From assembly GCA_025449845.1 (NCBI GenBank), contig JANWIP010000031.1, positions 62,001-126,000 on the forward strand: 64,000 nt of DNA, in the 5' to 3' direction. This DNA comes from Solirubrobacteraceae bacterium (GTDB lineage: Bacteria; Actinomycetota; Thermoleophilia; Solirubrobacterales; Solirubrobacteraceae). The translations under genes were made by a program, and so were the position numbers. Shown here piece after piece: positions 1 through 64,000 of the stretch. The first letter of the stretch is position 1, and each line of letters opens with the position of its first letter. The notes below the pieces were generated by a model. That model did not search any database. It was given only the letters and a program-made list of their open reading frames with translations, and had not been told where the DNA came from.

Positions 1-815
1 AGCTGAACAAGGCGCGCGCGAAGCGCGACGAAGCGCCTTTGCCCTACATCCTCTGCGTGATTGACGAGCTCGCGGACCTCATGATGGTCGCCCCTGCCGA
101 TGTGGAGGATTCGATCATCCGTCTTGCACAGAAGGCCCGCGCGGTGGGCATCCATCTGGTGCTCGCCACGCAGAGCCCACGCGTGGACGTGATCACCGGC
201 ATGATCAAGGCCAACGTGCCGTCGCGCATCGCCTTCGCCGTGTCCTCGCAGACGGACTCAAGAGTGATCCTCGATCAGAACGGCGCCGAGTCGCTGCTTG
301 GCCAGGGCGACATGCTCTTCGCGCCCGTCGGCTCCTCGCGCTTGCAACGCATTCAGGGCGCCTACATCGATGAGGCTCAGATAGCGAAGCTCACTGACCT
401 GTGGCGCAAGCAGGGTGAGCCAGAACTGCGCGAGGAGCTGTTGGAGGAGGTCGAGCCCGCCGAGAGCGAGGAGGGAGGCCCGGATGAGTTCGATCCCGAT
501 GAGGACCCTTTGCTGGGTGACGCCATTCGCCTCGTCGCGGAAATGCAGACGGCCTCAACTTCGATGCTCCAGCGCCGCATGCGCCTGGGCTACACCCGCG
601 CCGGACGCCTGATCGACATGCTTGAGCGTCGCGGCGTGATCTCGGGTTACGAAGGCTCAAAGCCCCGCCAGGTGCTCGTCACCGAGGCCGATCTCCCGCG
701 TGTCTTGGCGGCCTTGGCCGAGCGCGGTGGGCCCCAGAGCGGAGTTGGTTCAGGGATAGCCGGGGACCCGGTTCCCGAGCACGCCTCGTTGCAACCCCCC
801 GACGGCGCGGCTTAG
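1..815 (+). CDS. ftsK: FtsK/SpoIIIE DNA translocase, C-terminal part
   Basis: The frame is open from the window edge, so the 5' end lies outside; about 270 C-terminal residues are visible. They contain the Walker B stretch [10 protein letters not shown], the [17 protein letters not shown] segment and the [16 protein letters not shown] segment typical of the FtsK RecA-like motor. After an acidic linker comes the winged-helix gamma domain ([11 protein letters not shown] through [10 protein letters not shown]), which in this family reads the polar DNA sequences that orient translocation toward dif. The protein would act at the septum, moving chromosome ends during division. The RodZ-like gene follows 21 bp downstream. 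Only the far C-terminal tail after the gamma domain looks unconserved. Confidence 0.95.
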
Positions 816-836
816 CCCGCTAGCCTTCCCGAGGCG

Positions 837-1670
837 ATGCCCGCCGAGATCGGAGCCACGCTGCGCGAGGCGCGCATGCGCGCCCGCATCGACATATCCG
901 AGATTGAGGCCCAGACCAAGATCCGGGCCAAGTATCTGCGCGCGCTGGAGAATGAAGAGTGGGACCTGCTTCCCGGTCCCACGTTCGTCAAGAGCTTCCT
1001 GCGCACCTACGCCCAGGCGCTCGACCTCGACGACAAGGCGATCGTCGAAGAGTACCGCCAGCACTACGAGCGCCCCAACGAGGCCGACCTGCAGCCGATC
1101 GTGCCGGCTTCGCGGCAGAAGAGCCAATCCGGCCGCGGGGGAGGACGGGGTGGTGGGCGCGGTGGCGGCGGGGTTGGTCCTTCACGCGGCTACACCATCG
1201 CGATCGCGGTGGTGAGTCTCGTGATCGTCGTGCTGGTCGTGGCGCTGCTCACAGGAGGCTCCTCCAGCAAAAAGACACCCACCACTCCCGCGAGCAGTGC
1301 GACCGTGCCACCTCATCACACGCACCACACGACCTCGCCTACTTCAACCGGTACGAGCACGACCGCGCAGTCCACGGTCGTGGCGCTCTCCGTGCAGCCC
1401 ACTGCCCCGGTGTATGTGTGCCTCATCAGCGCCGGGGGACGCAAGCTGATCCCCGGATTGATCTTGAAACCGGACCCCACCCACCCCTCGACCCAGCCCA
1501 CCTACCACTCCAACAGCTTCACCATCACGCTAGGCAACAGCTCTGTGAAGCTCTTCATCGACGGTTCGCTGCGCACCGTGCCAGCTTCCAGCCAGGCGAT
1601 CGGCTATTTGATCACCAAGACCGGTGGTCGTCACACGCTCTCCTCCTCACAGCAGCCGACCTGCAAGTGA
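837..1670 (+). CDS. RodZ-like helix-turn-helix membrane protein
   Basis: 277 residues. Residues 1-70 form a Xre/Cro-like helix-turn-helix of the RodZ type ([19 protein letters not shown], then the [21 protein letters not shown] segment). A Gly/Arg-rich linker (about 95-115) leads into one membrane helix (about 119-139), then a Ser/Thr-rich stretch and a C-terminal beta-type domain resembling the RodZ C-terminal module. In other bacteria RodZ links MreB to the envelope, and a cytoplasmic HTH domain followed by an external domain fits that layout. MreB is not in this window, so a shape role is inference. The stop overlaps the cinA start by four bases (GTGA), so the two are probably co-transcribed. 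Confidence 0.8.
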
Positions 1671-3022
1671 CAGTCCGCGCCGGCATCGTCATCACCGGCA
1701 CGGAGGTGCTGACGGGCATCATCGGCGATCGCAACGGCCCGTGGCTGTCGGATCGCCTGCGCGACCTCGGCGTGGACCTGGCGCACATCGTGATCGTGGG
1801 GGACCGCCGCGAGGACATGGCGGCGGCCCTCGGCTTCATGCGCGATGAGGGCATGAGCCTCATCGTCACCAGTGGCGGCCTTGGCCCGACAGCGGACGAC
1901 CTCACCGCGGAGGTGGTCGGGGAGTTCCAGGGAAGGGCGATGGTCCTCGACGAGCCCTTGGAGGGCCGCATAGCGGAGATCCTCAAGCCACTCGCGGCGC
2001 GCTTTCCCCACCTGGACATGGAGGCGATCCGCCTGGGCAACCGCAAGCAGGCGGTGATACCCGAGGGCGCCACCATCCTCGAGCCGGTGGGCACCGCGCC
2101 GGGTCTCGTTGTCCCCCCGGCCGATAGCGCCGGCCAAGGCGCCCCCATCGTTGTGGTGCTTCCCGGCCCCCCGCGGGAGCTGCAGCCGATGTGGCAGGCC
2201 GCGCTTGCCACGCAGACCATGCGCGCGGCGCTGGACGGCGCGGGGGAGTACCGCGTGCGCGTGCTGCGCCTGTTCGGCATCCCTGAGTCGGAGATCGCCG
2301 AGACGCTGCGCGTGGCCGAGGGTCAGGGGGTGGCGCTGGAGCGCCTGGAGATCACCACCTGCCTGCGGCGCGGGGAGATCGAGATCGTCACGCGCTATGA
2401 ACCCGATGGGGAGGCCGTCTACGAGGCGTTCGAGGCGACCGTCCGCGAGCGGCACGCCGACACGCTCTTCTCCGACGACGGCTCGACGATCGACCAGCAG
2501 GTCGCTGCGCTGTTGCGCGGCGAGGTACCCCTGGGGGTGCGTGAGCCCGCGGTGCGCCCCGTCGTTCCCGGGGCTGGCGGGCGCACGGTACGCACGATTG
2601 CCACCGCCGAGTCCTGCACGGGCGGCCTGCTGGCCGCGCGCCTGACCGACCCGCCGGGTGCCTCGGCTTACGTGCTCGGCGGCATCGTCGTCTACGCGAA
2701 TGCCACCAAGGTCTCCCAGGCCGGCGTCGATGCGGCGTTGATCGAGCGCCACGGCGCCGTCAGCGTGCAGGTCGCCGAAGCGCTTGCCGAGGGCGCATGC
2801 AGGCGCCTGGGCGCCGAGATCGGAGTGGGCATCACCGGGATCGCTGGGCCCACGGGGGGCAGTGAGGAGAAGCCGGTGGGGCTTGTGCACCTCAGCATTG
2901 CGGGGCCGGGGGAGGGGCGTCTGACACGCTCGCTCACGTTGCCCGGGGGGCGCGCCGACGTGCGCGAGCGGACCACCACGGTCGCCATGCACCTGATTCG
3001 CCGCGCTTTGCTGGCGCTCTGA
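1667..3022 (+). CDS. cinA: CinA: competence/damage-inducible protein with nicotinamide-nucleotide amidase domain
   Basis: 451 residues from the GTG at 1667, chosen because it overlaps the previous stop by four bases and yields the family N-terminus [13 protein letters not shown]. Residues about 3-175 are the MoaB/MogA-like CinA domain, with the [11 protein letters not shown] signature; residues about 300-445 are the PncC amidase domain, with ESCTGG near 315-320 and [11 protein letters not shown] further on. The family deamidates NMN and hydrolyses ADP-ribose in pyridine-nucleotide salvage. It sits upstream of recA in many bacteria; here the two are separated by an inserted block of secreted-protein genes. 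A longer frame extends upstream to 959 but overlaps the RodZ-like gene and is not credible. Confidence 0.95.
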
Positions 3023-3034
3023 CGCCGTCAGGGG

Positions 3035-3064
3035 TTGACATGGGGGGCGGCTTGTGCGTATAGT
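3035..3064 (+). promoter_or_regulatory. Housekeeping-type promoter for the secreted-protein operon
   Basis: A perfect -35 hexamer TTGACA (3035-3040) and a -10-like TATAGT (3059-3064) are separated by 18 bp. It lies 13 bp after the cinA stop and predicts a start near 3071, giving a leader of about 450 nt before the coding start at 3519. Confidence 0.75.
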
Positions 3065-3212
3065 GCTCGTGTCGGGCTTGGCTTCAAGACTTGAAGCGTG
3101 AGCGTGACATCAAATAGATCTGGTTTTGGGGTTCGCCTTCGGGTTGGGCTTCAGCGCTGACGAGGGATGCAAATGGGAGAGGGACCTTGATCGTCTTGGG
3201 AAGGGATGAGCG

Positions 3213-3359
<147 letters not shown>

Positions 3360-3518
3360 GGCTGGTCGTTCGGCGCTTTCGCGTCGCGTCGCGTCCCCCG
3401 TAGGGGGGCTTGGAGTTTCTCGTCTTTATCGGGCCGTCCTTGTTTCAGGGTGTGGCCTGTTGCTGGTTCTTTGTCATCTTGGCGAGGGGCTGGCCCCTCC
3501 AACGAGGAGGGGTTGAAC

Positions 3519-6500
3519 ATGAGAAAGTCTTTTCGTGCGCTGTGTATCACGGTGGCATTCGCCGCGCTGCTGCTGGTGCTCAGCATCGCACCGGCGTTTG
3601 CCATCAGCACTCATGCTCTTGCCACGAGCTTTGGGTCGGCCGGCTCGGAAGCGGGCCAGGTCTCACTCGCATCCAACAGCGGTGTCGCTGTCAATGCCAC
3701 GACGCATGACGTGTATGTGGCCGATACCGGCAACGCCCGCGTCGATCAGTTCTCCGCAACGGGGACGTTCATCCGCGCGTGGGGCTGGGGCGTAGCCGAC
3801 GGGCTGCCGGCGTTTGAGACGTGCACCCTCGCTTGCCAGGCCGGCATTCAGGGTTCGGGGGCTGGGCAGTTCACCAGCCCTGCCTTTGTCGCGGTTGATA
3901 ACTCGGGTGGCGCGTCGGCGGGGGATGTGTATGTTGGCGACAGCGCGAATAAGACCGTCGCCAAGTTCTCAGCCACCGGCGCGTACGTCTCGACGAACGA
4001 TGGTGCCAGTGCCACCGCTCCGGTCGCGGGTCCCTTCGGCGAACTCGCCGGGATCACCATCGATGGCTCGGGTGACCTGTGGGCCTATGACACGACCGGC
4101 GATATGTTCGAGTTCACCCAGAGCGGCGCCTTCGTGACCGATTGGAACTCAGGTCGCGGCGTCATCCCCAATGGGATCGATGCCGACCCCGCGGGCAACC
4201 TGTATGTCCTCACCGGCGGTGGCAGTGTCGAGCAGTTCAGCTCTTCGGGGGTAGATGTCGGCCCCGTCAACGGCGATGCCTCGGACCCCACCGGTTTCGC
4301 GCTCGATCGCTCGAGCGGCGATGTCTATATGGATAGCGGCGGCAGCCTCATCCGCCACTACGAAGCCGCCTGCGACGCGGGCGGCAACTGCGCGGCAGTG
4401 GACACCTTCGGCACGGGACAACTGGGCGGCGCGGCCGGGCTCGCCACGGACCCCTCAAACCACGAGGTGTTCGCCGCCGACACCGCCGACAACCGCATCG
4501 ACGCGTTCACTTCCGCCGTGCTGCCTGATGTCACCACCGGCGAAGCGTCGAGCATCACAACGACCACGGTGACGCTGGAAGGCTCGGTTAACCCAGACTC
4601 GACCACACTCACCGACTGTCACTTCTCCTACGTCGATGAAGCCCATTACAACACGTCGGCCGCCGACCCCTACGCCGCCGGGCAGAGCGCCCCCTGCACC
4701 GCCACCCCCTCGGGCTCCAATCCAGAACCCGTCACAGCCAATGTCACCGGCCTCACACCGGGCGACGTGTACCACTACCGCCTGAGTGCCGCGAACGCCA
4801 GCGGAGCCCTCACAGGCGCCGATGAGGCATTCGCCACGCCCGGCCCGCCGTTGATCGGGACCACCTCCGCGGCGAACGTCATCTCCACCGCGGCGGACCT
4901 GCGCGCCCAGGTCAACCCGGACCGGCTCAGCACCACCTATCACTTCGAGTACGGGACCAGCCCCAGCTACGGGCAGGCCACCCCCGAGAGCGCCCCGATC
5001 GGCTCAGACGACACCGAACATACCGCGACCGCCCATATCCAGGGTCTCGCTCCCAACACCACCTACCACTTCCGCGTCGTCGCCACCAGCTCGGCTGCGC
5101 CCGGTGGCGCCCCCGGGCCCGACCACACGTTCACGACCCAGCCCAACAGCGGTGAAGGTGGCGCTGACACCTGTCCCAACGCGGCGATCCGCGGGCAGCA
5201 GCACGCGGCCGCCCTACCCGACTGCCGTGCTTACGAGCAGGCCAGTCCTCCCGAAAAGGACGGCAGCCCGGTCCTCGCTCAATCAGACCTCGGACACTTC
5301 TGGCAGGCCTCGGCCAACGGTAACTCGGTTGTCTACTCGTCCATGGGGGCCTTCGCCGGCGCGCAGACCGGCGAGTCCGTGATCTTTCAATATCTCGCCT
5401 CGCGCACTCAGAGCGGCTGGTCCACGAACAGCCTGCTGCCGCCGCAGGCAACCAGCACGCCGACCTTCCCCGAACCAACCTTCGATCTTTACTCGGAAGA
5501 TCTCTCCAAGGGTGTGCTGATCGATGGTGGCTCGAGCAGCGGTGCCGGGCAGGATCAGCCGGCGCTTGTGCCGGGCGAGCCGGCGAACAATGAGAATCTC
5601 TTCCTGCGCGACAACAGCACCAACTCCTACCAGCTGATCGACGTCACACCACAAGGAGTGACACCAGCGGAAGCAGAACTTCCGTTGGCCTCAGCCGATT
5701 TGAGCCATGTCGTCTTTCGTGAGAATGCCCAACTGACTCCGGATTCGCCCCCGGCCGGGGAAAATCAGCACCTCTTCGAATGGAGTGGTGGCACTGTGCA
5801 TCTGGTCGGCATCCTGCCTGACGGTACCCCGGTGCCAGCTTCACAAAGAACCACGTCACAGGCGGTGTCCGAGGACGGTTCGCGTGTCTTTTTCGTAGTC
5901 GGAGGAAGATTCGGCGGTAGCGAAAAGCTCTATGTGCGTCAGGACGGGGCCAGCACTGTTCAGCTCGATGCATCCCATGGCTCCGGGCCCGGCGGTGGCG
6001 GCGAATTCGCGGTCGCAAGCAGTGACGGCTCGCGGTCATTCTTCCTTGATGACGCGACAAGTGGGATAACCAGTGACACCGTTCCGGGCAGTGGTGCCAA
6101 CCTTTACCGCTATGAAGCGAACAGCGGGACCTTGACCGATCTCACTCCTACCGTGAAGGCCGAAGTGCAAGGGGTCATCGGCACGAGCAAGGACGGTTCT
6201 TATGTTTACTTCGTCGCCAATGGCGTGCTCGCCCCAGGCGCGTCCCCCGGTGACTGCCCGCGGTTGCGCGTGGAAACAGAACCGACCCAGACATGCAGCC
6301 TGTATCTGTTTCACGATGGCACCACTTCTTTTATCGCCGCCCTCAACGGCGAAGATTTTTCCGACTGGCATACCACATTTAGCTATGAAACCAAGACTGC
6401 CGTGGTATCTCCCGATGGGCGCTATCTCGCGTTCCAGTCACTGAACAGCCTCACGGGATATGACAATCTTGCGGCCAATAGTGTGCAATGCGAAACAGAA

Positions 6501-7253
6501 CAACGCCCAGGTATATTCAATGGGGAATTCAATGGGGCGCAGCCACGTTGCTCCGAGGTTTTCCTCTACGACGCCTTGAACGGCCCCTCAGGAAAGATCG
6601 TTTGTGCTTCGTGCAATCCGAGCGGCGGTGCGCCGATCGGGCCTGCCATGCTCAGATCGGGGACGCTGGACTATGTTTACAACTACATGCCTCGCTACCT
6701 AGGGGACAGCGGCCGGCTGTTCTTCAACAGCGGCGACGCGCTGACTCCACAGGATGTCAATGGCAAGCAGGATGCGTACGAGTTCGAGCCGGCCGGTGTC
6801 GGCAGCTGTGGGCAGGCGCAGGGCTGTGTCTCGCTGATCTCTTCCGGGAGGAGTCCCAACGCCTCGATTTTCTTCGACGCGTCTGCCAGTGGCGACGATG
6901 CGTTCTTCGCTACGACGGATCCGCTTGTGGCGCAGGACGGCGATCAGAGCCGCGATCTCTACGACGCGAGAGTCGAAGGCGGCATAGCGGCCCAGAATGT
7001 GGTGCCCGTGCCGCCGTGCGGCGGCGAATCGTGCAAGGCGCCCGCCTCCACCCAGCCGGTGGAACAGGCGCCAAGCTCCAATGGCTTCTCCGGCGCGGGG
7101 AATCTGGCGCCGAGCGTTCCCGCGGCCAGCCATAAGAAGCCGGTGAAGAAAACGAAGAAGAAGCATCCCGCCGTCAAGAAGAAGCGCCGACAGAAGAAGC
7201 CTCGCCATGCGCGTGGCCGTCGAGCTAACCACAACCACAGGGGTGCGAAGTGA
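3519..7253 (+). CDS. Secreted NHL-repeat / fibronectin-like / beta-propeller surface protein
   Basis: 1,244 residues from the ATG at 3519, which follows GAGGAGG and gives a clean signal peptide (1-28, ending APAFA). Residues about 30-330 are NHL-type propeller repeats (VAVNATTHDVYVADTGNARV and similar). Two fibronectin III-like domains follow (about 337-445 and 448-545), each with the Y-H-(F/Y)-R-(L/V) strand. A conserved-looking module (DTCPNAAIR) then leads into a long region with TolB/WD40-like strands (SEDGSRVFFV, SPDGRYLAFQS). The last 40 residues are extremely Lys/Arg/His-rich. There is no sortase motif, so the basic tail may bind anionic wall polymers (inference). It is the first gene of an operon; the next gene overlaps its stop by four bases. 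Ligand and role are unknown. Confidence 0.8.
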   Translation: MRKSFRALCITVAFAALLLVLSIAPAFAISTHALATSFGSAGSEAGQVSLASNSGVAVNATTHDVYVADTGNARVDQFSATGTFIRAWGWGVADGLPAFETCTLACQAGIQGSGAGQFTSPAFVAVDNSGGASAGDVYVGDSANKTVAKFSATGAYVSTNDGASATAPVAGPFGELAGITIDGSGDLWAYDTTGDMFEFTQSGAFVTDWNSGRGVIPNGIDADPAGNLYVLTGGGSVEQFSSSGVDVGPVNGDASDPTGFALDRSSGDVYMDSGGSLIRHYEAACDAGGNCAAVDTFGTGQLGGAAGLATDPSNHEVFAADTADNRIDAFTSAVLPDVTTGEASSITTTTVTLEGSVNPDSTTLTDCHFSYVDEAHYNTSAADPYAAGQSAPCTATPSGSNPEPVTANVTGLTPGDVYHYRLSAANASGALTGADEAFATPGPPLIGTTSAANVISTAADLRAQVNPDRLSTTYHFEYGTSPSYGQATPESAPIGSDDTEHTATAHIQGLAPNTTYHFRVVATSSAAPGGAPGPDHTFTTQPNSGEGGADTCPNAAIRGQQHAAALPDCRAYEQASPPEKDGSPVLAQSDLGHFWQASANGNSVVYSSMGAFAGAQTGESVIFQYLASRTQSGWSTNSLLPPQATSTPTFPEPTFDLYSEDLSKGVLIDGGSSSGAGQDQPALVPGEPANNENLFLRDNSTNSYQLIDVTPQGVTPAEAELPLASADLSHVVFRENAQLTPDSPPAGENQHLFEWSGGTVHLVGILPDGTPVPASQRTTSQAVSEDGSRVFFVVGGRFGGSEKLYVRQDGASTVQLDASHGSGPGGGGEFAVASSDGSRSFFLDDATSGITSDTVPGSGANLYRYEANSGTLTDLTPTVKAEVQGVIGTSKDGSYVYFVANGVLAPGASPGDCPRLRVETEPTQTCSLYLFHDGTTSFIAALNGEDFSDWHTTFSYETKTAVVSPDGRYLAFQSLNSLTGYDNLAANSVQCETEQRPGIFNGEFNGAQPRCSEVFLYDALNGPSGKIVCASCNPSGGAPIGPAMLRSGTLDYVYNYMPRYLGDSGRLFFNSGDALTPQDVNGKQDAYEFEPAGVGSCGQAQGCVSLISSGRSPNASIFFDASASGDDAFFATTDPLVAQDGDQSRDLYDARVEGGIAAQNVVPVPPCGGESCKAPASTQPVEQAPSSNGFSGAGNLAPSVPAASHKKPVKKTKKKHPAVKKKRRQKKPRHARGRRANHNHRGAK

Positions 7254-10093
7254 TCCGCTATGCCCGCAGTCTCCTCGCAGTCTTTGTCTTCGCCGTGCTC
7301 GTGGCGGTGCTCGCGGCGTCACCGGCGCTTGCCGGCTTTGGGTTCCTCCCTGGTGCCGCGGGCTTCGACGGCTCGTTCGTCAACCGGGATGGTTCGCCGG
7401 ACACTCAGGCCGGCTCACACCCCTATGCCTTCACAGCGAGCATTCAGGTCACCAGGTTTCTGACCAGCGAAGGCAAACCGTTCCCTGTTGGCGACGCTAA
7501 GGACATAACGCTGGATCTGCCGGCGGGGTTCATCGGCGATCCCAACGCGACCGCCAAGTGCACGCCTGAACAGCTGAGCCATACGAACGAAGCCGGAGCT
7601 TTTGAACCGGGCACGACCTGTCCCGTCGGCTCGCAGGTCGGAGTGGCGGTCGTCGAACTAGCCCAAGGGATCAATGAGGTGAGGGAGCATCTGGCGGTCT
7701 TCAACCTGGTCGCGCCGGCCGGGGAGCCTGCCGTGCTGGGTTTCAATGTCAGCCAGGTCAATGTGTACATCAACACGAGGGTGCGCAGCGGTTCAGACTA
7801 TGGGCTCTCCTCGTTCCTGCGCGATACCCCCGCGTCACTCCCGACGCTCGGCAGCACCGTGACGTTATGGGGGGTGCCAGGGGATTCCAGTCACGACGTG
7901 CAGCGCTGCGTATACCCGAACTTCTCGTCGGGCGGCAACTGCGAAAACCCGAATATCTTCGGTGGCAGGCCGCACGAATTCGACGGGCCTCGTAAGCCCT
8001 TCTTGACGTTGCCGACATCGTGCGCGGGCCCGCAGACGATCTCGCTGGCCGGCGACAGCTGGCAGGAACCGGGGATCTTCGCGCAGGACAGCTTCATCAC
8101 GCATGACAACGCCGGCAACCCTGTCGGCTTCGAAGGCTGCAACCGCCTCAGCTTCACGCCTTCGATCGTGGCACAGCCCGACACGAGCGAGGCAGCGACG
8201 CCATCGGGACTGCACGTCGACGTGCACCTGCCACAGAACGATTACCCCGAAGGGCTAGCCGAGTCTGAGCTGAAGGACGCGGTCGTAACGCTCCCGGCGG
8301 GAGTGTCGGTGAACCCATCCTCCGCGGACGGGTTGCAGACGTGCAGCGAAGCGCAGATCGCGCTCTCGAGCCCCGAACCGGCCACCTGCCCCGAAGCGTC
8401 GAAGGTCGCCTCCGTAGAAGTCATCTCACCAGCGATCGACCACCCAATCCTCGGCAGCGTCTTCGTGGCGACACAGAACGAAAACCCATTTCACTCACTG
8501 CTGGCGCTCTATATCTCGGTCTACGACCCGCAGACTGGGATCGTGGTGAAGGTACCGATGGACGTGAAGCTGGACCCACAGACCGGACAGCTGAAGACCA
8601 CCGTCCAGAACAGCCCGCAACTGCCCTTCGAAGACCTGAAGCTCGACTTCTTCGCCGGCCCCCGCGCACCACTCGTAACACCAGGGTCCTGTGGAACATT
8701 CACGACGACAAGCGACATGACACCATGGTCATCACCCGGCCTGGGCGATGCCACGCCGTCTGACTCGTTCGCCGTCACCTCGGGTGTCGGTGGCGCGGCG
8801 TGCGGGAACGGGTTCGCCCCAGTGTTCACCGCGGGCACCACGAACAACCAGGCAGGCGCTTTCAGCCCGTTCAGCGTTTCGATCTCGCGCTCAGACCAGG
8901 AACAGGCGCTGAGCGGCGTGACGGTCAACACACCCCCGGGGTTGCTGGGGATCATCAAAGGCGTGGAACGCTGCCCCGAACCACAAGCCTCCCAGGGCAC
9001 ATGTGGCCCTGGGAGCCTGATCGGGCACGCCACGGCAGCCGCGGGCGCTGGCCCGGACCCGTTCAACGTCAGTGGTGGCCAGGTGTTCCTCACAGGCCCG
9101 TACAAAGGCGCCCCGTTTGGGTTGAGCATCGTCGTCCCGGCTGTCGCCGGCCCGTTCAATCTGGGGAACGTCGTCGTGCGCTCCGCGATCAACGTTGACC
9201 CGCACACCGCACAGATCTCGATCGTCTCCGACCCGCTGCCCACGATCCTGCAAGGCATACCCCTGCTCGTAAAGAAGGTCAACGTCACGATCGACCGCAC
9301 AGGGTTCATGTTCAACCCCACGAACTGCGCATCGCTCAATGTGGGGGGGACCCTCAGGAGCGCACAGGGCACAAGCACGGCCGTGTCAAGCCACTTCCAG
9401 GCCGCGAACTGCGCGACACTGCCGTTCAAGCCCACGTTCAAAGCCACAACCCAGGCCAACACGAGCAAGAAAAACGGTGCCTCACTGGACGTGAAGGTCA
9501 CCTCGGGGTTAGGCCCTGGGGGCCAGAGCCAGGCGAATATCGGGAAGGCCGGTGTGACGTTGCCCAAGCAGCTCCCCGCGCGCTTGACGACGATCCAGCA
9601 GGCCTGCACGGAGGTTGCGTTTGCGGCCAACCCCGCGTCGTGCCCCACAGGGTCGAACATCGGGACCGTCACCGCGAGGACACCGGTGCTCGCAAGCACC
9701 CTGACAGGGCCCGCGTACCTCGTGTCTCACGGCGGCGCGGCGTTCCCCGACATCGTCGTGGTACTCCAAGGCGAAGGCGTCACGCTGGATTTGGTCGGCA
9801 GCATCAACATCAAACACGGCGTCACCAGCAGCGCGTTCGACAGCGTGCCGGATGCCCCGATCTCGAGCTTCGAGCTGAAGCTCCCCGAGGGCCCACACTC
9901 CGGGCTCGCCGCTGTCGTACCCGCCAAGGCCAAAGGCAACCTCTGCGGCACGAGCCTCACGATGCCGACCACCCTCACCGGGCAGAACGGCGCACAGATC
10001 AAGCAGAGCACAAAGATCGCCGTCACCGGCTGCACCAAAGCAAAGAAAGCGCACAAGAAGCACAAGGCCAAGAAGACGAAGCGGCGGAAATGA
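7250..10093 (+). CDS. Large secreted protein with repeated Cys-Pro-Gly-Ser motif
   Basis: 947 residues from a GTG overlapping the previous stop (GTGA). Residues 1-28 are a signal peptide (ending SPALA). The rest lacks membrane helices and is rich in beta-type sequence. A short motif with two cysteines and a C-(P/G)-x-(G/A)-S-x-(I/V)-(G/A) core recurs near residues 123 (CPVGSQVG), 380 (CPEASKVA), 585 (CGPGSLIG) and 797 (CPTGSNIG), suggesting duplicated domains. The C-terminus is a Lys/Arg tail (AKKAHKKHKAKK) like that of its neighbour, implying a common mode of surface retention. I cannot assign an enzymatic activity. The remnant at 30077-30580 appears to derive from a related family. Confidence 0.7.
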   Translation: MIRYARSLLAVFVFAVLVAVLAASPALAGFGFLPGAAGFDGSFVNRDGSPDTQAGSHPYAFTASIQVTRFLTSEGKPFPVGDAKDITLDLPAGFIGDPNATAKCTPEQLSHTNEAGAFEPGTTCPVGSQVGVAVVELAQGINEVREHLAVFNLVAPAGEPAVLGFNVSQVNVYINTRVRSGSDYGLSSFLRDTPASLPTLGSTVTLWGVPGDSSHDVQRCVYPNFSSGGNCENPNIFGGRPHEFDGPRKPFLTLPTSCAGPQTISLAGDSWQEPGIFAQDSFITHDNAGNPVGFEGCNRLSFTPSIVAQPDTSEAATPSGLHVDVHLPQNDYPEGLAESELKDAVVTLPAGVSVNPSSADGLQTCSEAQIALSSPEPATCPEASKVASVEVISPAIDHPILGSVFVATQNENPFHSLLALYISVYDPQTGIVVKVPMDVKLDPQTGQLKTTVQNSPQLPFEDLKLDFFAGPRAPLVTPGSCGTFTTTSDMTPWSSPGLGDATPSDSFAVTSGVGGAACGNGFAPVFTAGTTNNQAGAFSPFSVSISRSDQEQALSGVTVNTPPGLLGIIKGVERCPEPQASQGTCGPGSLIGHATAAAGAGPDPFNVSGGQVFLTGPYKGAPFGLSIVVPAVAGPFNLGNVVVRSAINVDPHTAQISIVSDPLPTILQGIPLLVKKVNVTIDRTGFMFNPTNCASLNVGGTLRSAQGTSTAVSSHFQAANCATLPFKPTFKATTQANTSKKNGASLDVKVTSGLGPGGQSQANIGKAGVTLPKQLPARLTTIQQACTEVAFAANPASCPTGSNIGTVTARTPVLASTLTGPAYLVSHGGAAFPDIVVVLQGEGVTLDLVGSINIKHGVTSSAFDSVPDAPISSFELKLPEGPHSGLAAVVPAKAKGNLCGTSLTMPTTLTGQNGAQIKQSTKIAVTGCTKAKKAHKKHKAKKTKRRK

Positions 10094-11154
10094 CGGCCAC
10101 AGCCATGCCCTCTCGCAACACTCGGGCCGGGGCCAGGAGCCCCGGCCAGCCCGGCCGTATCGCCAACACACGCCCCGGGCGCACAGTGAAAGCGCCCCCC
10201 ACACGCCCCGGCGCGGAGATCGCGACACCCAGCCGCGTCTCAGACATCCAGCGCCAGCGCATCCTCACCGGCATGATCGACGTCGCCGCCGAACGCGGCG
10301 CCGCCACGGTCACCGTCGCGCACATCGTCGCGCGCTCCGGCGTCTCGCGCCGCACGTTCTACGAACTGTTCTCAGACCGCGAGCAGTGCCTGCTCGCCGC
10401 GCTGGACCAAACCCTCACACACGCCACCGCGGCAGTGCTACCCGCATACAACACCACCGGCCACTGGCAGGAACGGATCCGCGCGGCCCTGACCGCACTC
10501 CTCCAGTTCTTCGATGAAGAGCCCGCGATGGCGCGCCTCTGCGTCGTGGAGTCACTCAGCGCGGGACCACAAGCACTGGAACGCCGCACCCACATCGTGC
10601 ACACCCTGATCCGCGCGATCGACGAGGGCCGCCGAGAAACAAAGACCGGCAAAGAACCCCCGCCGCTCGCCGCCGAGGCGATCGTCGGCGCGGTCCTCGC
10701 CGTCATCCACACACGCCTCACAGCAAACGACAGCGAACCCCTGTCCAGCCTCCTGCCAGAGCTCATGGCCACGATTGTGCTGCCCTACCTCGGGCAGCCG
10801 GCAGCCGAGAAAGAACTCCACAGACCGGCCCCCCAACTCAAAACAACAACCCGCGCCCGCAAGGATCCACTCGACGGACTCGACATGCGCCTCACCTACC
10901 GCACCGTACGAGTCCTCATCGCCATCGGCCAACACCCCCAAGCCTCAAACCGCGAGGTCGCAACAGTCGCGGGCATCGCCGACCAAGGCCAGATCTCAAA
11001 GCTCCTCACCCGCCTGCAGAGCCTCGGCCTGATTCACAACAAAGGCCAAGGCCCACTCAAAGGCGCACCCAACGCCTGGGCACTCACAGCAAAGGGCGTC
11101 GAAGTCGAGCGCTCGCTGCGGATGGACGTGGATTCGCGGCAAAGCAGTGGCTAG
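10090..11154 (+). CDS. TetR-family regulator with extra C-terminal winged helix
   Basis: 354 residues from the ATG at 10090, overlapping the preceding stop (ATGA). A disordered basic N-terminus (1-50) precedes a standard TetR DNA-binding domain (about 52-100: RILTGMIDVAAERGAATVT, SGVSRRTFYELFSDREQCLL). A helical ligand/dimer domain follows. Residues about 258-340 then form what reads as a MarR-like winged helix: VLIAIGQHPQASNREVATVA, a QISKLLTRLQSLGLI recognition helix, and a wing ending AWALTAKG. TetR proteins are usually about 200 residues with one DNA-binding domain. As the last gene of the operon it probably controls the two surface proteins; the inducer is unknown. Confidence 0.8.
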   Translation: MTATAMPSRNTRAGARSPGQPGRIANTRPGRTVKAPPTRPGAEIATPSRVSDIQRQRILTGMIDVAAERGAATVTVAHIVARSGVSRRTFYELFSDREQCLLAALDQTLTHATAAVLPAYNTTGHWQERIRAALTALLQFFDEEPAMARLCVVESLSAGPQALERRTHIVHTLIRAIDEGRRETKTGKEPPPLAAEAIVGAVLAVIHTRLTANDSEPLSSLLPELMATIVLPYLGQPAAEKELHRPAPQLKTTTRARKDPLDGLDMRLTYRTVRVLIAIGQHPQASNREVATVAGIADQGQISKLLTRLQSLGLIHNKGQGPLKGAPNAWALTAKGVEVERSLRMDVDSRQSSG

Positions 11155-11166
11155 CATCGCCAGGGG

Positions 11167-11772
11167 ATGCCCCGCACCGCCACGGCCCGTCTGTTCCTCG
11201 CCATCGATCCCCCCGCACGCACGCGCGAGCAGCTTGCCGCTTGGGCGCGTGGCGCGCTCGGCCCGGGGCGGGGGAGGGGCGCCACCCGACCTCTGCGCCT
11301 GCTGCACCCCGATCTGCTGCATCTGACGATCTGTTTCCTGGGCGCCCGGCCGGTGGCGGACGTCGAGCGGATCGCCCCCGTGCTCGATGAGTTCGCCACG
11401 TCCGTTGGCGAGCTTACTGTCGGCGCGCCGCTGTGGCTGCCCCCGCGCCGCCCGCGCACCCTTGCGGTGGAGCTGCACGACCCGTCGGGCGATCTCGCGC
11501 GGCTGCACGAAGTGCTCAGCGCGGCGATCGCCGACGCCACCGGATGGGTGCCCGAGGCCGGCACAGACGGCAGCAGAGCACGCGTCAAGCGCTTGCGCCC
11601 CCACATCACGCTCGCCCGCATGCGCAATGGAGCGGCGGGGCGCGATCGAGAGCTGCCACCCACACCCGCACTGGCCTTCACGCCGACAGACCTGGTCCTC
11701 TATCGCTCCTGGCTGGACCCCGAGGGAGCTGCCTATGAGCCCCTGGTGAGTGTCGCCCTCGTGCCCGCCTGA
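11167..11772 (+). CDS. thpR: RNA 2',3'-cyclic phosphodiesterase (2'-5' RNA ligase family)
   Basis: 201 residues. The two HxTx motifs of the 2H phosphoesterase superfamily are present (HLTICFLG near residue 55 and HITLARM near 144), together with the family N-terminus RLFLAIDPP. Members hydrolyse 2',3'-cyclic phosphate ends of RNA, and some show 2'-5' ligase activity in vitro. It starts 12 bp after the TetR-type regulator, behind AGGGG, and ends three bases before the LexA box of recA. This length matches the family. Confidence 0.88.
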   Translation: MPRTATARLFLAIDPPARTREQLAAWARGALGPGRGRGATRPLRLLHPDLLHLTICFLGARPVADVERIAPVLDEFATSVGELTVGAPLWLPPRRPRTLAVELHDPSGDLARLHEVLSAAIADATGWVPEAGTDGSRARVKRLRPHITLARMRNGAAGRDRELPPTPALAFTPTDLVLYRSWLDPEGAAYEPLVSVALVPA

Positions 11773-11774
11773 TA

Positions 11775-11788
11775 CGAACACCTGTTCC
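11775..11788 (+). promoter_or_regulatory. LexA (SOS) box upstream of recA
   Basis: CGAACACCTGTTCC contains the GAAC-N4-GTTC dyad that actinobacterial and Gram-positive LexA proteins bind. It lies 117 bp before the recA start, so recA should be damage-inducible here. The lexA gene itself is not in the window. Confidence 0.8.
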
Positions 11789-11904
11789 GTCCGGAGCCGT
11801 CTCTACTCTGCCTGACTCAATCCGATTGAGAGGGCTGTGCAGTCTCGGCCAAGGGCCGACAAGCCGAGCCCCTCTTCATTCCAGTCCCAGGAGGAGAGAA
11901 GCCC

Positions 11905-13008
11905 ATGCCCGTGACCGAACAGGAGAAGGCCGCTAAAGCGCGCGATGCCGCGCTGCAAGGTGCGCTTACGCAGATCGAGCGCGAGTTCGGCAAGGGCAGC
12001 GTCATGCGTATGGGCGACGAGGGCGCACAGGTACGCGTCGACGCGATCCCCACAGGCGCGCTGTCGCTCGACCTGGCACTCGGCATCGGCGGTGTGCCCA
12101 AGGGCCGCATCGTGGAGGTCTTCGGCCCGGAGTCCTCGGGTAAGACGACGCTGATCTACCACGTGATCGCCGAGGCGCAGAAGCTTGGGGGAGTGTGCGC
12201 GTTCATCGACGCCGAGCACGCGATGGACCCGCTGTACGCGAAGGAGATCGGGGTGGACATCGACGAGCTGCTGGTCTCCCAGCCCGACTACGGCGAGCAG
12301 GCGCTTGAGATCGCGGACATGCTGGTGCGCTCCGGCGCCGTGGACGTGGTGGCGATTGACTCCGTCGCCGCGCTGACGCCACGCGTGGAGCTCGAGGGAC
12401 AGATGGGCGATCAGACGGTGGGCGCGCAGGCGCGCATGATGTCCCAGGCGATGCGCAAGCTGGCGGGAAACCTCAATCGCACCAGCACGCTCTGCATCCT
12501 CACCAACCAGATCCGCGAAAAGGTCGGCGTGATGTTCGGCTCGCCCGAGACGCAGCCGGGCGGGCGCGCGTTGAAGTTCTACGCCTCCCAGCGCCTTGAC
12601 ATCCGCCGCATCGAGACGCTCAAGGACGGCACCGAGGCGGTCGGCAATCGCGTGCGCGTGAAGGTCGTCAAGAACAAGGTCGCCGCGCCCTTCCGCCAGG
12701 CTGAATTCGACATCGAGTTCGGGCGGGGCATCTCCACCGCGGGCTGCCTGGTCGACCTCGGCCTGGAGCACAACATCATCTCCAAGTCCGGCTCCTTCTT
12801 CTCCTATGGCGAGCAGCGCCTCGGACAGGGCAGGGGCGCGGCCAAGACCTACCTCAACGAGAACCCCTCGGTCGCCACGGAGATCGAAGGAAAGATCTAC
12901 TCGGCGCTCGGCATCGGCAAGGACAAGGTCACGCCGCTCGCCGGCAAGGCCATCGTTCCGCCAAGCGAGGATGTTGTCGAGCCGCCCAAGGTTCAGCAGG
13001 CTGCCTGA
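11905..13008 (+). CDS. recA: RecA recombinase
   Basis: 367 residues, start supported by AGGAGG nine bases upstream. It carries the Walker [10 protein letters not shown], the [13 protein letters not shown] segment, the [13 protein letters not shown] Walker B strand, the L2-region [16 protein letters not shown] and the C-terminal domain. It forms filaments on single-stranded DNA, drives strand exchange and triggers LexA self-cleavage. A consensus LexA box precedes it. No recX follows; the next gene is miaB, after a 10-bp inverted repeat. Confidence 0.98.
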
Positions 13009-13026
13009 GCACGCCTGCCAGCTGGG

Positions 13027-13072
13027 CTCCCTCCGCATCTGAGCTCGTTTCTTGTCTTGGGGGCGGAGGGAG
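13027..13072 (+). other. 10-bp inverted repeat between recA and miaB
   Basis: CTCCCTCCGC (13027-13036) pairs exactly with GCGGAGGGAG (13063-13072) across a 26-nt loop. It could be a recA terminator or attenuator. The right arm contains the only GGAGG near miaB, so pairing would also hide that ribosome-binding site. Confidence 0.6.
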
Positions 13073-13086
13073 ATATCTTTGGTGAG

Positions 13087-14415
13087 GTGAAGCGCTACCA
13101 CCTCACCACCTTCGGGTGCCAGATGAACGAGCACGACTCCGAGCGCATGAAGGGCATGCTCGAGTCATTGGGCTACACGGAGGCGCCGGAGCGCGCCGAG
13201 GCCGACCTGATCCTGTTCAACACCTGCTCGATCCGCGAGTCCGCGGACAGCCGCTTCATCGCCCATCTCGGCGAGGCCAAGCGGCTGAAGCGCGAACAGC
13301 CAGGACGTGTGGTCGGAGTGGGAGGCTGCTGGGCACAGTCCGTCAAGGAGGAGGTGTTCGCGCGCTTTCCCTTTGTCGATGTCGCCTTCGGCCCCGGCCA
13401 GGTGCACAAGCTCGCGGAGTTCCTCACGAGTGACTCACTCACCGCCCAGGGCTACTTCGAGTTCGAGGGCTTCACCGGGCACCTGCCGGCGCGCCGCACG
13501 CGCCCCTTCCAGGGCTGGCTGCAGATCTCGGTCGGCTGCAACTGCGCCTGCTCCTACTGCATCGTCCCCTCAACGCGCGGGCGCGAGGTCAGCCGGCCCT
13601 TGGCCGAGCTGGTGGCGGAGGTGGAGGCGATGTCCGCGGACGGCGTGCGCGAGGTCACGCTGCTCGGGCAGAACGTCAACTCCTACGGGCGCGATCTACG
13701 AATCGATGGCCGCCCCGCCAGCTTCTCCGAGCTGCTGCAAGCGGTCGACGCGATCGAGGGGATCGAGCGCATCCGCTACACGAGCCCGCACCCCAAGGAC
13801 ATGCGCGAGGACGTCGTCCGCGCCCACGCCGAGCTGCGCAGCCTGTGCGAGCACATCCACCTGCCTTTACAGTCGGGTTCTAGCCGCATCCTCAAGGCGA
13901 TGCGCCGCACCTATGACCGTCAGCGCTACCTCGACCGCGTGGCCTTGATCCGCGAGCACGTGCCCGACGTCGCCTTGACCACGGACATCATCGTGGGCTT
14001 CCCCGGTGAGAGCGAGGAGGACTTCGCCGAGACCCTAGAAGTGGTCGAGGAGGTCCGCTACGACAGCGCCTTCACGTTCATCTTCTCGCCTCGCAGGGGC
14101 ACCTCGGCCGCCGAGCTGACCGAGGGCCTGGTGCCGCATCCCGTCAAGGTGCAGCGCATGGAGCGCCTGCTTGAGGCCGTCCAGCGTCACGCCCGCGAGC
14201 GCGCCCAGCGCTTCGTTGGGCGCACGATGGAGGTCCTTGTCGAGGGCCCCTCGCGTACCGATCCCGAGCGGATGCGCGGGCGCACCCGCCACAACAAGGT
14301 CGTCAACTTCTCCGGCCTGGCCACACCGGGCGAGCTGACTCAGGTGCGCATCGACGGCGCATCCAGCCAGACGCTGTCAGGCGAAGAGAGCCTTCTGGCG
14401 CGCGTCGCGGGCTGA
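13087..14415 (+). CDS. miaB: tRNA-2-methylthio-N6-dimethylallyladenosine synthase
   Basis: 442 residues from the GTG at 13087, giving MKRYHLTTFGCQMNEHDSE, the usual family start. A TTG at 13057 in the same frame would add ten unconserved residues; ribosome-binding spacing does not decide between them. The N-terminal cluster cysteines are in TFGCQMN, NTCSIRES and GGCWAQ. The radical-SAM CxxxCxxC lies in GCNCACSYCIVPSTRG, and a C-terminal TRAM domain ends the protein. It methylthiolates i6A37 of tRNAs reading UNN codons. MiaA, which makes its substrate, is encoded at 15268. Confidence 0.95.
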   Translation: MKRYHLTTFGCQMNEHDSERMKGMLESLGYTEAPERAEADLILFNTCSIRESADSRFIAHLGEAKRLKREQPGRVVGVGGCWAQSVKEEVFARFPFVDVAFGPGQVHKLAEFLTSDSLTAQGYFEFEGFTGHLPARRTRPFQGWLQISVGCNCACSYCIVPSTRGREVSRPLAELVAEVEAMSADGVREVTLLGQNVNSYGRDLRIDGRPASFSELLQAVDAIEGIERIRYTSPHPKDMREDVVRAHAELRSLCEHIHLPLQSGSSRILKAMRRTYDRQRYLDRVALIREHVPDVALTTDIIVGFPGESEEDFAETLEVVEEVRYDSAFTFIFSPRRGTSAAELTEGLVPHPVKVQRMERLLEAVQRHARERAQRFVGRTMEVLVEGPSRTDPERMRGRTRHNKVVNFSGLATPGELTQVRIDGASSQTLSGEESLLARVAG

Positions 14416-14455
14416 GTAATCCAGGCGAAGCGGTTGCGGAAGGTTCAGCGCAAGC

Positions 14456-15247
14456 TCAGCGCTTGCCGCTCTGACCCGTGGCGAAGTCGGAGGCGATCTT
14501 CTCGCCACCGGCTCGACGGGTGAAAGCGGCAGCCATCTCTGGTGCGACGCCCCCAAAGATGGCACCGGCGCGCAAGGCGAACGGCGCGACATCGACCTCG
14601 CCGCGGTTGCGCTCGATCGCGCTCACGACAGCCTTGGCCACATCCTCAGGTGAGCGCGTGCCAACGCCAGTGGGAAGCTTGGCGCCCGAATCGGCGAACA
14701 TGCCAGCGTCGCGGATGAAGCCAGGGCAGACGGTGGAGACACCCACACCGTGATCGCGTAGCTCCGGACGCAAGGCAGCGGCGAAGCCGCGCAGGCCGTA
14801 CTTAGTGGCGTTGTACATGGAAGCCCCGGGCGTGGCGGACTTGCCGGCCAGTGAGCTCATGAACAGCAGGTGTCCACTGCGGCGCTCTACCATCGCCGGG
14901 ATGAGAGCGTGCGCGAGAACGATCGGAGCGCGCAGGTTGACATCCAGCGCGCGGTCGATCTCCTCGATGGTGAAGCTGTCGAGCTTGCCCGAGCCGGGCA
15001 GCGCGGCGTTGGCCACGAGGATGTCGATCTGACCGGCCTCTCGCAAGAGGCGATCGACCTCGGCGGCGACGCTCAGATCGACGGCCAGCGTTCTTGCCCC
15101 AAGCTCGGCGGCCAACGGCTCCAGCACATCCGTCCGGCGGCCGGTGAGAATCAGCTCGGCGCCGCGCAGCTTCAGCGCGCGCGCGATGGCCTGGCCAATA
15201 CCTCCCGTGGCACCCGTGAGCAGCACCGTCGACCCTGAGATCCGCAT
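14456..15247 (-). CDS. Short-chain dehydrogenase/reductase
   Basis: 263 residues. It has the NAD(P)-binding TGATGGIGQAIA, the NAALPGSG motif, a Ser in the MSSLAGKS strand, and the YNATK catalytic pair. The basic TGRR after strand 2 suggests NADP preference. The substrate cannot be read from sequence. It is inserted on the minus strand between miaB and miaA, convergent with miaB (40 bp) and divergent from miaA (20 bp), so it interrupts the usual miaB-miaA neighbourhood. Confidence 0.88.
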   Translation of the reverse strand: MRISGSTVLLTGATGGIGQAIARALKLRGAELILTGRRTDVLEPLAAELGARTLAVDLSVAAEVDRLLREAGQIDILVANAALPGSGKLDSFTIEEIDRALDVNLRAPIVLAHALIPAMVERRSGHLLFMSSLAGKSATPGASMYNATKYGLRGFAAALRPELRDHGVGVSTVCPGFIRDAGMFADSGAKLPTGVGTRSPEDVAKAVVSAIERNRGEVDVAPFALRAGAIFGGVAPEMAAAFTRRAGGEKIASDFATGQSGKR

Positions 15248-15267
15248 CTGTCTGCAAGCCTACGGCA

Positions 15268-16185
15268 ATGATGGTCATTGCGCTGTTCGGACCAACCGGG
15301 GTGGGCAAGACAGCCGTGGCGGTGGCGCTCGCCGCGCAACTGCGGGCCGGCGGGGAGCAGCCGGTGGCCGTGTCCGCGGACGCGCTGCAGGTGTATATCG
15401 GCCTGGAGAAGCTGACCGGCGTCGCCTCACCTGGCGAGCGCGCCCAGTTGGAGCATCGGCTTGTTTCCTTCCTGCCGCCTGACGCAGCCTTCAGCGCCGG
15501 CCAGTACGCCGAGCTGGCGCATGCTGAGATCGATGAGCTGCTCAAACAGGGACGACAGCCGATCGTGGTAGGGGGAACCGGCTTGTATTTGCGCGCGGCG
15601 CTGAGCGAGCTGGACCTGCGTCCGCCGCCACCGGAGGGGGTGCGCGAACGGCTGGTGAGCGAACTGGAACGCGATGGCGCGCCGGCGCTGCACGCACGGC
15701 TGGCGCAGCGCGCCGCGTGGGCGGCGCAGGAGATCGACCCCAATGATCGCCAGCGCGTCATCCGTGCGCTGGAGCTGCTCGAGCAGGGCGAGCTGGAGCC
15801 GCCGGAGGGCCCCTCGCAGCTGTGGACCGACGATGTCCGCCAGCCCACTCTGCTGGTGGGTTTGACGATGGAGCGGGAGGAGCTGTATGCGCGGATCGAC
15901 GCGCGCGTGGACGCGATGGTGGCCGCAGGGGTGCGCGAGGAGGTACAGCGCGCACACGCGGCGGGGGCGAGTGGCACGGCGCGCAAAGCGCTGGGCTTCG
16001 AGGAGCTGTTGGCAGGCGACGTCGAGGGCATGAAGCGGCGCACGCGCAACTATGCGCGGCGGCAGCTGACGTGGATGCGCAAGCTTTCAGGCGTGCACAC
16101 GATCGATGTCACACACCGCGCCGCGGAGGATGTCGCACAGGAGATCGCCGCTTTGGCCGGAGCGCCTAGACTGCGCGGCCAATGA
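15268..16185 (+). CDS. miaA: tRNA dimethylallyltransferase
   Basis: 305 residues; two adjacent ATGs (15268, 15271) could serve as start. The P-loop is GPTGVGKT, the DALQVYIGL segment stands where most members have DSMQVY, and IVVGGTGLYLRA and the C-terminal RNYARRQLTWMRK tRNA-binding helix are typical. It transfers dimethylallyl to A37 of UNN-reading tRNAs, the first step before MiaB. The dapF-like gene begins on its stop (ATGA overlap), so these genes are likely one transcript. Confidence 0.95.
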   Translation: MMVIALFGPTGVGKTAVAVALAAQLRAGGEQPVAVSADALQVYIGLEKLTGVASPGERAQLEHRLVSFLPPDAAFSAGQYAELAHAEIDELLKQGRQPIVVGGTGLYLRAALSELDLRPPPPEGVRERLVSELERDGAPALHARLAQRAAWAAQEIDPNDRQRVIRALELLEQGELEPPEGPSQLWTDDVRQPTLLVGLTMEREELYARIDARVDAMVAAGVREEVQRAHAAGASGTARKALGFEELLAGDVEGMKRRTRNYARRQLTWMRKLSGVHTIDVTHRAAEDVAQEIAALAGAPRLRGQ

Positions 16186-17081
16186 GATTTGAGAAGTGGC
16201 AGGCGCTAGGCAACGACTACCTGATCGTCGAGCAGGAGCAGCTGGCGCTCGAATTGACGCCCGCGCGCATCCGGCGACTGTGCGAGGGCCACTTCGGCGT
16301 GTATGCGGATGGGGTGCTGCTGCTCTCGCGCCCTGAGGATCCCCGCTTCGTGGCCCGGCTGCGGATCTACAACCCCGATGGCTCGGAGGCCGAGCTGTCG
16401 GGTAACGGGGCGCGCGAGGCGATCCTCTACCTGCACAGACGGGGCTGGACCAATGAGGATGTCTTCTCGATTCAGACGGCCGCCGGTGAGATCCGCCCGA
16501 CGATCACCGGCCCCGACAGTTGCCGCGTGGACATGGGTCACGCGGCATTGGCGTCCAAGGACTATCCGGGTGGACCCGCCGAGGGCGTGGGGGAGCTGGA
16601 GGCGGACGGAGTGCGGTGGCGCTTTCAGCACGTATCGATCGGCAACCCCCAGTGCGCGATCGCGGTGGCCGGTCTCGCCGAGTTGCAGGCGCTTGACCTG
16701 CCGGCGATCGGTCCGGCAATCGAAGGCCATGAGTTGTTTCCTAACCGCACAAACGTCTCCTGGTATACGGAGACCGAACCGAACCGCATTCGTGCGCGTA
16801 TCTTCGAGCGCGGGGTGGGGGAGACACTGTCCTCAGGGACAGGGGCGACCGGGGCGACCGTGGCCTATCTCTTGCGCGGTGGCGATTACGCGCCCGGGCA
16901 GGGGAGCAACGGCGCCGAGCCAACCAGTCCAAGTCACGACGTGACGGTTGCACTGGACGGCGGCGAACTTGAGGTCGAGGTGGGGGAGGGACTGCACATA
17001 AACCTGTCTGGCTGGGCGGTGCCTGTGTTCACGGGCGCGCTCAGCGAGCACTTTCTGAAGGAGCTGCATGAAACCGAGTGA
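16182..17081 (+). CDS. dapF: Diaminopimelate epimerase homologue with both catalytic Cys replaced by Ser
   Basis: 299 residues, full length, with the fold signatures FEKWQALGNDY, ADGVLLL, NPDGSEAE, SIGNPQCAI and FERGVGETL. In characterised DapF enzymes two cysteines (Cys73 and Cys217 in Haemophilus) remove and return the alpha proton; they lie in CGNGAR and ACGSGA. Here these read SGNGAR (Ser73) and SSGTGA (Ser218), so both are serine. It overlaps miaA and the dapL-like gene, which would supply LL-DAP. It may be inactive as an epimerase, use another chemistry, or act on another substrate. The family call is secure; the reaction is not. Confidence 0.85.
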   Translation: MRFEKWQALGNDYLIVEQEQLALELTPARIRRLCEGHFGVYADGVLLLSRPEDPRFVARLRIYNPDGSEAELSGNGAREAILYLHRRGWTNEDVFSIQTAAGEIRPTITGPDSCRVDMGHAALASKDYPGGPAEGVGELEADGVRWRFQHVSIGNPQCAIAVAGLAELQALDLPAIGPAIEGHELFPNRTNVSWYTETEPNRIRARIFERGVGETLSSGTGATGATVAYLLRGGDYAPGQGSNGAEPTSPSHDVTVALDGGELEVEVGEGLHINLSGWAVPVFTGALSEHFLKELHETE

Positions 17082-18234
17082 GCGTCTGAGCCGCATACCG
17101 CCGTATCTGTTCGCCGAGCTGGAGCGCAAGATCGCCGCGAAGAAGGCGCAAGGGGTGGATGTGATCAGCCTGGGCATCGGCGATCCCGACCGGCCCACGC
17201 CGGCATTGATCGTGGAGGCGATGCAGGAGGCGGTCACCGAGGCCGAGACACACCGCTACCCATCCAACCGCGGGCGCGCGGACTTCCGCCAGGCGCTGAG
17301 CGACTTCTACGAGCGCCGCTTCGATGTGGACATCGACGCGGAGACCGAGGTGATGCCAGCGATCGGCGCCAAGGAGGCGATCTTCAACCTCAACCTGGCG
17401 TTCCTGGACCCGGGTGATGTGGCGTTGGCTTCCGATCCGGGCTACCCAGTTTACACCGCCGGCCCGCTGCGGGCCGGCGGCGAGCCGGTGGTGATGCCAC
17501 TGGTGCCCGAGCTCGGCTTCATCCCGGATCTCGATGCCATCTCGGAGGAGACGGCAAGGCGGGCGAAGCTGATGTATCTGAGCTACCCCAATAACCCCAC
17601 CGGAGCGGTTGTGCCGGAGGGCTTCTTCGCACGGGTGGTGGCCTTCGCCAAGGCCTACGACATTCTGGTGGTGCACGACAACGCCTACTCAGAGACAACC
17701 TACGACGGCTATCGCGCGCCCTCCTTCCTCGCCACACCGGGGTCCAAGGAGGTGGGAATCGAGGTGTTCTCGCTGTCCAAGGGCTACAACATGACCGGCT
17801 GGCGCTGCGCGGCGGTGCTCGGCAACGCGCAGGCGATCGAGACCTACTGGCGCCTGAAGACCAACATCGACTCGGGGCTGTTCGAGGCGGTGCAGCTGGC
17901 AGGCGTGGCGGCGCTCTCACCCGATGGCGATGCCGAGGTGGCCTCGATGAACGAGCTGTATCGGCGCCGGCGCAATCTGGTGTGTGAGGCATTGGCGAAG
18001 ATCGGCGTGCACATCCCGCCACCGAAGGGCACCATCTACGTGTGGGCACCGATTCCCGCGGGCTTTGAGAGCTCGGTGGCCTACTGCGAGCACGTGCTGG
18101 AGCAGGCCGCCGTGGTGATCTCGCCGGGCAGCGCCTACGGCCCCAGCGGCGAGGGCTGGTTTCGGATCTCTCTGACAACGCCGGATGACAGGCTGGCCGA
18201 AGCAGTGGAGCGTTTGGCCGCGGCTAACCTGTGA
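17068..18234 (+). CDS. dapL: LL-diaminopimelate aminotransferase-like PLP enzyme
   Basis: 388 residues, fold-type I aminotransferase. The start follows AAGGAG inside the end of dapF (14-bp overlap). It contains the N-terminal RIPPYLFAELERK, GIGDPDRPTP, YPNNPTGAV, and SLSKGYNMTGWR with the PLP-binding lysine. DapL converts tetrahydrodipicolinate directly to LL-DAP, bypassing the succinylase or acetylase route. Adjacency to the dapF homologue supports this over other class I/II aminotransferases, which share the same motifs. A substrate assay or close phylogeny would settle it. Confidence 0.75.
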   Translation: MKPSERLSRIPPYLFAELERKIAAKKAQGVDVISLGIGDPDRPTPALIVEAMQEAVTEAETHRYPSNRGRADFRQALSDFYERRFDVDIDAETEVMPAIGAKEAIFNLNLAFLDPGDVALASDPGYPVYTAGPLRAGGEPVVMPLVPELGFIPDLDAISEETARRAKLMYLSYPNNPTGAVVPEGFFARVVAFAKAYDILVVHDNAYSETTYDGYRAPSFLATPGSKEVGIEVFSLSKGYNMTGWRCAAVLGNAQAIETYWRLKTNIDSGLFEAVQLAGVAALSPDGDAEVASMNELYRRRRNLVCEALAKIGVHIPPPKGTIYVWAPIPAGFESSVAYCEHVLEQAAVVISPGSAYGPSGEGWFRISLTTPDDRLAEAVERLAAANL

Positions 18235-18239
18235 GGTAG

Positions 18240-19493
18240 ATGGAGCAGCCTCAGCAGCGCGCCAAACAGCGCGCATTCTGCATCGCCGCTCTGGCCGAAG
18301 GCGATGATCTGAGCGAGTTGGGTGAGCTGCTGCGCACTTCCGGCGTGGCGGTGGCGGGGGAAATGGTGCAGCACCGCGAGCGGCCCCACCCCAACACCTA
18401 TCTCGGCCCGGGCAAGGTGGAAGAGGCCAAGCAGATGGCCAAAGAGTGCGATGCGAACCTGATCGCCTGCGATGACGAGCTGACGCCCCGCCAGGAGCGC
18501 AACCTGGAGGAGGCGGTGGGGCTGCCGGTGGTGGACAGGACGGCGGTGATCCTCGACATCTTCGCCGCGCACGCAGCCAGCGCGGAGGGCAAGCTACAGG
18601 TAGAGCTGGCGCAGCTGGAATACAACCTCGCGCGAATGCGCGGCCTGTGGACCCACCTTGAGCGCCTCGGTGGCGGCATTGGCACAAGAGGCCCGGGCGA
18701 GAGCCAGATCGAGACCGACCGCAGACTCGCGCGCGATCGCATTGCGGCGCTACGCAAGCGCCTGCGACAGGTAGGGGGCACGCGCGCGGTGATGCGCGCC
18801 GAGCGCGAGCGCGCGGCACTCCCCACGGTCGCGCTGGCGGGCTACACGAACGCAGGGAAGTCGACGCTGCTGAACGCCTTGACGGGCTCTGAGGTGGGAG
18901 TGCGCGACCGCCTGTTTCACACGCTTGACCCGAGCACGCGTACCTGGCGCCTGGCGGGCAGGCAGTATCTGCTGACCGACACTGTGGGATTCATCCGCAA
19001 GCTGCCCCACCAGCTGGTGGACGCCTTCGGCGCGACCTTGGAGGAGACCCGCCGCGCCGACCTGCTGCTGCACGTGCTGGACGCCTCAGCATCGCTTGAG
19101 CAGGCGGAGATGATGCGCCACTCGGTGGAGGTGGTGCTTGAGGAGATCGGAGCGGGGGAGACGCCACGGCTGCTGGTCTTGAACAAGGTGGACATGCTCG
19201 ATCAGCAGCAGCGCCACGAGTTGCGCCTGCGCCACCCCGAGGCGATGCTGGTGAGCGCCTCAAGCGGCGAGGGGCTGGAGGAGCTCGGGGAGCACATCGA
19301 GCGAGAGTTCCGGCGCACGCTGTGCCCGGTCGATCTGCTCGTGCCCTATGACCACGGCGGCAGCCTGGCGGAGCTGCACGAGGTGGCGGGAGATGTGACG
19401 CGCCAGGACACGCCCGAGGGCGTACGCGTGCGGGCGCTGGTGCCAGCGAGACTGGCCGCGCGCTTCGAGCGCTTCGCGGTAGCCCCGTCGTAG
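18240..19493 (+). CDS. hflX: GTPase HflX
   Basis: 417 residues, starting 5 bp after the aminotransferase behind GAGGTAG. The N-terminal HflX domain contains HPNTYLGPGKVEE and the LEYNLARMRGLW helix, followed by the glycine-rich GGGIGTRGPGESQ linker. The G domain has G1 GYTNAGKST, G3 DTVGFI and G4 NKVD. HflX binds the 50S subunit and rescues or splits stalled ribosomes, notably under heat stress. It closes the miaA-dapF-dapL block and is convergent with gatD, 16 bp away. Confidence 0.95.
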   Translation: MEQPQQRAKQRAFCIAALAEGDDLSELGELLRTSGVAVAGEMVQHRERPHPNTYLGPGKVEEAKQMAKECDANLIACDDELTPRQERNLEEAVGLPVVDRTAVILDIFAAHAASAEGKLQVELAQLEYNLARMRGLWTHLERLGGGIGTRGPGESQIETDRRLARDRIAALRKRLRQVGGTRAVMRAERERAALPTVALAGYTNAGKSTLLNALTGSEVGVRDRLFHTLDPSTRTWRLAGRQYLLTDTVGFIRKLPHQLVDAFGATLEETRRADLLLHVLDASASLEQAEMMRHSVEVVLEEIGAGETPRLLVLNKVDMLDQQQRHELRLRHPEAMLVSASSGEGLEELGEHIEREFRRTLCPVDLLVPYDHGGSLAELHEVAGDVTRQDTPEGVRVRALVPARLAARFERFAVAPS

Positions 19494-19509
19494 TCGGCGG
19501 CCAGCTTCT

Positions 19510-20304
19510 TCACAAACCCGCCGCGCGGCGGGCCCCAACGTGAGCGAGATCCTCAAAGGCGTCATCGAGGGGGGCAAGCGCAGCGATATCGATGCGCAGC
19601 GCGGTGGCGATCAGCCAGTCGGCAAGCCAGACGTTCTTGGGCAGCAGAGGGCCGTGCAGATAGGTGCCGATGACATTGCCGCGCCTGACGCCCTCAAAGC
19701 CCGAGTGACCATCGTTGCCGTGCCCGCGCAGCACGCGCCCAAGCGGCCGCTCGTCCGCGCCCAGATGAGTGCGCCCGCCATGATTCTCAAAGCCGGCAAG
19801 CACGCGCGCGGGCGTGCCTGGGTCAAGCTCGACCTCGATGGCGACATTGCCGATCAGACGAGGCCCCTCGTGGCGCACCGTGCGCACGTCCACCAAACCG
19901 ACCCCCGGAATCTCCTCGCTGCCGAGCACGTAGGAGCTGCCGAGCAGCTGATAGCCACCGCACACGCCGAGCACGACCGCCCCGCGCCGCGCGGCGATGT
20001 GCAGCCCCTCCCGCTTGTGCGCCAGCAGGTCCTCGGCGCAGAGCCGCTGGTCACGGTCCTGGCCGCCCCCTAGATAGAAGAGGTCGTGCGCAGTGCCATC
20101 CAGCGGCTCGCCCAGCCCACTGGCGGTGAGCTTGAAATCGAGTCCCCGCCAGGCGCAGCGACGTTCCAGCATGAGCAAGTTGCCACGGTCGGCGTAGATG
20201 TTCATCAGGTCCGGATAGAGCGCGCAGACACACAGGATCGGTGCACCTGCGGAAGCTGGGGATGGGGAGGAGGGGTGGGTGGTCGGTGGCTGCTGGTCAG
20301 GCAC
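19510..20304 (-). CDS. gatD: Lipid II isoglutaminyl synthase, glutaminase subunit GatD
   Basis: 264 residues from a GTG; the first 20 residues are low complexity and the true start could be slightly later. It is a class I glutamine amidotransferase of the CobB/CobQ type: nucleophile Cys115 in GVCGGYQLLG and His218 in TYLHGP, with FENHGGRT before. GatD supplies ammonia to MurT, which amidates the D-glutamate of the lipid II stem peptide to D-isoglutamine. murT is upstream in the same minus-strand operon, but a methyltransferase gene lies between them, overlapping both. Confidence 0.88.
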   Translation of the reverse strand: MPDQQPPTTHPSSPSPASAGAPILCVCALYPDLMNIYADRGNLLMLERRCAWRGLDFKLTASGLGEPLDGTAHDLFYLGGGQDRDQRLCAEDLLAHKREGLHIAARRGAVVLGVCGGYQLLGSSYVLGSEEIPGVGLVDVRTVRHEGPRLIGNVAIEVELDPGTPARVLAGFENHGGRTHLGADERPLGRVLRGHGNDGHSGFEGVRRGNVIGTYLHGPLLPKNVWLADWLIATALRIDIAALAPLDDAFEDLAHVGARRAAGL

Positions 20305-21061
20305 GCAGCATCACCACGTCGCTGCCGGCGTGATCGTCGGTGGTGGGAATGTGGCGTGCCTGCTCGGGGTGCAGGCCAACGGCGGCGCCCTCGCGCTCCA
20401 ACTCGGCGCCGTCGATGCGATCGAGCTCGATCAGGTCCTGCTCGATGACTTTGGAGTCGCCGATGCGCCGATGGCGTTCGATCGCGATGGTGCTGGGCCC
20501 CGCCTGCACGCGTGTGGCCTGGCTCGTATAGAGCACGCCGTCGATGCGACAGGTCTCAGGCGACGGTGCGAGACCGCCATTGGTGCAGTCAAATGGTTCG
20601 AGGTCGGTGACGAGCGCGCAGGCAAACAGGCCACCAGGACGCAGGTGGGCGCGAACCTGACGCAGGAAGGCGGAGCGCCCGGCGCCTGCGCCCAGCAGCT
20701 GAACCGTCTGCATAGGGGCGATGCACAGAGCAACACGCTCCGCATGGGGCAGCTGAAAAGAGCGCGCATCCGCACAGACGGTCTCGACATCCAGACGCGC
20801 GGCGCGCTGGCGCAGAGCGGCGAGCAGCGTCGGGTCGTGGTCGAGCGCGATCACTCGGCGTCCGTGGCGCGCAAGGTCAAGCGCGACGCGCCCTGTGCCC
20901 GCGCCGATGTCCAGGATGGCGCCGTCAGGGTGAGCATCGGCCAACTCGCGCCATAGAGGCAGGTCAGCACGGTAGGAGCCGCACTCCAGGTCGTGCCAGA
21001 CCACGACCGGCTGCGGAGCACCGGCGGGGTTGGAGCCGCCGGAGTGAAGTTCTACGACCAC
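20297..21061 (-). CDS. Class I SAM-dependent methyltransferase between murT and gatD
   Basis: 254 residues from a GTG. It overlaps murT by 10 bp and gatD by 8 bp, so translational coupling is likely. Motif I is DIGAGTGRVALDLA, followed by ALDHDPTLLAALRQ and CADARSFQL, and an HLRPGGLFACALV strand: a Rossmann methyltransferase. The N-terminus (DLECGSYRADLPLW) resembles small-molecule methyltransferases, but no substrate is evident. Its place inside the murT-gatD pair suggests a link to peptidoglycan precursors or their regulation, which is inference only. Confidence 0.8.
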   Translation of the reverse strand: MVVELHSGGSNPAGAPQPVVVWHDLECGSYRADLPLWRELADAHPDGAILDIGAGTGRVALDLARHGRRVIALDHDPTLLAALRQRAARLDVETVCADARSFQLPHAERVALCIAPMQTVQLLGAGAGRSAFLRQVRAHLRPGGLFACALVTDLEPFDCTNGGLAPSPETCRIDGVLYTSQATRVQAGPSTIAIERHRRIGDSKVIEQDLIELDRIDGAELEREGAAVGLHPEQARHIPTTDDHAGSDVVMLRA

Positions 21062-22470
21062 GCGCTGCGCGCCTCCCCCCGGGATACGAGCAGCTGACGC
21101 AGAGAGAGCATGGCGGTGTAGGTGGGCAGCGCGTAGAGGGGGGGAGGATCGCTCTCCTCGGGCCCCGAGGAGCCCGAGGCCACAGCGGTGTCAAGAGCCA
21201 TGGCGAGATCGGGCTGCACCTCGATTGCCGCGGGGTCGATGCCCGCATACTTCAGCCGCACCGCCAACTCCGCGGCGCGCGTGCCCGCACAGGTGACACG
21301 GCGCAGGCGCCCTGCGAGTAGCTCGAAGTCGGCATCCCAGATCCAGGAGACATCGCGCCCGTCGGCGATGTTGTCGTTGAGCACGCCAAGCAGGTCGTGC
21401 TGTCCGGGCTCAAGCGCGAGCGTGCGCAGCACCTCATTGGCGCCGGTGGGGTTCTTGACGAGCAGAATGCGCAGCGAGCGCCCGGCGACGGTGACACTCT
21501 CGGCGCGGCCGAAGGCGGGAGCGGTCGCTTGCAGGCCCGCGACGATCGTGGGCAGCGGGATATCAAGCGCATAGGCGAGGGCAGCAGCGGCGAGGGCGTT
21601 GTAGACGTTGTAGAGGCCCGGGAGGGCCAGTTGCACGTCAGCGCGGCCGGTGGGCGTGTGCAAGGTGAAGCGGGCGGAGCGCACCCCTTCGAGCGCGACG
21701 TCGGCTGCGGTGATGCTCGGCGCCGGACGACGCTGGCCGCAGCTTGGACAGTGGTAGTGACCCAGGTGGCCCAGGTAGATGGCATCGAACACGTAGGGCG
21801 CGCCGCAGCGCCGGCAATGCTTGGCGTCTGCCGCGTGGGCCATGCCGGCAAGCGCGAGCGAGTCATCCTCGACGCCGTAGTAAAGGACCTCGGCCTCGCG
21901 CTGCGTGCCCTCACGCGCACGACCGAGGTCGGCAACCATGGGATCATCCGCGTTGAGCACGAGTCGGGCTTCACGCGCGGGATCGGCGTCGAGTGTGCCG
22001 GCCCAGCGCTCGGCGATGCTCTCAAGCTCTCCGTAGCGGTCGAGCTGGTCGCGGAAGAGGTTGCCGAGCAGGATCGCGCGGGGGCGCAATTGGGAGACGA
22101 GGTCACCCAACCAATACTCGTCAACCTCGAACAGGCCGAGCTCCCCCCGGATGGCGCCACGAGGCCCGGCGGCGTCAAGCAGGGTGGAGGCGATGCCACC
22201 GGCCATATTGGCGCCGGCGCGGTTGTGCACGAGCGAGATGCCGTGATGCCTGAGGATGCCCGATGTGAAGGCGGCGGTCGTGGTCTTGCCATTGGTGGCC
22301 GAGATCACGACGCTGCCCCGCGTGAGCCGCCCGGCGAGCGCACCGATGGCGCCGGGATCGAGGCGCATGAGCAGCTTGCCGGGCGCGCTGGTGCCGCCAC
22401 CGCCGCGCAGACGCGAGAGAGCGCCAAGGGACCGAGCCAAGGCGAGCGTGGGGGCCAGGGGCGCCTTCAT
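21052..22470 (-). CDS. murT: Lipid II isoglutaminyl synthase, Mur-ligase subunit MurT
   Basis: 472 residues. The Mur ligase ATP site is ISATNGKTTTAAF, and LVHNRAGANMAGGIAS and NLFRDQLDRYGELE are MurT-typical. A four-cysteine zinc ribbon (CRRCG ... CPSCG, near residues 218-245) separates this family from other Mur ligases. The C-terminal DUF1727 domain carries LLVKNPTGANEVLR. With GatD it amidates the stem-peptide D-Glu of lipid II, needed for efficient cross-linking in many Gram-positives. It heads an operon murT - methyltransferase - gatD. Confidence 0.92.
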   Translation of the reverse strand: MKAPLAPTLALARSLGALSRLRGGGGTSAPGKLLMRLDPGAIGALAGRLTRGSVVISATNGKTTTAAFTSGILRHHGISLVHNRAGANMAGGIASTLLDAAGPRGAIRGELGLFEVDEYWLGDLVSQLRPRAILLGNLFRDQLDRYGELESIAERWAGTLDADPAREARLVLNADDPMVADLGRAREGTQREAEVLYYGVEDDSLALAGMAHAADAKHCRRCGAPYVFDAIYLGHLGHYHCPSCGQRRPAPSITAADVALEGVRSARFTLHTPTGRADVQLALPGLYNVYNALAAAALAYALDIPLPTIVAGLQATAPAFGRAESVTVAGRSLRILLVKNPTGANEVLRTLALEPGQHDLLGVLNDNIADGRDVSWIWDADFELLAGRLRRVTCAGTRAAELAVRLKYAGIDPAAIEVQPDLAMALDTAVASGSSGPEESDPPPLYALPTYTAMLSLRQLLVSRGEARSAWS

Positions 22471-22558
22471 GGCCGGGCCGAGGTAGAACAGCGGACCGAA
22501 GGGGGGTCACCAAGGCAGCCGAATCGAGCTATGCGGCAAAACTGGCGCGCCCGGTGCA

Positions 22559-23458
22559 TCAGGGTCCTCCAGGTACGAGAACCCGCACGGCGCCCGGCAG
22601 GGCGCGGATGCGTGCGGGGAGCTGCGCGATGGGATCGCCGTCGGCATACAGCGTGAAAGGCCGGTCGGCCGAGATCGTCACCTCGGCGGCCCGGAAGACC
22701 TTGACGGTGGGCAGCCGCACATGAGCGCCCTTGAACACCTTGGGCAGGTTGGCGAGGAAGCGCAGCTTGGAGACCTGTTCGATGGCAACGATGTCCAGCA
22801 GCCCATCCTCCAGCAGCGCATCGGGCGCGAGGCGCATACCGCCACCGTAGACACCGGAGTTGGCGGCCGCGATGGTATAGCCGCTGAAGCTGAACCGCTG
22901 CTCAGGCGAGGAGCCCCCGTCCAGCTCGATCTCAAAGCGCGCCGGGCGCCAGGAGACAAGTGCGCGCAGCGCCCCATAGGCATACACGAGGTTTCCTAGG
23001 CGGGAAGGTGCCTCGTTGGCAATCCGGTTGGCGTCGCTGTCGAACCCAGCGGAGGCGATGCCGACAAACGCCTGACCTTCGACCTCGCCGAGATCCATCG
23101 CACGCGGGACACCGTGCGCGATGACCGCGCAGGCGGCAATGGGGTCCTCGGGGATCTTGAGCACACGCGCAAGGTCGTTGCCGCGCCCGCCGGGAAGCAC
23201 GCCAAGCAGCGAGTCGGGAACACCGCGCAGGACTTGCGCGATGGCGCCGATCATGCCATCGCCACTAAGCGCCGCAATCGTCTCACCCGTGCTCGCGGCC
23301 TGCGCGGCCAGTTCGCGAGCATGGTCGAGATGGCGGGTATCGACACGGCGCACCCGTAGGTCATGGCCGGTAAGCGCCTGCTCGACCTCGGGCGCCAGAC
23401 GCCCCGCGCGCCCGCCGCCCGCGGCGGGGTTGACGATCAGACAGACAGGGGCTGACAC
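22559..23458 (-). CDS. Diacylglycerol kinase-family lipid kinase
   Basis: 299 residues from a GTG. The catalytic domain has the NPAAGGGRAGRL phosphate loop, an SGDGMIGAI segment where most members read GGDGT, and LPGGRGNDLARVL. The C-terminal half has the typical DLGEVEGQAFVG and AANSGVYGGGMRLAPDA strands. Relatives phosphorylate diacylglycerol, undecaprenol or other lipids with ATP. The Thr-to-Met change in the nucleotide loop is unusual but the fold appears intact. It lies 88 bp upstream of murT on the same strand and could share its transcript. Confidence 0.85.
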   Translation of the reverse strand: MSAPVCLIVNPAAGGGRAGRLAPEVEQALTGHDLRVRRVDTRHLDHARELAAQAASTGETIAALSGDGMIGAIAQVLRGVPDSLLGVLPGGRGNDLARVLKIPEDPIAACAVIAHGVPRAMDLGEVEGQAFVGIASAGFDSDANRIANEAPSRLGNLVYAYGALRALVSWRPARFEIELDGGSSPEQRFSFSGYTIAAANSGVYGGGMRLAPDALLEDGLLDIVAIEQVSKLRFLANLPKVFKGAHVRLPTVKVFRAAEVTISADRPFTLYADGDPIAQLPARIRALPGAVRVLVPGGP

Positions 23459-23478
23459 GACTGGTCTGTGTCGTCCGG

Positions 23479-24129
23479 CTAACGACCGGGCGGCTTTGAC
23501 GCGCCACCAGGCTTCGATGCGCCGCCAGACCCCGAGCGTGCTGCCAACGCGCGATCGCGGCGGCGACGACCAACGGCGGCAACGATTGCTAGGGCAGCAA
23601 TGACGGCAAACAAGCCCAGCAGGATGCCCGGTGCAAGCCCAAGGCCGCCGAAAGGCAACGCAATCAGCTCCACGACCCCCAGCCCGATGGCAAGCAGCAC
23701 GAAGATGAGCAAGATGATCAGCAAGATGCCGCGTATGCGCGCGAGGATTCCCGCGCTGCCGGGAGGCACGAGCAGCCCCATGGCCCGCAAAGCGAACATC
23801 TGCCGCCCCGAGGGAGCCTCCTGCCCAAGCCGCTGCACGGCATCCCTGAGCGCATCGGGCTTGCGCTCGGCAAGCGCCAACGAGGCATCAGCCATGCGCC
23901 GGATCTGCATACGCTCCTGAGGTCTTGCGGCCGCGATGGCCCGCTGGAAGTAACCGCGTGCCTTCTCGGCATCGAAACGCTCGGCTGCGCGACCACCAAG
24001 AATCGCAAGCGCCGCCGACTTGTACTTGGTCTCGGCCTCAAGCTCCTCATCGGAGCGCTGCTCAAGCGCCTGGATGGCCTCCATGGCCCCACGCTGCTCA
24101 ATCTTGATCTGACGCTGCTTAGGTGGCAT
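23479..24129 (-). CDS. Membrane protein with helical N-terminal domain, function unknown
   Basis: 216 residues. The first 130 are charged and helical, with a TPR-like look (AEAKARGYFQRAIAAA-type helix; EKARGYFQRAIAAARPQER is visible). Two adjacent hydrophobic segments follow (about 136-158 and 165-187: IRGILLIILLIFVLLAIGLG and APGILLGLFAVIAALAIVAA). The tail is basic and Gly/Pro/Ser-rich. I do not recognise a named family. It lies 20 bp upstream of the lipid kinase and is divergent from the next gene. Confidence 0.7.
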   Translation of the reverse strand: MPPKQRQIKIEQRGAMEAIQALEQRSDEELEAETKYKSAALAILGGRAAERFDAEKARGYFQRAIAAARPQERMQIRRMADASLALAERKPDALRDAVQRLGQEAPSGRQMFALRAMGLLVPPGSAGILARIRGILLIILLIFVLLAIGLGVVELIALPFGGLGLAPGILLGLFAVIAALAIVAAVGRRRRDRALAARSGSGGASKPGGASKPPGR

Positions 24130-24233
24130 CGCGGGCCATTCTACGGCGTGCGCCAGCCCGTGCGGTTCCGAGCAGGCCCAGGCGCTTCCCAGCGAACGCT
24201 CTGGGCGCTATGCTCGCCAGGCCCCACAAGCCG

Positions 24234-24794
24234 ATGCGCTCAATCTCGATCATCCACGCGTCTGTGTCCAGGTCGGCCCTGTGCCTGCTGACCGTGCTCG
24301 CCATGGCCCTACCCAGTACGGCAGGCGCGGCCGTCTTCGCGCCGCCGGCGGAAACACCAACGACGCCAGCCCCGGCGACCCCAAGCGCCCCAGCAGCAAC
24401 GACGCCAGCTGCGACGCCCACGATTTCCACAGCGCCCGCACCGGCCACAGCCGCGCCCAAGACCTACTCGAAGGGCTCCCACGGTGCCACGACCGCGCCG
24501 AAGTCGGCTGCCCCGGCGGTGACGCAGACAGCACCCGCAGTGACGACTCGGGCGGCGACCGCGACCTCTTCGACGGAATCGAGCTCAAACGGCAACACCG
24601 CGCTGATCTTCGCGTTCGTCGCCGCCGTAGCACTGCTGGTCGGAATCGCCTACATGATCCTGCGCGACGCACATAGCGTCGCTCCTGTCAGTGACGGCCC
24701 AAGTGGTGGCGGCACGCGTAATTCAGCCGCCCGCCTGCGTCAGCGCCGCCGTAAAGCCAAGGCCGCGCGGCAGCAGCGCAAGCGCAATCGCTAG
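24234..24794 (+). CDS. Small Thr/Ala/Pro-rich membrane-anchored protein
   Basis: 186 residues from the ATG at 24234, preferred because it gives a signal peptide (ending PSTAGA) at the N-terminus; upstream ATGs at 24123 and 24210 add Arg-rich sequence. After the signal comes a low-complexity Pro/Thr/Ala linker, a Ser/Thr-rich stretch, one membrane helix (TALIFAFVAAVALLVGIAYM) and a short very basic cytoplasmic tail (RQRRRKAKAARQQRKR). The layout suits a wall-spanning stalk anchored in the membrane. Function is unknown. The last 72 bp overlap the read-through tail of hicA on the other strand. Confidence 0.6.
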   Translation: MRSISIIHASVSRSALCLLTVLAMALPSTAGAAVFAPPAETPTTPAPATPSAPAATTPAATPTISTAPAPATAAPKTYSKGSHGATTAPKSAAPAVTQTAPAVTTRAATATSSTESSSNGNTALIFAFVAAVALLVGIAYMILRDAHSVAPVSDGPSGGGTRNSAARLRQRRRKAKAARQQRKRNR

Positions 24795-25088
24795 CTTCGG
24801 GATCATCAGCCACCGAACATATGCAATCAGCGATCGAACGCCTTGACGCTTTAGCCGTCGAGGTTTAGAGGCTGCGGCGCAGTTCCTCGCGCCGTATACA
24901 CCGTCTCGCAGTATTCCGGCCAGCGTGCCGCGTTTCAATTCACGATGCAGTGGCACCACTAGAAGCGCGGCACGGTCTTGGTTCCCAAGTGAGACGTGGC
25001 TTCCTCGTTGGCGGATGACTTCCCAGCCTAGTTTCTTGAGTGCCGCTATTAGTTCGGCGCCGGATATGACCGGCAGACGCTCGCTCAC
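24723..25088 (-). CDS. hicA: HicA-type mRNA interferase toxin, probably frameshifted near the end
   Basis: The first ~55 residues are a normal HicA: ISGAELIAALKKLGWEVIRQ, the catalytic-His GSHVSL, then VVPLHRELKRGTLAGILRD. HicA toxins usually end about 12 residues later. Here the frame runs on for 65 unrelated residues into the neighbouring gene. A shift of one base near 24888-24893 would instead give a REELRRSL ending and a stop at 24865-24867, matching the family C-terminus. So the gene has probably lost one base, or the sequence has an error. It starts on the hicB stop (GTGA overlap). Confidence 0.7.
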   Translation of the reverse strand: MSERLPVISGAELIAALKKLGWEVIRQRGSHVSLGNQDRAALLVVPLHRELKRGTLAGILRDGVYGARNCAAASKPRRLKRQGVRSLIAYVRWLMIPKLAIALALLPRGLGFTAALTQAGG

Positions 25089-25309
25089 GCAGGGACCGCG
25101 AGTTTGCGGCGCACAACACCGGAGTCAATCGGGCGGTGCTGATCGCGGAGACCTTCGATGTAGAGGGCTAGAGCCTCTTCCGCATGTTGTGTCGCGTCGG
25201 TGAGATCGTCGCCCTGGGTGTGTAGACCTGGGAGTTCGGGCGCGTATACGTGATAGCCGCCTTCGTCCTGGGGCTCAAAGAAGAAGTCGATCTCGCGGAC
25301 CTCAGCCAT
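25085..25309 (-). CDS. hicB: HicB-type antitoxin
   Basis: 74 residues from the ATG at 25309. It has the HicB partial RNase H-like fold: an acidic beta strand, GGYHVYAPELPGLHTQGDDL, then a helix with ATQHAEEALALYIEGLR. It lacks an obvious added DNA-binding domain. Antitoxin precedes toxin, with a four-base overlap. HicB neutralises HicA, which cleaves mRNA. No ribosome-binding site is seen, so the mRNA may be nearly leaderless. An upstream in-frame extension to 25465 is not conserved in character. Confidence 0.75.
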   Translation of the reverse strand: MAEVREIDFFFEPQDEGGYHVYAPELPGLHTQGDDLTDATQHAEEALALYIEGLRDQHRPIDSGVVRRKLAVPA

Positions 25310-25476
25310 GCTGCCAGCATAGCGTGACGGGCTTGGGCGCTTAATCAGCCGCTGATATGGAGCATTCCTACGTACCTTGAAGGGAGTGCGGCACCCTCCA
25401 CGGAGTGGCTCGTAGCTTCGCAAAACCTCGCGTTTTGCAGAGCTTTCTCCTTGTTTACATAACATACATTATCGGG

Positions 25477-25484
25477 CATCGCTC
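25477..25484. repeat. Left target-site duplication (8 bp)
   Basis: CATCGCTC directly abuts the left terminal repeat and recurs exactly at 28167-28174 beyond the right one. Eight to nine bases is the usual IS1-family duplication size. Confidence 0.9.
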
Positions 25485-25503
25485 GGTGGTGTCTCAGTTT
25501 GAG
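25485..25503 (+). repeat. Left terminal inverted repeat
   Basis: GGTGGTGTCTCAGTTTGAG, an exact inverse of 28148-28166. It begins GG, as IS1-family ends do. The transposase stop codon (25494-25496) lies inside it. Confidence 0.93.
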
Positions 25504-26342
25504 AGTTCGATGATCTCTGCTGCCGTCCAGACGTGATCGGCGACGCCCGCGGCCATCGCCGGGGTGCGCGGGTATGGGTTGGCGAGGGTCTTATGCGGCC
25601 GGGCGAAGTTGTAGTGCATGAAGTGGATCGCTACGGTGGCGGCGTGGTTCTCGATCTTCTTGCTGAAGCCGTTGGTGAGCCGGGTGAAGCGCCGCATGTG
25701 CATCCGCATCGTGAGGTTCTGCCGCTCCACGTAGCTGGTGCTGACCTTCGCCAGGTCTGGGTCTCCGAGCCGGACTTTGGTCTTGGTGCCGATGCAGGCG
25801 GGTGGGCTGTAGCGGCCTTCGCCCGCATAGGGCGTCTTGTACTGCTTGATGATCTGCCCCCAGTCAACCTCGTCCTTATTGAAGACCAGGCCGACGACCC
25901 CGACGTAGGTTTGGTGGGCGTCTGTGCTGAGCTGGATGCGGCCCTGCACGCGCCCCTTGAGGTCTTCGATAAAGGCCCAGCAGTCGCCCAGCTTCCGCCC
26001 TCCGACGAGCCACGTCACCGCGAGCTTCGAGTTAGCGTCCAGCGCAACCCACGTCCAGACATCGCCGTAGCCGAACTCGCCCTTGTGCTCCTCGGGCACG
26101 TTGCGCTGTTTGCTGTAGCAGAAGCTCCATATCTCGTCTGCCTCGATCGTCTTGCACGGCAGGTCTCGTAGCGTGCGGTCTTGGTACCCGGCGCAAGCCT
26201 CGCCCACGTCGGTCAGGAGCTTCGAGACGGTGTTGATCGAGACGCCCGCCATGCGGGTCGTAGCGCGAAGGCTATTCCCCTCGACCAGCATCGAGAGGAT
26301 TTGAGCGCGCTTCTCGGTGCTCAGCCTGTTCATACTGAACAT
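25494..26342 (-). CDS. IS1-family DDE transposase
   Basis: 282 residues in one frame; no frameshift is needed, unlike the InsAB' of classical IS1. An N-terminal helix-turn-helix (LVEGNSLRATTRMAGVSINT) precedes the catalytic domain: Asp69 (EADEIWSF), Asp141 (STDAHQTY) and Glu206 (SYVERQNLTMRMH). The RRFTRLTNGFSKK and NHAATVAIHFMHYNF segments complete the IS1 C-terminal signature. A second ATG at 26333 could also be the start. The gene is intact and ends inside the left terminal repeat. Confidence 0.92.
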   Translation of the reverse strand: MFSMNRLSTEKRAQILSMLVEGNSLRATTRMAGVSINTVSKLLTDVGEACAGYQDRTLRDLPCKTIEADEIWSFCYSKQRNVPEEHKGEFGYGDVWTWVALDANSKLAVTWLVGGRKLGDCWAFIEDLKGRVQGRIQLSTDAHQTYVGVVGLVFNKDEVDWGQIIKQYKTPYAGEGRYSPPACIGTKTKVRLGDPDLAKVSTSYVERQNLTMRMHMRRFTRLTNGFSKKIENHAATVAIHFMHYNFARPHKTLANPYPRTPAMAAGVADHVWTAAEIIELSN

Positions 26343-26380
26343 TATGCATGACCGCTCGGACAGAACGATCAGTTTGAGGT

Positions 26381-26578
26381 TTAGCGACTACTTCCGGCCG
26401 CAGATCCGTCTTTAAGAGCACTGGTGGTCTCACGCCATTGCCCGGAGGTCGTCTGACGTGTGTAGCCGCTTCTCTTAGCGAATGGCGCGATCTCTCGCTC
26501 CATCTTCCGCAGATCGCGCTCTGCGACGTCAAACCGCTTGCGATTGATCTTTTCTAGATCCTTTGTTTGTTTCTTCAT
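26381..26578 (-). CDS. Small basic/charged passenger protein, unknown
   Basis: 65 residues from the ATG at 26578, which overlaps the stop of the protease gene (ATGA). The sequence begins MKKQTKDLEKINRKRF and continues AERDLRKMEREIAPFAKRSG: a charged amphipathic helix, possibly a coiled coil, with a polar tail. No family is recognised. Tight coupling to the protease suggests a partner, adaptor or substrate (inference). It is the last passenger gene before the transposase. Confidence 0.55.
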   Translation of the reverse strand: MKKQTKDLEKINRKRFDVAERDLRKMEREIAPFAKRSGYTRQTTSGQWRETTSALKDGSAAGSSR

Positions 26579-27453
26579 GGTATCCCTGCCGAATAGGAGT
26601 GCTCGGAACTCTCGATGCACTTTGAAACATTAGTTTGAACCAGATTACTAGTGCGGATGTAAAGATCATAGACCGAATGCCACAGATCCGACGCCGCATC
26701 AACTGCCTCGATCACCAAGCCACACCCGGCTGCCTCATCTCGGTAGATTGGGCGACCATGAGTCTTGGTCTGCTCCGGTGAGAGGAACATCTTAATCTTC
26801 TTCAAGATTGCGCTTTGGGAGGAACCTTTCATCATCCCGGATGCCAACTCTCGGGTGGCTATGTCCTGAGATAGCGCAAGCGCTGAGCGCAATTCTGCAA
26901 TCTCACGCTCATCGTAGTTTTGGAGTTGCTGAAGGTAGGGCTGGAGGTTGTTCTTCTCAGCGACCGCGCGCTTGAAGAGGTCGCCATAGCTTTCGACAAT
27001 ATTGAACGCAGAGAACACTCGGTCTCCTTCAGCAACCTGCGGATCAATTGGGCCTAGCTCGGAAGTTGGCCCCATGATGATCTTGCTTGCGCCGAAGCAA
27101 ATCATCGTTCCCGCAGACTTGGCTTTACCCGGGACTATCGCCCAATAGTCATCCGTGCCGCTGTAGGCTCGGCACATGTTGACGATGCGCTCTGCGGCAA
27201 GACCATCTCCGCCAGGCGAGCTAATGCACAGTGCCAACCCCGACGAAAGATCGAGGCTCCGAAGGACGCCCTCAAGCATGTCTGCGTCGGAGTCATCAAT
27301 CATCACCGGGTAGCGAAAGCTCGTGAAGAGGGAGACGACAGGGCGACCAAGATGCTCGGAGATACTTCGAAAGGCATCCTGGCGCGTAGCGTGTCCCTGT
27401 TCTCGCTCCTCAAGCACACGCTCGTAGATGGGGGCACGCCGTGGAGCACTCAT
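26575..27453 (-). CDS. SDH_sah-type ClpP-fold serine protease (passenger)
   Basis: 292 residues from the ATG at 27453, overlapping the upstream stop (ATGA). It matches the serine dehydrogenase proteinase (SDH_sah) family of the ClpP/crotonase superfamily: ISSPGGDGLAAERIV (79-90), nucleophile Ser113 in GKAKSAGTMICFGA, and SELGPIDPQ around Asp137. The fold commonly forms rings with internal active sites. There is no signal peptide or membrane helix, so it is cytoplasmic. The C-terminal half is helical with no extra domain recognised. Its substrate is unknown; carriage by a transposon with a DNA-binding partner is unusual. Confidence 0.82.
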   Translation of the reverse strand: MSAPRRAPIYERVLEEREQGHATRQDAFRSISEHLGRPVVSLFTSFRYPVMIDDSDADMLEGVLRSLDLSSGLALCISSPGGDGLAAERIVNMCRAYSGTDDYWAIVPGKAKSAGTMICFGASKIIMGPTSELGPIDPQVAEGDRVFSAFNIVESYGDLFKRAVAEKNNLQPYLQQLQNYDEREIAELRSALALSQDIATRELASGMMKGSSQSAILKKIKMFLSPEQTKTHGRPIYRDEAAGCGLVIEAVDAASDLWHSVYDLYIRTSNLVQTNVSKCIESSEHSYSAGIP

Positions 27454-27698
27454 TTGGCTTTGCCTGACGACCAACGAATCCGCGCAGCCTTCTGAGCAGC
27501 CGCAGAACGCTCCTCGGGTGTCATCTTGGCTGCACGAGCCTTTCCACCCTTGAGCCCACCACGACGCCCCAGTTCGACGGCAGCCTGGTTCTTTCCTGCC
27601 TCGGTGGCCAGCTCAGTGACATCTCCTGTTGCAAGATCAACGATCAGCTTCCCGAGCTGGTTGGGGTCGCGTGGACGCTTGCGCGAGCGGTCAGGCAT
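27450..27698 (-). CDS. Small basic KGGKA-motif protein (passenger)
   Basis: 82 residues from the ATG at 27698. The N-terminus is basic (PDRSRKRPRDPNQLGKLI), then an acidic middle and the motif GRRGGLKGGKARAAKMTPEE, ending QKAARIRW. Short proteins with this Gly/Lys/Ala motif occur in phage and plasmid contexts and look nucleic-acid binding; I know of no firm function. An alternative far-upstream start (27917) would overlap the winged-helix gene and is unlikely. The gene overlaps the protease start by four bases. Confidence 0.65.
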   Translation of the reverse strand: MPDRSRKRPRDPNQLGKLIVDLATGDVTELATEAGKNQAAVELGRRGGLKGGKARAAKMTPEERSAAAQKAARIRWSSGKAK

Positions 27699-27765
27699 GG
27701 CCAGAGCGTAGCAAGCACTGCGGAACGCCACGCCCAGCCCAGCGACATGGCGCTCCCCGCGGTGT

Positions 27766-28035
27766 TCAGATCGCGCCGACGCCGATCTCGCTGGCGCGGC
27801 GTGCCGCGCGCGTCGGCCACACGAACCCATCCGAGCTATGCACCAGCCCGGCCGCGACCAACCGATTGATCGAGTCTTCAGCCCGATAGACGCTCTGAAG
27901 CTCACGGGCGATCTCACCCAAACTCCACGGGTAAGACGGGGAGTCCAACAGCATCCGATCCAAGAGGCCGCTATCGCGCGTCTCCTCGCTCAAACGGTCC
28001 TCATCCTGCTCGTCGTCAATACGATGGTTTTGCAT
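27766..28035 (-). CDS. Small winged-helix protein, first passenger gene
   Basis: 89 residues. After an acidic N-terminus comes a compact winged helix: LLDSPSYPWSLGEIARELQ, then VYRAEDSINRLVAAGLVHSS and an aromatic wing (GFVWPTRAARRA). As the first gene of the passenger operon it may be its regulator. The start ATG is 113 bp from the right terminal repeat. An inverted repeat GGCCCCGG/CCGGGGCC (28059-28066 and 28084-28091) upstream is a possible operator. The assignment to a winged-helix fold is from pattern only. Confidence 0.6.
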   Translation of the reverse strand: MQNHRIDDEQDEDRLSEETRDSGLLDRMLLDSPSYPWSLGEIARELQSVYRAEDSINRLVAAGLVHSSDGFVWPTRAARRASEIGVGAI

Positions 28036-28147
28036 GGGAGGTCACTCTCCTGTGTCACGGCCCCGGGGCAGTTAGCGCTGTCGCCGGGGCCAACTCGTTC
28101 GGATACAGCCGACGCTAGACACTCCCAGCGATCAGCACAAGCCCAAA

Positions 28148-28166
28148 CTCAAACTGAGACACCACC
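28148..28166 (-). repeat. Right terminal inverted repeat
   Basis: CTCAAACTGAGACACCACC is the exact reverse complement of the left end (25485-25503). The two diverge immediately inside the 19 bp. Confidence 0.93.
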
Positions 28167-28174
28167 CATCGCTC
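28167..28174. repeat. Right target-site duplication (8 bp)
   Basis: CATCGCTC, identical to 25477-25484, directly after the right terminal repeat. Confidence 0.9.
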
Positions 28175-28177
28175 GGT

Positions 28178-28202
28178 GAGACGCCGTATTGTGCGGCGTC
28201 TC
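28178..28202 (-). terminator. Hairpin after the ATPase gene
   Basis: GAGACGCCG and CGGCGTCTC form a 9-bp perfect stem with a 7-nt loop, four bases beyond the ATPase stop. There is no U-run. A related hairpin with the same GGTGAGACGCCG edge follows the acetyltransferase gene at 29484-29501. The transposon inserted 4 bp from it. Confidence 0.6.
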
Positions 28203-28205
28203 CGC

Positions 28206-29336
28206 TTAGGCCGGGACCGGCCAGCTGCGGCCGTTGGCTAGCCACAGCTCAAGAAGCGGGTCGACCACGCGCCATCTGGTCCGCGTTGTCTCGTCGGCTA
28301 CAACATGACCGTCGCGCCGAAGGCGCTCGACTGTGTTCTGGTTGCTGCCCGTCTTGCTGACTCCGTAGCGCTCATGCGCGACGCGGCCCTGCAACGGAGT
28401 CGTCCGCTCTGAGATTACGGCCATCAGTCGCCGCTCGCTGTTGTTCCAGGAGTCCCACGCCGCCTGCACCTCCGGGTTTGCGTCATGCGTGGCGCCGGAG
28501 AATGCCATGACCCACTCCTCGCTGGTAGCGGTTGCTGAAGGTCTTGTGTTCTCGTAGAGATGATGTGCGAGCAGCATCGCGCGCTGCGGATGCCCGTCCG
28601 CGGTCGCCAGCAGCAACTCGAGCGCCTCGCCTGGGTCGCGGCTTGCGCTTTCAAATCGGGACCCGATGTACTCAGCCAGATCCTCAGCGTCGAGTCGTGG
28701 GAGATCTACGGGCTTGGCCTGCGCGAAGAACGCGTGGCGGCGGTCTGAGAAAAGGTCATGCATCAAGCCGGGGTGAGATCCGGAGAACACATAGGCGGCG
28801 ACCTTGCCATGCTGCTCGAGCTCAGAGCGGATCGTCCCCGTCAGGGCATCTCCCACCCGCACGACGTCCTGAAACTCATCGAACGCGATCGCGCACCGGC
28901 GCCCATGACGTTCCTGCAACCGGCGCGGCAATGTGAGCCGATCCAGCAAGCCGGGCACGTGTGTTTCAGGCGCCACCTCCACGCCAATCCCGGCTGGCGC
29001 CGCCTTCACGCGTGGCCGGAGCGTTGAGACGACACCGGCAAACCAGCGCTTCAGCAGCCCGTCGAGCTGCTCGCGGTAGGCGCGCTCAATGCGCTCAGCG
29101 ACATCGGCCGCGCTCAGCACGCCAAGGAAGTTCACGTAGATCGGCACGAAGCCGTCTTTGTCTGCCGCCGCCAGCGCAGCCTTGAGCAACGACGTTTTCC
29201 CATATCGGCGTGGTCCCTGCAGACGGCTGTTGCGGGTCTCGGCAATGCGATCCCGTAGTAGGGCCAGCTCAGCGGTCCGTCCGGCGAGCACCGCGGGCGG
29301 CTCAAGCGGATCCTCATAGATGAACGGGCTACTCAT
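28206..29336 (-). CDS. AAA/STAND-like ATPase with C-terminal winged helix
   Basis: 376 residues from the ATG at 29336 (MSSPFIYEDP); an in-frame GTG at 29354 lies within the operator palindromes and is less likely. It resembles the archaeal-ATPase family: FAGR-like LAGRTAELALLRDRI, Walker A GPRRYGKTSLL (41-51), Walker B CAIAFDEFQDV (about 148-158), sensor YVFSGSHPG, and a C-terminal winged helix (NTVERLRRDGHVVADE). Family members are often in accessory regions, but few have known roles. It is a single gene between two hairpins, preceded by a dense palindromic operator cluster, so it is probably tightly regulated. Confidence 0.8.
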   Translation of the reverse strand: MSSPFIYEDPLEPPAVLAGRTAELALLRDRIAETRNSRLQGPRRYGKTSLLKAALAAADKDGFVPIYVNFLGVLSAADVAERIERAYREQLDGLLKRWFAGVVSTLRPRVKAAPAGIGVEVAPETHVPGLLDRLTLPRRLQERHGRRCAIAFDEFQDVVRVGDALTGTIRSELEQHGKVAAYVFSGSHPGLMHDLFSDRRHAFFAQAKPVDLPRLDAEDLAEYIGSRFESASRDPGEALELLLATADGHPQRAMLLAHHLYENTRPSATATSEEWVMAFSGATHDANPEVQAAWDSWNNSERRLMAVISERTTPLQGRVAHERYGVSKTGSNQNTVERLRRDGHVVADETTRTRWRVVDPLLELWLANGRSWPVPA

Positions 29337-29350
29337 GGTGACGTAGGATA

Positions 29351-29400
29351 GCACCTATGGGTGCCATAACATAGCACTAAATAGTGCCGTAATATGGCAC
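29351..29400 (-). promoter_or_regulatory. Cluster of palindromic operators before the ATPase gene
   Basis: Three palindromes in 50 bp: GCACCTATGGGTGC (29351-29364), GTGCCATAACATAGCAC (29361-29377) and GTGCCGTAATATGGCAC (29384-29400). They share GTGC/GCAC arms; the last two are 17 bp each, with a 6-bp spacer, putting centres 23 bp apart. The region is much more AT-rich than its surroundings. They sit 15-64 bp upstream of the start, consistent with a repressor over the promoter. Confidence 0.7.
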
Positions 29401-29483
29401 CAATAGCTTGAGATCGCTGAACCATCACTGAGATGCAACCATTCAACTGACCCACCACCCGTGGCAGGAGCTATTGGGTGAGA

Positions 29484-29501
29484 CGCCGCAATTTTACGGC
29501 G
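29484..29501 (-). terminator. Hairpin after the acetyltransferase gene
   Basis: CGCCG/CGGCG stem with an 8-nt loop, 5 bases past the acetyltransferase stop. The edge sequence GGTGAGACGCCG (29477-29488) is identical to that at 28175-28186 after the ATPase gene. It lacks a U-run. Confidence 0.5.
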
Positions 29502-29506
29502 AGGGA

Positions 29507-29998
29507 TCAGAGTTTTCGTGTCATGAGGCTCTTAGTGAGTGCTCGCTCGTTGTCCAGCGGCTCCCGCAAGCCCGTCTCGGTGAATCCCGCGCGTGAGTAC
29601 AAACGCTCGGCGGCAGCGTTGCTCTCCGTGACAGACAACTCGATGATCGTGGCACCGCGCGTGACCGCCCAGTCGAGGATCGCGTCGAGCAGCTGCCCGC
29701 CTAGTCCGCGACAGCGAAACGCGGAGTCAATCCACATCCCGCCAAGGCAGGCGACGCCCGGCCTATCTGAATCCAAAAATCCGGCAGCCATACCAACCCA
29801 CTCTGGCGCGCTCGCGACAAACACCACCCAGTGCTCCCCGGCGTCGCTGTCGGCGGCCCAGCGCTGCCAGTACTCATCCGGAAAGTCCGTCTCACGCGCG
29901 AGTGTTGAGCCGAAAGCATCTGGGTCCTCTCTTAACGCGCGAAGTCGCAACGCTCGCAACGGCGCTGCTTGACCCGTGAGAACCCGCTGCACATCCAT
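29507..29998 (-). CDS. GNAT-family N-acetyltransferase
   Basis: 163 residues covering a whole GNAT domain: LRALRLRALREDPDAFG at the start, the VVFVASAPEWVGMAAG strand, the acetyl-CoA loop RCRGLGGQLLDA, and the ELSVTESNAAAERLYSRAGF signature. The acceptor (protein N-terminus, amine or antibiotic) cannot be told from sequence. It is a single gene with its own terminator-like hairpin. Confidence 0.88.
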   Translation of the reverse strand: MDVQRVLTGQAAPLRALRLRALREDPDAFGSTLARETDFPDEYWQRWAADSDAGEHWVVFVASAPEWVGMAAGFLDSDRPGVACLGGMWIDSAFRCRGLGGQLLDAILDWAVTRGATIIELSVTESNAAAERLYSRAGFTETGLREPLDNERALTKSLMTRKL

Positions 29999-30076
29999 CC
30001 GAACAACCTAGCCGAGAGTAAGCGCCCTCAGCTACTTCAAACAACCCTGCGCGAGAGCAAGCGGCGAGGCCAGGAC

Positions 30077-30580
30077 TCACTTATCGGGACACGGGTGCTT
30101 ATAGGCGACCGTAACAGTTTCTCCGCTCAGAAATTTAAGTTCAGACTTCAGCGGGTAGCCACCTCTTGGGCATATCTTTGGCAAGGTCAGGTAAGAGTGG
30201 ACCTTCTTGGCCTTCCTATAAGCCGCACCAACCGTGACCTTGAAAGACAGAACGGAGGCATCGTCAGCTCCGGGCAACGTTTCGATCAGCGGCACTTCGA
30301 TATTCAGTCTCGATCCATAAGGGGCGCCGGCCGCGGCCCACTGAGCCTTTTCAAGAATCTGAAAGGAGGTTGGCGTGCTCCCTTCGACGTAGAAGGTCAG
30401 GCCGCCAGCTGGAGCGAAGAACGCCTGGATCGACACCTTCTCGTTGACGCGTTCAGCGCCGAAGCTGACTACGCCAAGCCCTTCACCCACTGGACCAGCC
30501 CTCGAGCTCTTGGGGCACTCCGAGGGTCCGCTGGCTTCAAGTACGGATGGCGCACAGGTGAGGAATCCCTTCGGGTTCAC
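30077..30580 (-). pseudogene. N-terminally truncated remnant of a secreted-protein family
   Basis: The frame encodes 167 residues starting abruptly with NPKGFLTCAPSVLEASG and lacks a signal peptide. It has a CPKSSRAGPVG motif like the repeated CP-x-GS-x-IG unit of the 947-residue protein at 7250, then FFAPAGGLTFYVEG and a C-terminal YLTLPKICPRGGYPLKSELK strand pair ending in a Cys. A TAG stop lies seven codons before the apparent GTG start, and the sequence just after that stop (TGVKVNPKGF) still reads like the family. It looks like the 3' end of a once longer gene; a functional short protein is not excluded. Confidence 0.55.
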
Positions 30581-30665
30581 CTTGACTCCCGTGGGGGCCT
30601 AGAGCTTCTGGGCAGAGCACGCGCGTTCGGAGAATGGGTAGCCACAGATCCGATATGGCAGTCAC

Positions 30666-32006
30666 TCAAGCTTGAAGCGCGAAGAGCGGCCAGCGGCCGG
30701 GGACGCCTTTGAGCTCGTGATAGCCGCGGTCCTCAAACGTAAACGGTCCGCCCACGACGGTTCCAAAGACCGTGCCCGAAACGAGCACCTCGCCGGGGCC
30801 CGCTAACGCGCTTACGCGTGATGCGATGTGAACGGCCATGCCGCCCACGTCATCACCAATCAGCTCACACTCGCCTGTGTGCACCCCAACCCGAACCTCG
30901 ACCGCGAGCCGGCGCGCAGCGTCGGTGATTGCCAACGCACAGCGCAACGCCCGCGACGGTGGCCCCTCGAAGGTCACCAGGAAGCCGTCACCAACTGTCT
31001 TGACCTCACGACCGCCGAAACGAGCGAGCTGCTCGCGCACCTGCGCATCGTGGTGGGCAAGCAGATCCCGCCAGCGACCATCTCCCAGCCTGGCAGCCCT
31101 AGCGGTTGCATCAACGATATCCGTAAACATCACCGTCAGCAATGCTCGCGCCAGCTCTCCTCCGCTGCGCCCGCCGGTCAGGAACTCCTCGATCTCCTCT
31201 ACGATCGCGTCGCTGTCACCAACAAACGGCAACGAGTCGTCTCCCTCCAGTTCGACGTGACGGGCACCTGGTATGTGCTCGGCCAGGTAACGCGAATGAC
31301 GCGGGTCCCAGGCGCTGTCACCGGATCGGTGCATGACCAGCGTGGGGACGCGGACACGAGGAAGTGTGTCGCGCACGTCGAGGTTGGCCGCGGCATCGAG
31401 CAGCACGCGGGCCGCACTCGGGCTCGCCGAAAGGCGCTGGAGGCGCGCGAACCAATCCGCGAGCGTCGGGTCATCAACCATCGAGGGTGCCAGCACCGGA
31501 AGCCCGGGGCCATCGGCCTCACCCCAGGCGGCCACGGTGCGCTCTGTCCACTGCGAGCGTTCCTCTCGACTCATCGCCCAGTCGTAGTCCGGAGCCCACG
31601 AGGTACGCGCAACAGACGCGTACATGATCAGCGCGCCGATGCGCTCTGGGCTATCGGCGGCGAGCATCGCGCCGACCGGCCCACCCAGGCCGTAAGTGAG
31701 CAATGCTGCCCGCTCGCTCCCCGCGGCATCGAGTACTGCAAGCGCGTCGCGCGCCTCCTGTTCCAACGTGTAAGGCTCGCCGGCGCTGTCGGACAGCCCA
31801 CTTCCGCGACGATCGAACAGGATCAGGCGGCTGAAAACGGCGATGCGCTCAAGGAAGCGACGCACCGCGGACGCCTCCCATAGCTGCTCGATCTGGGAGA
31901 TCCACCCCGGCAGGAACAGCAGGTCGAGCGGACCCTCGCCCGCAATCTGGTAAGCGATCGTCGCATCGCCACTGCGCGCATAGCGTGTCGTGGGCACAAC
32001 GTTCAT
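30666..32006 (-). CDS. Alpha/beta-hydrolase fold fused to class III nucleotidyl cyclase
   Basis: 446 residues. Residues 1-275 form an alpha/beta hydrolase (FLPGWISQIEQLWE, LILFDRRGSGLSD, PTLVMHRSGDSAWDP), but the nucleophile elbow reads TYGLGG (104-109): Gly106 stands where the catalytic serine is expected, so this half is probably a ligand sensor. Residues about 285-446 are a class III cyclase domain with metal ligands in FTDIVDATA and KTVGDGFLVTF and the VGVHTGE strand; the GMAVHIASRVSA segment has His where many cyclases have Asn. It would make a cyclic nucleotide in response to whatever the hydrolase fold binds. Confidence 0.85.
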   Translation of the reverse strand: MNVVPTTRYARSGDATIAYQIAGEGPLDLLFLPGWISQIEQLWEASAVRRFLERIAVFSRLILFDRRGSGLSDSAGEPYTLEQEARDALAVLDAAGSERAALLTYGLGGPVGAMLAADSPERIGALIMYASVARTSWAPDYDWAMSREERSQWTERTVAAWGEADGPGLPVLAPSMVDDPTLADWFARLQRLSASPSAARVLLDAAANLDVRDTLPRVRVPTLVMHRSGDSAWDPRHSRYLAEHIPGARHVELEGDDSLPFVGDSDAIVEEIEEFLTGGRSGGELARALLTVMFTDIVDATARAARLGDGRWRDLLAHHDAQVREQLARFGGREVKTVGDGFLVTFEGPPSRALRCALAITDAARRLAVEVRVGVHTGECELIGDDVGGMAVHIASRVSALAGPGEVLVSGTVFGTVVGGPFTFEDRGYHELKGVPGRWPLFALQA

Positions 32007-32050
32007 CCTACGCAGTGGCCCGCTGCGCTCTGCGTGCGGGACCTACCGGC

Positions 32051-32320
32051 TCACCCGATGACGAAGGCAACCTCGTCGATATAGCACCAGCTCCAGGTCT
32101 CACCGGGCTCGATCGAGCGGATGACGGGGTGACTGGTCTCCGCGTAGTGCTTGGAGGCATGCTGATTCGGCGAGTCATCGCAACAGCCGATCTTCCCGCA
32201 GGACTCGCACATCCGCAGGTGAAGCCAGCGGCCCCCAATCTTCAGACACTCCTCACACCCCGCTACCGGACTGTTTGGCTCTGTGATCGTGATCTGGTCA
32301 AGGTGCGCGCAAGTTGTCAT
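32051..32320 (-). CDS. UBP-type zinc-finger protein
   Basis: 89 residues from the ATG at 32320, chosen because GGAGG sits 6 nt upstream; an ATG at 32332 lacks this. The ZnF-UBP ligands are in TTCAHLDQ, GCEECLKIGGRWLHLRMCESCGKIGCC and HASKHYAETSHPV. In eukaryotes this fold binds the free C-terminus of ubiquitin; bacterial stand-alone copies are common in actinobacteria with unknown role. It follows the flavin reductase by 12 bp and is probably co-transcribed. Confidence 0.85.
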   Translation of the reverse strand: MTTCAHLDQITITEPNSPVAGCEECLKIGGRWLHLRMCESCGKIGCCDDSPNQHASKHYAETSHPVIRSIEPGETWSWCYIDEVAFVIG

Positions 32321-32331
32321 TTGATCCTCCA

Positions 32332-33735
32332 TCAGGTTGGTCGACTATCGCTGCCGGGTGGGCCGGCCTGGGAGTGCAGCTCGCGAGCGAGCGTCCCAAA
32401 GAGTTCGCTGAAGGTGGGAAACTGAATCACGCTGTCGGCGAGCACGCTCAGTGGTACCTGTGCCTTCACGGCGAGAGCTGCCTGGTGAATCCACTCGCTG
32501 GCGAGCGGGCCGATTGACCAGGCCCCAAGCAATACCTTGCGCTTGGGATCAGCAACGAGACCGAGATGTCCACGCAGGCCGCAGCCGTATGTCTCCGTGC
32601 GGTCAGTTTCACTCAAATCGGCTTGCGCGCTCAGCAGGCCATCATCATGGGCGTCAGGAGCCATACCCACGCAGGCGACCTCAGGGTCTCCGAACACGAC
32701 ACGCGGGATCGCGCTGTAGTCAGCGACCGCAGGTTCTCCAAGGATGTCGGCCGAGGCAATCCTGGCCTGATAGGCGGCCACATGTGTAAAAGGGGCTATC
32801 CCGGTGACGTCTCCAATCGCCCAGACTCCCTCCGCAGCGCGACAACTGGCATCGACCTTGATGCCGCGCCCAGTGCTCTGAACCCCCACCTGCTCCAGAC
32901 CCAGGTTCCCCACGCGTGGCTGGCGGCCGGTGGCGATCACGAGCCGCTCAGCTGTCAGCGCCTCGCCACCTTCGATCACCAACGAGACCGCGCTCGAGCT
33001 TTCCTCTGGCCTTGCCACCGAAGTCACATGTGTTCCCGTACGAACCGTGATTCCTTCGGCGCCAAGCATCTCGGCGAGCAACTCGCCGATGCTGTGATGC
33101 TCCCTTTCCAGCAGCCGAGCCTCTGAGTGCACGAGAGTTACCTGAGATCCAAAGCGCTGGAGCATCTGTGCGAGCTCTACACCCACCGGGCCGCCGCCGA
33201 GCACGATTGCCGAACCCGGGACCTCCTGCAGGCTTGTCGCCTCACGGTTGGTCCAATAGCTGATGCCGTCAAGGCCCGAAAGCTCTGGAATCGCGGCGGT
33301 TGTTCCAGTGGCAATGATGATGTTCTCGGCGCTGATCTCGTTACTGGCCACCAAGACCTGCCCGCGGGCACTGATCCGCCCTTCTCCACGGAGCACCTCG
33401 ATACCCAGTTTCTGTGCGGCTGAGACCTTGCCCGCGTCATCGAGTCCCGAGTTCATGTAGTCGCGGTAGTCCACCACCGCCGGCCAGTCGATCGTGCCGC
33501 CTCTCACCCCAGCCACCCGGCGGTCGGCCGCGAGCGCCTCGCCGGGACGCAGCAGTGCCTTGCTCGGGATACAGGCCCAGTACGGGCACTCGCCACCCAC
33601 CAACTCGGACTCCACCATCGCCACCCTCTGCCCGGCGTTCGCCAATGCAGCCGCCGCCCCGCGACCGCCGGGGCCGGCGCCGATCACGATCGTGTCGTAG
33701 CGATCTGGATGCTCAGGAGAAGACATCAAACTCAT
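32332..33735 (-). CDS. FAD-dependent disulfide-reductase-family oxidoreductase
   Basis: 467 residues. FAD site IVIGAGPGGRGAAAALA, redox pair Cys50/Cys55 in GGECPYWACIPSK, NAD(P) site IVLGGGPVGVELAQML, and the second FAD motif VWAIGDVTG. It looks like the lipoamide dehydrogenase/mercuric reductase family, but near the C-terminus the usual HPTLSE reads FPTFSE, so the His of the His-Glu base pair is Phe. Disulfide reduction may therefore be altered, and another electron acceptor is possible. The gene is divergent from yceI with a 10-bp palindrome between them. Confidence 0.82.
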   Translation of the reverse strand: MSLMSSPEHPDRYDTIVIGAGPGGRGAAAALANAGQRVAMVESELVGGECPYWACIPSKALLRPGEALAADRRVAGVRGGTIDWPAVVDYRDYMNSGLDDAGKVSAAQKLGIEVLRGEGRISARGQVLVASNEISAENIIIATGTTAAIPELSGLDGISYWTNREATSLQEVPGSAIVLGGGPVGVELAQMLQRFGSQVTLVHSEARLLEREHHSIGELLAEMLGAEGITVRTGTHVTSVARPEESSSAVSLVIEGGEALTAERLVIATGRQPRVGNLGLEQVGVQSTGRGIKVDASCRAAEGVWAIGDVTGIAPFTHVAAYQARIASADILGEPAVADYSAIPRVVFGDPEVACVGMAPDAHDDGLLSAQADLSETDRTETYGCGLRGHLGLVADPKRKVLLGAWSIGPLASEWIHQAALAVKAQVPLSVLADSVIQFPTFSELFGTLARELHSQAGPPGSDSRPT

Positions 33736-33754
33736 TTACCCCGCCCGGGAAACG

Positions 33755-33764
33755 ATACGCGTAT
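33755..33764. promoter_or_regulatory. Palindrome between divergent oxidoreductase and YceI genes
   Basis: ATACGCGTAT lies in the 85-bp gap between the two divergent starts. A bidirectional operator is plausible but rests only on symmetry and place. Confidence 0.3.
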
Positions 33765-33820
33765 TACATCGAGCTACCCTCTTGCTAAGGCACCTACCAG
33801 AGCATGACGTCAGGAGAAAG

Positions 33821-34471
33821 ATGTCTACACCCGAGTTGAGGGACGATCCGTCAGCCTCTGCAGCTCCGCTGCCGAGCTGGACGTTCGAGCCCGGCCACAC
33901 CGAGGCGGGCTTCCGTGCACGCCACATGATGGTGACCTGGGTGCATGGCCTGTTCAAGGACGTGCACGGCAAGCTCTATCTGGACTGGGAGCGACCGCTT
34001 GAGGCGAGCTTCTCGGGAGCGATCGATGCCACCAAGCTATGGACCGGCGAGCCCGATCGCGATGCCCACCTCCGCAGCGCGGACTTCTTCGACGTCGAGC
34101 ACCATCCGAAGATCGCCTTCACAGGTGGCTTGACTGAGCGGACCGGCGACAATGCCTTCAAGGCGCTTGCGAACCTCACCATTCGCGGCGTCACGCGCCA
34201 GGTACCAATGGACGTCAACTATCTGGGTCAGTGGAAGACACCCTTCTGGGTAGGAGATGAGAACAAGGGGCTGCTGACCCGCATCGGCTTTGAGGCCAAG
34301 ACCCGTATCAACCGCCACGACTTCGGCGTCTCCTGGCAGGACAACATCCCAGGCGGAGGTGTGGTCGTCAGCAATGAGATCGAGGTCACGCTCGACATCG
34401 AGGCGCTCCTTGACGCGGACTTGCGCGCGACCGGGGCCATCGAGTACTACCGGGCCGACAATCCTGAGTGA
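33821..34471 (+). CDS. YceI-family lipid-binding protein
   Basis: 216 residues from the ATG at 33821, behind AGGAGAAAG. It carries the YceI features WTFEPGHTEAGFRARHMM, SADFFDVEHHPKIAF, LTIRGVTRQV and FEAKTRINRHDFGVSW. YceI proteins form a lipocalin-like barrel binding isoprenoid or amide lipids. There is no signal peptide, so this copy is cytoplasmic, unlike the E. coli periplasmic protein. It precedes an MmpL exporter by 105 bp, suggesting a lipid-related pair (inference). Confidence 0.88.
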   Translation: MSTPELRDDPSASAAPLPSWTFEPGHTEAGFRARHMMVTWVHGLFKDVHGKLYLDWERPLEASFSGAIDATKLWTGEPDRDAHLRSADFFDVEHHPKIAFTGGLTERTGDNAFKALANLTIRGVTRQVPMDVNYLGQWKTPFWVGDENKGLLTRIGFEAKTRINRHDFGVSWQDNIPGGGVVVSNEIEVTLDIEALLDADLRATGAIEYYRADNPE

Positions 34472-34576
34472 TCGAGCCGCCGTCTCATGTGCGGCGATGA
34501 GTTTCACGCCGAGGAGCGGTCTTAGGCATAGTTCATGTTCATCAGGCGCCGGCCCGCAGGCGTAGAAAGGAATCAA

Positions 34577-36730
34577 ATGGCACCCCTCACCCGCTGGGTC
34601 TTGGCCCACAAGCGCATCGTCGTCATCTTCTGGCTCCTCCTGACTCTGGTCGGCATAGCCTCGGCCAGCTCGGCGACTAAATCGCTGAAGCAGAAGTTCT
34701 CGGTGCCCGGCAAGGAAGGCTGGGTCGTCAACCAGCAGATCGTCCGTGATTTTCACGGCACTGGTGGCAACAGCGCTCCGCTGCTGCCCGTCGTGACACT
34801 GCCCGCCGGGCAGTCCGTGGGCTCCCCCGCGGTGCAGGGCCAGCTGCGCGCCTTGGAAGCACGCATCGAGCACACGCTGCCCGGCACGCGCCTGGCGGGA
34901 TACGCCAGCACGCATAACACGGCCTTCGTCTCCAAGGACGGGCACACGACCTTCTTGGTCGCCTACCCTCCGCCGGACCCCAATCAGCCCTTCGGCGATA
35001 ACCCAGAAGCGGCCAAGAAGGCGACCGCGGTGCTTGCCGGCGCAACCGTGGCAGGCGCTCCGGTGCACCTGACCGGCTTCGACGCTCTCTCCGTCCAGAG
35101 CGGCGGAGGCAACGGCCCCGGCGTGCTGGTAGAGGCCCTGCTGGGTGGTTTGGGCGCCCTGCTGGTGCTTGCCTTCGTGTTCGGCTCGTTCCTGGCGATC
35201 GTGCCGATCATGATGGCGATCGTCTCGATCCTCACCACGTTCCTGGTGGTCTGGGGCCTGACGACGGTCACCGAAGTCTCCCCCATCGTGCAGTTCCTGA
35301 TCGCGCTGATCGGACTGGGCGTGTCGATCGACTATGCCCTGCTGGTCGTCGTCCGCTGGCGCGAGGAGCGCGCTCACGGCCTGGAGGGCGATGCAGCGGT
35401 GCAGCGGGCAATGGAAACCGCCGGTCGCGCCGTGGTGTTCAGCGGCTCCACGGTGGCCATTGGCCTGCTCGCCCTTGTCGCCCTACCTCTCCCTTTTTTG
35501 CGTTCGGTCGGCTACGGGGGCATGCTCATTCCGCTGATCAGCGTGGTCGTCGCCACTACGCTGTTGCCGGTCATCCTCAGCAAGTTCGGGCCGCGGCTCG
35601 ACTGGCCCCATGTGCGCAACGACGACAAGGCCAGCAGCTCCTGGACCAGCTGGGCACAGCTCGTCGTACGTCGCCGCTGGCTTGCCGCGATCGGTGCGGC
35701 AGCGATTTTGGCAGCGCTCGTGCTCGCCGCCACGAACCTGCAGCCGGGGCTTCCCAACGTGAATACGATCGCCAAGCAGGGCGATGCCAAGCAGGGACTG
35801 CTCGCGCTGGAGGCTTCGGGAATCGGCTCGGGTGCGCTGCTGCCAAACGAGGCGCTCGTCGAAGGCTCCACGTCTCCAGAACAGGTGGCCCGGGCGCTGG
35901 CTGCCGTCCATGGGGTGCACGGCGCGGTTGCGCCCGACTCACCGCAGTGGCGCCACGAAGGGGCCGCGGTGGTCGACGCCTTCTCGGTCCCCGATGGCTC
36001 CTCTGGCGCTGGCCGGGAAACGCTCGATCAGGTGCGCACGGCCGCACACTCCACCGGATCGGAAGTACGGCTCGGTGGGCTGGCCGCCCAGAACGAGGAC
36101 TTCATCGAAGCTGTCTACGGCAATTTCCCCCTGATGATCGCCTTGATCGCGATCATCACCTTCGTGCTACTCGCCCGTGCTTTCCGCTCCTTGCTCCTGC
36201 CGCTGAAGGCTGTGGTGCTCAACATCATCAGCGTCGCCGCGGCCTGGGGCGTGCTTGAGCTGGTCTGGCAGCGTGGCTATGGCTCGAGCCTCATCTGGGG
36301 TATCTCCGCCACCGGCTCTGTGACCGCCTGGATACCGCTGATGGTGTTCGCCTTCCTGTTTGGGCTCTCAATGGACTATGAGGTGTTCATCCTCTCGCGC
36401 ATGCGCGAGGAGTACGACGCCACCGGCTCCACTGACACCGCGGTGGTGCGCGGCATCGGGCGCACCGGGCGCCTGGTCACGAGCGCCGCGCTGATCCTCT
36501 TCCTGGCATTTGTGTCGCTGGCCTCCGGGCCTGAGACCGAAATCAAGGTGCTCGCAACCGGCCTGGCAGCAGGCATCCTGCTGGACGCCACCGTGATTCG
36601 GGCGCTGCTGGTGCCCGCCGTGATCTCGCTGTTCGGGCGCTGGAATTGGTGGCTGCCGCGTTTGCCCGCGCGGATACTGCGCGTAGAGCCTTCGCTGCCG
36701 CCGCGAGTCGCCCCCAGCGAGACCTCCTGA
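34577..36730 (+). CDS. MmpL-family RND transporter
   Basis: 717 residues from the ATG at 34577, behind AAAGGA. It begins with a membrane helix (RIVVIFWLLLTLVGIASA), then an external domain. A six-helix SSD-like bundle follows (from about residue 185), then a second external domain and a second bundle containing GLSMDYEVFILSRMREEYD, the MmpL proton-relay signature. Two repeats of about 360 residues with about 12 helices fit the family. Such proteins export lipids, siderophores or drugs using the proton gradient. The cargo is unknown. Confidence 0.88.
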   Translation: MAPLTRWVLAHKRIVVIFWLLLTLVGIASASSATKSLKQKFSVPGKEGWVVNQQIVRDFHGTGGNSAPLLPVVTLPAGQSVGSPAVQGQLRALEARIEHTLPGTRLAGYASTHNTAFVSKDGHTTFLVAYPPPDPNQPFGDNPEAAKKATAVLAGATVAGAPVHLTGFDALSVQSGGGNGPGVLVEALLGGLGALLVLAFVFGSFLAIVPIMMAIVSILTTFLVVWGLTTVTEVSPIVQFLIALIGLGVSIDYALLVVVRWREERAHGLEGDAAVQRAMETAGRAVVFSGSTVAIGLLALVALPLPFLRSVGYGGMLIPLISVVVATTLLPVILSKFGPRLDWPHVRNDDKASSSWTSWAQLVVRRRWLAAIGAAAILAALVLAATNLQPGLPNVNTIAKQGDAKQGLLALEASGIGSGALLPNEALVEGSTSPEQVARALAAVHGVHGAVAPDSPQWRHEGAAVVDAFSVPDGSSGAGRETLDQVRTAAHSTGSEVRLGGLAAQNEDFIEAVYGNFPLMIALIAIITFVLLARAFRSLLLPLKAVVLNIISVAAAWGVLELVWQRGYGSSLIWGISATGSVTAWIPLMVFAFLFGLSMDYEVFILSRMREEYDATGSTDTAVVRGIGRTGRLVTSAALILFLAFVSLASGPETEIKVLATGLAAGILLDATVIRALLVPAVISLFGRWNWWLPRLPARILRVEPSLPPRVAPSETS

Positions 36731-36810
36731 TCGGGGCCATCGATTGATCGCAAGTGGGCGACGGCGGCATCGGCCTACACCCCGATGCCGCCGCTCCCGC
36801 TGCTTCTTAG

Positions 36811-39084
36811 TCAGTGCTTCACATTGACGGTCAGCGCAGCCGAGCCGGCGCCCGCACGGCCGCTCTCGCCAGCCCACTGGGCCACGAACACAGCGCTTGC
36901 GTGGATACGAAAGCGGGTCGAGAACGATCCGCCGTTGGCGCCGACGATGGCTGTGTGACTGCTCCACGAGCCGCCGCTGAGGGCGCGAACGCCGATCACA
37001 ACCTGCTCACCGCCCACAGCACCGCTGAGCCGGCCTGAGATGGTCACCATGCTGCGTGCCTTCTTCAATTTCTTCTTCGTAAAACTCCCTGGGCCGGCCT
37101 TGATCGACAGCGTCGAGGGCGTCCCAGCCACACCGCCGCTGCTCGTGAAGAAGAGCTGGCTGGATGCCGGGCGACCTCCTGGCGTGGGTTCGCCGAGGGC
37201 CGACTGGAGCAGTGCATATGCCTGAGTCGGGCCGACCGCGAGCAGCCCGAGGATGCTCCCGCGCGAGATCGCCTGGGGAACCCAGGTCCGGCCAGTATTC
37301 GCGGTATGCAGGACGTACGCATCGCTGGAGTCCCCGCCGAATCCGTTCACACGCAGATAGCCGCTCGCGGGCGAGCCGAAGGTCAGATCGGCAAGCTGGG
37401 AGGAGCCGATGGCCAGTGACTCCCGCCACGAGCGCCCTCCATTGGAGGTAGCCCACAGGCGCCCGGTGCTATCGAGCAGATAGCCAGCCGTAGCGCTCGG
37501 AAATGACGCCTGCGCGATGCGGGTTTTCTTGCTCGGGAGTTTGATCGCCCGCCACGACTTGCCAGCGTTGCCAGATACCAGCAGTGAGCGGCCGCGGGTT
37601 CCCCATACGAAGATCGCGCTTCCGATCGCCTGTCCGGCATTCAGCGAAGCGTGCGCCGCAGGGCCGCTTGACACCGATTGAAAAGGACCACCGGCGATTG
37701 CCACCTTGACTCCGGTGGGTCCCACCAGCGCGACGGTACGGCCATTTGCGAGCGCCAGCACGGCGCGTGCCGGTGGGCCGGCTCCCGGGCTCAGCGTCTG
37801 CCAACTGGCGCCACCGTTGGCGGTACTGAACAGTCCCCCAGCGGCGTCAAGCGCGTAGCCGACGCTGGCACTGGGCCAGGATGTATCGACCACGGCGGCC
37901 GACGTCGGTACGGAGGCGATCTGCCATCCAGCCCCGCCGTTGATCGTGAAGGCGATCTGCCCATTGACTCCCGAGGCGAAGGCCGACTGCGCATTAGATC
38001 CCGCCCGCAGGGAGCTGAAGCTGCCGCCGATGCCGCCTCCGACCGGGGAGTAGTTGACGCCGGCGTCGTCGGAGAGCACCGTCTGCCCAGCAGCGCCCAC
38101 CGCGACCGCCCGCGTGGAGTTGAAGAAGGCAGCGTCTGCCAGTGGCACGCTCGAAGCGGTGATCGTGGTCGCTGTCTGCCCACCGTCGGTGGTGCGCAGG
38201 AGCGTGCCGCTCGAGGTCGCGATCAGGCAGGTGCTCGCCGTCGTGCAATGGATCGAGTTCAGGGTCGTCCCGCCGCCTATCGGCTGCTTGGTGAACGTGC
38301 TCCCGCCATCGGTGCTCAGCAGCAGCGTCCCGGGACCAACTCCGTAGATCGTGTTGGCGTCGAACCGATAGAGCTTGGTGATGCCGCCCTGGATCGTGCC
38401 CGCGGGCTTCCAGGAAACCCCGCCATCGGTCGTTGAGAACTCCTGATTGGCGCTGCCCGAGCCGCCCACGAAGGCAATGCCGGTGCTCGCGCCGGTAAAC
38501 AGCAGATCCGCCGGAACGGCGCCTCCCCCGGTGGCACTTGCCGGGGTGCCCGGGATCGCGGTCTGCTTGGAGAAGGTCTTACCGCCATCGCCGGTGCGCA
38601 GAACCGAGCCGTCGCGTAGCAGCAGATAGCCGGTTTCGCCATTGACGAAGTAGAAGGACTGCACCGGATTGGGGCAGCCGTTCTGAGCCAGGATGAAGAG
38701 TGGCAGGAAGGTGGCGCCGCCGTCGCTTGAGCGTCGCAGCACGCAGCCGTTGCCGCCGAGAATGACGACATTGTTGGGATCGATGATCTGAAGCTTGGTC
38801 AGATCGGCTGAGGTGCCGGTGGCCAGGCCGCTCCAGGTGCTTCCGCCATCGTTTGTGCGCAATGCGGTGCCAGCTGCACCCACGGCGTAGCCGACCCCTT
38901 CATGGAAGTCGAGCGCGCTGAGAGCGTTGCCCTGCGGCGTCGGGTTTCCCCAACTCCAGCCCGAACGGGCCACCTGTACGGATGACCCCATGGCGACCGC
39001 TGTGGTCACTGCAAGCAGCGCAATGACCAGCAGGGGTGCGAAAGCCAGCGCGGCGACACGTCCAATGGCGGTTCCAACCTTCAT
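36811..39084 (-). CDS. Secreted YCF48/BNR-like beta-propeller protein
   Basis: 757 residues from the ATG at 39084, which gives a signal sequence (APLLVIALLAVTTAVAMG). About eleven repeats carry the (D/N)GG-x-(T/S)-(W/F) turn, among them NDGGSTWSG, TTDGGVSWKP, NGGASWQTL and NTGRTWVPQ. This is the pattern of YCF48/sialidase-type propellers. A basic linker (SFTKKKLKKARSM) precedes a C-terminal Ig-like beta domain. It should be exported and possibly cell-attached; the ligand is unknown. It is divergent from the ABC transporter operon (158 bp). Confidence 0.78.
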   Translation of the reverse strand: MKVGTAIGRVAALAFAPLLVIALLAVTTAVAMGSSVQVARSGWSWGNPTPQGNALSALDFHEGVGYAVGAAGTALRTNDGGSTWSGLATGTSADLTKLQIIDPNNVVILGGNGCVLRRSSDGGATFLPLFILAQNGCPNPVQSFYFVNGETGYLLLRDGSVLRTGDGGKTFSKQTAIPGTPASATGGGAVPADLLFTGASTGIAFVGGSGSANQEFSTTDGGVSWKPAGTIQGGITKLYRFDANTIYGVGPGTLLLSTDGGSTFTKQPIGGGTTLNSIHCTTASTCLIATSSGTLLRTTDGGQTATTITASSVPLADAAFFNSTRAVAVGAAGQTVLSDDAGVNYSPVGGGIGGSFSSLRAGSNAQSAFASGVNGQIAFTINGGAGWQIASVPTSAAVVDTSWPSASVGYALDAAGGLFSTANGGASWQTLSPGAGPPARAVLALANGRTVALVGPTGVKVAIAGGPFQSVSSGPAAHASLNAGQAIGSAIFVWGTRGRSLLVSGNAGKSWRAIKLPSKKTRIAQASFPSATAGYLLDSTGRLWATSNGGRSWRESLAIGSSQLADLTFGSPASGYLRVNGFGGDSSDAYVLHTANTGRTWVPQAISRGSILGLLAVGPTQAYALLQSALGEPTPGGRPASSQLFFTSSGGVAGTPSTLSIKAGPGSFTKKKLKKARSMVTISGRLSGAVGGEQVVIGVRALSGGSWSSHTAIVGANGGSFSTRFRIHASAVFVAQWAGESGRAGAGSAALTVNVKH

Positions 39085-39242
39085 CCTCGGCCCCTCTGTT
39101 TGAAGTTTGTCGTTGGGCCAAACACCACATAAAGCCCGATGATGCGCTGTAGACAAAAATGTTCGCATTTCGATAGGTCGTCTTTTGGTGGTGCTGCCTG
39201 GACGTGATGGTGGACGGGGAGCGGCTATAACGTCCAAACGAC

Positions 39243-40247
39243 ATGGGCGAGCACGGCAACGGCATCGAAGTCGAGGGTCTGATCAGAGACTTCAAGGGCG
39301 GCGTACGCGCGGTCGATGGCATCGACCTGCGAGTCGCGCCAGGCGAGATCTACGGCTTCCTGGGTCCTAACGGGGCGGGCAAGTCGACCACCCTGCTGAT
39401 ACTCACCACGCTGCTGCCCCCTACAGCAGGCAGCGCCCGGGTGGCGGGATTGGATGTCGTCAGTCGGGGCGCCGAGGTGCGGCGCGCGATCGGAGCCTCG
39501 CTGCAGGAGTCCGCCCTGGATCCCTTTCTGACCGGGCGCGAGCACATGCGCCTGCAGAGCTCTCTGCACGGCCTGGCCAAGACCGAGCGCGCCGCGCGCG
39601 GGCAGGAGCTGCTGGATCGGGTCGGGCTCAGCGACGCCGCCGACCGCAAGGTCGGTGGCTACTCGGGCGGCATGAAGCGCCGCCTGGACCTTGCCCTGGC
39701 ACTTGTGCACCGACCGCGGCTGCTGTTCTTGGACGAGCCGACCACCGGCCTTGACCCGCAGAGCCGTGCCGCGCTGTGGGATGAGGTGCGGCGACTGGCA
39801 GACGACGGTGTCACGGTCTTTCTGACCACTCAGTACCTGGAGGAGGCCGACGTGCTGGCCAATCGCGTGGGCATCATCGACCGCGGCAAGATCGTGGCCG
39901 AGGGCACGCCAGCTGAACTGAAGGCCGGCATCGGCCGCCCGAGCGTCGAGGCCATCCCCCACGATCCCAGCGATCGTGAGCGTCTGGCGACGGTGCTGCA
40001 CCGCTTCGGCGAGGAAGCAGCCGCCTCCAGCAATGGCGTGGCGGTGAGGCTGCCCGAGGGCGCCGCAGACCTGGCTGAGGTCGTGCGCGCGCTTGACGCC
40101 GAGGGACTGCGCGTGGCCGACCTGCGCCTGCACTCCCCCACGCTGGACGACGTCTTCCTGGCCAAGACGGGTCGCTCGCTGGAGGGCGCCGCCGACAGCG
40201 CGGAGGACGAGCACGAGGACGCCCCCGCCGAGCCTGTCTCCGCGTGA
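39243..40247 (+). CDS. ABC transporter ATP-binding protein (DrrA-like)
   Basis: 334 residues. Walker A GPNGAGKSTT, Q-loop in ASLQESALDP, signature YSGGMKRRLDLA, Walker B LLFLDEPTTGLDP and the H-loop region LTTQYLEEAD are intact. The C-terminal 100 residues form the extra domain of DrrA-type exporters. A TATAAC lies 11 bp before the ATG with no ribosome-binding site, so the mRNA may be nearly leaderless. Two permease genes follow with four-base overlaps, making a complete exporter whose substrate (lipid, drug or glycan) is unknown. Confidence 0.93.
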   Translation: MGEHGNGIEVEGLIRDFKGGVRAVDGIDLRVAPGEIYGFLGPNGAGKSTTLLILTTLLPPTAGSARVAGLDVVSRGAEVRRAIGASLQESALDPFLTGREHMRLQSSLHGLAKTERAARGQELLDRVGLSDAADRKVGGYSGGMKRRLDLALALVHRPRLLFLDEPTTGLDPQSRAALWDEVRRLADDGVTVFLTTQYLEEADVLANRVGIIDRGKIVAEGTPAELKAGIGRPSVEAIPHDPSDRERLATVLHRFGEEAAASSNGVAVRLPEGAADLAEVVRALDAEGLRVADLRLHSPTLDDVFLAKTGRSLEGAADSAEDEHEDAPAEPVSA

Positions 40248-41023
40248 ACGCCGTCCTGTTCACCCAGATCGGTGTCCTGGCTCGGCGCGCGATGCTCAAG
40301 ACCCTGCGTCAGCCCTTCCAGATCTTTCCGATCATCTTCTTCCCCGTGATCCTCCTGGCCGTCAACGCGAGCGGCCTGCGCGCGGTCACGCGTCTACCCG
40401 GATTTCCGACGCACTCCTATGTGTCCTTCGCCATCGCCGTGGCGTTCGTGCAGGGCGCGATGTTCTCGCTCATCAATATCGGCACCAACCTCGCCGAGGA
40501 CATCGAGAGCGGCTTCTTCAACCGCCTCGCGCTCACGCCCCTGCGACGGATCTCGCTGATCGGGGGGCTGCTGGTGGGAGTGGCGGCGCTCGGTGCGATG
40601 CAGTCGGTGGTCTACATCCTCGTCGGCCTGCTGGCGGGCGCGCATCTGCAGGCAGGCTTCGCGGGGGCGCTCGTAGTGGTCCTCCTGGGCTCGCTCGCCG
40701 CCACGGGCTTCGGCGCCTGGGGCTGCGTGGCCGCGCTGCGCACCGGCTCGGGCGAGGCGGTGCAGGGCCTCTTTCCCCTGTTCTTCGTCTTCATCTTCCT
40801 CTCCTCCAGCAGCCTCCCCCGCCAGCTGCTGAGGACCGGCTGGTTTCACACCGTCGCGACCTGGAACCCGATCTCCTATCTGATCGAGGGCTTTCGCAGC
40901 CTGTTCATCTTCGGCTGGGATGGCACCGCGCTGCTGCGGGGCTTCGCAGTCGCGATCGGCATTTTGATACTCGGCCTGGCCGGCATCACGGCAGCCATGC
41001 GTACGAGGCTTCAGCGCACATGA
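40244..41023 (+). CDS. ABC-2 type permease
   Basis: 259 residues from a GTG overlapping the preceding stop. Six hydrophobic segments are seen, with the ABC-2 features DIESGFFNRLALTPLRR after helix 2 and FHTVATWNPISYLIEGFRSL before the last helix. It pairs with the ATPase upstream and with the next permease, giving a heterodimeric membrane part. Confidence 0.9.
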   Translation: MNAVLFTQIGVLARRAMLKTLRQPFQIFPIIFFPVILLAVNASGLRAVTRLPGFPTHSYVSFAIAVAFVQGAMFSLINIGTNLAEDIESGFFNRLALTPLRRISLIGGLLVGVAALGAMQSVVYILVGLLAGAHLQAGFAGALVVVLLGSLAATGFGAWGCVAALRTGSGEAVQGLFPLFFVFIFLSSSSLPRQLLRTGWFHTVATWNPISYLIEGFRSLFIFGWDGTALLRGFAVAIGILILGLAGITAAMRTRLQRT

Positions 41024-41841
41024 GCGCCTCCGGCCAGCGTGCGCGCAGCGGCTCCAGCCAGCGCGCGCGCAGCGGCGGCATCTGGAGAGTCGCGTTGGCG
41101 ATTGCCTGGCGTGGCATTCACACCTATCTGCGCAGGCCCGATCTATTCGTTCCCTCGCTGATCTTTCCGCTCGTCTTCTTCGCAAGCTTCGCCGGTGGTC
41201 TCTCGGCCGTCGGCTCGATCCCTGGATTTCACTTCCCCGCCGGTTACACCGCCTTCCAGTTCGTGTTCATCCTGATTCAGTCCGCCATGTTCGGCGGCCT
41301 GTTCACCGGCTTCACCCTCGCCTTTGACTTCGAGAGCGGCTTTGCCAAGCGCCTGATGCTTGCGGCCAGCGATCGCCGCGGAATTGCTCTTGGCTATGCG
41401 CTGGTGGCGCTCACCCGCGCGGTCATCACGCTCGCCTTCGTCACCGCGGTGGCGTTGATCTCGGGTATGCACATCACCGGCGATGGCATCGACGTGTTCG
41501 GCCTCTACACCCTGGCGCTGCTGCTTACGCTCGTGGGCTACGGCTGGGCCGCAGGCATCGCTTTCCGCTTCCGCTCAATCCAGGCCGGTCCGCTGATGCA
41601 GACGCCGATCTTCTTGATCCTCTTCCTTGCGCCCGTCTATGTACCGCTCGGTCTGCTCAGCGGTTGGATCCATGCTGTCGCCAGCGTCAATCCCGCCACC
41701 GCCTTCCTCGATGGCGGACGCGGCCTGATCTCTGGTGTGCACGACCACACCGCGCTGGCCTTTGCCTGCGCATTGGCCTTGGTCCTGCTGTTCGGCGTCT
41801 GGACGTTGAGCGGCCTGCGCAACGCGGAGCGCTCTGTGTAG
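41020..41841 (+). CDS. ABC-2 type permease, second subunit
   Basis: 273 residues from the ATG at 41020, overlapping the first permease stop (ATGA). The first 20 residues are a short SGQRARSG/SSQRARSG repeat rich in Arg and Ser, before six membrane segments. FDFESGFAKRLMLAASDRRG and HAVASVNPATAFLDGGRGL are the ABC-2 signatures. The stop codon lies in the first copy of a 27-bp tandem repeat. Confidence 0.9.
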   Translation: MSASGQRARSGSSQRARSGGIWRVALAIAWRGIHTYLRRPDLFVPSLIFPLVFFASFAGGLSAVGSIPGFHFPAGYTAFQFVFILIQSAMFGGLFTGFTLAFDFESGFAKRLMLAASDRRGIALGYALVALTRAVITLAFVTAVALISGMHITGDGIDVFGLYTLALLLTLVGYGWAAGIAFRFRSIQAGPLMQTPIFLILFLAPVYVPLGLLSGWIHAVASVNPATAFLDGGRGLISGVHDHTALAFACALALVLLFGVWTLSGLRNAERSV

Positions 41842-41880
41842 GCGAGCGGCGTCGAGCGCTCTGTGAAAGCGAGCGGCGCA
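41827..41880 (+). repeat. 27-bp imperfect tandem duplication across a stop codon
   Basis: Units 41827-41853 and 41854-41880 both start GAGCGCTCTGTG and share GCGAGCGGCG, differing at about four positions. The first contains the permease TAG stop; the second has AAA at that place. Confidence 0.8.
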
Positions 41881-41889
41881 GAGTGCTAT

Positions 41890-41909
41890 TGTTAACCTTA
41901 TGGCTAACA
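41890..41909 (+). promoter_or_regulatory. ArsR-type operator overlapping its own start codon
   Basis: TGTTAACC-TTAT-GGCTAACA is a 20-bp dyad with one mismatch; the ATG (41900-41902) lies at its centre. TATTGT just upstream is a possible -10 and no ribosome-binding site is seen, so the mRNA is probably leaderless and repressed by its product. Confidence 0.6.
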
Positions 41910-42253
41910 ATGCGCTGCTCGACCGATCTTTCGCGGCTTGCTCACATCCGATTCGGCGCAGCATCCTGGAGCGGCTGGCTCAGGGCGAGATGACCGTGGG
42001 ACAGGCAACGCGCGATTTTGGCGTGTCCAAGCCCGCGATCAGCAAACACCTCAAGGTGCTTGAGGAGGCCGGGGCGATCGTGCGCGTCATCGATGGTCGC
42101 ACCCACCGTCTGCAGCTCCAGGAGCGCTCGCTGGATGACGCCTATTCCTGGCTGACCCAACAGCGCGAGCTGTGGGAGCGCAAGCTGGACACGGTCGAGC
42201 GCTACTTGCGTGAGCAGCGCGAAATAAAACCCCCCCCAAAGGAGCCAAAGTGA
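41900..42253 (+). CDS. ArsR-family winged-helix repressor
   Basis: 117 residues. A compact ArsR fold: CSHPIRRSILERLAQGEMTV, recognition helix VSKPAISKHLKVLEEAGAI, wing DGRTHRLQL, and a C-terminal dimer helix. No metal-binding cysteine pair is present in the recognition helix, so it belongs to the metal-free group usually found before SRPBCC genes. The next gene overlaps its stop by four bases. Confidence 0.9.
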   Translation: MANNALLDRSFAACSHPIRRSILERLAQGEMTVGQATRDFGVSKPAISKHLKVLEEAGAIVRVIDGRTHRLQLQERSLDDAYSWLTQQRELWERKLDTVERYLREQREIKPPPKEPK

Positions 42254-42723
42254 GCGAGCTGACTGCCACAGACCTGCGGCTGGAGCGCACTATCGACGCG
42301 TCGCCCGAGGAAGCCTTCGACGCGTGGACCAATCCCGAGGTATTGCGGCGCTGGTGGGCCGCGGACCCGACCTGGGTGACCCCTGTGGTCGAGGTCGATC
42401 TGCGCGTCGGCGGCCGCTACCGTCTCTCGATGGAAGACCCCGCGAACGGCACCACCCACACCGTCGGTGGCGAATACCGAGAGGTGCGGCGGCCCGAGCG
42501 GCTCGTCTACAGCTGGAGCTGGGAGCGCAGCGACGGACAGCCCGATCACACAAGCACGGTGACCGTCGAATTCCTCGGCGAAGGCGAACGCACCACGATC
42601 GTGCTGGAGCACACGGACCTTGCATCCTCGGAGTCCCGTGATGGCCACCGCAAAGGCTGGCTCGCGTGCTTCGACAATCTTCAGGCCCGCGGCATCTTCG
42701 CCCGCGCCCTGGAGTCCCAGTAG
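42250..42723 (+). CDS. SRPBCC/AHSA1-domain protein
   Basis: 157 residues from a GTG overlapping the ArsR stop. It has the AHSA1 N-terminus RTIDASPEEAFDAWTNPEVLRRWW, the GGRYRLSMEDP and PERLVYSWSWE strands, and a C-terminal helix with GWLACFDNL. This START-like fold binds hydrophobic ligands. ArsR plus SRPBCC operons are very common in actinobacteria but their ligands are generally unknown. Confidence 0.9.
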   Translation: MSELTATDLRLERTIDASPEEAFDAWTNPEVLRRWWAADPTWVTPVVEVDLRVGGRYRLSMEDPANGTTHTVGGEYREVRRPERLVYSWSWERSDGQPDHTSTVTVEFLGEGERTTIVLEHTDLASSESRDGHRKGWLACFDNLQARGIFARALESQ

Positions 42724-42798
42724 GCGTCGCTACCGGCGGCGCTTATCGCCACACCGTTCCCTGAAGACCCAAAACACCAACCAGAGGAGAAGCAACAG

Positions 42799-43107
42799 AT
42801 GGCCAATTACGTGCTGGCATACAAGGGCGGATCGATGGCTGCCACCGAGGCCGAGCGGGAAGCCGCGATGGCGGCCTGGGGCAGCTGGTTTGGCACCCTC
42901 GGCCAGGCCGTCGTGGACGCCGGCAACCCGTTCGGCGCCTCCACTTCGGTGGGTGCCAACGGCAGCAGCGGCAGCCAGGGCAACCTGACCGGCTACTCGG
43001 TCCTTGCCGCTGATGATCTCGCCGCCGCGGCCGAGCTCGCCAAGGGTTGCCCCGTCCTTGCCAACGGCGGCAGCGTCGAGGTATACGAGACCATTCAGGT
43101 CATGTAG
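42799..43107 (+). CDS. YCII-like dimeric alpha/beta barrel protein
   Basis: 102 residues, start behind AGAGGAGAAG. YVLAYKGGSM, AAMAAWGSWFGTLG and a C-terminal strand ending VEVYETIQVM match the YCII/DGPF pattern, though without clear catalytic residues. It is 75 bp after the SRPBCC gene and probably in the same regulon; DGPF/YCII and SRPBCC genes often travel together. Confidence 0.75.
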   Translation: MANYVLAYKGGSMAATEAEREAAMAAWGSWFGTLGQAVVDAGNPFGASTSVGANGSSGSQGNLTGYSVLAADDLAAAAELAKGCPVLANGGSVEVYETIQVM

Positions 43108-43228
43108 TGCAGCGCCAAGCCCGCCAAACGAGCGGGACCAACTTGGCGAGCGAAGCATGAGAGAGCTTTCCCGCGGCGGCAATCTGACTGAAGACTGCCC
43201 CGCGGGGAGTAATCTCGCTGGCAGACGT

Positions 43229-43993
43229 ATGCGTGGCAAGAAGACAAACAACCTGCTGATCACAATCCCGATCAGCCACTACTGCGAGAAGGCACGTTGG
43301 GCTCTGGATCGTGCCGGGGTGGAATATCACGAGCGTGCCCATGTGCAGGCGATCCATCGTTTCGCAACGCTCTCGGCAGGCGGTGGCCTGACAGCTCCCG
43401 TGTTCGTCTCCCCCACCGGCGTTCTGGCCAACTCCGCGGACATTCTTGCCTGGGCCGATGCTCAGATGCCTGACGATCTCGCGCTGTACCCCCAGGCCCC
43501 CGACGCCGCGGCCGAGGTGCGCAGGCTCGAAGCGGACTTCGACGACCGCCTCGGGCCGCATTCGCGACGCTGGATGTATCAGCAGCTGCGTGAGCGCCGC
43601 GACCTTGCGCTCCGTTACGGATGCCTGGGTATCCCGCGGTGGGAGCGAGCGACCCTGCGTTACGCCTACCCCGCGATGATCGGGACAGTCGCCCGTGTCC
43701 TCGATGTCACTCCCGCGACGGCCGCCGCATCGGAGATCGAAGTGCGATCCATCTTCGATTCCGTCGCAACGCGCTTGGCCGACGGCCGTCCCCACCTCTG
43801 CGGCGAGCGGTTCACCGCGGCTGACCTCACCTTCGCGGCGCTTGCTGCCCCGATGTTGATGCCCACCAACTACGGCGTGCCGCTGCCCACTCCAGAGGAG
43901 ATACCTCCCTACCCAGCCTCGGTCGTACGCGAGCTACGCGATCACCCGGCCGGTGCCTACGCACTCACGATGTTCGACACCGAGCGCCTGTAG
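43229..43993 (+). CDS. Glutathione S-transferase-like protein
   Basis: 254 residues from the ATG at 43229; an ATG at 43157 would add 24 residues with no GST character, and neither start has a clear ribosome-binding site. The thioredoxin-like half has ITIPISHYCEKARWALDRAG, with Ser/Cys near the expected activating residue, the cis-Pro in LTAPVFVSP, and NSADILAWAD. The helical half has the N-capping ERFTAADLTFAALAAP motif. Most actinobacteria lack glutathione, so the thiol used may differ. Confidence 0.8.
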   Translation: MRGKKTNNLLITIPISHYCEKARWALDRAGVEYHERAHVQAIHRFATLSAGGGLTAPVFVSPTGVLANSADILAWADAQMPDDLALYPQAPDAAAEVRRLEADFDDRLGPHSRRWMYQQLRERRDLALRYGCLGIPRWERATLRYAYPAMIGTVARVLDVTPATAAASEIEVRSIFDSVATRLADGRPHLCGERFTAADLTFAALAAPMLMPTNYGVPLPTPEEIPPYPASVVRELRDHPAGAYALTMFDTERL

Positions 43994-44001
43994 CGTTAGC
44001 A

Positions 44002-45597
44002 ATGGTGACCCGCCCCGCTCTGCCCGTCCTGGTGTTCGTGCTGCTGCTGGCAGTGTGGCTCTTATGGCTTCCCCCCAGCCCCGACCTGGCGGCACAGGTC
44101 TATCGCGTACACCTCTTCAGCGTCGACGGGTTCTCGCTGTGGGACAACAATTGGTACGGCGGGCACTACCTGCTTGGCTACAGCCTGCTTTTCCCGCCGC
44201 TGGCGGCGTTCTTGGGTCTGCACCTGTTGGGCGCGATCGCAGCGATAGCTTCGACCTTGATCTTTGGGCGGCTGGCACGCATGCGTTTCGGGTCACGCTG
44301 GGCCGCGGCTACCGCGCTGTTCGCGGTAGGTGCTGTGGGCGATCTGTACATCGGACGCATCACTTTCGCCTTGGGCGTCAGCTTTGGACTGGGTGCGGTG
44401 CTTGCCACAGCCGAAGACCGACGCTGGATAGCACCATCCCTCTCACTTCTGTGCGCCGCGGCCAGCCCAGTGGCCGGGTTGTTCCTTGGGCTGGCGGCAG
44501 CGGCAGATCTGCTCACAAATCGAGCCCTTGCGCGCGCGGCGGCACTCGCCGTTCCGGCGCTCGCGCTGATCCTGGTCCTGGCAGTGCTTTTCCCCGAAGG
44601 CGGAGAAGAGACCTTCGCGTTCTCTTCGCTGCTGGCCGCTGGCGGCCTATCAGCGCTGGTCATGCTGCTGCTGCCTCCCAGCGAGCGCCTGCTGCGCAAC
44701 GGCCTCGCGCTTTACCTGCTGGCGCTTGCGCTCGCTTATCTGGTGTCCTCGCCGATGGGCAGCAACGCCGTGCGTCTGGGCGTGCTGTTCACCCCGGCCA
44801 TCCTGATGGGAAGCGTGGGCGTCGAGGACCTGCGCCGTGCTCCCGAGCGCCTCGCGCGGTGGATCTCGCGCCGCACGCCGCGTGTGCATTCGGGCAGGCT
44901 TTCTCACGGCACGGCTCGCCTGGCACTGGCAGTGCTTTGCCTTGGACTCCTTGTGTGGCAGCTCGATGGGCCGGTCACCCAGTCCGTGCAAGCTTCGACC
45001 GACCCATCCACCCATCTCTCCTACTATCAGCCCGCGATCGCCTATCTCGACGCGCACAGCGAGGGTGAGCCGCTGCGCATCGAGGTGCCTTTCACCCAAT
45101 CGCACTGGGACGCCACAATTCTTGGCCAGCGTTTCGGGCTGGCACGGGGATGGGATCGACAGCTCGATACTCGCTACGACAGCATCTTTTATGAACCTCA
45201 GCTGACGGCAGGCGCCTATCGCACATGGTTGCTGCAGACCGGCGCGCGCTTCGTGGCCCTCTCCGATGCCCCCCTGGATTTCTCAAGTCGCCAAGAGGCC
45301 ACATTGATCCGCGGCGGCCTCCCCTTCCTGCACCTGGTGTTCACCTCTGCGCATTGGCATATCTATGCCGTGCAGGGCGCGCTTCCGCTGATGCAGGGGC
45401 CGGGACGACTGAGCGCCATCGAGCCCACCGGCTTCACGCTGTTCGCCGCAACACGTGGCAGCTTCCTCGTGCGCATTCATTACACCCCCTACTGGTACAT
45501 CACTTCAGGCGGCGGCAGCATCAGCGAAGCCCCGGGAGGCTGGACCCGCATCATCAGCGAACATCCAGGCGCCCTGACGATCGCTGCCCAGCTGTGA
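44002..45597 (+). CDS. Polytopic membrane protein, unknown
   Basis: 531 residues. About nine to ten hydrophobic segments lie between residues 5 and 325, starting with PVLVFVLLLAVWLLWLP. The first external loop (SVDGFSLWDNNWYGGHYLLG) contains an acidic residue near the membrane, as in GT-C glycosyltransferases and related integral proteins. A soluble C-terminal domain of about 190 residues follows, rich in aromatic residues. It lies 8 bp after the GST gene. I do not assign a function; a membrane-embedded glycosyltransferase relative is one option. Confidence 0.65.
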   Translation: MVTRPALPVLVFVLLLAVWLLWLPPSPDLAAQVYRVHLFSVDGFSLWDNNWYGGHYLLGYSLLFPPLAAFLGLHLLGAIAAIASTLIFGRLARMRFGSRWAAATALFAVGAVGDLYIGRITFALGVSFGLGAVLATAEDRRWIAPSLSLLCAAASPVAGLFLGLAAAADLLTNRALARAAALAVPALALILVLAVLFPEGGEETFAFSSLLAAGGLSALVMLLLPPSERLLRNGLALYLLALALAYLVSSPMGSNAVRLGVLFTPAILMGSVGVEDLRRAPERLARWISRRTPRVHSGRLSHGTARLALAVLCLGLLVWQLDGPVTQSVQASTDPSTHLSYYQPAIAYLDAHSEGEPLRIEVPFTQSHWDATILGQRFGLARGWDRQLDTRYDSIFYEPQLTAGAYRTWLLQTGARFVALSDAPLDFSSRQEATLIRGGLPFLHLVFTSAHWHIYAVQGALPLMQGPGRLSAIEPTGFTLFAATRGSFLVRIHYTPYWYITSGGGSISEAPGGWTRIISEHPGALTIAAQL

Positions 45598-45645
45598 TCG
45601 CCTAGCCCGTCTGTATCCGCCGCGCCCGGCGCCATGCTGTGCGCA

Positions 45646-46335
45646 ATGTCCACCGCCGGCCCACCGCAATCGGCACAGCATCGCTATGGCCTGGTCCTTC
45701 TGCTCACGATCATCTCTGTGGTGGACGTCATCGTGGCACCCGACACGCCCACGAGTCGCGGCATCGGCGTGCTGCTGCAGGGCACCATGCTGCTCGTCGT
45801 CATCGCCACCTCCCGCGATAGCGCGGCCGTACGACGCATCAGAGTGATCCTCGCGTCTGGGGTGCTACTTGGGTTGGCACTGGGGGTGACGTTCTCGATC
45901 ATCACTCCCAAGGTGGGCTCAACCATTGTCGGGCTCGCCATCGTCGCCGTGCTCATCGTGCTCGTGCGCGGCGTCGGGCGACTGGTGCGCGAGCAGGGCG
46001 TGACGCTGCAGGCAGTCGCCGGCTCGCTGGCCATCTACCTGCTCGTGGGCCTCACCTTCGCGCTGCTGATCGGCTTCATCGCCTATCTGTCTCCCCCCTA
46101 TTTCGCGCAGGGCGGCAAGGAATCGTTGAGCGGGCAGACCTACTTCAGCTTCACCACGCTGACCACCACCGGCTACGGCGACCTGACACCGATCACGCGC
46201 GTCGGACACGCGCTTGCCGTGCTGGAGATGCTCATCGGACAGATCTATCTCGTCACCATCATCGGGCTGCTGGTGGGCAATCTCACCCATCGTGGCTCAT
46301 CCTCGTCGCGTCCTGACAACGCCTCCAACGCTTGA
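45646..46335 (+). CDS. Ion channel protein with K+ selectivity filter
   Basis: 229 residues from the ATG at 45646 (an ATG at 45634 is also possible). Four hydrophobic segments are followed by a classic pore module: helix LAIYLLVGLTFALLIGFIAY, pore helix SGQTYFSFTTLT, filter TTTGYGDLTP and inner helix AVLEMLIGQIYLVTIIGLLV. The filter predicts potassium selectivity. No RCK or cyclic-nucleotide domain is attached. Confidence 0.88.
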   Translation: MSTAGPPQSAQHRYGLVLLLTIISVVDVIVAPDTPTSRGIGVLLQGTMLLVVIATSRDSAAVRRIRVILASGVLLGLALGVTFSIITPKVGSTIVGLAIVAVLIVLVRGVGRLVREQGVTLQAVAGSLAIYLLVGLTFALLIGFIAYLSPPYFAQGGKESLSGQTYFSFTTLTTTGYGDLTPITRVGHALAVLEMLIGQIYLVTIIGLLVGNLTHRGSSSSRPDNASNA

Positions 46336-46366
46336 GATTCAGTGGCTATCTGCCGACTATCGGGAT

Positions 46367-48421
46367 ATGCGCCGAGGGCTGCCACGCCTGAGCCTGACTC
46401 AACAGGTCGCTTTGCTGAGCCTGATTCCGATCCTTGCCCTGGGGTTTGTCCTCGCGCGGGTACTGCAGGCGCAGATCGTTACGCGCGCGGTTGCTGACGC
46501 AAGCCAGTCCGCGCAGCTGCTGGCCCGCATCGGCATTCAGCCCCAGCTCACCCCCGCCGACCTGCGCAACGGTCTTTCGCCGGCGGAGGTGCGGGCCATG
46601 GACCAGCAACTCAGCGCACGCTCGGCGACAAGGGACCTGGCGCGCATCAAGATCTGGAACACGCGCCACGAGGTCATCTACTCCGACGACCATCCTCTGA
46701 TCGGGCATGTCGTCGCGCCGAGCGACGATTTGCTCAAGGCCCTCGCCGGACGACCCAACAGCGGCGAGGTCGTGACGCCCAGCCCACACGGCGACACCGC
46801 CAGCGAGGTCGGCCTCGGCCAACTCGTCGAGGTGTATGTGCCGTTGCGCTTCATCCCCACCGGCCCGCCCGCGGGTGTCTTTGAGATCTACCTCAGCTAC
46901 CGTCCGCTCGCCACGGCGATCGCACGCGACAAGCGCACGATCGCCCTGCTCGTCTTCTGCGGCCTTGCCCTGCTGTGGGCGATTCTCTTTCGCATCGTCG
47001 CCGGAGCCTCCCGCACGCTGCGTCGCCAGGCGCGTGAGAACAGCCGCCTCGCCCGCTACGACAGCCTCACGGGTCTGCCCAACCGTACGCTGTTCCTGGA
47101 GCAGGCCTCTGCCGCGCTGCGCCGCGAATGCTCACGCGGGCAGGCAGTGGCGGTCCTGCTGCTCGATCTCGATGGCTTCAAAGAGATCAATGACACGCTC
47201 GGCCACGCCACCGGCGACATCGTGCTGCGCGAGGTCGGCAGCCGCCTGCGCGCCCGCGTCGGCGAGCAGGCTCTGCTGGCTCGTCTGGCGGGGGATGAGT
47301 ACGCCCTGCTGCATCCGTGTCCTCCCGGTGCTCACGGTATATCCGAGGCACAGACCCTGGCCGGCGGAGTGCAGTCGGCGCTTGAGAGTCCCATCGAGCT
47401 GGACGGGGTGGCACTCAACGTCGACGCCAGCATCGGCCTCGCGCTGGCGCCTCACCACGCCGAGGACCTCGACACACTCATGCGGCGAGCCGACGTGGCA
47501 CTTGACCGCGCCAAGTCCAACCGCAGCCGCCTGGAGGTGTACTCCCCCGAGCACGACCACTTCGATACCGCCCGGCTTACGCTGCTGGGCCAGGTTCGCC
47601 CTGCCCTTGAGCGGGGCGAGTTCATCCTGCACTACCAGCCTCAGGCTGACATGCGCACTGGGCGCATCACCGGCGTGGAGGCGCTGCTGCGCTGGCTTCA
47701 TCCCGAGCGGGGCCTGATCCCTCCGCTTCAGTTCATCCCTCTGATCGAGCAGACAGCGCTGGTCGGCCCGATAACGATGCACGTAATCGACCGTGCGCTT
47801 GAGCAACTCGCGCGCTGGCGCGATCACGGTATGCACCTCTCGATGTCGGTCAACCTATCGGCGCGTAATTTGTTGGACCCCGAACTACCCCGCCGCATCT
47901 CCTCGCTGCTCGGTCGTCACGCTGTCCCCGCGCATCGCCTCACGGTCGAGGTCACCGAGGGGGCCACCATGGCCGACCCCGAGCAGGCAGTGAACGTGCT
48001 GGTGCAGTTGCGCGCACTGGGCGTAAGCGTCTCGATCGACGACTTCGGCTCCGGTCATGCCTCGATGGCCTATCTGACAACGTTGCCCGCCAGCGAGCTG
48101 AAGATCGACCGTTCGTTCGTCACGGGTATGTGCCAGAGCCCGCGTGAGGAGGCGATTGTGCGCTCCACCGTCGATCTCGCCGGCCACCTCAATCTGCATG
48201 TGGTCGCAGAGGGCATCGAGACACCCGAGGTGTGGAAGCGTCTGGCCGAGTTGGGCTGCGAAACCGCGCAGGGCTATCTGCTCTCCCCGCCCTTGCCCCC
48301 AGAGGAGTTCACCGCCTGGTTGCGAGATCGGGGAGAGCAGCAGGCCTCTCAGGAGTTGTCCACCTTGCTGCCGCTTGGCTTGAGCACATACCACGAGGAC
48401 CCAAAGCCGACCACTCCCTGA
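46367..48421 (+). CDS. Membrane GGDEF-EAL cyclic-di-GMP protein
   Basis: 684 residues from the ATG at 46367. Two membrane helices (VALLSLIPILALGFVLARVL near 15-35 and TIALLVFCGLALLWAILF near 190-208) flank an extracellular sensor domain. The GGDEF domain follows (DSLTGLPNRTLFLEQ), with AGDEY at the active-site turn. The EAL domain keeps VEALLRW, NLSARNLLD, EVTEGA, IDDFGSGHAS, KIDRSFV and AEGIE, so phosphodiesterase activity looks intact while cyclase activity is less sure. The last 73 bp overlap the convergent lipoprotein gene. Confidence 0.9.
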   Translation: MRRGLPRLSLTQQVALLSLIPILALGFVLARVLQAQIVTRAVADASQSAQLLARIGIQPQLTPADLRNGLSPAEVRAMDQQLSARSATRDLARIKIWNTRHEVIYSDDHPLIGHVVAPSDDLLKALAGRPNSGEVVTPSPHGDTASEVGLGQLVEVYVPLRFIPTGPPAGVFEIYLSYRPLATAIARDKRTIALLVFCGLALLWAILFRIVAGASRTLRRQARENSRLARYDSLTGLPNRTLFLEQASAALRRECSRGQAVAVLLLDLDGFKEINDTLGHATGDIVLREVGSRLRARVGEQALLARLAGDEYALLHPCPPGAHGISEAQTLAGGVQSALESPIELDGVALNVDASIGLALAPHHAEDLDTLMRRADVALDRAKSNRSRLEVYSPEHDHFDTARLTLLGQVRPALERGEFILHYQPQADMRTGRITGVEALLRWLHPERGLIPPLQFIPLIEQTALVGPITMHVIDRALEQLARWRDHGMHLSMSVNLSARNLLDPELPRRISSLLGRHAVPAHRLTVEVTEGATMADPEQAVNVLVQLRALGVSVSIDDFGSGHASMAYLTTLPASELKIDRSFVTGMCQSPREEAIVRSTVDLAGHLNLHVVAEGIETPEVWKRLAELGCETAQGYLLSPPLPPEEFTAWLRDRGEQQASQELSTLLPLGLSTYHEDPKPTTP

Positions 48422-48927
48422 CCGTAGGCGTCGCCAGAGTCACCGTCGTGTGCGAAGAAGTACAGCGGGTGGCCCTTGTAGGTCACCTGCTTGGTCCCGT
48501 CGGGCCGCGTGATGGTGCCTAGGTCTCCTGCAACTGCCGCGCCGCCGGTGCTGACAGCGGCGGTAGTCGTGACCGGCGGCCAGACATGCGCGCAGGCCCC
48601 CGTGCAGGTGGAGTTTCCGCCCTTGTCGCCTTCGAACATGTAAATGGTCAGGTGCTTGCCCCCGGCGGCCAGGATCGTGCCGAGCTTGCCCTGCTTGGTG
48701 CTGACCACAACGGCAGTGCCAGCAGCACCACTGGTCGCGGGCGCGGCGCTTGTGCTCGCCGCCGTCGACGCCGCGGCGCTCTGCGTGGCCGTTGTACTGG
48801 CTGGCGCGCCATAGGCGCCCGCGTTACTCGTGCTGCTGGTGCTGCTACTACTGCTGCTGCCGCACCCAGCGGCTGCGATCGCGACGACGGTCAGAGCCGC
48901 TGCCGCGCAAAGGGAAGGGTGTTTCAC
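48349..48927 (-). CDS. Lipoprotein with PF03640-type repeats
   Basis: 192 residues from the GTG at 48927, supported by AGGAGG five bases upstream. A lipoprotein signal ends in AAAGC, then a long Ser/Thr/Ala linker. The C-terminal ~110 residues have two repeats of the COG4315 type (LTIYMFEGDKGGNSTCTGAC with WPPV; then VTYKGHPLYFFAHDGDSGDA). These secreted domains are widespread with no firm function. It is divergent from an ECF sigma factor and convergent, overlapping, with the GGDEF-EAL gene. Confidence 0.85.
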   Translation of the reverse strand: MKHPSLCAAAALTVVAIAAAGCGSSSSSSTSSTSNAGAYGAPASTTATQSAAASTAASTSAAPATSGAAGTAVVVSTKQGKLGTILAAGGKHLTIYMFEGDKGGNSTCTGACAHVWPPVTTTAAVSTGGAAVAGDLGTITRPDGTKQVTYKGHPLYFFAHDGDSGDAYGQGVVGFGSSWYVLKPSGSKVDNS

Positions 48928-48985
48928 CGGACCTCCTGGAAGTCGAATTGGCGCTGCGTTCAACAGTGCAGACTCCCTCGCGTCC

Positions 48986-49014
48986 GGAACCTTTCAGAGG
49001 CCGCTAGAGTCGTT
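48986..49014 (+). promoter_or_regulatory. Possible ECF-type promoter before the sigma gene
   Basis: GGAACC (48986-48991), the common ECF -35, is followed after 17 bp by GTCGTT (49009-49014). It lies 33 bp before the sigma factor start, suggesting self-activation. Confidence 0.4.
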
Positions 49015-49046
49015 GCACAGATGCGCCCCTCCCACGCGCCCCACTG

Positions 49047-49628
49047 ATGGCGCGGCTTGACCCACAGTCGCTGCCCCAGCACGTCGATCGCCTCTACCGG
49101 GCGGCATGGGCGCTGTGCGGCTCACCCCACGATGCCGAGGACCTGGTGCAGGAGACCTTTGCGCGCGTGCTCGCGCGCCCTCGCTTCCTGCACGGACAGG
49201 ATGAGCTGGCCTATCTCATGCGGGTCCTGCGCAACACCTTCCTCACCCAGCGCCGCACTGCGGGACGCCGTCCGCAGAACGCACAGATCACGCTTGATGA
49301 CGTCGAATTCGCCGACCCGCGCACAGGCGAGCGCCCCGAGCAGGCCTTGCAGGCCCAGGAGGTGTTCGGGGCGATCTCGACGCTGCCTGATAACTATCGC
49401 CTTGCGCTGGTCGCAGTCGACGTCGTCGGCCTCTCCTATCGTGAGGCCGCACGCGCCCTTGGTACCCGCGAGGCTACTATCGCCACGCGCGTCTTTCGCG
49501 GCCGCGAGCGGGTGGCACGAGAGATGAGCGGCGAGCCCGCCGCCCAGCCTGATCGGGACGGAACCCCAGCGGACGGAACCCCATCTAGTCCGCGGGAAGC
49601 TTCAGGGCCGCAGGGGAGTCTTGCGTAA
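49047..49628 (+). CDS. ECF RNA polymerase sigma factor
   Basis: 193 residues. Region 2 has HVDRLYRAAWALCGSPHDAEDLVQETFARV; region 4 has AISTLPDNYRLALVAVDVVG, then YREAARALGTREATIATRVFRGRERV. No region 1 or 3, as expected for ECF factors. The C-terminal 30 residues are disordered. The following gene encodes a single-pass membrane protein that is a candidate anti-sigma factor. Confidence 0.93.
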   Translation: MARLDPQSLPQHVDRLYRAAWALCGSPHDAEDLVQETFARVLARPRFLHGQDELAYLMRVLRNTFLTQRRTAGRRPQNAQITLDDVEFADPRTGERPEQALQAQEVFGAISTLPDNYRLALVAVDVVGLSYREAARALGTREATIATRVFRGRERVAREMSGEPAAQPDRDGTPADGTPSSPREASGPQGSLA

Positions 49629-49638
49629 TGGAAACGAC

Positions 49639-50364
49639 ATGAAGAACGAGTCCACAGACACCGAGCACCAGCACGGCACAGCCGCGTTGGTGCGCTCGAT
49701 CGACGTCAGCGCGCCCGCTTCCCTGCACGACTCGGTTCGTGAAATGACAGAGGCTGCTGGCGGCCAGCGTTCACGAGCCCGCCCGTCAGCGCTCCGCCCT
49801 CGCCCCTCGGCGTTCCGAACTCGCTCCTCGGCATTCCGAACTCGTCCCTCGGCGCTCCTCGTGGGAGCCCTTGCCAGCGCCGCCGGCTTTATCGCGGCCC
49901 TGATCCTCCTGCTGGGCTCAGGCGGGCCGACCGCTCCCACGGTGCTCCAGGCCTCCACGCTGGGCCTGCGTCCGGCCACCACCAGCGCCCCCGAGGAGAA
50001 CCCCCACGCCCCGGGCCAGCTGGCGATCTCAACCGAAGGCATCGCCTACCCGTACTGGAACCGCCGCTTTGGCTGGCAGACGGCCGGCGTGCGCTCCGAC
50101 AAGCTCGCTGGGCATATGGTCACGACGGTCTTCTACGCCAACGCCTCAGGACAGCGGATCGGCTACTCGATCGTTGACGGCCACCCGCTGGCGACGCCCA
50201 CCGAAGGGCGCGCCGCGATCTGGCATGGCACGCGCTTTGACGTGCTGCACCCCAGCGGCTCCACGGTGGTCACGTGGCGTCGTGACGGCCACACGTGCAT
50301 ACTGGTCGGCTCCAAGGTCAGCGCCAAGACGCTGCTGACCCTTGCCAACTGGCAAGCCACCTGA
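49639..50364 (+). CDS. Single-pass membrane protein, candidate anti-sigma factor
   Basis: 241 residues from the ATG at 49639, 10 bp after the sigma gene. A short cytoplasmic N-terminus (HQHGTAALVRSIDVSAPASL) is followed by four 7-residue repeats of the R-P-S-A-F-R-T type just before the membrane helix (ALLVGALASAAGFIAALILLL). The external domain holds YPYWNRRFGWQTAGVRSD and a Cys-containing HTCILVG strand. No zinc-binding HxxxCxxC is seen, so it is not a classical ZAS anti-sigma; the role rests on position and topology. Confidence 0.65.
   Translation: MKNESTDTEHQHGTAALVRSIDVSAPASLHDSVREMTEAAGGQRSRARPSALRPRPSAFRTRSSAFRTRPSALLVGALASAAGFIAALILLLGSGGPTAPTVLQASTLGLRPATTSAPEENPHAPGQLAISTEGIAYPYWNRRFGWQTAGVRSDKLAGHMVTTVFYANASGQRIGYSIVDGHPLATPTEGRAAIWHGTRFDVLHPSGSTVVTWRRDGHTCILVGSKVSAKTLLTLANWQAT
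49780..49863 (+). repeat. Four 21-bp tandem repeats in the anti-sigma-like gene
   Basis: Units at 49780, 49801, 49822 and 49843 encode RPSALRP, RPSAFRT, RSSAFRT and RPSALLV. The two middle units differ at two bases only. The repeat lies just before the membrane helix. Confidence 0.85.
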
Positions 50365-50383
50365 GCCACCACCACCCACGCAC

Positions 50384-51370
50384 GTGAAAGCAATCCAGAT
50401 CGTCGACCTCTCCGGTCCCGAGAGCGCGCTGAGCCTCGCGGACGTAGCTGAGCCCGACCCCGCACACCCGCTCACCCCCGGCGAGGGAGTAACGATCGAA
50501 GTGCACGCCGCGGGCGTGTCCTTTCCCGAGCTTCTGCAGACCCGCGGCCAGTATCAGCTCAAGCCGCCGCTGCCTTTCATCCCTGGCAGCGAGGTTGGCG
50601 GCATCGTGCGCAGCGCACCCGCCACAGCCGGCGTAAAAGTGGGAGACCGCGTTGCCGCCTTCTGCGGCCTGGGCGGCTTCGCCGAGACCGCCGTGGCGCC
50701 GGAGTTCTTCACCTTCCCGCTCCCCGCTGCCCTTGACTTCGCGCAGGGCGCGGGATTGATCCTCAACTACCACACCGCCTACTTCGCATTGGCCATGCGC
50801 GGGCGCCTGAAGGAGGGCGAGACCGTCCTCGTCCACGGCGCCGCCGGGGGCGTTGGCACTGCCGCCTTGCAGGTCGCCAGGGGCCTGGGAGCTAAGACGA
50901 TCGCGGTGGTCTCAAGCGATGAGAAGGAGCGCATCGCCAAGCAGGCCGGTGCCGAGCACGTCGTGCGCTCGGACGGCCCTTGGAAGGACGAGGCCAAAGA
51001 GATCTCGGGCGGTGGCGTAGATGTCGTGCTCGACCCCGTCGGCGGCGATCGCTTTACCGACAGCCTGCGCTCTCTGCGTGAAAACGGCCGCGTGATCGTC
51101 GTGGGCTTCACCGGCGGCTCGATCCCTGAAGTCAAGGTCAATCGTCTGCTTCTCAACAACACCGAGATCGTCGGTGCCGGCTGGGGTCATTGGGCCATGA
51201 CCCATCCCGACGCCTGCCGTGAGATCGGCGCCATGCTGCATGGCATGATCGAAGCGGGCTTTGTGCGTCCGATTGTCGGTCAGCGCTTCCCACTTGAGAG
51301 GGCCAGCGAGGCATTGCAGTTGCTCGAACGCCGAGAGGCCGTTGGCAAGGTCGTACTGGACGTGCGCTGA
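50384..51370 (+). CDS. Quinone oxidoreductase-like MDR-family enzyme
   Basis: 328 residues from the GTG at 50384; the ORF extends upstream to 50342 but the added part overlaps the preceding gene. Zinc-free medium-chain reductase features: AAGVSFPELLQTRGQYQ, PFIPGSEVGGIV, the VLVHGAAGGVGTAALQVA dinucleotide site and VVLDPVGGDRF. Likely NADPH-dependent. It precedes an acyl-CoA dehydrogenase by 7 bp, so both may act in one fatty-acid or terpenoid degradation route. Confidence 0.9.
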   Translation: MKAIQIVDLSGPESALSLADVAEPDPAHPLTPGEGVTIEVHAAGVSFPELLQTRGQYQLKPPLPFIPGSEVGGIVRSAPATAGVKVGDRVAAFCGLGGFAETAVAPEFFTFPLPAALDFAQGAGLILNYHTAYFALAMRGRLKEGETVLVHGAAGGVGTAALQVARGLGAKTIAVVSSDEKERIAKQAGAEHVVRSDGPWKDEAKEISGGGVDVVLDPVGGDRFTDSLRSLRENGRVIVVGFTGGSIPEVKVNRLLLNNTEIVGAGWGHWAMTHPDACREIGAMLHGMIEAGFVRPIVGQRFPLERASEALQLLERREAVGKVVLDVR

Positions 51371-51377
51371 GCCAGCA

Positions 51378-52598
51378 ATGGACTTCGCCCCCTCACCACG
51401 TGCACGTGAGCTCCTGGAGCGCGTCGAAGCCTTCATTGCGCAGGAGATCGCACCGCGGGAGGAGGCCCACCATCGCCAGCAGCTCGCTCTCCAGGACCCC
51501 TGGGTGACCTCGCCGCTGATCGAGGAGATCAAGGCAAAGGCGAAGGCACAGGGTCTTTGGAATCTGTTCCTTCCAGGCTTGGAGCACGGCGCGGGTCTCG
51601 CCAACGTCGAGTACGCCCCGCTTGCAGAGCGCATGGGTCGCTCACTGATTGCTAGCGAGTGTTTCAACTGCAACGCCCCCGATACGGGCAACATGGAGGT
51701 GCTGCTGCATTTCGGCTCTACCGAGCAGCGTGAGCGTTGGCTGACACCCTTGCTGGCCGGTGAGATCCGCTCGGCCTTCTGCATGACCGAGCCCGAGGTG
51801 GCCTCCTCCGACGCGACCAATATGCAGGCCACCGCCACGCTCGATGGCGAGGAAGTTGTGCTCAACGGGCGCAAGTGGTGGAGCACCGGTGTAGGTCACC
51901 CCAACTGCAAGGTGGGCATCTTCATGGGCCTCACCGATCCTCAGGCCGATCGCTACCACCAGCACTCGATGGTGCTCGTGCCGCTGGATAGCCCGGGCGT
52001 GAAGGTCGAGCGAATGCTCTCCACGATGGGCTTCCTCGATGCCCCTGGAGGGCACGGTGATGTGAGCTTCACCGACGTGCGCCTACCCGCGAGCGCCATC
52101 ATCGGCGGTCCCGGTGAGGCCTTCACGATCGCCCAGGCCCGTCTTGGCCCGGGGCGCATCCACCACTGCATGCGCCTCATCGGGTTGGCTGAGCTGGCGC
52201 TGGAACTGGCCTGTCGGCGCGCTACCGAACGCACGGCGTTCGGCAAGCCGCTGGCCAACCTAGGCGGCAACCGTGAACGTATCGCCGACGCGCGTATCGC
52301 CATCGACCAGGCGCGCCTACACGTGCTGCACGCAGCCTGGCTGATCGATCAGCAGTCGCCCGCGGCGCTGGGGGCGGTATCGCAGATCAAGGTCGCCGTC
52401 CCCAACATGGCCCAGCGCGTCGTGGACATGGCCATGCAGCTACATGGGGGTGCCGGTCTCAGCAACGACTTCCCCCTCGGCGCCGCCTGGCTCATCGCGC
52501 GCGCCCTGCGCCTTGCCGACGGACCTGACGAGGTGCACCGCGGCGTTGTAGCGCGGCTGGAGCTGGCGCGCTACGGCCAGGGAAAATGGGCCGGCTGA
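51378..52598 (+). CDS. Acyl-CoA dehydrogenase
   Basis: 406 residues from the ATG at 51378. FAD-binding signatures AFCMTEPEVASSDATN and GRKWWSTGVGHPNC, the GPGRIHHCMRLIGLAELALEL helix start, RTAFGKPLANLGGNRE, and MQLHGGAGLSNDFPL are all present. This profile resembles the ACAD10/11-like branch acting on longer or branched acyl-CoAs. It is convergent with the M48 protease gene, 3 bp apart. Confidence 0.93.
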   Translation: MDFAPSPRARELLERVEAFIAQEIAPREEAHHRQQLALQDPWVTSPLIEEIKAKAKAQGLWNLFLPGLEHGAGLANVEYAPLAERMGRSLIASECFNCNAPDTGNMEVLLHFGSTEQRERWLTPLLAGEIRSAFCMTEPEVASSDATNMQATATLDGEEVVLNGRKWWSTGVGHPNCKVGIFMGLTDPQADRYHQHSMVLVPLDSPGVKVERMLSTMGFLDAPGGHGDVSFTDVRLPASAIIGGPGEAFTIAQARLGPGRIHHCMRLIGLAELALELACRRATERTAFGKPLANLGGNRERIADARIAIDQARLHVLHAAWLIDQQSPAALGAVSQIKVAVPNMAQRVVDMAMQLHGGAGLSNDFPLGAAWLIARALRLADGPDEVHRGVVARLELARYGQGKWAG

Positions 52599-52601
52599 GG
52601 C

Positions 52602-53684
52602 CTAGCCCTCCTCGGCGCCTTCGCCAGGCCCAGCGCCACCTTTGCGCCCAGCGTCCTCACCATGCCCTGTGGCGCGGTCGCGCTCGGCATCCTCGCCGGG
52701 CTCGTTGCCACTGCCACGCAACCAGCCGGCCAGCTGCTGCCCGACGGAGTTGATCGATTCCCCGGTATCGCGGAAGGCGTCGCGGAAGCGCTCGGCGTAG
52801 TAGGAGACGGCCTCGCCACCGTCGGAGCGAGCGTCCACAGGATCCTCTCGCGTGGGGTACTCGCCGCCCACAATGCGCTCATACTCGCCCGTCTTCACCC
52901 AGTCCATCAGCTCGTGGATGCGCTTCACCGGCATCGGGTGATCCAGGCCCAGATCGATCAGCAGGCGCGTCAAGCGCTCGATGCCCCCGCCACCTTCGGT
53001 GTATTCGAGACCCTGGCGCATGAACGCGTCCAGATCCAACTCCTCCACCATCACCCCGCCCGCCAGGCACATCAGCGTGCGGCACACCGCCAGCGGATCG
53101 CGGGTCACCAGGGCCGCGGCACGGTCGGCGCTCAGCTCGGCCGCGCGCTCCCACTCAAGCAGCGCCGTGCGCACCGGCGCCAGCGGCAACGGCAGGCGCG
53201 AACTGTGCGTTAGCAGCATCAGGATGTAGAGCGCCGTGCGATACAGCTGGTGGTCGGCCAGGATATGGGCAGCCTCGTGCGCCAGCACCGCCCTGCGCTC
53301 CTGCGGGCCCAGCAGTGCCACGAGCTCAGAGTGCACCACGACGATTGGCCGCTTCGCGCCGATCGCCAGCGCATTGGGCAACGGATACTGGGTCAGATAG
53401 AGATCCGGCACCTCATCCATGTCGAGCGTCGCGTATGCCAGAGCATGCTCGCGCCACACGTCCCCCAACTGCTCCTCTGAGAGCTTCACCGAGGAGCCAA
53501 GATAGGACTGGCGCAGCGCGCGCTCGTAGCCCAACTCGATCAGCTTGCGCACCACCGTGTCCAGATACGGGATCGACCCCAACGCGGCCGTCGCGGCGCG
53601 GTCGGCCGGGTGCTGAAACGCCCGCGGAGATATTCCCGTCAGGTGATAGCCCTCAGTTGGGAGTTGGGATGCTGGGGAGTCCAC
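52602..53684 (-). CDS. M48-family zinc metalloprotease
   Basis: 360 residues. The zinc site is HEAAH (136-140), with the third ligand Glu183 in ERAAELSADRAA. ALAIGAKRPIVVVHSELVALL before it is typical of the family. A hydrophobic stretch (TALYILMLLTH) near 150-160 may touch the membrane, but there are no clear N-terminal membrane helices as in HtpX, so it may be soluble. The C-terminal 60 residues are Gly/Glu-rich. Confidence 0.88.
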   Translation of the reverse strand: MDSPASQLPTEGYHLTGISPRAFQHPADRAATAALGSIPYLDTVVRKLIELGYERALRQSYLGSSVKLSEEQLGDVWREHALAYATLDMDEVPDLYLTQYPLPNALAIGAKRPIVVVHSELVALLGPQERRAVLAHEAAHILADHQLYRTALYILMLLTHSSRLPLPLAPVRTALLEWERAAELSADRAAALVTRDPLAVCRTLMCLAGGVMVEELDLDAFMRQGLEYTEGGGGIERLTRLLIDLGLDHPMPVKRIHELMDWVKTGEYERIVGGEYPTREDPVDARSDGGEAVSYYAERFRDAFRDTGESINSVGQQLAGWLRGSGNEPGEDAERDRATGHGEDAGRKGGAGPGEGAEEG

Positions 53685-53735
53685 TGGTTAGAGGGTACTC
53701 CTTACTCTTTCCCTTCCCTCGCGCTCCCTTTTGGC

Positions 53736-55283
53736 CTAACCCTTCCGTGTCCTACGGTGCTTCGGCTGTGTAAACAGACGCAAGCTGTCGTTCTTGGTCA
53801 ATGTGGTTTCGGATTCCGGCGAGACTTCGGTGATGCTCAGACGCGTGGCCAGGCCGCTGTGCGCACTACTCAGCAGCGCGCGCCCAAGAGCGTTCAGGTG
53901 AACTTTGACGGTGACGCTTGCGCCCGCTCGGATAGCGAAGTTGGCGTTGCCGATCGTGACCGTGCGCGTGATGATCTGCTTGTGTCCCTTCGACCTGACA
54001 CTGCGCTTGGCCAGCAGCTTGAGCTTCCCTGCGCAGGGCTGCGCGCCCTTGCACGTCAGGCGTATCAGCGCGATGCCCCCGCTTCCAACTGTGACCTTCG
54101 TGCCTACGAGCACCGCCGCGGGCGTACTCGCTTGGAAGGAAGGCGTCGGCGCGCCCGGCGCCACCGGCGTTGACGCAGCCGTGCGATCCACGCCGGTACC
54201 CCCGGCGTTGGTCGCCTGCACCTGGCACAGGATCGTGCGTCCGACGTCGCCCTGGCCAGGCGTGTAGGTGGAAGAAGGCCCGGACTGCAGGACTTGTGCG
54301 TTTATGCCATCCATGAAGGTGTACTGGTACGCAGGTTCGCCGCTCCAGGTACCTGGAGCACAGGGCAAGGCGCTGCCCACCATTGGCGTAGCGCCCAGCG
54401 TCGGGCTGCCACCTCGCGGTGCCTTCGGAGGAGCTTCGTTGCCGTCGATGAAATCCTGGATCTCCGGCGCTGCCAGACTGGCAAAGCCATGCAGCTCACC
54501 GGCGACGCAGCTCTGGCCAGGACGCGTGAGACCGAAACTGAGCGCCCCGACCAGCGTTGGGGTGGGTCCCTCGGTCAGTCCGCTGCCACTGTCGCCGAAA
54601 CACGACGATCCGCCGGATGAGCTTGCGCAGAGGAAAACCGCATCGCTGGCATCGCCACACTGGCGGCTGGAGTCGAGCGTCATCGCAAGGGAATACAACG
54701 GCCCAGCCGCATTGACGTTGGCAACCTGCTCGCCAAACCCGGTCAGGTTGACCTGAGTGCCTTCCGGCAATGTGCTCCCAAGCGGCGCGAGACCGATGGC
54801 TTGGGTCTTTCCGGCGCTCAGCACAAGCGGTTCGGAGAGCGTCAACACCGCGACGTCGTCCTGATCCGGTTCACTCCTGCTGTTGGGGGCCTCTACGTAG
54901 TACGGGTGCACCCGTACGCTCGCGACAAGGACCACCTGTGTCCTTGCTTCAGGAGGTCTGATGTTGGACGTGCCTGCAAGGACACGCATGTTCGCGGCCG
55001 GTATCCGCTGGCTGTTGCTGCTGTCGAAGACGCAGTGGGCAGCCGTCAGGATGTGTGCTTCATCGAGCACCACACCACCGCAACTGATTTCCGCGTTTTC
55101 AGAGACGATCTGCGATCGCACGTTGACCTGCCATGGAGCCTGTTCGATCGAGATCGGGACGCCATTCACGATCGCCGCGTGGGCCGAGCGCGCCCATGAG
55201 CTGCTCGGCACAAATGCAGCCCACAGCAACAGGAAGGCTATTCCCCATTTCAAGTAACTCGCGCAAAGTCGAACCATCGGCAT
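53736..55283 (-). CDS. Secreted trypsin-fold serine protease with C-terminal beta domains
   Basis: 515 residues with a signal peptide (about 1-36). The S1 chymotrypsin fold is complete: mature N-terminus AIVNGVPIS, His83 in TAAHC, Asp143 in DQDDVAVL, Ser232 in CFGDSGSG. Ser226 takes the place of trypsin Asp189, so it should not prefer Lys/Arg; the loop reads GDSGSG, not GDSGGP. An Ig-like module (about 285-370) and a second beta domain with a basic end (TQPKHRRTRKG) follow, probably for surface binding. Confidence 0.9.
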   Translation of the reverse strand: MPMVRLCASYLKWGIAFLLLWAAFVPSSSWARSAHAAIVNGVPISIEQAPWQVNVRSQIVSENAEISCGGVVLDEAHILTAAHCVFDSSNSQRIPAANMRVLAGTSNIRPPEARTQVVLVASVRVHPYYVEAPNSRSEPDQDDVAVLTLSEPLVLSAGKTQAIGLAPLGSTLPEGTQVNLTGFGEQVANVNAAGPLYSLAMTLDSSRQCGDASDAVFLCASSSGGSSCFGDSGSGLTEGPTPTLVGALSFGLTRPGQSCVAGELHGFASLAAPEIQDFIDGNEAPPKAPRGGSPTLGATPMVGSALPCAPGTWSGEPAYQYTFMDGINAQVLQSGPSSTYTPGQGDVGRTILCQVQATNAGGTGVDRTAASTPVAPGAPTPSFQASTPAAVLVGTKVTVGSGGIALIRLTCKGAQPCAGKLKLLAKRSVRSKGHKQIITRTVTIGNANFAIRAGASVTVKVHLNALGRALLSSAHSGLATRLSITEVSPESETTLTKNDSLRLFTQPKHRRTRKG

Positions 55284-55409
55284 ATACAGGGTCGCAGCCT
55301 ACTTGCAGACAAGACACCACGTCAAGCCAGTACCGGCAGAATGCCGATCCGCATAAGACTCATCCACTCCCATACCCGATGAACCGATCTACGCTAAGGT
55401 TCGTCGCCC

Positions 55410-55775
55410 ATGAACCGTACCAACGCCATCAACGCCCTCGTCGGCCTGCGCATCGCCGTTGGCGCCGCCTCGTGGCTGACACCCCGTCCAGCCGGCAAGC
55501 TCTTCGGCTTGGACTCCAAGGCCAACCCACAGGCTCCTTATCTGGCACGGTTGTTCGGCGTGCGCGACATCGCCCTGGCCTACGGTGCGATGAGCAGCGA
55601 GGGCGAGCACCAGCGCCAGTGGCTCACGGCGGGCCTTGCCTGCGATGTGGCCGACTCGGTTGCCGGCATCGCCGGTGGGCGTCGCGGCTACCTGCCCAAG
55701 TTCGCCAGCGTGCTCGTCACGGCCACGGCCGTCGCGGCAGCCGCGCTCGGTGCGGTCGCTCTGAGCCAGGAGTAG
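55410..55775 (+). CDS. Small DUF4267-like membrane protein
   Basis: 121 residues. It starts NAINALVGLRIAVGAASWLTP, has a conserved-looking FGVRDIALAYGAM segment, and ends in a hydrophobic helix (FASVLVTATAVAAAALGAVAL). Three to four membrane segments are likely. Function unknown. It is 6 bp upstream of the SDR gene and likely co-transcribed. Confidence 0.7.
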   Translation: MNRTNAINALVGLRIAVGAASWLTPRPAGKLFGLDSKANPQAPYLARLFGVRDIALAYGAMSSEGEHQRQWLTAGLACDVADSVAGIAGGRRGYLPKFASVLVTATAVAAAALGAVALSQE

Positions 55776-55781
55776 GACACA

Positions 55782-56609
55782 GTGGCTACGCGGGTGGCGC
55801 TTGTCACAGGCGCCTCCAGCGGCATCGGCGAGGCTACCGCTCGCCTACTGGCCCGCGAGCCCGAGATGCAGTTGGTTCTCCTCGCCCGCCGCGAGGAGCG
55901 CCTGGCACGCCTGGCAGAAGAACTGCCCACACGCACTACCTGCATCGCCGCAGACCTCACCGCCGAGGATGCTCCCCCGCGCGTACTGGAGCACCTGCAA
56001 GCACACCACGAGGGTCGCCTCAACCTGCTCGTCAACAACGCCGGGGCCTCTTGGCGGGCGACCTTTGCCGAGGGCGGCTACGCCAATGTCAAACACACTA
56101 TGGCGCTCAACTTCGACGCCGTCGTGCGCCTCACCGAGGTCCTGCTACCGCTGCTGCGCGCGAGCGCCCCCAGCGCGATCGTCAACGTCGCCAGCACAGC
56201 CTCGCGCGTCGCGCGCCCCGGCGCCGGTGCTTATTCCGCCGCCAAGTTCGCCCTCGTCGGCTGGACCGACGCCCTCTACGCCGAGGAGCGCTCCCACGGC
56301 GTCCACGTCGGCATGGTCCTCCCTGGCTTCATCGCCACCGAGGGCTTCCCCGCCAATGAGCTGCGCGCCCGGGCTGCTACCCGCTGGATCGTCTCCACGC
56401 CCGAGCGCGCTGCCGAGGCCGTCCTCGATACCGGCCTGCGCGGCCACGCCGAGCGCTACGTCCCCCGCCCCTACTTCCTCGCCGCCGCCGCCCGCCTGCT
56501 CCTCCCCGGCCTCACCCGTCGCGTGCTTTCTGGCGGAGGTGGCGCGGCGCTGACCACCAGCACAGGAGCGGACGCCGCGGAAAACTCAACGCGGCAGGCG
56601 CGTCAGTAG
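55782..56609 (+). CDS. Short-chain dehydrogenase/reductase
   Basis: 275 residues from a GTG. NADP-binding TGASSGIGEATARLLA with LARREERL, LVNNAGAS, catalytic Ser in NVASTASR and YSAAK. VLPGFIATEGFP follows as in classical SDRs. A C-terminal hydrophobic/basic extension (AAARLLLPGLTRRVLSG) may sit at the membrane. The substrate is unknown. Its last 24 bp overlap the convergent mazF-like gene. Confidence 0.9.
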   Translation: MATRVALVTGASSGIGEATARLLAREPEMQLVLLARREERLARLAEELPTRTTCIAADLTAEDAPPRVLEHLQAHHEGRLNLLVNNAGASWRATFAEGGYANVKHTMALNFDAVVRLTEVLLPLLRASAPSAIVNVASTASRVARPGAGAYSAAKFALVGWTDALYAEERSHGVHVGMVLPGFIATEGFPANELRARAATRWIVSTPERAAEAVLDTGLRGHAERYVPRPYFLAAAARLLLPGLTRRVLSGGGGAALTTSTGADAAENSTRQARQ

Positions 56610-56942
56610 GTGAATACGACGGAGCACCAGTTCAAGGGTGCTGTCGCGTACCTGTCCCCGCCGCTCGGCAAGGCGGGTGCGTGAGATGGAACGGATGTTT
56701 TCAGGGAGGGCGTAGCTAATCGCGGTCAGGCCGCCCTCGGGCGGCTCGATGCGGACGTGGAGCGGCGTATCCCGGTCGGTCCGGGTCAGCGGTAAGGCTA
56801 TGCAAATCTCGCCGCGGCCGGAGGAGATCTGGTCGATACTCACGATCACAACGGGGCGTGTGCCGCCTTGCTCGTGGCCTATGACAGGCTCCAGGCGGGC
56901 GTCCCAGACGTCGCCTTGCCTGGCAGCGGGGACCGCCGTCAC
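56586..56942 (-). CDS. MazF/PemK-type mRNA interferase toxin
   Basis: 118 residues from a GTG overlapping the antitoxin stop. It has the MazF start RQGDVWDARLEPVIGHEQGG, TRPVVIVSIDQ, the ALPLTRTDRDTP strand, and the C-terminal RLAERRGQVRDSTLELV helix. MazF toxins cleave RNA at short sequences. The partner antitoxin is directly upstream. Confidence 0.9.
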   Translation of the reverse strand: MTAVPAARQGDVWDARLEPVIGHEQGGTRPVVIVSIDQISSGRGEICIALPLTRTDRDTPLHVRIEPPEGGLTAISYALPENIRSISRTRLAERRGQVRDSTLELVLRRIHLLTRLPR

Positions 56943-57193
56943 TCCAGTTCCTTCAGGCCGTCGAGCAGAGCGTCGTCCCAGACCTCAATCTCAGCGCGAT
57001 AGGACGCCGCCTGCTGAGGGTCGGCCATCAAACGCTCCATCGCCACCTCGTGTTCGGTCAGGATCTGATCGTCCTCGGCATCGCAGATGAGCGCGTCCAG
57101 GAGGTCGGGAGCGCTGAGCCCACGCTCCCGGCTGAGGCGTCGCAGTCGATCTCGGGTTTCGGGCCGAATACGGACGGTCGCGGTCGCAGCCAT
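56939..57193 (-). CDS. Ribbon-helix-helix antitoxin for the MazF-type toxin
   Basis: 84 residues, start behind AAAGGAG. Residues about 4-45 form a ribbon-helix-helix (TATVRIRPETRDRLRRLSRE, then GLSAPDLLDALI). The acidic C-terminus (AEIEVWDDALLDGLKELE) should bind and block the toxin. It probably represses its own operon. Confidence 0.82.
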   Translation of the reverse strand: MAATATVRIRPETRDRLRRLSRERGLSAPDLLDALICDAEDDQILTEHEVAMERLMADPQQAASYRAEIEVWDDALLDGLKELE

Positions 57194-57220
57194 CTCTGCA
57201 TCTCCTTTCGTGCACGTCTA

Positions 57221-57262
57221 CGTATACGTTGGGTAATACGATAACGCGTACCAGGCGTTATC
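57221..57262 (-). promoter_or_regulatory. Palindromes upstream of the mazEF-like pair
   Basis: CGTATACG (57221-57228) and GATAACGC-N7-GCGTTATC (57240-57262) lie in the 64 bp before the antitoxin start. They are candidate autoregulatory sites; the second could also serve as the terminator of the glycosyltransferase's neighbour region. Basis is symmetry only. Confidence 0.4.
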
Positions 57263-59183
57263 CGGGCACAGCCGTACGCCCGCCGAGACCTCCGGCTTCC
57301 AGCACCTCGCCCAGCCCCGCATGGTCCGGCTCCACCTGACCCAAGCCATGCGGCGTCTTCTCCCAGTAGAACGGCTTGTGGATCAGCTGCACGAGCGCGC
57401 GCCAGGCGGCGATCGAGTGCAGCACCCAGTAGAACGGATTGAGCAACGCAAATGGTGCACTGCGCCAGCCCTGACCACGCACGGCGCCAAGCAGGTTGAG
57501 CAGGATCATGATGCCGTTGCCGATCACGAGATTGATCAGGGCGATCGTCCAGAACACGCCTGAGTCGACCAGCGGCAGATGCGGCTCGCCAAAGGCATAC
57601 CAAGCGGCCGTGCCCACCCACATCACCGGCGCCAACAGAAACGTCAAAGGCGTGCCCGCGATCAGCAGCAGGAAGCCCAGAGCATCGCGCACCCCCACCT
57701 GTGCCACCAGCCGGCGCGGCGAGCGGGTATGCACGAGCGCGGTCTGCATGTAGCCCTTGATCCAGCGTGTGCGCTGGCGAATCCAGGGGCGCAGCTCCGC
57801 ACAGGCTTCCTCGTCGGTGTCCGAGTCGATCACTCCCACGCGATAGCCCTCCACCGCCGCGCGCAACCCCAGGTCGGCGTCCTCGGTGACGTTGTGGGGG
57901 TCCCAGCCGACCAGCTTGCGCAGAGCGTCGATGCGGAAGTGATTTGAGGTGCCACCCAAAGGGATGGGCAGGCGCAGGCGATCCAGGCCGGGCAGCATGA
58001 TCCCGAACCAGTAGCCGTACTCCAGCGAGAACATGCGCGTCAGGAGGTTGGTGGAGTCATTCCAGTAGCGCAGCCGCGCCTGCACGCAGACCGTGCGCTC
58101 ACCCGCGTGCTCAAAGGCGGCCACCGCTTTGCGTAACTGCAAAGGCTCGGGGCGATCCTCGGCATCGAAGATCACCAACAGATCCCCCCGTGCGAGGAAG
58201 AGGCCGACGTTGCACGCCTTGGGCTTGGTTTTGGGTTGGGCATCGGGCACGACCACCAGACGCACCGTCGAAGGTGGCCGCGCGGCGCGCGCAGCCGCGA
58301 TGGTCTCCTCGTCGTCAGCCTCCAGCAGCACCAGGATCTCGAGCTTCTCGCTTGGATAGTCGAGCGCCGCCAGGTTGCGCATCAGCCCACCGATCACATT
58401 GGCCTCGCGGTATACCGGCACGAGCACCGTGTAATCGGGTAGCAGGCGGTCGTCGCGCTCGGCCTCCGCGCCAACCTCTCGCCTGCCCCGCGTGCCAGCG
58501 ACGGCGCCCACCAGGCAGGCGACCAGCTTGAAGCCCACGGCCCCAAGGAAGGCAGCGTTGGCCAGGGCCACCACCAGCGACAGCGTGAACTGCCAGTCCA
58601 GCACTGTTCCGACCACAGTTGCCACCAGCAGAGCCAGGATCCACAACTTCTGCCCGCGCGAGAATCCGCTGGCCGCTGAGAGCTCGGGACGGCGGAACAG
58701 CAACTCCCCCGTGGAGCGGCGCGCGATGTGATCCTTGAAGCAGTGCGCCACGGTGCGCTCGATGTCTAGCGGCGTTGTACTGCGCAGCAGGAACGTCTGC
58801 GGCTCCCCGAGGTGCTTGCGCAAGCGCTCCAGGAACGCCTCCGTAGGTGGCTCGCAGGTTGCCACCACCAGCAGATCGTCCTCGCGGCCCACGGGTATCC
58901 AGCCCTCATCCAGGAGCTGCTCTGGGTCAAAGCAGCAGACGAGTGCCTCGTCCACGGGGTCGCGCAGAAGATCGATGAAATCGAGACCCCATTGCGCTCC
59001 CAGCACGCGATGCAGATCGAGGCGATGCACGCGCTCGGCGGCCTCCAGGATGCGCCCGATCCGAACGCCCGTTTCGGCCTGACGCGCAAGCGCCCAGTCA
59101 AGCGTCTTACGGTCGATCATCCCCGCCTCTAGCAGCGCCTCTCCAAGGGGAAGGGTATCCACATGGGCTGTTCGGCAGAGCAC
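57258..59183 (-). CDS. Membrane glycosyltransferase family 2 with N-terminal MshEN domain
   Basis: About 641 residues from the GTG at 59183. A GTG at 59162 is equally possible, and the frame runs to a TTG at 59294. The N-terminus (LGEALLEAGMIDRKTLDWAL) is an MshEN/GSPII_E_N domain, which in other proteins binds cyclic di-GMP. Two helices then lead to a GT2 domain with LVPVYREANVIGG, DAEDRPEP, TEDADLG and RQRTRWIKGY, followed by three or more membrane helices. This is the layout of processive or polysaccharide synthases such as NfrB. The product is unknown. Confidence 0.85.
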   Translation of the reverse strand: MLCRTAHVDTLPLGEALLEAGMIDRKTLDWALARQAETGVRIGRILEAAERVHRLDLHRVLGAQWGLDFIDLLRDPVDEALVCCFDPEQLLDEGWIPVGREDDLLVVATCEPPTEAFLERLRKHLGEPQTFLLRSTTPLDIERTVAHCFKDHIARRSTGELLFRRPELSAASGFSRGQKLWILALLVATVVGTVLDWQFTLSLVVALANAAFLGAVGFKLVACLVGAVAGTRGRREVGAEAERDDRLLPDYTVLVPVYREANVIGGLMRNLAALDYPSEKLEILVLLEADDEETIAAARAARPPSTVRLVVVPDAQPKTKPKACNVGLFLARGDLLVIFDAEDRPEPLQLRKAVAAFEHAGERTVCVQARLRYWNDSTNLLTRMFSLEYGYWFGIMLPGLDRLRLPIPLGGTSNHFRIDALRKLVGWDPHNVTEDADLGLRAAVEGYRVGVIDSDTDEEACAELRPWIRQRTRWIKGYMQTALVHTRSPRRLVAQVGVRDALGFLLLIAGTPLTFLLAPVMWVGTAAWYAFGEPHLPLVDSGVFWTIALINLVIGNGIMILLNLLGAVRGQGWRSAPFALLNPFYWVLHSIAAWRALVQLIHKPFYWEKTPHGLGQVEPDHAGLGEVLEAGGLGGRTAVPG

Positions 59184-59573
59184 CCATGGAGCACCGCAAC
59201 AGTTGTCGAGAGTGGACGATCGTTCGATAGACGGGCGCGCGGCGGTGCTATAGGGCGGGATCGGCCGCGTGGACGGTGTGAAGGATGTGCGCAAGGCAGC
59301 GCAACTTCGCGCTCAAATTGAGCTCTTGGCTAGAGAAGGGCTCCTCGGGGCAGGAAAAAAGCCGTGAGAGGCCGAAGGATCTGGGTACGAAAGATCCACC
59401 AGGAGGATCACGTAGCTGCAGGAAGCAGCCGATGAAGACCATAGAAACCGCAGTGAACCTCAAGGGCCTCCATTTTGAGCGCCCCCGGACGGCATCCAGA
59501 CACGTCCGAAGCGCCTACTCGCGCGTATACGTTTCGGCAGAGCAAAGCGCCGCCGCCTCTACTGGGAGAATAA
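59184..59573 (+). other. Region upstream of the sigma factor promoter
   Basis: No convincing gene. Small hairpins occur: GGATC/GATCC (59383-59403) and GCTGC-AGGAA-GCAGC (59416-59430). A frame from 59431 (MKTIETAVNLKGLHF) runs into the sigma gene leader but has no conserved look. I see no known riboswitch. Confidence 0.3.
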
Positions 59574-59602
59574 TTGACAACGCAACTAACATGGCCTACA
59601 AT
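59574..59602 (+). promoter_or_regulatory. Strong housekeeping promoter for the sigma factor gene
   Basis: TTGACA (59574-59579), 17-bp spacer, TACAAT (59597-59602). It predicts a leader of about 85 nt containing CGGCC-AAA-GGCCG (59639-59651) and an AAGGA ribosome-binding site before the ATG at 59694. Confidence 0.8.
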
Positions 59603-59693
59603 TCCGACTCCAAGCATCGGATTAGAGGGTGGCGCAGTCGGCCAAAGGCCGCCGATATGGGCCTCTCTCGATTCCCAGTCCGAAGGACCCACC

Positions 59694-60731
59694 ATGTCTG
59701 ACACAACCACGCACACCAACCCCCACCTCCCCCCACTGGACTCGGTGGACGCCGTCGACGCCGCTGAGAACGCGGTGCTGGAGTCCGCTGAGCTGGCAAC
59801 CGACCCCACCCTGGCGGTCGTCCCCGACGGGACGGAGAGCGCGACCGAGAGCGAGGCCCGCCCGGAGCGTCCGGCGGCACCCGAACTGTCGCTGGCCGCG
59901 CCTGAAAGCTTCATCCCGGAGTCGGTGGACCAGCTGCTGGCGCACTCGCGGCGCTACCCGCTGCTGACCCCCGCCCAGGAGATCGAACTGGCGCAGCGCA
60001 TCGAGAAGGGTGACCTGCACGCTAAGGAACTGATGATCAACTCCAATCTGCGCCTGGTCGCCTCCAACGCGAGGCGCTACCAGAACCAGGGCCTGCCGTT
60101 GGCCGACCTGGTGCAGGAGGGCATGCTCGGCCTGATCAGGGCCAGCGAGAAGTTCGACTGGCGCAAGGGCTTCCGTTTCTCGACCTACGCCACCCTCTGG
60201 ATTCGCCAGGCGATTCAGCGCGGCCTTGAGAACAGCGGTCGCACGATCCGTCTGCCCGTGCACGTGGCCCAGCGTTCGCGCAAGGTCGGCCGCGTGGAGC
60301 GTGAGCTGTCGGTGCGTCTCGGCCGCGAGCCCACCAACGAGGAGCTGGCCCAGGAGACCGGCCTTGAGCTGGAGCAGGTTGAAGAAGTGCGCCACCAGCG
60401 CAACGCTCTCGTGAGCCTCGACCAGCAGGTGGGCGAAGACGGCGACACCGCGCTGGGCGATCTGCTGCCCGCCGAGCAGGAGGCTCCCGAGGAAATTGCC
60501 TACGAGAACGAGCGCGAGCGGATCGTGCACCGCGCGATCGCCCAGCTGCCCGATACCGAGCGCAAGGTCTTGACGCTGCGCTTCGGCACCGGCCGCGAGG
60601 AGCCGCAGACGCTCACCGCGATCGGCAAGCGCCTGGGCTTCTCCGCCGAGCGGGCCTCGCAGCTTGAGCAGCGCGCTCTGAAGAAGCTCGCTGAGTCGCC
60701 TGAGCTGGCGGCGCTGCGCGAGGCTGCTTGA
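59694..60731 (+). CDS. sigA: Sigma-70 family RNA polymerase sigma factor, primary-like
   Basis: 345 residues from the ATG at 59694. An acidic, low-complexity N-terminus (1-75) replaces region 1.1. Region 1.2 is SVDQLLAHSRRYPLLTPAQE; region 2 has LADLVQEGMLGLIRASEKFD, then FRFSTYATLWIRQAI; region 3 has RLPVHVAQRSRKV; region 4 has LTLRFG and LGFSAERASQLEQRALKKL. The core is close to primary sigma factors, but region 4 lacks parts of the usual 4.1/4.2 wording and the protein is short, so a SigB-like alternative factor cannot be excluded. A consensus promoter and a terminator bound the gene. Confidence 0.85.
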   Translation: MSDTTTHTNPHLPPLDSVDAVDAAENAVLESAELATDPTLAVVPDGTESATESEARPERPAAPELSLAAPESFIPESVDQLLAHSRRYPLLTPAQEIELAQRIEKGDLHAKELMINSNLRLVASNARRYQNQGLPLADLVQEGMLGLIRASEKFDWRKGFRFSTYATLWIRQAIQRGLENSGRTIRLPVHVAQRSRKVGRVERELSVRLGREPTNEELAQETGLELEQVEEVRHQRNALVSLDQQVGEDGDTALGDLLPAEQEAPEEIAYENERERIVHRAIAQLPDTERKVLTLRFGTGREEPQTLTAIGKRLGFSAERASQLEQRALKKLAESPELAALREAA

Positions 60732-60750
60732 TCAGATGTTTGAGACGTTG

Positions 60751-60790
60751 AGGCCGGTGCCCTGAAGCAGGGCATTGGCCTTGGCGTTTT
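60751..60790 (+). terminator. Intrinsic terminator after the sigma factor gene
   Basis: A 14-bp stem (two G-U pairs) from AGGCCGGTGCCCTG and CAGGGCATTGGCCT closes an AAG loop (60751-60781), followed by GGCGTTTT. It lies 20 bp after the stop. Confidence 0.8.
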
Positions 60791-60882
60791 GGGCCGGGTA
60801 CGCGCTCAGCACACCAGGACGGACAAGCCTCGGCGGGGATGGAAGGCTAATCCGCGTCTCCCCGGCACATTGGGAGCATGGC

Positions 60883-63096
60883 TCAGAGTTTGTCCCCATA
60901 GGGAGGCCGGATCAGGAAGCGCTCTGCGACGACCTGAATGACGACATCTGGTCTATGCCGCTGGATAAGTTCGGCATCGATGTTTTGTGTCCAAAGATGC
61001 GCGCTCCAGGAGAATAGGCCGCGTAGGTATGGTCTGAGCCAGCGGGCGTAAGAGTCTCCGTAGATGAGCGCGCGGGGAAGGCTTGGGTCGGTGTGGCTTT
61101 CGTAGGCTACGGTGCCGCGGGTTTCGGAGACTTCAAGATCGCTAGACGGTGATACTGAGCGGGCCTGAGGCAACTTCCAGGGGTCTGGTCGCTGCTCAGT
61201 CTCCGGTTCGGCAGCGATTCGGCGTTCGCCGGGGGGTGCGACGAGGCGACCGTCTAGGAGGTCTACCTGCTCCTTGTCGGCCAGGTCACCGGTTATCGGC
61301 GTTGCGTCCTGCCAGTCGATCTCGTATTCGTCGTAGGACGGGATCACGACACCTCTGCGACGTACCTCGCGCACGATCGCCTGGACCGCGAGCCAGGCTC
61401 CGCGATAGTTCCAGTGGGCGTCCTGGCGGTAGTAGACGGGCTCACCGTCCAGCGCGCCCTCTCTGAGCGCGTCCCGAAGGTCGAGCGGTGCAAGCGCGGG
61501 ATGATCTGCGACTGCCTGGAGGATCTGGTCGATTGGTCGCGGTCGAGTTGCTACCGGAACGCTCGACGGAAGCATCTGCGGATAGACGGATTCCTTGGCT
61601 GGCGCTATTGCAAAGACGTATGGGATCCCCAGCGCGGCGAGCGCGTCATGGCGCTGGCCGAGCATGTTCAGGTAGTGCGCGAGGTCAGCGCTGGTCAGCG
61701 TGAGGTCGCCTAGCAGCTGGTCGAGGCTGCCGTTGGCGTCGTCGCAGAGAAAGAGCCAGCCATCCCGCCCGACGAGGACTCGCGGCTCTGGAAGATCAGC
61801 GGGCGTTGGGTCGCGGCGCATCGGGACGAACGTCGTGCCGTCAGAGGACGATTGTGACAGTTCATCGAAGCGGATGGCACGGGGAAGTGCGACTGCTGGA
61901 TTGGGAGTGCATACCTCTAAGTAATGTTGTTGGCCATCCCGTAGGCGAGGCGGAAGCTCAACCTCAAAGCCGTGCTGGCCGTCGCCGATGTCGGCCTTCG
62001 CAAGGTCAGCGCGGGGCCGGTTGGCCATGACCTTGCGGACAATCTTATTGTCGATATAGACATCCAACGAGAGATGCTGGTTGGGGTGAGCAGCATCGTA
62101 CGCCCAGCCAGTTATGACACCTTCGCTGACCTTGTCGATTCTCCCGTCAATGCGGCTTGGCCGCGTGTGAGTAGTGTTGTCATAGGTCCGGGATGTTGCC
62201 TTAGCTCTGTAGATACCCCACAGGCAATCGTTATCTACGACGCCCTCCTCGGTAAGGATCGAATCAAACTCCATGAGGACACGGACAAGATCGGGGTGGT
62301 GTTCAAAGTTGCCCATAACCCCGCTAAAGAGCAGGTGATAGACCGCTCCGCCCCAGGGTCGCTCCTCGACAGTCTCAAACGTTCCACGCAGAAGCGCGGG
62401 CAGCTCGCCACTGTGGATAGCCTCACTTGGATCGTCCTGGATAAAGCGCTCTATGTCCGGTCGGCCAGCCGGGGGTCTGAGGCGTCCATCGTTGGCAGCT
62501 AAGTCCCGAAGTAACTCAGGTGACAGCCGTGCCAGGAGCCGGTTCACGATTTCGAGCTGCTTATCCGTCCACTGGAAGCGACTAGGGCCAACGAACTCGG
62601 ACACATACAGCAAGCCATCCGCACCGAGAAGCCGGTTGATGGTATTGACCCAATCTTCCAGGCTGTCCAGGTGGTGCAGCACTGCCTTGCCTACGACGAG
62701 GTCAAACGCGCCGCTCGGTCTCCATGTCTCCAGGTCGGCGCAGATAAGCTCTAGGCGATCCTTTAGGTGCGAAGGGGTCGCGGCCATTCCGCCTTCGATG
62801 CGCTTCGGCGAAATGTCAACACCTATTATATGCTCACAGGCATTCAGCTCCAGTAGTTCGCGCTCGAAGCTGCCACCGCCGCAACCCAGGGATAATCCGC
62901 GGCGACGCGGTGTCTGACAGTAGCGCGCGGTGAAGTAGGCTGCTGGAGTAACTGCGGGATCCCCGGTGATGCGCCGATTGATCTCGGCGTTGACAACCGG
63001 GCTATGCCAGAAAGAGCGCCCGGAGCCAGTTGGGCGGTCCCAGGTCGCGGCTACGGCCGCGGCGTATGCATCGCCGCGCTGTGTCTCGTTCGCCAC
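60883..63096 (-). CDS. Methyltransferase - beta domain - AlgX/AlgJ-like SGNH acetyltransferase fusion
   Basis: 737 residues from a GTG. Residues about 30-240 are a class I methyltransferase (GLSLGCGGGSFEREL, GVDISPKRIEGG, KAVLHHLDSLEDWV). Residues about 310-410 hold a beta module with GWAYDAAHPNQHLSLDVYID, seen as an add-on in glycan-related proteins. Residues about 440-737 match the AlgX/AlgJ family: VGRDGWLFLCDD, the QDAHWNYRGAW catalytic Asp-His segment and the GDSY nucleophile (Ser682). AlgX-type domains O-acetylate exopolysaccharide outside the membrane, yet no signal or membrane helix is present here. It follows the beta-helix gene by 50 bp. Confidence 0.85.
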   Translation of the reverse strand: MANETQRGDAYAAAVAATWDRPTGSGRSFWHSPVVNAEINRRITGDPAVTPAAYFTARYCQTPRRRGLSLGCGGGSFERELLELNACEHIIGVDISPKRIEGGMAATPSHLKDRLELICADLETWRPSGAFDLVVGKAVLHHLDSLEDWVNTINRLLGADGLLYVSEFVGPSRFQWTDKQLEIVNRLLARLSPELLRDLAANDGRLRPPAGRPDIERFIQDDPSEAIHSGELPALLRGTFETVEERPWGGAVYHLLFSGVMGNFEHHPDLVRVLMEFDSILTEEGVVDNDCLWGIYRAKATSRTYDNTTHTRPSRIDGRIDKVSEGVITGWAYDAAHPNQHLSLDVYIDNKIVRKVMANRPRADLAKADIGDGQHGFEVELPPRLRDGQQHYLEVCTPNPAVALPRAIRFDELSQSSSDGTTFVPMRRDPTPADLPEPRVLVGRDGWLFLCDDANGSLDQLLGDLTLTSADLAHYLNMLGQRHDALAALGIPYVFAIAPAKESVYPQMLPSSVPVATRPRPIDQILQAVADHPALAPLDLRDALREGALDGEPVYYRQDAHWNYRGAWLAVQAIVREVRRRGVVIPSYDEYEIDWQDATPITGDLADKEQVDLLDGRLVAPPGERRIAAEPETEQRPDPWKLPQARSVSPSSDLEVSETRGTVAYESHTDPSLPRALIYGDSYARWLRPYLRGLFSWSAHLWTQNIDAELIQRHRPDVVIQVVAERFLIRPPYGDKL

Positions 63097-63146
63097 GCCG
63101 TCAACCTACAGGCCGCCGAGCGCCTGCCGACGCTTGGCGGCTGGGC

Positions 63147-64000
63147 TCACGCGAGGCTTCTGGCTGTCTCATACCAGTTGGTCCCATCGCATACGAGGAC
63201 AATGATTCCGTTCGCGGGCGCTACAAAATTGGATGCGAGAATCAGATTGCCGCCGTCCTGAATCGTGCAACCGTCTTTGAACCGTAGAGCCAGAACACGC
63301 CCCGTCTCGGCTACGCTGCTGTCCAAGCTCGTGATGGTTGTGCTGCCCGTAATAGTGGCAAATGTGATATCACGGCTCACGCTGAGCATCGCGGCTGATA
63401 CCACTGTGGCCGACGTATCCGTAAAGTTCGCGGCGGTCTTGTTCGCGGCGCCGTTCAGCGAGACGGCCGAGCCGGTGTTGCCAGTTATCGTGTTACTAGC
63501 GACTGCAACTCGCGTCGCCATGCCGCCCACGCCTCCCACGCCGCCGGAGCCGCTACCGTTGATGACGTTGCCGGTAACTGCTACGTCAGTTGAGGCGGGG
63601 CTGGCCGGATCATCAATCTGCACACCTACGAGATGCGCGTTGTAGATCGTATTGCCGCAGATGGCGACGCGCTGCGACTCGTTGACTTCGACGCCGTAGC
63701 CTGTCTGGGGGGCACGGACCGCGTTGCCCATGATGCTTACCGTGTCGCATCGTCCTATAACAATCCCATGCGTTAAAGGGGTATTTATCTCGTTATTGGC
63801 AATGACACCACCGGAGGCTCGTTCTGCATAGACACCGTATCCCTGGCCTTCAATGCGCACACCAGGTGCGTTAATCAGATTGTGTGCTACCAAAAAGTCG
63901 GCTGACGGCACCACACCTTCCGGTTCGACATGGCCAACGACATAGATGCCGCTCTGCGCTGGTTCTATGACTTCATTCCCAACAATCGTCAGGCGATTAC
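63147..64000 (-). CDS. Parallel beta-helix protein, C-terminal part
   Basis: The frame is open to the window edge, so the N-terminus is missing; about 284 residues are visible. They contain repeating rungs of the NosD/pectate-lyase type (NNEINTPLTHGIVIG, GNAVRAPQTGYGVEV, CGNTIYNAHLVGVQI, SNTITGNTGSAVSL), ending in a compact beta domain with CDGTNWYETARSL. That ending resembles capping domains of phage tail and surface carbohydrate proteins. The fold suggests polysaccharide binding, cleavage or epimerisation. It is upstream of the methyltransferase-AlgX fusion on the same strand. Confidence 0.75.
   Translation of the reverse strand, partial: NRLTIVGNEVIEPAQSGIYVVGHVEPEGVVPSADFLVAHNLINAPGVRIEGQGYGVYAERASGGVIANNEINTPLTHGIVIGRCDTVSIMGNAVRAPQTGYGVEVNESQRVAICGNTIYNAHLVGVQIDDPASPASTDVAVTGNVINGSGSGGVGGVGGMATRVAVASNTITGNTGSAVSLNGAANKTAANFTDTSATVVSAAMLSVSRDITFATITGSTTITSLDSSVAETGRVLALRFKDGCTIQDGGNLILASNFVAPANGIIVLVCDGTNWYETARSLA

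Follow-up and report, generated by a model that had tools for sequence, protein, structure and literature searches.

The window analysed here is a 64,000-nucleotide stretch of a Solirubrobacteraceae genome (positions 62,001 to 126,000 of contig JANWIP010000031.1, assembly GCA_025449845.1; element coordinates count from the window start). It contains a complete IS1-family transposon of 2,682 bp (25485-28166), which carries a transposase and four further genes. Its terminal repeats (left, at the transposase end, 25485-25503, plus strand; right, 28148-28166, minus strand) are perfect inverted copies of 19 bp, GGTGGTGTCTCAGTTTGAG, similar to the ends of relatives, and are flanked by an 8-bp target duplication, CATCGCTC, at 25477-25484 and 28167-28174. 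The boundaries are thus exact to the base, as an earlier note on this DNA had held. The 18-bp end occurs twice in the window at up to three mismatches (0.02 expected). A search of the whole genome (3.27 Mb in 36 contigs) for the 19-bp end gave no further place, and the genome has a single transposase match. With only two end copies and one transposase in the genome, the element is not a composite transposon; a second copy elsewhere in the genome was rejected on the same counts. No empty site was found: none of the other 23 genomes of the genus that were searched had both flanks at one place. Nor did these genomes, or the rest of the element's own, yield a unit with this set of four genes. The identity of the two ends, earlier read as a sign of a recent move, is a weak sign: conservation of the end sequence throughout the clade described below shows that function keeps it, and identity gives no date.

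All four passenger genes lie on the minus strand, as does the transposase gene (25494-26342), an intact 282-aa open reading frame whose stop codon lies inside the left repeat. Upstream of it are genes for a 65-aa protein, s65 (26381-26578), a ClpP-like, SDH-type serine protease of 292 aa (26575-27453) and an 82-aa protein that we call KGG (27450-27698). These three genes are joined by ATGA overlaps at 26575-26578 and 27450-27453. The fourth encodes an 89-aa protein that looks winged-helix-like by eye (27766-28035) and is preceded by a conserved hairpin leader (28031-28092, minus strand). The suggestion that the passengers form a four-gene operon was only partly exact, as the 89-aa gene starts 67 bp upstream of the KGG gene with no overlap and has its own leader; the part that stands is the linkage of the other three. 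Similarly, there are indeed four genes besides the transposase, but one of them, KGG, is better described as a core gene than as a passenger (see below).

The transposase passed the Pfam model DDE_Tnp_IS1 (PF03400; 28.1 bits, cut-off 24.1) but fell below the NCBI equivalog model NF033558 (63.9 bits, cut-off 100). Judged by these scores, it is a divergent branch of the IS1 family. Several of its relatives in plasmid records are annotated 'IS1 family transposase', and in annotated phages it matched a single record (33.6% identical). IS1-family ends start GGT..TG and are accompanied by a duplication of 8-9 bp, and the GGT..TG ends and 8-bp duplication found here agree with this. Classical IS1 is short (<1 kb) and without passengers, unlike the 2,682-bp element with its four further genes. 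The transposase is a single open reading frame, with no classical two-frame frameshift arrangement, and nine aligned relatives (alignment A1) are likewise single frames. The IS1 family as compiled in ISfinder includes single-ORF and large-element subgroups.

Relatives of the element were delimited by matching ends and an exact 8-bp duplication, starting from 182 transposase hits in loci L053-L236 (81 viral, 80 genome contigs, 15 genomes, 5 plasmids and the window itself; of 23 plasmid records that matched the transposase, the first 5 were used, and L077, a duplicate of L058, was left out). This gave 79 elements, the window's included, with 77 different duplications; two of the 79, L201 and L219, repeat L200 and L218. 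Their median length is 2.9 kb, and all but one span 1.3-4.8 kb, the outlier (7.5 kb) containing IS256-like insertions by eye. On this comparison the element belongs to a clade that crosses phylum boundaries and is seen in many bacterial phyla. It is a typical member of this cargo-bearing clade and not, as had been thought, an oddity among short IS1 elements. A scan that began from the ends, with no transposase as starting point, found, in at least 80 loci, at least 21 units with paired ends and an exact duplication; among the units listed, ten had any transposase hit, nine of these ten also had KGG (five of the nine being already in the set of 79), and seven were MITE-like, with neither gene. 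The check proposed in the earlier note, for the same ends around genes elsewhere with different duplications, favours mobility for the clade: relatives with ends of this type and 8-bp duplications of their own show that such units move as wholes. The nearest in gene content, an element from Scalindua (L127), has KGG, the protease, a 62-aa gene and the transposase but no 89-aa gene.

The most constant companion of the transposase is KGG, found in 78 of the 79 delimited elements at E < 1e-3 by a profile built from the same element set, which short basic proteins match easily; in a stricter scan (E < 1e-5) 4 of 76 failed. Whether or not ends were found, KGG lay near 145 of the 172 transposase hits of at least 300 bits (E < 1e-5); of the other 27, eight had upstream sequence of 3.5 kb or more. 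KGG is on the transposase strand in 72 of 78 elements, across the cargo from the transposase in 74, and no more than 120 nt from the far end in 48. The two genes also co-occur in genome samples, which overlap each other: among 199 genomes of the class, 15 had the transposase, 11 KGG and 10 both (p 1.5e-12), all ten on one contig and within about 4 kb, and among 296 genomes of the phylum the numbers were 21, 21 and 11 (p 2.8e-9), with one contig for 9 of the 11. In the phylum sample the KGG-like hits of two genomes (G417 and G484) lay on other contigs than the transposase-like hits, and in one family (f22) C-terminal KGG-like proteins of 56-59 aa stood by themselves. These counts mark KGG as a core gene of the clade, second to the transposase.

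KGG is basic, and its model has three predicted helices (mean pLDDT 81). The fold had no closer match in the PDB than E 7, and the best Pfam match among 38 members was at E 0.016; all 38 matched PHROG 2384, a family of unknown function, and PADLOC gave one weak hit (0.057). A single-sequence tblastn search of plasmids returned no match at E 1e-3, but this query was too weak, since it missed the KGG protein of plasmid locus L054, annotated there as 'histone H1'. We infer that KGG binds DNA and serves the element itself. It could instead be a mate of the cargo, a general antitoxin-like or regulatory protein on which the modules depend and with which the transposase merely travels, as the MITE-like units lack both genes and four listed small units of 819-1142 bp keep KGG without a transposase. 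Several P63C-type cargo proteins also begin with a KGG-like domain, and in the window the KGG gene overlaps that of the protease. Against this, KGG is constant while its neighbour varies and often sits on the other strand, the protease pair occurs without KGG on an actinobacterial chromosome (L302), and KGG distances track transposase distances, albeit weakly (rho 0.284; none of 2000 permutations as high). We regard a cargo role for KGG as possible but somewhat doubtful.

In contrast to KGG, the cargo changes from element to element. On a quick transposase tree, in which 28 of 71 inner branches are open (74 of the 79 as rows; L201, L219 and any row that lacked KGG or fell short of 240 aa left out), cargo classes required 32 changes, compared to 36.4 for shuffled labels. 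Counts this low arose in 3 of 200 shuffles, so the distribution is not fully random. PD-lambda-2-like cargo clusters (7 changes, compared to 11.4), and SDH cargo took 5 changes for 5 rows. On this tree the cargo is exchangeable and weakly tied to the transposase.

Pfam and PADLOC scans covered 142 of 170 cargo ORFs of at least 85 aa in two batches (66 and 76 proteins), omitting L062 (interrupted by insertions), L069 (which lacks KGG), L201, L219, one window ORF that overlaps the transposase start, and ORFs resembling antisense or minor readings. Among the first 25 families listed, and with ORFs in cargo and flanks called mechanically, so that some 'genes' are not real, PD-Lambda-2_B matched 3/66 and 11/76 cargo proteins, RmrA up to 10/66 and 5/76, P63C 6/66 and 4/76, and HigB 3/76; HEC-06 was matched at 8e-158. 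Flanking genes, taken for the second batch only (elements in L132-L234) by choosing the longest ORFs in the adjoining 2.5 kb, not size-matched, gave matches to 48 families; each occurred in at most 2 of 86 proteins, and the first 25 listed were all methyltransferases. Judged by these matches, the cargo is enriched in proteins like those of toxin-antitoxin and anti-phage systems (PD-lambda-2, RosmerTA, HEC-06) relative to the flanks of that batch. Five of ten cargo proteins scanned singly had no PADLOC match.

The window's own cargo is a protease and a small partner. The protease passed PF01972 (42.4 bits, cut-off 31.3) and scored 52 against the NCBIfam model Clp_like_SDH, below its cut-off of 250. 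It has the motifs SAGT and LGPIDPQ, with a candidate nucleophile at Ser113 in KSAGT, a role that we assume from the ClpP/NfeD proteases. Its predicted core best matched ClpP (E 6e-5), in a model of poor confidence (mean pLDDT 57.5; TM-scores 0.27-0.31 of the query). The pair recurs in the Scalindua element and on the actinobacterial chromosome (G398, locus L302), where it stands without KGG, transposase or clade ends; the proteases are 56-58% identical, and s65 homologues follow the protease at both places (E 1.5e-4 in L302). Annotated phages gave protease relatives in seven records (up to 41% identical) and viral contigs none in two pattern-based scans. The protease, 65-aa and 89-aa proteins had no match in PADLOC 2.0.0 up to E 0.1.

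The pair, two overlapping genes with a small partner protein, may be a proteolytic toxin or defence module. It is unlikely that it controls the element instead, say by breaking down the transposase or a host factor. For such a role speaks its position directly upstream of the transposase gene, on the same strand and with a gap of about 40 bp, so that the two may share a transcript; however, just 6 of the 79 elements have an SDH-type protease, and on the G398 chromosome the pair stands alone.

The 89-aa gene probably came from the host genus. Its protein had no Pfam family above cut-off, and no known RNA family was matched in 24500-29500 at E up to 1. A 69% match on contig 17 of the same genome covers the region of the 89-aa gene alone, and another element from the genus (L250) has a relative of the gene inside its ends. 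In a further genome of the genus (G208), leader, wHTH gene, HicB and HicA follow in a row with no element, and the window's minus strand keeps this order with the transposon core between the 89-aa gene and HicBA. This arrangement would also fit insertion of the KGG-to-transposase core between an old 89-aa gene and HicBA, with the outer right repeat a later or chance arrival. We consider this improbable: the repeat outside the 89-aa gene pairs perfectly with the left one over all 19 bp and is flanked by the matching 8-bp duplication, the window holds no further end-like sequence, the G208 protein is just 37.5% identical, three of the four HicBA places fetched are without the gene, and L250 has its relative within the ends. 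That the gene lies inside the repeats here, despite the order in G208, is the one point that our model leaves unexplained.

Transposases are often found in gene-rich mobile regions, but an ordinary IS1 that picked up its passengers by chance, or an island or composite transposon with coincidentally matching ends, is very hard to reconcile with 79 delimited elements bearing 77 different duplications and with the two end copies and one transposase of this genome.

The reading that we prefer, and consider likely, is that the element belongs to a clade with a two-gene core, transposase and KGG, and with exchangeable cargo, often of toxin-antitoxin or anti-phage type and here the protease pair. The transposase would pair and cut the 19-bp ends and insert the unit, duplicating 8 bp of target; the outcome of this reaction is seen in the sequence, and the reaction itself follows from the IS1/DDE family. 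KGG may bind the ends, regulate transposition or take the part of InsA in classical IS1. The cargo module would pay for the element's upkeep. In the window, the 65-aa protein most likely holds the protease in check or supplies its substrate; upon infection, or when the module is lost, the protease would be free to damage the cell, giving addiction or abortive infection. The 89-aa gene and its hairpin leader would be a gain from the host genus.

Defence genes are known to travel from genome to genome, and small vehicles for single modules are poorly described. In the open-access literature, searched by title and abstract (most subscription papers and ISfinder lie outside this scope), we recognised no description of the clade and no IS1-family elements with KGG or defence cargo. 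Large IS1-family elements do appear in ISfinder tables. Tentatively, these elements may be an undescribed, cross-phylum IS1 branch dedicated to shuttling anti-phage and toxin-antitoxin modules in a slot that is refilled repeatedly, and the protease pair a new proteolytic defence system. With recognisable ends, the KGG marker and a cargo slot, a large number of candidate modules for defence or toxin-antitoxin function could be listed by reading between the ends. In addition, the clade provides a relative of IS1 whose accessory protein can be tested directly for a role in transposition.

How does the element compare with known systems? With the IS1 family it shares the DDE_Tnp_IS1 domain, the GGT..TG ends and the 8-bp duplication. 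Classical IS1, however, stays below 1 kb and has two overlapping frames read by frameshifting, whereas the clade has a single frame and, bar one, lengths of 1.3-4.8 kb with constant KGG and cargo. Tn3-family and other transposons also carry passengers, including toxin-antitoxin pairs. They are unit transposons like this one, but their transposase, ends and duplication are unrelated to those found here. Frameshifting in the IS1 family is treated in PMC3196728 and Tn3 passenger genes in PMC7371123. The XRE-peptidase proteins of PD-lambda-2 (PMC9519451) and RosmerTA (PMC10440598) are of the kinds that make up the clade's commonest recognisable cargo. The window's own cargo is neither of these but the SDH protease pair. 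With ClpP/SppA/SDH-type proteases the protease shares the Pfam domain (PF01972) and both sequence motifs and, by its low-confidence model, may share a ClpP-like core; it differs from them in scoring below the Clp_like_SDH cut-off, in having a 65-aa partner and in residing on a transposon.

The element at 25485-28166 is borne out to the base as the earlier note described it, with its ends, its duplication and a transposase plus four further genes all confirmed. The inverted repeats (25485-25503 on the left, 28148-28166 on the right) are perfect 19-bp inverted copies of each other, and CATCGCTC flanks the element on both outer sides as the 8-bp duplication. Five genes lie on the minus strand: an 89-aa gene (27766-28035), the 82-aa KGG gene (27450-27698), an SDH/ClpP-like protease gene (26575-27453), a 65-aa gene (26381-26578) and the transposase gene (25494-26342). 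ATGA overlaps link the KGG, protease and 65-aa genes; the transposase gene, ~40 bp downstream of these three, may share their transcript. No further end-like sequence with up to three mismatches was found elsewhere in the window or in the rest of the host genome. Directly right of the element is an AAA-ATPase-like gene (28206-29354, minus strand; weak Pfam matches below cut-off), which has DNA relatives at several sites in the genus.

Sequence comparisons place this element in a clade of IS1-family transposons that is linked to KGG and exchanges its cargo. Relatives of the transposase, ~48-71% identical, occur in many phyla (phylum by record title). Of the pattern matches listed, 554 of at least 587 from genome_contigs and 206 of 233 from viral contigs were such relatives; the best 80 were retained per collection, so that our sample covers the clade's nearest members. 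Among 182 transposase hits checked for ends and duplication (loci L053-L236 minus L077), 79 had an exact 8-bp duplication beside matching ends starting GG (16 end positions compared, of which at least 11 and mostly all agreed), and the remaining 103 had no exact duplication pair, which contig ends explain in some cases. The 79 delimited elements have 77 different duplications, and a size of 1.3-7.5 kb (median 2.9 kb); one frequent form of their ends is GGTAGTGKSTCAGTTTGA. One genome (G252) holds three clade elements that differ in duplication and in cargo ORFs; one is split across two contigs, whose flanking 8 bp are mutually complementary. In a same-genus genome (G205) the transposase lies at 1370-2224 of a 3,244-bp contig. 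A same-family element (L062, G087:C10), with KGG, an SDH-type protease and a transposase, is interrupted by three ORFs that by eye resemble IS256-type transposases.

An ends-first scan of the viral contigs (80 loci among the matches listed) gave at least 21 units with paired ends and exact duplications. Nine carry transposase and KGG, five of which were already within the 79, and one is a 454-bp remnant with a piece of transposase. Four are mini-elements of 819-1142 bp (L324, L335, L337, L366), with KGG and a few small ORFs and no transposase match. Seven are MITE-like (L356, L371, L308, L306, L317, L349, L368): they are 200-759 bp long, have clade ends and exact 8-bp duplications, and match neither transposase nor KGG.

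The earlier note had counted all four additional genes as passengers. For KGG this does not hold. To go by profile searches, it is a core gene of the clade: at E < 1e-3, a profile seeded from the same set matched 78 of the 79 delimited elements (72 of 76 at E < 1e-5). The exception, L069, encodes a transposase that shares only 31% identity with that of the window. Counting transposases with and without identified ends, 145 of 172 strong hits had KGG nearby at E < 1e-5; for 8 of the other 27, at least 3.5 kb of upstream DNA was available. KGG has the orientation of the transposase in 72 of 78 elements and lies on its far side in 74 of 78. Among 199 genomes of the class, 15 had the transposase, 11 had KGG and 10 had both (p 1.5e-12), on one contig in all 10; among 296 genomes of the phylum the figures were 21, 21 and 11 (p 2.8e-9), with 9 of the 11 on one contig. 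Three sites with full-length KGG and no transposase were fetched (L276, L277, L278), and a clade end lies beside one, L277.

KGG proteins are strongly basic (median pI 10.6) and share the motifs D.N.LA..IV..AT and GR.GG.KGGKARA...R..IA.KAA.ARW, with several weaker matches retaining the N-terminal motif only. The predicted model has three helices (mean pLDDT 81, pTM 0.39), and its best match in the PDB was no better than E 7. Between KGG and transposase distances the correlation is weak (rho 0.284, a value that 0 of 2000 permutations reached). Our first guess is that KGG belongs to the transposition machinery, with a role as cargo partner only slightly less probable. A KGG-like stretch also opens several long cargo proteins, and those read resemble P63C (Pfam: P63C in 10 of 142 cargo proteins). 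By eye, long P63C-like proteins with a KGG-like N-terminus occur in L081, L085, L096, L120, L125, L138, L139, L182 and L234.

The 89-aa gene belongs to a family, preceded by a conserved hairpin leader, that is spread across the genus; a relative lies inside the ends of a same-genus element (L250). The leader (28031-28092, minus strand; copies also in L254, L255, L256, L257, L258 and L259) precedes winged-helix-like genes. Its seven sequences form a 12-pair stem (96.3% of cells paired) and have an invariant core around CAGC..AACTG; in three pairs both partners vary, a count that 10 of 500 shuffles reached. Rfam gave no match to the window's copy at E up to 1; the leader is possibly a cis-acting RNA.

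Just left of the insertion site is a HicA/HicB-like pair (24723-25088 and 25085-25465, minus strand; PF07927, PF15919), and another lies at L426 2362-3112. In genome G208, HicB and HicA come immediately after a leader-bearing relative of the 89-aa gene (37.5% identical), at a site where KGG, transposase and ends are absent; by eye, the contig also has relaxase-like and integrase-like ORFs. The window's minus strand has this order too, but with the element core interposed (leader, 89-aa gene, element core, HicB, HicA), so the 89-aa gene may be a long-standing HicBA neighbour. Yet in the window it sits within the repeats and duplication, and it is absent from three other HicBA sites in the genus. 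Capture from the host is our preferred reading.

The window protease scored above the PF01972 cut-off, and ClpP was the best match to its model core (E 6e-5), although model quality was poor (mean pLDDT 57.5) and TM-scores were low. Six of the 79 delimited elements encode a protease of the SDH type. The protease and its small partner recur in L127 (Candidatus Scalindua), where the protease gene is in two frames, and on the G398 chromosome (protease 57% identical, partner at E 1.5e-4), where there is no KGG, clade transposase or clade end. The pair thus forms an independent module. In G398, an ORF that by eye resembles an IS1595/ISXO2-type transposase (L302 3789-4553) lies about 1 kb upstream of the pair. 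A second close relative of the protease, in G451, is a contig-edge fragment with an internal stop. PADLOC gave no match for the window's pair; the company that it keeps suggests a toxin or defence system.

Cargo classes needed 32 changes on a quickly built tree of 74 transposases (28 of its 71 inner branches are open), compared to 36.4 with shuffled labels (as low in 3 of 200). PD-lambda-2-like cargo was clustered (7 changes compared to 11.4; 0 of 500), and the five elements with SDH-type proteases on the tree needed five. These changes point to a degree of cargo inheritance alongside extensive exchange. The two protease pieces of L127 are 58 and 56% identical to the window protease, and the transposases stand apart in the tree.

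Cargo of the clade appears to lean towards defence and toxin-antitoxin proteins. Pfam was run on 142 cargo proteins in two batches (66 + 76; figures from the 25/30 families listed per batch), and matched HTH_3 (11 + 11), Peptidase_M78 (10 + 7), P63C (6 + 4) and SDH_protease (4 + 1), with HigB in three and SocA/Panacea in two proteins of the second batch, and single matches to GmrSD, Mrr, Abi_2, AAA and DNA methylase. PADLOC counts, which overlap as the same proteins fall under several families, were 3 + 11 for PD-Lambda-2_B, up to 10 + 5 for RmrA and 9 + 3 for capP; strong single matches included HEC-06 (8e-158, L082) and HEC-04 (1.3e-43, L089). As a control, 86 genes flanking the second-batch elements matched 48 PADLOC families, each represented by at most two proteins; the 25 of these families listed were all methyltransferases. 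Run singly, 5 of 10 chosen cargo proteins matched, and there was no match for a P63C-type protein (L125), a presumed RosmerTA partner (L060) or either partner of the PD-Lambda-2_B protein in L143. Both L143 and L177 carry an XRE-type protein together with proteins of 158-159 and 98-99 aa, the shorter of which belongs to a cluster that presumably accounts for the three HigB matches. This trio recalls PD-lambda-2, described as a three-part system (PMC9519451).

We found no description of this branch, its constant gene KGG or its apparent defence-cargo leaning in the open-access literature searched. A transposon with passengers is a known kind, and ISfinder lists large IS1-family members, among which parts of the clade may be catalogued.
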